Assembly: GCA_026981635.1 (NCBI GenBank)
Contig: JALSIF010000219.1
Location: 1 to 13,793 of the forward strand
DNA from: a bacterium
Lineage (GTDB): Bacteria; 4484-113; JALSIF01
Length of the DNA: 13,793 nucleotides
Direction: 5' to 3'
This document shows positions 1-13,793 of the stretch, piece after piece. Under the pieces are notes generated by a model that saw nothing but the letters and a program-made list of their open reading frames with translations, made no database searches and had not been told where the DNA came from. A program made the translations under genes and the position numbers. Position 1 is the stretch's first letter. Each line of letters begins with the position of its first letter.

Positions 1-971
1 CCGGCTTCATCGGCTCCAATCTGGTGGAAGCTCTGCTCAGCCGGGGGGAGCGAGTCCGGGTAATTGACGACTTCTCCACCGGCCGGCTGGAGAACCTGGC
101 TCCTTTCCTTGACCGCATAGAACTGATTGAGGCCAGCATCACCGATGAAGACACCGTTGAGCGTGCCCTTCAGGGAGTGGACTATGTGCTTCACCAGGCC
201 GCCCTGCCCAGCGTGGCGCGCTCGCTTGAGGAGCCTGCCCGCACCAACCTGGTCAACGTCCAGGGGACGGTCATCCTGCTTGAGGCGGCAATAAGGGCAA
301 GAAACGAGGGGCTTGCCCCCATCAAGCGCTTTGTAATAGCTGGCTCATCCAGTGTTTACGGCAACACAACCCGACTGCCCAAGCGGGAAAGCGATACTCC
401 CTCTCCCCTCTCCCCCTATGCAGTCAGCAAGCTGGCCCAGGAGCATTATGGCCAGATTTTCCACCGGGTCTACGACTTGCCGGTGATAATACTTCGCTAC
501 TTCAACATTTACGGTCCCCGCCAGGATCCCCTGAGCCAATATGCAGCGGTTGTACCTGCCTTCATCACCGCCTTGCTGCGGGGCGATCGGCCGGTTATCT
601 ACGGGGACGGAGAACAAACCAGGGATTTCACCTATGTGGCCGATTGTGTTCAGGCTAACCTCAGGGCCTGCACCGCCCCCAGTGAAGCCTGTGGAAAGAT
701 CTTCAATGTCAGCTTCGGAAAGCGGATCTCCATCAACGAGCTGCTCTCCACCATCTGTGAGCTGATGGGCAAGGAGCCGGTTGAACCCCTCTATCAACCC
801 GCTCGCCCCGGCGATGTGCGTGATTCGCTTGCCGATACCAGCCTGGCCAGGCAGTATCTCGGCTACCATCCCAACTTCCCGCTGGAAAAGGGCCTCATGG
901 AGACCATACGCTGGTTCCAGCAGGCTCAGCCTACCGCCAAAGTGCTTGAGCAGGGAATGGAGCAGGCCTAG
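1..971 (+). CDS. NAD-dependent nucleotide-sugar 4-epimerase (extended SDR), 5'-truncated by window edge
   Basis: The reading frame is open from the first base; the first full codon is at position 3 and encodes GFIGSNLVEALL, the second half of the Rossmann GxxGxxG dinucleotide-binding motif. The true start therefore lies a dozen or so codons outside the window, and the GTG at 24 is not the start. 322 residues are visible. Counting from codon 24, the NAD-binding acidic segment IDDFSTG is at 14-20, the SSSVYG serine motif at 108-113 and the catalytic YxxxK (YAVSK) at 132-136. The RYFNIYGPRQDP and RPGDVRDSLAD segments are typical of UDP-glucose/UDP-N-acetylglucosamine 4-epimerases such as GalE and WbpP. 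The likely role is interconversion of UDP-hexoses or UDP-N-acetylhexosamines for surface polysaccharide; exact substrate is not decidable. The TAG stop shares a CTAG with the stop of the convergent gene. Confidence 0.9.
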   Translation, partial: GFIGSNLVEALLSRGERVRVIDDFSTGRLENLAPFLDRIELIEASITDEDTVERALQGVDYVLHQAALPSVARSLEEPARTNLVNVQGTVILLEAAIRARNEGLAPIKRFVIAGSSSVYGNTTRLPKRESDTPSPLSPYAVSKLAQEHYGQIFHRVYDLPVIILRYFNIYGPRQDPLSQYAAVVPAFITALLRGDRPVIYGDGEQTRDFTYVADCVQANLRACTAPSEACGKIFNVSFGKRISINELLSTICELMGKEPVEPLYQPARPGDVRDSLADTSLARQYLGYHPNFPLEKGLMETIRWFQQAQPTAKVLEQGMEQA

Positions 972-1879
972 CCCAGCTTCACCGTGAGGTAGGCCTTGAG
1001 CTTGTCGGCGATATCGGTGTAGGTTTCATACTCCAGAAGGTCGTGCTTCATGTAGTCCACCAGGGGAAGCTCGTACCCCTCCCCCCGCCTGCGGACAAGC
1101 ACTACCCGCTTGCCCTGGCCATAGGCGACCCCGATAAGCATGAGCATAGTTGAGTTCCACTCATCAATCAGAAACACCGCCGCCTCGCTCTCCTGGATGT
1201 TCTCACACAACCGGCAAGCCTGGTCAAGGTCGTTTAGGGGCTCCTCCATCCGGTAGGGCACTAGATTTATCTCCCGGATGGCGGGCACAATCACCCGCTC
1301 CCAAAGTTCGTCGTTGCGCGCACTCTGGGCAAGGTGCACCGTCACCTTCTTCTCGGTGAAGATGGGGTTTTTCCTGCACTGTCCCTCAGGAAACCTCCAG
1401 CAGCGGATAGTGTCGGTAGCGTCGCGGCGGTTTCTGAGTAGCCTAAGGTAGTCGCGCTTTAACTCCTCCAGCGCCTGTTCAACCTGCTCCTGGGTGACCG
1501 GCAGCTCCACTTCGGCCCCCCCCAGATGGCGCTCCATCTCCACCCCCGGGTTCTGAACCTCGGTGTAGTAGGGGCACTGCTCGCAGGTGGAAAAGTCGTA
1601 GAGCCTGATGCCCAGTTCCCGGCAGCTCATGGAGACGACCACCTTCCCCTCCCCCCGATAGGGCTTAAGCTCCGTTCCCAGGGAAAGGAAGCGGCAACGG
1701 GGGACGGACAGGATCTGGGGGACCTCGCAGTTGTAGCAGGTTAGCGGGTCAACCTCGTTTACGTGGGGATCGGTGGAGATGACGCAGCGGGTGGTTCCAC
1801 GTTCCACCCGCCGGAAACGGCAGGCGGGGATGTCCAGGAAGTTCTCAAAGGTTGGACCTCGCCTTCGCTTAGGGCTCAA
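968..1879 (-). CDS. Cysteine-rich protein with a C-terminal nucleoside deoxyribosyltransferase/TIR-like domain, function unknown
   Basis: This 303-aa protein is not one I recognise by name. The N-terminal half has cysteines at 20, 32, 48, 51, 62, 86, 99 and 102, including CxxC pairs 48/51 and 99/102, which suggests a zinc or iron-sulfur site. Residues about 127-155 are probably helical. C160 and C168 precede the second domain, and C222/C225 form another CxxC. Residues about 177-265 follow the layout of nucleoside 2-deoxyribosyltransferase/TIR-like folds: strand VTVHLA, a helix ending in VIVPAIREINLVPYR, then AAVFLIDEWNST and a helix ending GVAYGQGKRVVLV. The usual N-P-N-V-x-Y-E-L-G segment reads NSTMLMLIG here (242-250), so the glutamate that is catalytic in these families appears replaced by leucine. 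The start is TTG, supported by GGAGG six bases upstream. The gene overlaps the epimerase stop by 4 bp and is divergent from the zinc-ribbon gene. Confidence 0.8.
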   Translation of the reverse strand: MSPKRRRGPTFENFLDIPACRFRRVERGTTRCVISTDPHVNEVDPLTCYNCEVPQILSVPRCRFLSLGTELKPYRGEGKVVVSMSCRELGIRLYDFSTCEQCPYYTEVQNPGVEMERHLGGAEVELPVTQEQVEQALEELKRDYLRLLRNRRDATDTIRCWRFPEGQCRKNPIFTEKKVTVHLAQSARNDELWERVIVPAIREINLVPYRMEEPLNDLDQACRLCENIQESEAAVFLIDEWNSTMLMLIGVAYGQGKRVVLVRRRGEGYELPLVDYMKHDLLEYETYTDIADKLKAYLTVKLG

Positions 1880-1885
1880 CGGCAG

Positions 1886-1890
1886 CCTCC
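1886..1890 (-). promoter_or_regulatory. Shine-Dalgarno site that fixes the TTG start of the 303-aa gene
   Basis: On the minus strand GGAGG is followed by six bases (CTGCCG) and then TTG at 1879. No ATG or GTG near the N-terminus has comparable support, so this site decides the non-ATG start. Confidence 0.7.
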
Positions 1891-1896
1891 GTGAAA

Positions 1897-1905
1897 GTTA
1901 TAGCA
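1897..1905 (-). promoter_or_regulatory. Possible extended -10 promoter for the 303-aa gene
   Basis: The minus strand reads TGC-TATAAC, an extended -10 element (TGn) with one mismatch to TATAAT. It sits about 7 bases before the GGAGG ribosome-binding site. No good -35 hexamer is visible. The predicted transcript would have a leader of only about 11 bases starting near the Shine-Dalgarno site. This is inferred from motif match alone. Confidence 0.35.
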
Positions 1906-1947
1906 CCCATCCCCAAATCCACCGCCCTATGGTGGGCCACCTGCTCC

Positions 1948-1956
1948 TGCTATCAT
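1948..1956 (+). promoter_or_regulatory. Possible extended -10 promoter giving a near-leaderless zinc-ribbon mRNA
   Basis: The plus strand reads TGC-TATCAT, an extended -10 with one mismatch, ending 11 bases before the ATG at 1968. A start site 6-7 bases after it would leave a leader of about five bases or fewer. There is no Shine-Dalgarno sequence before that ATG, which fits leaderless translation. No -35 is evident. Confidence 0.35.
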
Positions 1957-1967
1957 ACCCGCCCACC

Positions 1968-2258
1968 ATGGATGAAGGGAAGGGACGGGACTGCCGTGGA
2001 CTGCTCTACGACCCCTACCCGGAAGGGGTAGGAAGCGGCAACGTACGCTATTTCTTCTGCACTTGTGGAGCCAGTGCCTGGGATCTCAGCACCCTACCCG
2101 GCGGCCAGATCCCCCTGCGCGGGGTCTATGAGATTGCCTGCTGCAACTGCGGTAGAAAGACCCGGTTTGACTTCGGGCGGGAGGTCTTCTACGAACACGA
2201 ACCCTACATCCCAGAGAGCGAAGAGGAGACCAGGTTTGCTGGCCGGGTCTACGACTAG
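1968..2258 (+). CDS. Small zinc-ribbon hypothetical protein (96 aa)
   Basis: The frame is open further upstream, but that part runs antisense into the divergent gene, so I place the start at the ATG at 1968; an in-frame ATG at 1929 is the alternative. Neither has a Shine-Dalgarno sequence. The product is soluble and acidic at its C-terminus. Two cysteine knuckles are visible, CTCG at about residues 29-32 and CCNCG at about 54-58, an arrangement typical of a single zinc ribbon. Aromatic and charged residues follow (FDFGREVFYEHEPYIP). I do not recognise the family. It is divergent from another cysteine-rich gene and convergent with nadA, with only 9 bp between the two stop codons. Zinc binding is inferred from cysteine spacing; a nucleic-acid- or protein-binding role would be a guess. 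Confidence 0.65.
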   Translation: MDEGKGRDCRGLLYDPYPEGVGSGNVRYFFCTCGASAWDLSTLPGGQIPLRGVYEIACCNCGRKTRFDFGREVFYEHEPYIPESEEETRFAGRVYD

Positions 2259-2271
2259 CCAGGCCCGCTAG
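2255..2271. repeat. Inverted repeat holding both convergent stop codons
   Basis: CTAGC at 2255-2259 and GCTAG at 2267-2271 form a 5-bp perfect inverted repeat around a 7-base loop (CAGGCCC). The TAG of the plus-strand zinc-ribbon gene lies in the left arm and the TAG of minus-strand nadA in the right arm. There is no T-tract, so it may be only a weak bidirectional terminator or a chance palindrome. Confidence 0.4.
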
Positions 2272-3332
2272 CCCTTCCCGTTGTCCACCTTAAGGGGCCT
2301 TCCCCGACCGATCTCAAGCATGCGGTCAATGGCTCGCCGTGCCCTCCTGATCACCTCTTCCGGAAGCTCAACGATCTGCTCGGGGCGGGGCTCCTTCATG
2401 CACTGAAGGACATTGCGCAGGTTAATCCGCTTCATGTAGGGACAGAGAACGCAGCTGCCAATAAACTCACTTTCGGGAAACTCCACCCTGAGCCGGTCGG
2501 CCAGCCCACACTCGGTAACCAGCATGAACCGACCCGGATGGTGGCTGCGCACATACTCCACCATGTTGCCGGTGGAGCCGGCCAGGTCAGCGTGGGCCAC
2601 CACCGCCGCATCGCACTCGGTGTGGACCAGAACTTTGAGGTCGGGGAAGCGGCGCTTGAAGTAGTCCACCGTCTCGGCCATGAAGTTCTCGTGGACGATG
2701 CAGGTTCCCTGCCAGGTAATGAGCCGCTTTTTGGTGTAGGGCTGGAGGTTTTGGGCCATAAGCTGGTCGGGGATGAAGATCACCTCATCCCCCTCCATCG
2801 CCTCAATCACCTCCAGAGCGTTGGCGCTGGTACAGCAAGCATCGCTCTCCGCCTTCACTTCGGCGCTGGTGTTGATGTAACAGACCACCGGCACCCCGGG
2901 ATGCTCCGCCTTGAGCCTTCTCACCTCCCCGGCGGTGATGGAGTCAGCCAGCGAGCATCCCGCATCGGGGGCGGGATGAAGAACTGTCTTGTGGGGGGAA
3001 AGCACCTTGGCCGTTTCGGCCATGAAGCGCACCCCGCAAAAGACGATCACCTCGGCTTCAGACTCAGCAGCATGGCGAGAGAGGCCCAGCGAGTCTCCCG
3101 AGTAGTCGGCAATACCATAGATGATGTCCGGGGTCTGGTAGGAGTGGGCAAGGATGACTGCCCGTTTCTCCTCCTTCAGCCGGTTGATCTCCAAGGTGAG
3201 GGGAGCGATCAGCTCACACTCGGCAAGGGAGAACTCGGCATGGCGCAAGTGCTCATAAAGGCGCTCCGCCTCTCGCCTGATCTGTCCAGGGCTGAAATCC
3301 AGATCGGAGAACTCTACCGCTGGCTGCTGCAC
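2268..3332 (-). CDS. nadA: Quinolinate synthase A
   Basis: NadA is a [4Fe-4S] enzyme that condenses iminoaspartate (from NadB) with dihydroxyacetone phosphate to give quinolinate, the precursor of NAD. The 354-aa protein shows the three-fold repeated NadA architecture. The three cluster cysteines are assigned by spacing and motif: C126 (DAGCSLAD), C211 (WQGTCIVHE) and C297 (CVLCPYMK), with intervals of 85 and 86 residues that match known NadA proteins. Active-site residues H63 and Y65 (AHSYQ), Y152 (CYINTS) and E239 (HTEC) are also present, as is the SxGD-type motif near 78-81. The start is a GTG with a weak AGGCGG about 10 bases upstream; a stop codon lies a short way upstream in frame and no ATG occurs before the conserved core. 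It is transcribed in the same direction as the ATP synthase operon, 99 bp downstream of atpC. nadB and nadC are not in the window. Confidence 0.97.
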   Translation of the reverse strand: MQQPAVEFSDLDFSPGQIRREAERLYEHLRHAEFSLAECELIAPLTLEINRLKEEKRAVILAHSYQTPDIIYGIADYSGDSLGLSRHAAESEAEVIVFCGVRFMAETAKVLSPHKTVLHPAPDAGCSLADSITAGEVRRLKAEHPGVPVVCYINTSAEVKAESDACCTSANALEVIEAMEGDEVIFIPDQLMAQNLQPYTKKRLITWQGTCIVHENFMAETVDYFKRRFPDLKVLVHTECDAAVVAHADLAGSTGNMVEYVRSHHPGRFMLVTECGLADRLRVEFPESEFIGSCVLCPYMKRINLRNVLQCMKEPRPEQIVELPEEVIRRARRAIDRMLEIGRGRPLKVDNGKG

Positions 3333-3402
3333 CTTGTTGTTACCGCCTGCCCCTCGCTGGTTTCCTTACCTTTTTTACCACAATAACCCCAGATTGGTCT
3401 TA

Positions 3403-3417
3403 GTTGCGGCAGGCAAC
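3403..3417. repeat. Short stem-loop in the atpC-nadA spacer
   Basis: GTTGC at 3403-3407 pairs with GCAAC at 3413-3417 around a 5-base loop. It lies just after the atpC stop in the direction of transcription. The stem is only 5 bp and no T-run follows on either strand, so it is not a convincing terminator; read-through into nadA is possible. The rest of the 99-bp spacer shows no clear promoter to my eye. Confidence 0.3.
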
Positions 3418-3431
3418 GAGAAACTGGCCCC

Positions 3432-3875
3432 TCAGACTGGCGGTGCCTGGCGCTTGACCACCTTCAGGCGGGTGAGGTTTCGCTCCCGCTGAAGCTTGAG
3501 CTCCTCCACCTCCCATGGCTCAAAGGCGGTGTAGGGATCGGCCGAAAGCTGGTTGAGCTTTTCCTCCGCCTCGGCCAGGTTGCGGGTGGCGCGATCCACA
3601 TCAATCTCGTCGCGGTGCTCAGCCATGTCGGCAAGGATGCGCACCCCCTCTCGGTGAACCTCTAGGAACCCACCGTGGGTGGCGAAGAACTCCACCTTCC
3701 CATCGGGAAGGCGGACAATTAGCTCGCCAATGCGCAGGGCAGCGATCATGGGCTGGTGGTGGGCCCAGACCCCAAAGTAGCCGTCCAGCCCGGGGGCGAT
3801 GATGGATACCACCTCACCCTCCCAGATGGGTCCATCGGGGGTGTAGAGCTCAAGCCGGTAGGTCCTAGCAGCCAT
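3432..3875 (-). CDS. atpC: ATP synthase F1 epsilon subunit
   Basis: Epsilon belongs to the central stalk, links gamma to the c-ring and can inhibit ATP hydrolysis. The 147-aa protein has the N-terminal beta-sandwich (about 1-85), with the family motifs LEL.TPDGPI near the start and GYFGVWAHHQPMI at 32-44, followed by a helical C-terminal region. The segment IDVDRA at 91-96 matches the I(L)DxxRA signature associated with ATP binding in epsilon of Bacillus PS3 and relatives, so nucleotide-sensitive inhibition is possible. It starts with ATG 6 bp after the atpD stop; an AGGAGG lies 14 bases upstream inside the end of atpD, which is rather far. It is the last gene of the atp cluster. Confidence 0.95.
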   Translation of the reverse strand: MAARTYRLELYTPDGPIWEGEVVSIIAPGLDGYFGVWAHHQPMIAALRIGELIVRLPDGKVEFFATHGGFLEVHREGVRILADMAEHRDEIDVDRATRNLAEAEEKLNQLSADPYTAFEPWEVEELKLQRERNLTRLKVVKRQAPPV

Positions 3876-3881
3876 CGCCCG

Positions 3882-5333
<1,452 letters not shown>

Positions 5334-5336
5334 CTA

Positions 5337-5342
5337 CTCCTT
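5337..5342 (-). promoter_or_regulatory. Shine-Dalgarno site of atpD
   Basis: AAGGAG on the minus strand sits nine bases before the atpD ATG, inside the 32-bp atpG-atpD spacer. Confidence 0.6.
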
Positions 5343-5359
5343 GATGATTGCGGTTTGGA

Positions 5360-6268
5360 TCAGGCACCTCCGCCCATCTTGCGCAGCGCTTCTGCGCCGC
5401 CCACGATGTCCAGTATCTCGTTGGTGATGCCCTCCTGGCGGGCCTTGTTGAACCAGAGGGTGAGGGTCTTGATCATGTCCTCTGCCGCCTGGGTGGCGTT
5501 GTCCATTGCCACCATCCTCGCCCCGTGCTCGCTGGTGTAGGTCTCCTGAATGGCCCTAAACAACACCGCCTCGTAGTAGCGGGGAAGCAGGGTGCCGATC
5601 ATCTCCGGCCCGGAGGGCTCAAACAGGACCTCGCCCTTTAGCCCTCCCCCATCTGCCTCGGCAAAGGGCCTGACCGATTCTTCGGTGATGGGGAGAAGCT
5701 GGCGCTGGGTGGGGATGTTTTTGACCACGTTGATGAAGTGGGCGTAGATCAGGTCAACCCGCTCGTAGCGGCCGCTGAAAAACAGCTCCCGGGCAAGGTC
5801 GGCGATGGGCTTTACCTCCCGGTAAGTAGCCTGCTTGGAGAACCATGGATAGTGGCGCACGATCTCAACCTTCCGGCGGCGGAAGAAGAGCCACCCCTTG
5901 CGACCCACCGTAATGAGGTCCACCTCCCTGCCCTGCTCCTTCTGCTGGTGAATGTAGGAGCGGGCCGCCCGGATCAGGTTGGCGTTGAAGGCCCCACACA
6001 GCCCCTTCTCTGCCGTAAGTAGGATAAGCAGGCTGCGACCGGTGGGCTCGGGAACGGTGGAGAGGGGGTGGGGATATTCGGAGAGGTGGGGAGCAAGGTC
6101 GGCCATCAGGCGGTTTAGGGTGTCAAAGTAGGGGGCGCTAAGCCTGGTCTGTCCCTCCGCCCGGGAGAGCTTGGCGGCCGAGACCATCTTCATGGCTCGG
6201 GTTATCTGGCGGGTGTTGTTGACCGACTTTATCCGCCGCTTGATGGCCCTTTCCTTTCCACCCGGCAT
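5360..6268 (-). CDS. atpG: ATP synthase F1 gamma subunit
   Basis: Gamma is the rotating shaft inside the alpha3beta3 hexamer. The 302-aa protein has the two long helices that form the coiled coil: the N-terminal helix with IKRRIKSVNNTRQIT and AMKMVSAAKL in the first 35 residues, and the C-terminal helix with SEHGARMVAMDNATQAAEDM followed by ARQEGITNEILDIVGGAEAL. The central Rossmann-like domain includes the family motif EKGLCGAFNANL near residues 86-97. Length is within the usual 285-310 range. The ATG lies 3 bp after the stop of the unrecognised 145-aa gene, and its AAGGGAG ribosome-binding site is formed by the last codons of that gene, so the two are probably translationally coupled. Confidence 0.97.
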   Translation of the reverse strand: MPGGKERAIKRRIKSVNNTRQITRAMKMVSAAKLSRAEGQTRLSAPYFDTLNRLMADLAPHLSEYPHPLSTVPEPTGRSLLILLTAEKGLCGAFNANLIRAARSYIHQQKEQGREVDLITVGRKGWLFFRRRKVEIVRHYPWFSKQATYREVKPIADLARELFFSGRYERVDLIYAHFINVVKNIPTQRQLLPITEESVRPFAEADGGGLKGEVLFEPSGPEMIGTLLPRYYEAVLFRAIQETYTSEHGARMVAMDNATQAAEDMIKTLTLWFNKARQEGITNEILDIVGGAEALRKMGGGA

Positions 6269-6271
6269 GGC

Positions 6272-6709
6272 CTAACTCCCTTCTCCCTTGCCTTCGTCCT
6301 CTTCCTTCCCGCTTTCTTTCCCCTCTCCCACCTGATCACGAAGATGGGAGGCAAAACCGATCTCTACCCCCTCCTCGGCGGGTGCATAACCCTCCCGCTC
6401 GGGGAAGAAAACCACCGAGGTGATGAACTGCCACAGGATCAGCACATAGGCCTTGTAGCAGACCTTGCGCCGTTTCTCTGGCGGGATGTACTCCCCATCC
6501 TCAGTAAAGGCGGGGATGGAGCAGAAGTTGGGGTGCTCCACCCAGAGGCCAAGCTGGTCCACTCCCACAATACGGGCATAGAAGCTGGGCTCGTCTATGC
6601 CCTGCACACCAATGAGCTTCAAGGCATCGGGATTGACCCTAAGGAGCACCTTGGCCCCCTCAATCTCCTTGATGCTCATCTCTGTAGGGGTACCAGGCAA
6701 CGCTTCCAC
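6272..6709 (-). CDS. Unrecognised 145-aa protein encoded between atpA and atpG
   Basis: I do not recognise this family. The gene sits where most bacteria have atpA directly followed by atpG, with 5 bp to the atpA stop and 3 bp to the atpG start, so it is almost certainly co-transcribed and translationally coupled. The annotated start is GTG, with GAGG three bases upstream and a more distant GGAGAGGCGG; an ATG ten codons later (6679) is the alternative. Residues about 19-100 look like a small beta-rich domain: KVLLRVNPDALKLIG, then FYARIVGVDQLGLWVEHPNF, then YKAYVLILWQFITSVVFFPE. The pattern of alternating hydrophobics ending in W..I.SVV.FPE recalls small beta-barrels (Sm/SH3/PilZ-like), which is an inference. 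There are two cysteines (about 63 and 84), no signal peptide, no convincing membrane helix, and a highly charged, disordered Gly/Glu/Lys tail from about 127. Function unknown; an assembly or regulatory factor for F1 is possible. Confidence 0.8.
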   Translation of the reverse strand: MEALPGTPTEMSIKEIEGAKVLLRVNPDALKLIGVQGIDEPSFYARIVGVDQLGLWVEHPNFCSIPAFTEDGEYIPPEKRRKVCYKAYVLILWQFITSVVFFPEREGYAPAEEGVEIGFASHLRDQVGEGKESGKEEDEGKGEGS

Positions 6710-6714
6710 CTGCC

Positions 6715-8295
6715 TCAGGCCGCCTCTCCGCCGGCCGCCGGCACCTCCTCAAGCTCCCCCTGGGCCTTGAGCTCCTCGCGGAACTTGGCGGTGAACTCCT
6801 CGCAGGCCTTCTTGAGCTTCTGCTCAATCTCCTCGGGGAGCTGGCCGGTCTGGCGGATGTGGATGAGGATCTCCTCGTAATTCTCCTTCACGTAGGCAAT
6901 GAGTCCCTTCTCGTAGTCGCGCACCTTGGCCACCGGAAACTCATCCAGGTAGCCCTGGGTGCCGGCGTAGATGGCTACCACCTGCTCCTCGTTGGGGACC
7001 GGCTGATACTGGCCCTGCTTGAGGAGCTCGGTCATCCGCTCACCGCGGGTGAGCTGACGCTGGGTGGCGGGGTCAAGCTCGGAGCCAAACTGGGCAAAGG
7101 CGGCCAGCTCACGATACTGGGCCAGGGCCAGGCGGAGCATGCCGGCCACCTTCTTCATCGCCTTGGTCTGGGCAGAACCACCCACCCGGCTCACCGAGAG
7201 ACCCACGTTGATGGCCGGTCGGATGCCCTGGTAGAAGAGGTCGGGCTCCAGGTAGATCTGGCCGTCGGTGATGGAGATCACGTTGGTGGGAATGTAGGCG
7301 GAGACGTCGCCCGCCTTGGTCTCAATGATGGGCAGGGCAGTAAGTGACCCGCCGCCGTGATCATCGTTCAGTTTGCAGGCCCGCTCAAGCAGGCGCGAGT
7401 GGAGGTAGAAGACGTCGCCCGGGTAGGCTTCACGGCCCGGCGGGCGGCGAAGCAGCAGGGAGAGGGTGCGGTAGGCATCGGCGTGCTTGGAGAGGTCGTC
7501 GTAGATCACCAGCACATCCTTGCCCTGCCAGAGGAACTCCTCCCCCATGGCGCAGCCGGCGTAGGGGGCGATGTACTGGAGGGGAACTGGGTCGGAGGCA
7601 GTAGCACTTACCACCGTGGTGTACTCCATGGCGCCGTGCTTCTCCAGCACATCCACCACCCGGGCCACGGTGGAGCGCTTCTGCCCGATGGCCACATAGA
7701 TACAGATCACCGGTCGGTCGGTGTTCTGGGTGGATTTCTGGTTGATGATGGTGTCAATGACGATGGCGGTTTTGCCGGTCTGGCGGTCGCCGATGATCAG
7801 CTCACGCTGGCCACGGCCGATGGGGATCATGGAATCTATCGCCTTGATGCCAGTCATCAGGGGGATCTTTACCGGCTCCCTCAGCACCACACCGGGGGCT
7901 TTCACCTCCAGCGGGCGGGTCTTCTTGAGGGGGATGGGGCCCTTGCCGTCGAGCGGCTGACCGAGGGGATTTACCACCCGGCCGATCACCGCCTCCCCCA
8001 CCGGCACGCTCATCACCCGGCCGGTGCGCTTGACTGTGTCCCCCTCCTTCACCTTCTCCCCGGAGCCCATCAGCACCACCCCGACGTTCTCCTCCTCCAG
8101 GTTGAAGGCGATGCCGTAGACCTCGCCGGGGAACTCCAATAGCTCCATCGCCATGCAGTTCTCAAGCCCGAAGACCCGGGCGATACCGTCGCCCACCGAG
8201 AGCACAATCCCCCGGTCCTCCAGCTTGAGCTCCCGCTCGTAGGACTCAAGCTGCTGCTTGATTACACTGGCAATCTCTTCCGGTTTGATGCTCAT
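6715..8295 (-). CDS. atpA: ATP synthase F1 alpha subunit
   Basis: Alpha forms the non-catalytic nucleotide sites and supplies the arginine finger to beta. The 526-aa protein is complete. The N-terminal helix [16 protein letters not shown] for delta contact is followed by the beta-barrel domain (about 25-95). Walker A is GDRQTGKT at 169-176; [16 protein letters not shown] lies at 261-276 (Walker B region). The signature [10 protein letters not shown] precedes the arginine finger R370 in [10 protein letters not shown]. The C-terminal helical domain ends in a Gly/Ala/Glu-rich tail about 15 residues beyond the usual end. The ATG is preceded by a strong GGGAGGAG five bases upstream. The gene lies 21 bp after atpH and 5 bp before the unrecognised 145-aa gene. 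Confidence 0.98.
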
Positions 8296-8300
8296 AACCG

Positions 8301-8308
8301 CTCCTCCC
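8301..8308 (-). promoter_or_regulatory. Strong Shine-Dalgarno site of atpA
   Basis: GGGAGGAG on the minus strand lies five bases before the atpA ATG in the 21-bp atpH-atpA spacer; among the best ribosome-binding sites in the operon, fitting the three copies of alpha per complex. Confidence 0.65.
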
Positions 8309-8316
8309 TGTTGAGG

Positions 8317-8880
8317 CTAGGCCATCAGGCGAGCCTCCGGTGCATTGAGCAATTCATAGAGCTCCTTGAGGGCGGTGCTCAGGCTTCCGTCTATCACCCG
8401 ATCGCGGCCCAGGTAGACCACCAGGCCACCCAGCAGGTCGGGATTCACCCTGAAGGTGGTGCGGAAGTTGTAGTCACTGAACTTCTTAATCACCGCAAGA
8501 AGCTCCTGCTTCTCCTCCTCGGTGAGCTCCACCGCACTCTCCACCACCACATCCTCCACCCCGCGATAGCGGTCGGTGAGGATGTCGTAGTAGTCCAGCA
8601 CCGCCTGAATGTCGGCCGCCCTCCCCCTGCGCAGCATGAGTCTGATCAGCTCAAGCAGGGGTCTTGCGGGAGGCTCCTCAAATAGCTCCTGGATAAACTG
8701 GAGCTTGGCCTCCAGGCTGATCTCGGGGTGCTGGATGAAGCGGCGCACCTCGGGATCGGAAAGCTTTTTCTCCAGGTACATGGCCTGCTGGTCAATCTCC
8801 TCCACCAGCCCCTTCTCTTTAGCCAGCTCAAACAGGGCGGTGGCGTAGCGCTTGGCCACTGGCAGATTTACTCCCTTCAT
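8317..8880 (-). CDS. atpH: ATP synthase F1 delta subunit
   Basis: Delta joins the peripheral stalk (b) to the top of F1 through the N-termini of alpha. The 187-aa protein begins with the six-helix bundle domain: AKRYATALFELAKEKG at about 9-24 is the family hallmark. The C-terminal domain carries the conserved NPDLLGGLVVYLGRDRVIDG segment followed by a final helix STALKELYELL. Length is typical (175-190). The ATG lies 11 bp after the atpF stop and has only a weak GGGGCGG nearby, so translation may depend on coupling with atpF. Sequence divergence is normal for this fast-evolving subunit, and synteny settles the assignment. Confidence 0.95.
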   Translation of the reverse strand: MKGVNLPVAKRYATALFELAKEKGLVEEIDQQAMYLEKKLSDPEVRRFIQHPEISLEAKLQFIQELFEEPPARPLLELIRLMLRRGRAADIQAVLDYYDILTDRYRGVEDVVVESAVELTEEEKQELLAVIKKFSDYNFRTTFRVNPDLLGGLVVYLGRDRVIDGSLSTALKELYELLNAPEARLMA

Positions 8881-8891
8881 GGCCGCCCCAC

Positions 8892-9383
8892 TCAGAGCTC
8901 CCTTAGCTCGCCGATGAAGCGCCTGACCAGCTGGTGGTGCTTCTCTTCATCCAGACCCTCGCGGAGGACCTTGCGGGTGAGGTCAAAGCTAAGGTCAATG
9001 GCCAGGCGGCGGATCTCCTCCTTGGCCGCCTCCCGCTCCCGCTCAATCTCCTCGCGGGCTCGCTGGAGCATACGCTCCTTCTGCAGCTCCGCCTCCTCAC
9101 GAAGCTTCTCGGCCAGCTCCTCCCCTTTGCGCATCGCCTCCTGGAAGCGCTTCTGGGCCTCGTCCTCAATCTTTCTCAGCCTCTCCTCCAGCTCCTTCTG
9201 GCGCTGGTCAAGCTCCGCCTGTCGCCGCTCGGCCTCCTTGAAACCCTGCTCAATCAAGGCCCGGCGCTGGTCAATTACCTCCACCACCGGCTTCCAGGCC
9301 AGCCGGTAGAGGACATACCAGAAGACCAGCGTGCCGATGAGGGCGATGGGGATGAGCTTTACCTGTTCAATGAAGAATTCCAC
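8892..9383 (-). CDS. atpF: ATP synthase Fo b subunit
   Basis: Subunit b forms the peripheral stalk that holds alpha3beta3 still. The 163-aa protein has one N-terminal membrane helix at about 10-28 (IPIALIGTLVFWYVLYRLAW), then the conserved KPVVEVIDQRRALI turn into a long, highly charged helix rich in Glu, Arg, Gln and Ala up to about residue 130, and a C-terminal delta-binding segment ending FIGELREL. The start is GTG, not ATG, and is supported by AGGAGG six bases upstream; this ribosome-binding site overlaps the TAG stop of atpE. A single b gene is present, so the stalk is probably a homodimer, unlike the b/b' pair of phototrophs. Confidence 0.96.
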   Translation of the reverse strand: MEFFIEQVKLIPIALIGTLVFWYVLYRLAWKPVVEVIDQRRALIEQGFKEAERRQAELDQRQKELEERLRKIEDEAQKRFQEAMRKGEELAEKLREEAELQKERMLQRAREEIEREREAAKEEIRRLAIDLSFDLTRKVLREGLDEEKHHQLVRRFIGELREL

Positions 9384-9389
9384 CCGCGC

Positions 9390-9395
9390 CCTCCT
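9390..9395 (-). promoter_or_regulatory. Shine-Dalgarno site of atpF overlapping the atpE stop codon
   Basis: AGGAGG lies six bases before the GTG of atpF, and its first two bases are the AG of the atpE TAG. This decides the GTG start and suggests translational coupling between c and b. Confidence 0.65.
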
Positions 9396-9609
9396 ACTTT
9401 ACGAAGGCGATCAGGAGCACGTAGAGGGTGAGCGCCTCAATGAAGCCCGCACCGATCAGCATGGCGGTCTGGATGCGGCCGATGGCCTCCGGCTGACGGC
9501 CCATCGCCTGCATGGCACCCATGCCCAGCAGGCCGATGCCGATGCCGCTGCCGATCACCGACAGACCAACTCCAAGTGCGTATCCGGCTCCCTCTGCTGG
9601 AATGCCCAT
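9394..9609 (-). CDS. atpE: ATP synthase Fo c subunit
   Basis: The c subunit forms the rotating membrane ring that carries the coupling ion. The 71-aa protein is a two-helix hairpin: helix 1 about 8-33 with the glycine-rich GSGIGIGLLGMGAM packing motif, the cytoplasmic loop GRQPE at 37-41, and helix 2 about 47-70 with the ion-binding carboxylate E58 (GFIEALTLY). Compared with the sodium-binding ring of Ilyobacter, the helix-1 Gln is replaced by Ile and the Ser-Thr after the Glu by Ala-Leu, so proton coupling is predicted. The ATG at 9609 is chosen because AAGGAGG lies 11 bases upstream and the protein then has standard length; the frame continues upstream but would overlap atpB and lacks family similarity there. 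Confidence 0.96.
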   Translation of the reverse strand: MGIPAEGAGYALGVGLSVIGSGIGIGLLGMGAMQAMGRQPEAIGRIQTAMLIGAGFIEALTLYVLLIAFVK

Positions 9610-9620
9610 TTTGGTTCTTT

Positions 9621-9627
9621 CCTCCTT
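9621..9627 (-). promoter_or_regulatory. Shine-Dalgarno site of atpE
   Basis: AAGGAGG on the minus strand, 11 bases before the ATG at 9609. The A-rich spacer is likely unstructured. The site fixes the 71-aa start rather than longer upstream alternatives. Confidence 0.65.
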
Positions 9628-9653
9628 CTTGGAATTTGTGGATCTCTCTTTGG

Positions 9654-9669
9654 CCCCGCTTGGGCGGGG
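9654..9669 (-). promoter_or_regulatory. GC-rich stem-loop in the atpB-atpE intercistronic region
   Basis: On the transcript CCCCGC and GCGGGG pair perfectly (6 bp, all G-C) around the tetraloop CCAA. It lies 25 bases after the atpB stop and 44 bases before the atpE start, with no U-tract, so it is not a standard terminator. At this position in other bacteria, leader structure raises c-subunit synthesis or stabilises the atpE mRNA; a similar role is inferred here. Confidence 0.6.
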
Positions 9670-9694
9670 ATAGCTTACAAGGATCGGTTCTAGC

Positions 9695-10582
9695 CTAGGC
9701 GGCGTGGCCCGCCTCCTCGTGGGCGTGCTCCTCATGGGGAAGGGATAGGGCGATATAGAGGGTGGAGAGGAGAGAAAAGATTACCGCCTGGATCACCGAG
9801 AGCAGTGCGGCCAGGAAGATGAAGAAGAAGTAGAGGAAGACGCCCATGAACTTGGGAAGTAGGCCGGTGCCCACCGTACCTACCACTAGGCCGCCAAACA
9901 CGGCCAGGAGCACATCCTTGGAGAAGATGTTGCCGAACAGTCGCAGGGAGAGGCTCACCGGTCGCATGAGCTTCTCCATCAAGTGGATGATGGCAAACAG
10001 CGCCCCCAGAAGGACGGTCATCACCAAGGGAAGGGAGGGGTCGTAGCCCACCAGGTGGAGGAAATACTTCTTGGGGCCGTTTCTCACCAGCTCGGTTATC
10101 TCGGTGGCGAAAAATACCACCAGCGCCATGCCGAAGTTGATCCCCCACACCGAGGAGGGAGGCTTCATCAGTACCACCAGCTCAAAGAAATTCATGAAGA
10201 GGATGACCACAAACAGCCCTCCCACCAGGCCGATGTAGCGGTCAACCTCCTTGGCACCCAGGATCTCCCCGAAGAATCTCCTCAGCCCGTCCACCACCCA
10301 CTCGGTGAAGATGGCAAACCGGCTCCCCGGCTTTACCCTGACCAGGCGGGAGAAAACCACCGCCCAGCCGAGGACGATGACGAGGGCTAGGGTGAAATAG
10401 AAAACAGTAGAGATATCCTTCACCGTGTAGGCGAAGAGGTCGGAGCCAAAAAGCTTGAACACTACCGTCTCCGGTGACGCATCAGGTAGTGCTCGTAGGA
10501 AAAGCAGGGTAACAAGATCGGGGAGCTCGGGTACGTGTACCCCGGCTGCCTCACCACCTTCACCGCCAACCAGGATAAACAT
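9695..10582 (-). CDS. atpB: ATP synthase Fo a subunit
   Basis: Subunit a provides the ion half-channels next to the c-ring. The frame is open further upstream, but I choose the ATG at 10582 (295 aa) because the upstream part overlaps the atpI-like gene and the ATG follows an AGGTGG four bases before it. The protein has five or six membrane helices; the signature LSLRLFGNIFSKDVLL contains the essential arginine, R214 in this numbering (E. coli R210). The penultimate helix has SVIQAVIFSLLSTLYIALS, with Q265 at the place of E. coli Q252. The spacing between these two residues is about nine larger than in E. coli, with a loop around GTVGTGLLPKF. The C-terminus is His/Glu-rich (LPHEEHAHEEAGHAA), which may face the aqueous side and bind metal, an inference. 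Confidence 0.95.
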   Translation of the reverse strand: MFILVGGEGGEAAGVHVPELPDLVTLLFLRALPDASPETVVFKLFGSDLFAYTVKDISTVFYFTLALVIVLGWAVVFSRLVRVKPGSRFAIFTEWVVDGLRRFFGEILGAKEVDRYIGLVGGLFVVILFMNFFELVVLMKPPSSVWGINFGMALVVFFATEITELVRNGPKKYFLHLVGYDPSLPLVMTVLLGALFAIIHLMEKLMRPVSLSLRLFGNIFSKDVLLAVFGGLVVGTVGTGLLPKFMGVFLYFFFIFLAALLSVIQAVIFSLLSTLYIALSLPHEEHAHEEAGHAA

Positions 10583-10586
10583 CCTT

Positions 10587-10592
10587 CCACCT
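10587..10592 (-). promoter_or_regulatory. Shine-Dalgarno site of atpB overlapping the stop of the atpI-like gene
   Basis: AGGTGG on the minus strand lies four bases before the ATG at 10582 and overlaps the TAG of the upstream atpI-like gene (10591-10593). It supports the shorter atpB start. Confidence 0.5.
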
Positions 10593-11046
10593 ACCTGCCT
10601 AACTCTGAGTGCCTCTTTCGCCCGCTTCCCCAAAGCTGGGACACACCCAGCCCCAGCAGGGTCGCGGGTACCGCTCCCACGCCCACAACAAGCCCCATCC
10701 ACTCGCCTCTAAGCCACCAGAAGATGGGGATAAGGCTAAGGAGCGCCGAGAGTTTAGCAACGAGAACTAGAAGTGTAAACCAGCCCGGCGGGGCGGGCCG
10801 ATCACCCCCCCCATGGAGGGGACGAAACAGGCTCCGAATGGTTGCCCCAAGCAGCAGCCAGTTTATAAGCGACCATCCCCCCATCACCAGCAAGGAGCGG
10901 TAGGTAAGGCCGGGAACTAGGGGAACAAGTGCCAGCCAAGCCAGGGTCCAGAAGAGGATGCCCAGGGCGACCCTGCTTTCCCGGTAGGGGGAATCGGGGT
11001 CGGCCGAAAACACCTCCCGCACCCAGCTTGGATCAGGAGCTGCCAT
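10591..11046 (-). CDS. atpI: AtpI-like membrane protein (ATP synthase accessory)
   Basis: The 151-aa protein sits immediately upstream of atpB, the usual place of atpI. Four hydrophobic segments are visible at about 27-45, 51-70, 89-110 and 116-138, separated by a proline/glycine-rich cytoplasmic loop (HGGGDRPAPPG). The four-helix plan fits the ATP synthase subunit I family, which helps assemble the c-ring in some bacteria; sequence motifs in this family are weak, so assignment rests on topology and position. The soluble N-terminus (1-25) is acidic and polar. The ATG overlaps the 3' end of the preceding atpZ-like gene by 14 bp, and no Shine-Dalgarno sequence is visible, so translation is probably coupled. 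Confidence 0.75.
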   Translation of the reverse strand: MAAPDPSWVREVFSADPDSPYRESRVALGILFWTLAWLALVPLVPGLTYRSLLVMGGWSLINWLLLGATIRSLFRPLHGGGDRPAPPGWFTLLVLVAKLSALLSLIPIFWWLRGEWMGLVVGVGAVPATLLGLGVSQLWGSGRKRHSELGR

Positions 11047-11278
11047 CGGTGAGTTTGGCCACCTGGCCGATGAGATTTGCCACCTCTATCAGACTTGCCA
11101 CCAGCCCCAGCAGGGTGACCAGGGGCATCAGGAAGGTGGTGCCCAGCTTGCCGTCCAAGAATCTGCCCAGAAAGAAGCCCACCAGGGGACCCGCCACCAT
11201 CACCATGGGGATGGTGCTGGCGATGGCATAGATCCTTAGCTGGCGGCTTAGCCCCTTGGGGTCGTCAAAGAAGCCCAC
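11033..11278 (-). CDS. atpZ: AtpZ-like membrane protein (ATP synthase gene-1 family)
   Basis: The 81-aa protein has two membrane helices, about 15-38 and 48-70, joined by a short loop. The glycine pattern GPLVGFFLGRFLDGKLGTT resembles the G...G...LD...GT signature of the small AtpZ/'gene 1' family that precedes atpI in many operons; in Bacillus AtpZ has been linked to c-ring assembly and divalent cation handling. The start is a GTG; a GGGGG run lies 14 bases upstream, so the ribosome-binding site is weak. It is the first gene of the atp cluster, only 18 bp after the stop of the metalloprotease gene, leaving no room for a conventional promoter between them. The 3' end overlaps the atpI-like gene by 14 bp. 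Confidence 0.75.
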   Translation of the reverse strand: MGFFDDPKGLSRQLRIYAIASTIPMVMVAGPLVGFFLGRFLDGKLGTTFLMPLVTLLGLVASLIEVANLIGQVAKLTDGSS

Positions 11279-11296
11279 TGGCCATAGCTTAGCCCC

Positions 11297-13306
11297 CTAG
11301 GGCATAAAACGGACAATCCAGGGCAGGTCCCGCTCGTCCACCACGCCGTCTCCCGACGGGTCCAGCCAGGGGCGGAAGAGACCGCTGGTGTTGTCCACCC
11401 CCAGGGGGAGCAGGTCGTTCAGGGTCTCCACATCCTTCCCGTCCACCACCCCATCCTCGTTGAGGTCACCCCTAAGGCTCATCACGTCAATGAGCACCAC
11501 ATCCTCCGAGGAGCCGAACTGGGGGCTGTCCACCTGGGCGCGGATGCGGTAGCGGCCGTTTCTGAGCCCGCCGAGCTGGAGGGCAAAGATGGCCGGCACC
11601 CCGTCCTCCACCCCATAGGGCTCGGCTGAGACCTCCCCCTCCCGCTCAAAGAAGAGGCGCACCTGGCTGGTGTCTCCCGGCCCCTTCACTTCAACCCGGA
11701 TGCGAAAGTCGTTTACTCCCATGGTGTTGTAGAAGGAGAGGTTGGGCGGGCTTACGATCTGGGCCCGGGGCAGGGGTCGGCCGATGTCCAGCGAAAAGCT
11801 CACCCCGTTGTTCTGGGCCAAACGCTGAATCTGGCTTATGTCAATGGAGTAGCTCCCGTCATAGGAGACCAGTGGCGGATTGGTGTTGCGGTTAAGCTCG
11901 GTCACCCCGGCCGTCCCCGGAGCGGGGTCGCCACCGTCACCCAGGTTGCCGGTCCCCTCAAAGCCCATCAGGTCAAAGTTGCCATCGGCCTGGATGAGGC
12001 GCAGGAAGGGGTGGAGGTCGGGATGGGGGTCCTCAAAGTCGTTGACGTTATACATGTTTTGCGGCCGGTTGGGGGAGAGGAGCAGCTCCACCATGCGCTC
12101 ATCCACCTGCCAGATGAGCAGGCCGGGAACCGGGTCGGTGCCGGTGGAGGGCTGATCGCCGAGATAGACAAAGGAGTTTCGCCTCGCCTCAAGCAGGAAG
12201 TACTCCTTCCCCTCGCTGCCGGGGACATCAATCCGGATCACCCTGCCCCGCCCCTCCGCCTGGTCGGCATCCAGCAGGAAGACGTTGAAGTCGTCAAAGT
12301 CCTGCAGGGTGGCCTGGTCCCAGCGAAGCAGTATCCGGCTTAGGGCAGAGGGGATGACGGCAGGGTCGGTGAAGGGGCCGAAGCCCATGATGTCCCAGTA
12401 GCCCACCCCGAATGACTCATCGCCGTCGTCGCCCGGATTGCCGCCCAGTTCGGCAAAGCGGGACAGGGGCCCATAGTCGTAGTAGTCGGGCAAGCCCATG
12501 AGATGGCCCACCTCGTGCTCAAAGAAGTGGAGCCCGTTGTCAATGTGGGACTGGTGGATGAAGATGGCCCTCCTTACCACCTTTCCGTCGTAGGTGGTCC
12601 CCAGGTCCATGAGCTGGCGGGTGAAGGGGACAAAGTCCTCAATGTCGGTGGGCAGGATAAAGATTATCCCGTCAACGTCGCCGTTCTGGTCGCTGTCAAA
12701 CTGGGCAAAGTCCACCTCCTGATCGGCAAGCTCCAGCCAGCCCCTAACATCGTCGTCGGTGATGCCGGTGAAGGGGTCGCCTCCCCCGTAGGTGTGACCG
12801 AGCTGATAGATCTCACCATCCTCGGCAGGATAGATGGAGCCGGTGAGGTCCAGCGAGCCGATGGTCTCGTCGTCCAGCCGGCGGGGAGTGGGGTCAAAGG
12901 TGGCCGGGTCGTAGTAGCTTGCCCGCCGGTAGTACTCCCTAAGGGACTCCTCCCCGTCCTCCGGGTCAACCGAGAAGAGGCGCTGGCTGATCTGCTGGTT
13001 GGTGTAGGCCAGGCCGTCAAAGTCGGTCAGGTAGCCCACCTTTAGCACCAGCAGGCGGATGGCCCCCCGGGTGGGCATGGTGTCATCAAAGGAGGGCTGC
13101 TCCGCCCCAAGCTTCCCCCCAAAGTAGAGGTCAAGCACGGTGGGCCCCTGGTAGCGGTCAAGCATCAGGGGAGGGGGCGGGGAGTTGCCAGTATGGCTGG
13201 GGAGTTCCCCCTCCGGCCGGCCCTGCCTCCCGCAGGAGAGGGAAAGGGCGAGCGCCAGGAAAATCACCAGGGAAAGCACACCTGAAGCTCTGAGGCTCAT
13301 CCTCAT
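11297..13306 (-). CDS. Secreted M6-type zinc metalloprotease with C-terminal dockerin-like repeats
   Basis: The 669-aa protein starts with a signal peptide: MRMSLR then a hydrophobic core to about residue 24, followed by C25. The residues before it (SLSC) are close to but not a perfect lipobox, so a lipoprotein is likely rather than certain. The catalytic domain follows the M6 (InhA-like) pattern: SLREYYRRASY at 121-131, a calcium-binding-like DSDQNGDVDG at 204-213, the zinc motif HEVGHLMGLPD at 264-274 (H264, E265, H268, D274) and WDIMG at 304-308. A beta-rich region with IVSPPN at 517-522 follows (about 515-610). The C-terminus has two calcium-loop repeats, DLNEDGVVDGKD at 614-625 and DPSGDGVVDERD at 649-660, typical of a dockerin. 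The ATG has AGAGGG nearby; a second ATG two codons later is equally possible. Predicted to act outside the cytoplasmic membrane on proteins; its target is unknown. Confidence 0.9.
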   Translation of the reverse strand: MRMSLRASGVLSLVIFLALALSLSCGRQGRPEGELPSHTGNSPPPPLMLDRYQGPTVLDLYFGGKLGAEQPSFDDTMPTRGAIRLLVLKVGYLTDFDGLAYTNQQISQRLFSVDPEDGEESLREYYRRASYYDPATFDPTPRRLDDETIGSLDLTGSIYPAEDGEIYQLGHTYGGGDPFTGITDDDVRGWLELADQEVDFAQFDSDQNGDVDGIIFILPTDIEDFVPFTRQLMDLGTTYDGKVVRRAIFIHQSHIDNGLHFFEHEVGHLMGLPDYYDYGPLSRFAELGGNPGDDGDESFGVGYWDIMGFGPFTDPAVIPSALSRILLRWDQATLQDFDDFNVFLLDADQAEGRGRVIRIDVPGSEGKEYFLLEARRNSFVYLGDQPSTGTDPVPGLLIWQVDERMVELLLSPNRPQNMYNVNDFEDPHPDLHPFLRLIQADGNFDLMGFEGTGNLGDGGDPAPGTAGVTELNRNTNPPLVSYDGSYSIDISQIQRLAQNNGVSFSLDIGRPLPRAQIVSPPNLSFYNTMGVNDFRIRVEVKGPGDTSQVRLFFEREGEVSAEPYGVEDGVPAIFALQLGGLRNGRYRIRAQVDSPQFGSSEDVVLIDVMSLRGDLNEDGVVDGKDVETLNDLLPLGVDNTSGLFRPWLDPSGDGVVDERDLPWIVRFMP

Positions 13307-13361
13307 CCCAGCCCTCTCACCTCTAGCTTACCCAAGATGGAGGGCAGGGATGACCGACCGG

Positions 13362-13377
13362 AGCCCCATTTGGGGCT
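13362..13377. repeat. GC-rich stem-loop between the two secreted-protein genes
   Basis: AGCCCC at 13362-13367 and GGGGCT at 13372-13377 pair perfectly (6 bp) around a 4-base loop. It begins 7 bases after the stop of the partial gene in the direction of transcription. No T-run follows, so it may be a mRNA-stabilising hairpin or an imperfect terminator. The rest of the 78-bp spacer shows no clear promoter. Confidence 0.5.
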
Positions 13378-13384
13378 GGCTCTC

Positions 13385-13793
13385 CTACTGCGCCGGGCAG
13401 CCGCCGATGGCGTCAAAGGAGTAGTGGTGGAGGGTCTCCGACTCTGCCTCAACCGCCCCCTCCAGGTTGAAGGTCATGCCGGTGGGCAGGCCGGCCGGCT
13501 GGACCGGGTAGGCGGCAAGCACATAGTCGCTGCCCGGCCCTCCCGCCAGGAGCATCCCCCGGTCAAAGCTAGCGTAGCGCTGGTCCTCTGGCTCCTCAAT
13601 GCCGGTGGGGCCATAGAAGAGATAGACGTCCACCCCCTGGTGCTCCATGTCCAGGTTGAAGGCGAGAAGCGACTCGGCCCCGCCGCTTGAGGTGTCGCCG
13701 GTGTTGGGGTTCTGGTCCTGGTCCAGGGCGACCCAGTAGCCCATCTTTAGCACCCGGTCCCCGTCGGTCTGGACCACCTGGGTGGGCAGGGGC
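13385..13793 (-). CDS. 3' end of a probable secreted protein, cut by the window edge
   Basis: Only the last 135 or so residues are visible; the frame stays open to the window end, so the GTG at 13777 is internal and not the start. The visible part is acidic and beta-rich. It contains MGYWVALDQDQNPNTGDTSSGGAESLLAFNL-type sequence in pieces: WVALDQDQNPNTG near the left, then GGAESLLAFNLD. The 'variable-aliphatic D-x-D-x-N-P-x-T-G ... G-A-(D/E)' pattern occurs in beta-sandwich domains of secreted and dockerin-containing proteins, which makes an extracytoplasmic location likely. A cysteine lies near the C-terminus (GGCPAQ). It is on the same strand as the metalloprotease, 78 bp upstream of it. 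I cannot name the family or the function. Confidence 0.65.
   Translation of the reverse strand, partial: PLPTQVVQTDGDRVLKMGYWVALDQDQNPNTGDTSSGGAESLLAFNLDMEHQGVDVYLFYGPTGIEEPEDQRYASFDRGMLLAGGPGSDYVLAAYPVQPAGLPTGMTFNLEGAVEAESETLHHYSFDAIGGCPAQ

What the first reader, a model, noticed from the sequence alone, without database searches (positions are those of the whole stretch)
6272..6709. Unrecognised gene embedded between atpA and atpG
The atp operon is otherwise in the standard order (B-E-F-H-A-G-D-C), yet a 145-aa gene lies between atpA and atpG with spacers of 5 and 3 bp, and the atpG ribosome-binding site lies in its 3' end. Such packing implies co-expression in fixed proportion with F1. The product looks like a small beta-rich domain plus a charged disordered tail, with no sign of membrane insertion. 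It could be an F1 assembly chaperone, a hydrolysis inhibitor, or an added subunit. If the gene is conserved at this place in related genomes, it would be an undescribed ATP synthase accessory factor.
Basis: partly seen in the sequence, partly recalled or inferred. Interest (0 to 1): 0.7.

Follow-up and report, generated by a model that had tools for sequence, protein, structure and literature searches.

The report
Sm-like gene inside ATP-synthase operon
All ten available genomes of one uncultured bacterial phylum (probably UBP7) carry an extra gene inside the ATP-synthase operon, for a small protein predicted to fold like Sm/Hfq RNA-chaperone proteins but without their RNA-binding residues; it is probably a helper for large energy complexes, but relatives live away from ATP synthase, so the link is a strong hint and not proof.

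Summary
The gene is real. It lies on the minus strand (6272-6709; start probably TTG at 6700), packed between atpA and atpG. It is at the same place in 10/10 genomes of the window's phylum (probably UBP7), with overlaps or gaps of -8 to +35 bp and core dN/dS of about 0.07-0.15. It matches nothing in Pfam, NCBIfam or PDB sequences. Two AlphaFold models, of the window protein and of a Marinimicrobia relative, give an Sm/LSm/Hfq-like fold plus a disordered, lineage-variable tail. It is not Hfq: no profile match, the Hfq YKH motif is replaced around an invariant Trp, and the core is acidic. The place is conserved phylum-wide, but the family is older and wider: relatives sit beside mnmG, ligA/ABC exporter, cooS and others, and four such genomes have no F-type gamma gene. 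Diverged paralogs sit between nuoD and nuoE in three of the same phylum's genomes. Best reading: an Sm-fold protein-binding accessory factor recruited to the F1 genes, working like Rof on Rho. Function is untested. Main rivals: an RNA- or Rho-level expression regulator, or a housekeeping gene locked into a strong operon.

The parts
6272..6709 (-). Gene X: Sm-like-fold protein of an unnamed family; GTG start at 6709 or, more likely, TTG at 6700
   Evidence: ORF; homologs in 10/10 genomes of the phylum; AF2 + Foldseek + VIA
6353..6679 (-). Conserved core of X (residues about 11-119: alpha1, beta1-5, ending in the IGF motif)
   Evidence: alignments; pLDDT
6272..6352 (-). Disordered charged tail of X (residues 120-145); its codons overlap the atpG ribosome-binding region
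   Evidence: pLDDT about 50; tail variable in length and charge
6715..8295 (-). atpA (F1 alpha), upstream neighbour
5360..6268 (-). atpG (F1 gamma), downstream neighbour, 3 bp after X
3432..5327 (-). atpD (3882-5327) and atpC (3432-3875), rest of the F1 genes
8317..11278 (-). atpH, atpF, atpE, atpB and two small atpI/atpZ-like membrane genes

Best explanation
Gene X encodes a small cytosolic protein with an Sm/LSm-like fold and an acidic surface, from a widespread but undescribed bacterial family. In the common ancestor of this phylum one member was placed between atpA and atpG and has stayed there. The most likely mode of action is protein binding and not RNA binding: X would bind F1 subunits (alpha, or the alpha/beta ring) as they are made next to it and help fold, assemble or regulate F1. 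The model is Rof, an Sm-like protein that binds protomer interfaces of the hexameric ATPase Rho; that Rho is related to F1 alpha/beta is established knowledge, not tested here. A diverged sister would serve complex I in three genomes. Shown: real gene, conserved place, purifying selection, family. Predicted: fold. Inferred: partner and mechanism.
For: 10/10 genomes of the phylum carry it exactly between atpA and atpG, with core dN/dS of 0.07-0.15. Two AF2 models (window protein; Marinimicrobia relative) match Sm/LSm/Hfq chains almost exclusively at the top of the PDB (Foldseek prob 0.80-0.95 and 0.9-0.99 for the best rows; VIA Z 7.2 and 6.8 over 56-64 residues), with alpha-beta5 topology. Against RNA binding: core net charge -5 to -9 in the phylum; Hfq Y55-K56-H57 replaced by x-W93-x with W invariant (alignment; equivalence is my inference from the beta4-turn-beta5 position in the model). 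Diverged paralogs between nuoD and nuoE (hhalign prob 96%, P 1.4e-9; two in tandem in G005, one each in G007 and G008) and a homolog directly after cooS in G143 show repeated placement in energy-complex operons. Rof precedent: PMC11018626.
Against: Relatives outside the phylum sit at unrelated places (after mnmG, between ligA-region genes and an ABC exporter, beside other transport genes), and four of those genomes lack F-type gamma, so the ancestral job is not F1-specific. Each single fold match is weak (Foldseek E 0.05-1; Z about 7 can be a common arrangement). No contact with F1 subunits was tested. In vitro assembly of bacterial F1 without chaperones has been reported (PMC8904574).
Confidence: 0.4

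Rival explanations
1. X works at the expression level. As an Sm-like protein it binds the atp transcript at the alpha-gamma boundary (setting the 3:1 alpha:gamma output or stabilising the mRNA), or it acts like Rof on Rho and keeps long operons from being terminated early.
For: Sm-like fold. None of the 10 UBP7 genomes has a detectable Hfq, nor any of the other X-bearing genomes over the cut-off. Members lie in long operons (atp, nuo). Some UBP7 tails are Lys-rich. Rof and Hfq both inhibit Rho (PMC11018626).
Against: Acidic core; Hfq RNA-contact motif absent; no Rfam element in the window. Hfq is absent from most sampled genomes anyway (61/385 over the cut-off), so the exclusion is not significant when lineages are counted. 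No ROF (PF07073) match. A trans-acting regulator need not sit in the operon.
Confidence: 0.25
2. Housekeeping hitchhiker: X has a general cellular function unrelated to ATP synthase and was locked into the strongly expressed atp operon by chance in the ancestor of the phylum.
For: Family members in other phyla are scattered (mnmG, ligA/ABC exporter, cooS, FmdB-like gene, ABC transporter). Four X-bearing genomes have no F-type gamma. X is single-copy in nearly every genome holding it, as expected of a housekeeping gene.
Against: The place is kept across all four families and eight genera of the phylum that are held; separate paralogs landed inside nuo operons. Both would be coincidences.
Confidence: 0.3
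3. F1 hydrolysis inhibitor (zeta-, IF1- or AtpTheta-like).
For: Position within F1 genes; disordered charged tail in the window protein.
Against: zeta is a four-helix bundle and IF1 one extended helix (PMC9317440), whereas X is a beta-barrel. The tail is not conserved, so it can hardly be an inhibitory segment. zeta genes lie outside atp operons (PMC9317440).
Confidence: 0.04

Closest known systems
Hfq (PF17209) and the Sm/LSm superfamily
   Same: Predicted alpha1-beta1-5 Sm-like fold; conserved Asp in the beta2-beta3 region in the Sm1 position (D51, in register with the FD of Hfq in the hhalign match, which is itself not significant); short beta4-beta5 turn
   Different: No sequence-profile match (prob 0.5%); long beta3-beta4 insertion in most members; YKH replaced by xWx; acidic core; place in atp/nuo operons
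Rof/YaeO (PF07073)
   Same: Small Sm-like protein; Rof acts by binding a hexameric RecA-type ATPase (Rho), distantly related to F1 alpha/beta (mode of action proposed here by analogy)
   Different: No Pfam match; phyla and gene place differ; target of X unknown
F1 assembly chaperones Atp11/Atp12; assembly factor AtpI
   Same: Proposed role (assembly of F1 or Fo); AtpI-like genes are in the same operon
   Different: X matches none of these Pfam families; it is soluble, not a membrane protein like AtpI; PMC8904574 states that no F1-specific chaperones like Atp11/Atp12 were identified in bacteria, apart from an Atp12 homolog in proteobacteria
F1 inhibitors zeta, IF1, AtpTheta
   Same: Supernumerary small proteins of ATP synthase
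   Different: zeta and IF1 are alpha-helical; X is a beta-barrel encoded inside the operon

Membership tests
Sm/LSm fold superfamily (as a fold) | N-terminal helix plus five-stranded bent barrel (alpha-beta5) | tested here: met
   AF2 models of two family members with the topology helix plus five strands; top PDB matches nearly all Sm/LSm/Hfq. Prediction only; each match alone is weak.
Sm/LSm fold superfamily (as a fold) | Ring-forming oligomer | not testable with these tools
   No complex prediction available.
Hfq (PF17209) | Match to the Hfq profile | tested here: not met
   No Pfam hit; PF17209 finds nothing in the 10 UBP7 genomes; hhalign prob 0.5%, like shuffled controls.
Hfq (PF17209) | Y/F-K-H motif in the beta4-beta5 turn, for U-rich RNA | tested here: not met
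   Alignment: x-W-x with W93 invariant in the 16 sequences; the Hfq comparison sequences were selected on that motif.
Hfq (PF17209) | RNA binding | not testable with these tools
   Acidic core argues against it.
Rof/YaeO (PF07073) | Match to the ROF profile | tested here: not met
   Pfam scans, no hit.
Rof/YaeO (PF07073) | Binds the Rho hexamer | not testable with these tools
   Needs experiment.
zeta/IF1 inhibitors of F1 | Alpha-helical fold with disordered inhibitory N-terminus | tested here: not met
   Beta-barrel; the disordered part is at the C-terminus and not conserved.
Atp11/Atp12 F1 chaperones | Pfam match | tested here: not met
   No hit.
ATP-synthase-only accessory family | Found only with F-type ATP synthase | tested here: not met
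   Four homolog-bearing genomes lack F-type gamma.
X family (this family) | nuoD-nuoE paralogs are homologous to X | tested here: met
   hhalign prob 96%, P 1.4e-9; reversed control 0.7%.

The most novel reading that the evidence does not exclude
An undescribed bacterial family of Sm-fold proteins acts as dedicated assembly or regulatory factors for large respiratory complexes: one member is a phylum-wide accessory factor of F1-ATPase, a sister (sometimes in tandem, perhaps a hetero-oligomer) serves complex I.
Probability: 0.3. Interest if true: 0.8.

Novelty: new variant of a known kind. Interest (0 to 1): 0.56.

Why it matters
The F1 part of the atp operon is one of the most constant gene blocks in bacteria (established knowledge). 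A ninth gene fixed inside it across a whole phylum is unusual, and PMC8904574 states that F1-specific chaperones like mitochondrial Atp11/Atp12 were not identified in bacteria, apart from an Atp12 homolog in proteobacteria. A protein with an Sm-like fold there, with relatives in the complex I operon, would either add a new class of complex-assembly factor or show an Sm-type protein tuning expression of energy operons. Either can be tested directly by cloning the operon.

Tried and rejected
Single-protein scan of genome contigs with the window sequence: nothing; the alignment query worked. Pfam, NCBIfam, PHROGs and PDB-sequence searches: no family. Hfq by profile: rejected. Hfq-X mutual exclusion: X-bearing genomes have no Hfq over the cut-off, but only 61/385 sampled genomes do, so with about 8 independent lineages this is not significant. 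Viral fold library: only weak, mostly unnamed matches, one of them called Sm-like. Rfam on the window: nothing. Protein tree: too short and divergent to prove that the 10 atp-linked copies are one clade. Papers: no mention found of a gene between atpA and atpG or between nuoD and nuoE (open-licence papers only). The fold of the nuo paralogs was not tested, because those loci may not be sent to the predictor.

Full report
OBSERVATION. The window holds an atp operon on the minus strand. Between atpA (6715-8295) and atpG (5360-6268) lies an ORF at 6272-6709, with gaps of 5 and 3 bp. I call it X. In relative G008 the same ribosome-binding sequence AGGTGGAAGCG precedes an ATG where the window has TTG at 6700, so the protein most likely starts there (142 aa) and not at the GTG (145 aa).

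CONSERVATION. The window is a contig of a 1.7 Mb, 85% complete genome. All nine other held genomes of the class, and so all ten of the phylum with the window's own, have X. One of these genomes carries the record title 'UBP7' (L027), so the phylum is probably UBP7; this rests on one record title. In all ten the gene sits between atpA and atpG, with junctions from an 8-bp overlap to a 35-bp gap; in several the X stop codon lies within the first codons of atpG, as in translational coupling. dN/dS (NG86) over the core is 0.07 for G003/G006 and 0.15 for G007/G008; atpG of the first pair gives 0.07-0.11. So the gene is real and constrained.

FAMILY. No Pfam, NCBIfam, PHROGs or PDB-sequence match. 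An alignment-based scan of about 85,000 species genomes found relatives in SZUA-336, two KSB3 genomes and five Marinimicrobia. A 385-genome sample added a few more lineages (one of them, G244, has the same contig as a KSB3 hit). Invariant in 16 sequences are G37, G49, D51, G54, W56, E58, A87, W93 and P103. None of the outside copies examined is at atp genes: KSB3 copies follow mnmG, Marinimicrobia copies lie by ligA-region genes and an ABC exporter, G106/G372 near an ABC transporter, G143 directly after a cooS-like CO dehydrogenase gene, G370 after an FmdB-like gene (neighbour names are my reading of the sequences). Six of these genomes with F-ATPase have an uninterrupted atpA-atpG junction. 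Four X-bearing genomes (G012, G143, G386, G387) have no F-type gamma at all.

PARALOGS IN COMPLEX I OPERONS. In three genomes of one family of the phylum, diverged relatives lie between nuoD and nuoE: one in G007 and G008, two in tandem in G005. Homology to X is clear at profile level (hhalign prob 96%, P 1.4e-9; reversed control 0.7%). Six other genomes of the phylum have nuoD followed by nuoE without such a gene; the window's genome has no nuoD hit.

FOLD. AlphaFold2 on the window protein gives mean pLDDT of 83-97 per ten-residue block for residues 11-100, as a helix plus five strands, and a disordered tail. Foldseek against the PDB returns Sm, LSm, Gemin and Hfq chains as nearly all top hits (prob to 0.95, E 0.06-1); VIA Z 7.2. 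A second model, of a 111-aa Marinimicrobia relative, gives the same picture. The agreement of two models and the uniformity of the lists make an Sm-like fold likely, though each match alone is weak and Z of about 7 can be a common arrangement. The two models share one alignment, so they are not fully independent.

NOT HFQ. The X profile does not match a profile of real Hfq sequences (prob 0.5%, within the shuffled range). The turn between beta4 and beta5, where Hfq has Y-K-H, holds x-W-x with W invariant (position equivalence inferred from the model). Cores in the phylum have net charge -5 to -9 (pI 4.4-5.2), Hfq controls 0 or positive. The phylum has no detectable Hfq (0/10), but Hfq is absent from most sampled genomes, so replacement of Hfq is not shown.

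MECHANISM. An acidic Sm-like protein without the RNA-contact residues points to protein binding. The nearest functional precedent is Rof, an Sm-like protein that binds protomer interfaces of the hexameric ATPase Rho (PMC11018626); Rho and F1 alpha/beta belong to the same RecA/F1 ATPase group (established knowledge, not tested here). I therefore favour a factor that binds F1 subunits and helps assembly or regulation, made in place between alpha and gamma (0.4). The alternatives are expression control through RNA or Rho (0.25) and a housekeeping gene fixed there by chance (0.3). A classical inhibitor is unlikely: zeta and IF1 are helical (PMC9317440), and the tail of X varies freely.

VERDICT. 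Observation confirmed. Interpretation partly supported: a phylum-wide conserved extra gene, yes; an ATP-synthase-only factor, no; function untested.

Noticed in passing
L068:6399-6719, L088 (tandem pair after nuoD), L071, L072:598-915: Diverged Sm-like paralogs of X between nuoD and nuoE of complex I operons in three genomes of the phylum (two in tandem in G005); absent from the nuoD-nuoE junctions of six others.
   Followed up: yes
L014, L018, L019 (atpA); L012 without Cys: In one family (G001, G005, G007, G008) AtpA carries a ~38-aa insertion just before GGS[IL]TALPVIETQAGDV; in three it is a CxxC...CxxC zinc-ribbon-like insert, Cys-less in G001.
   Followed up: partly
L012:4298-5155, L014:8468-9205, L018:597-1538: In members of the same family a 245-313 aa gene (signal-peptide-like start in L012 and L014) lies between atpG and atpD, with no significant Pfam match.
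   Followed up: partly
L030/L031 (KSB3), G386, G387: Two KSB3 genomes show no F-type gamma gene by protein or Pfam search yet keep the X homolog right after mnmG.
   Followed up: partly
L067:6753-7100: X homolog directly downstream of a cooS-like CO dehydrogenase gene and a ferredoxin-type gene in G143, a genome without F-type gamma.
   Followed up: no
window 968-1879 (-) and 1773-2258 (+): Two further window ORFs without a significant Pfam match: a 303-aa Cys-containing protein and a Cys-rich (zinc-ribbon-like) protein.
   Followed up: no
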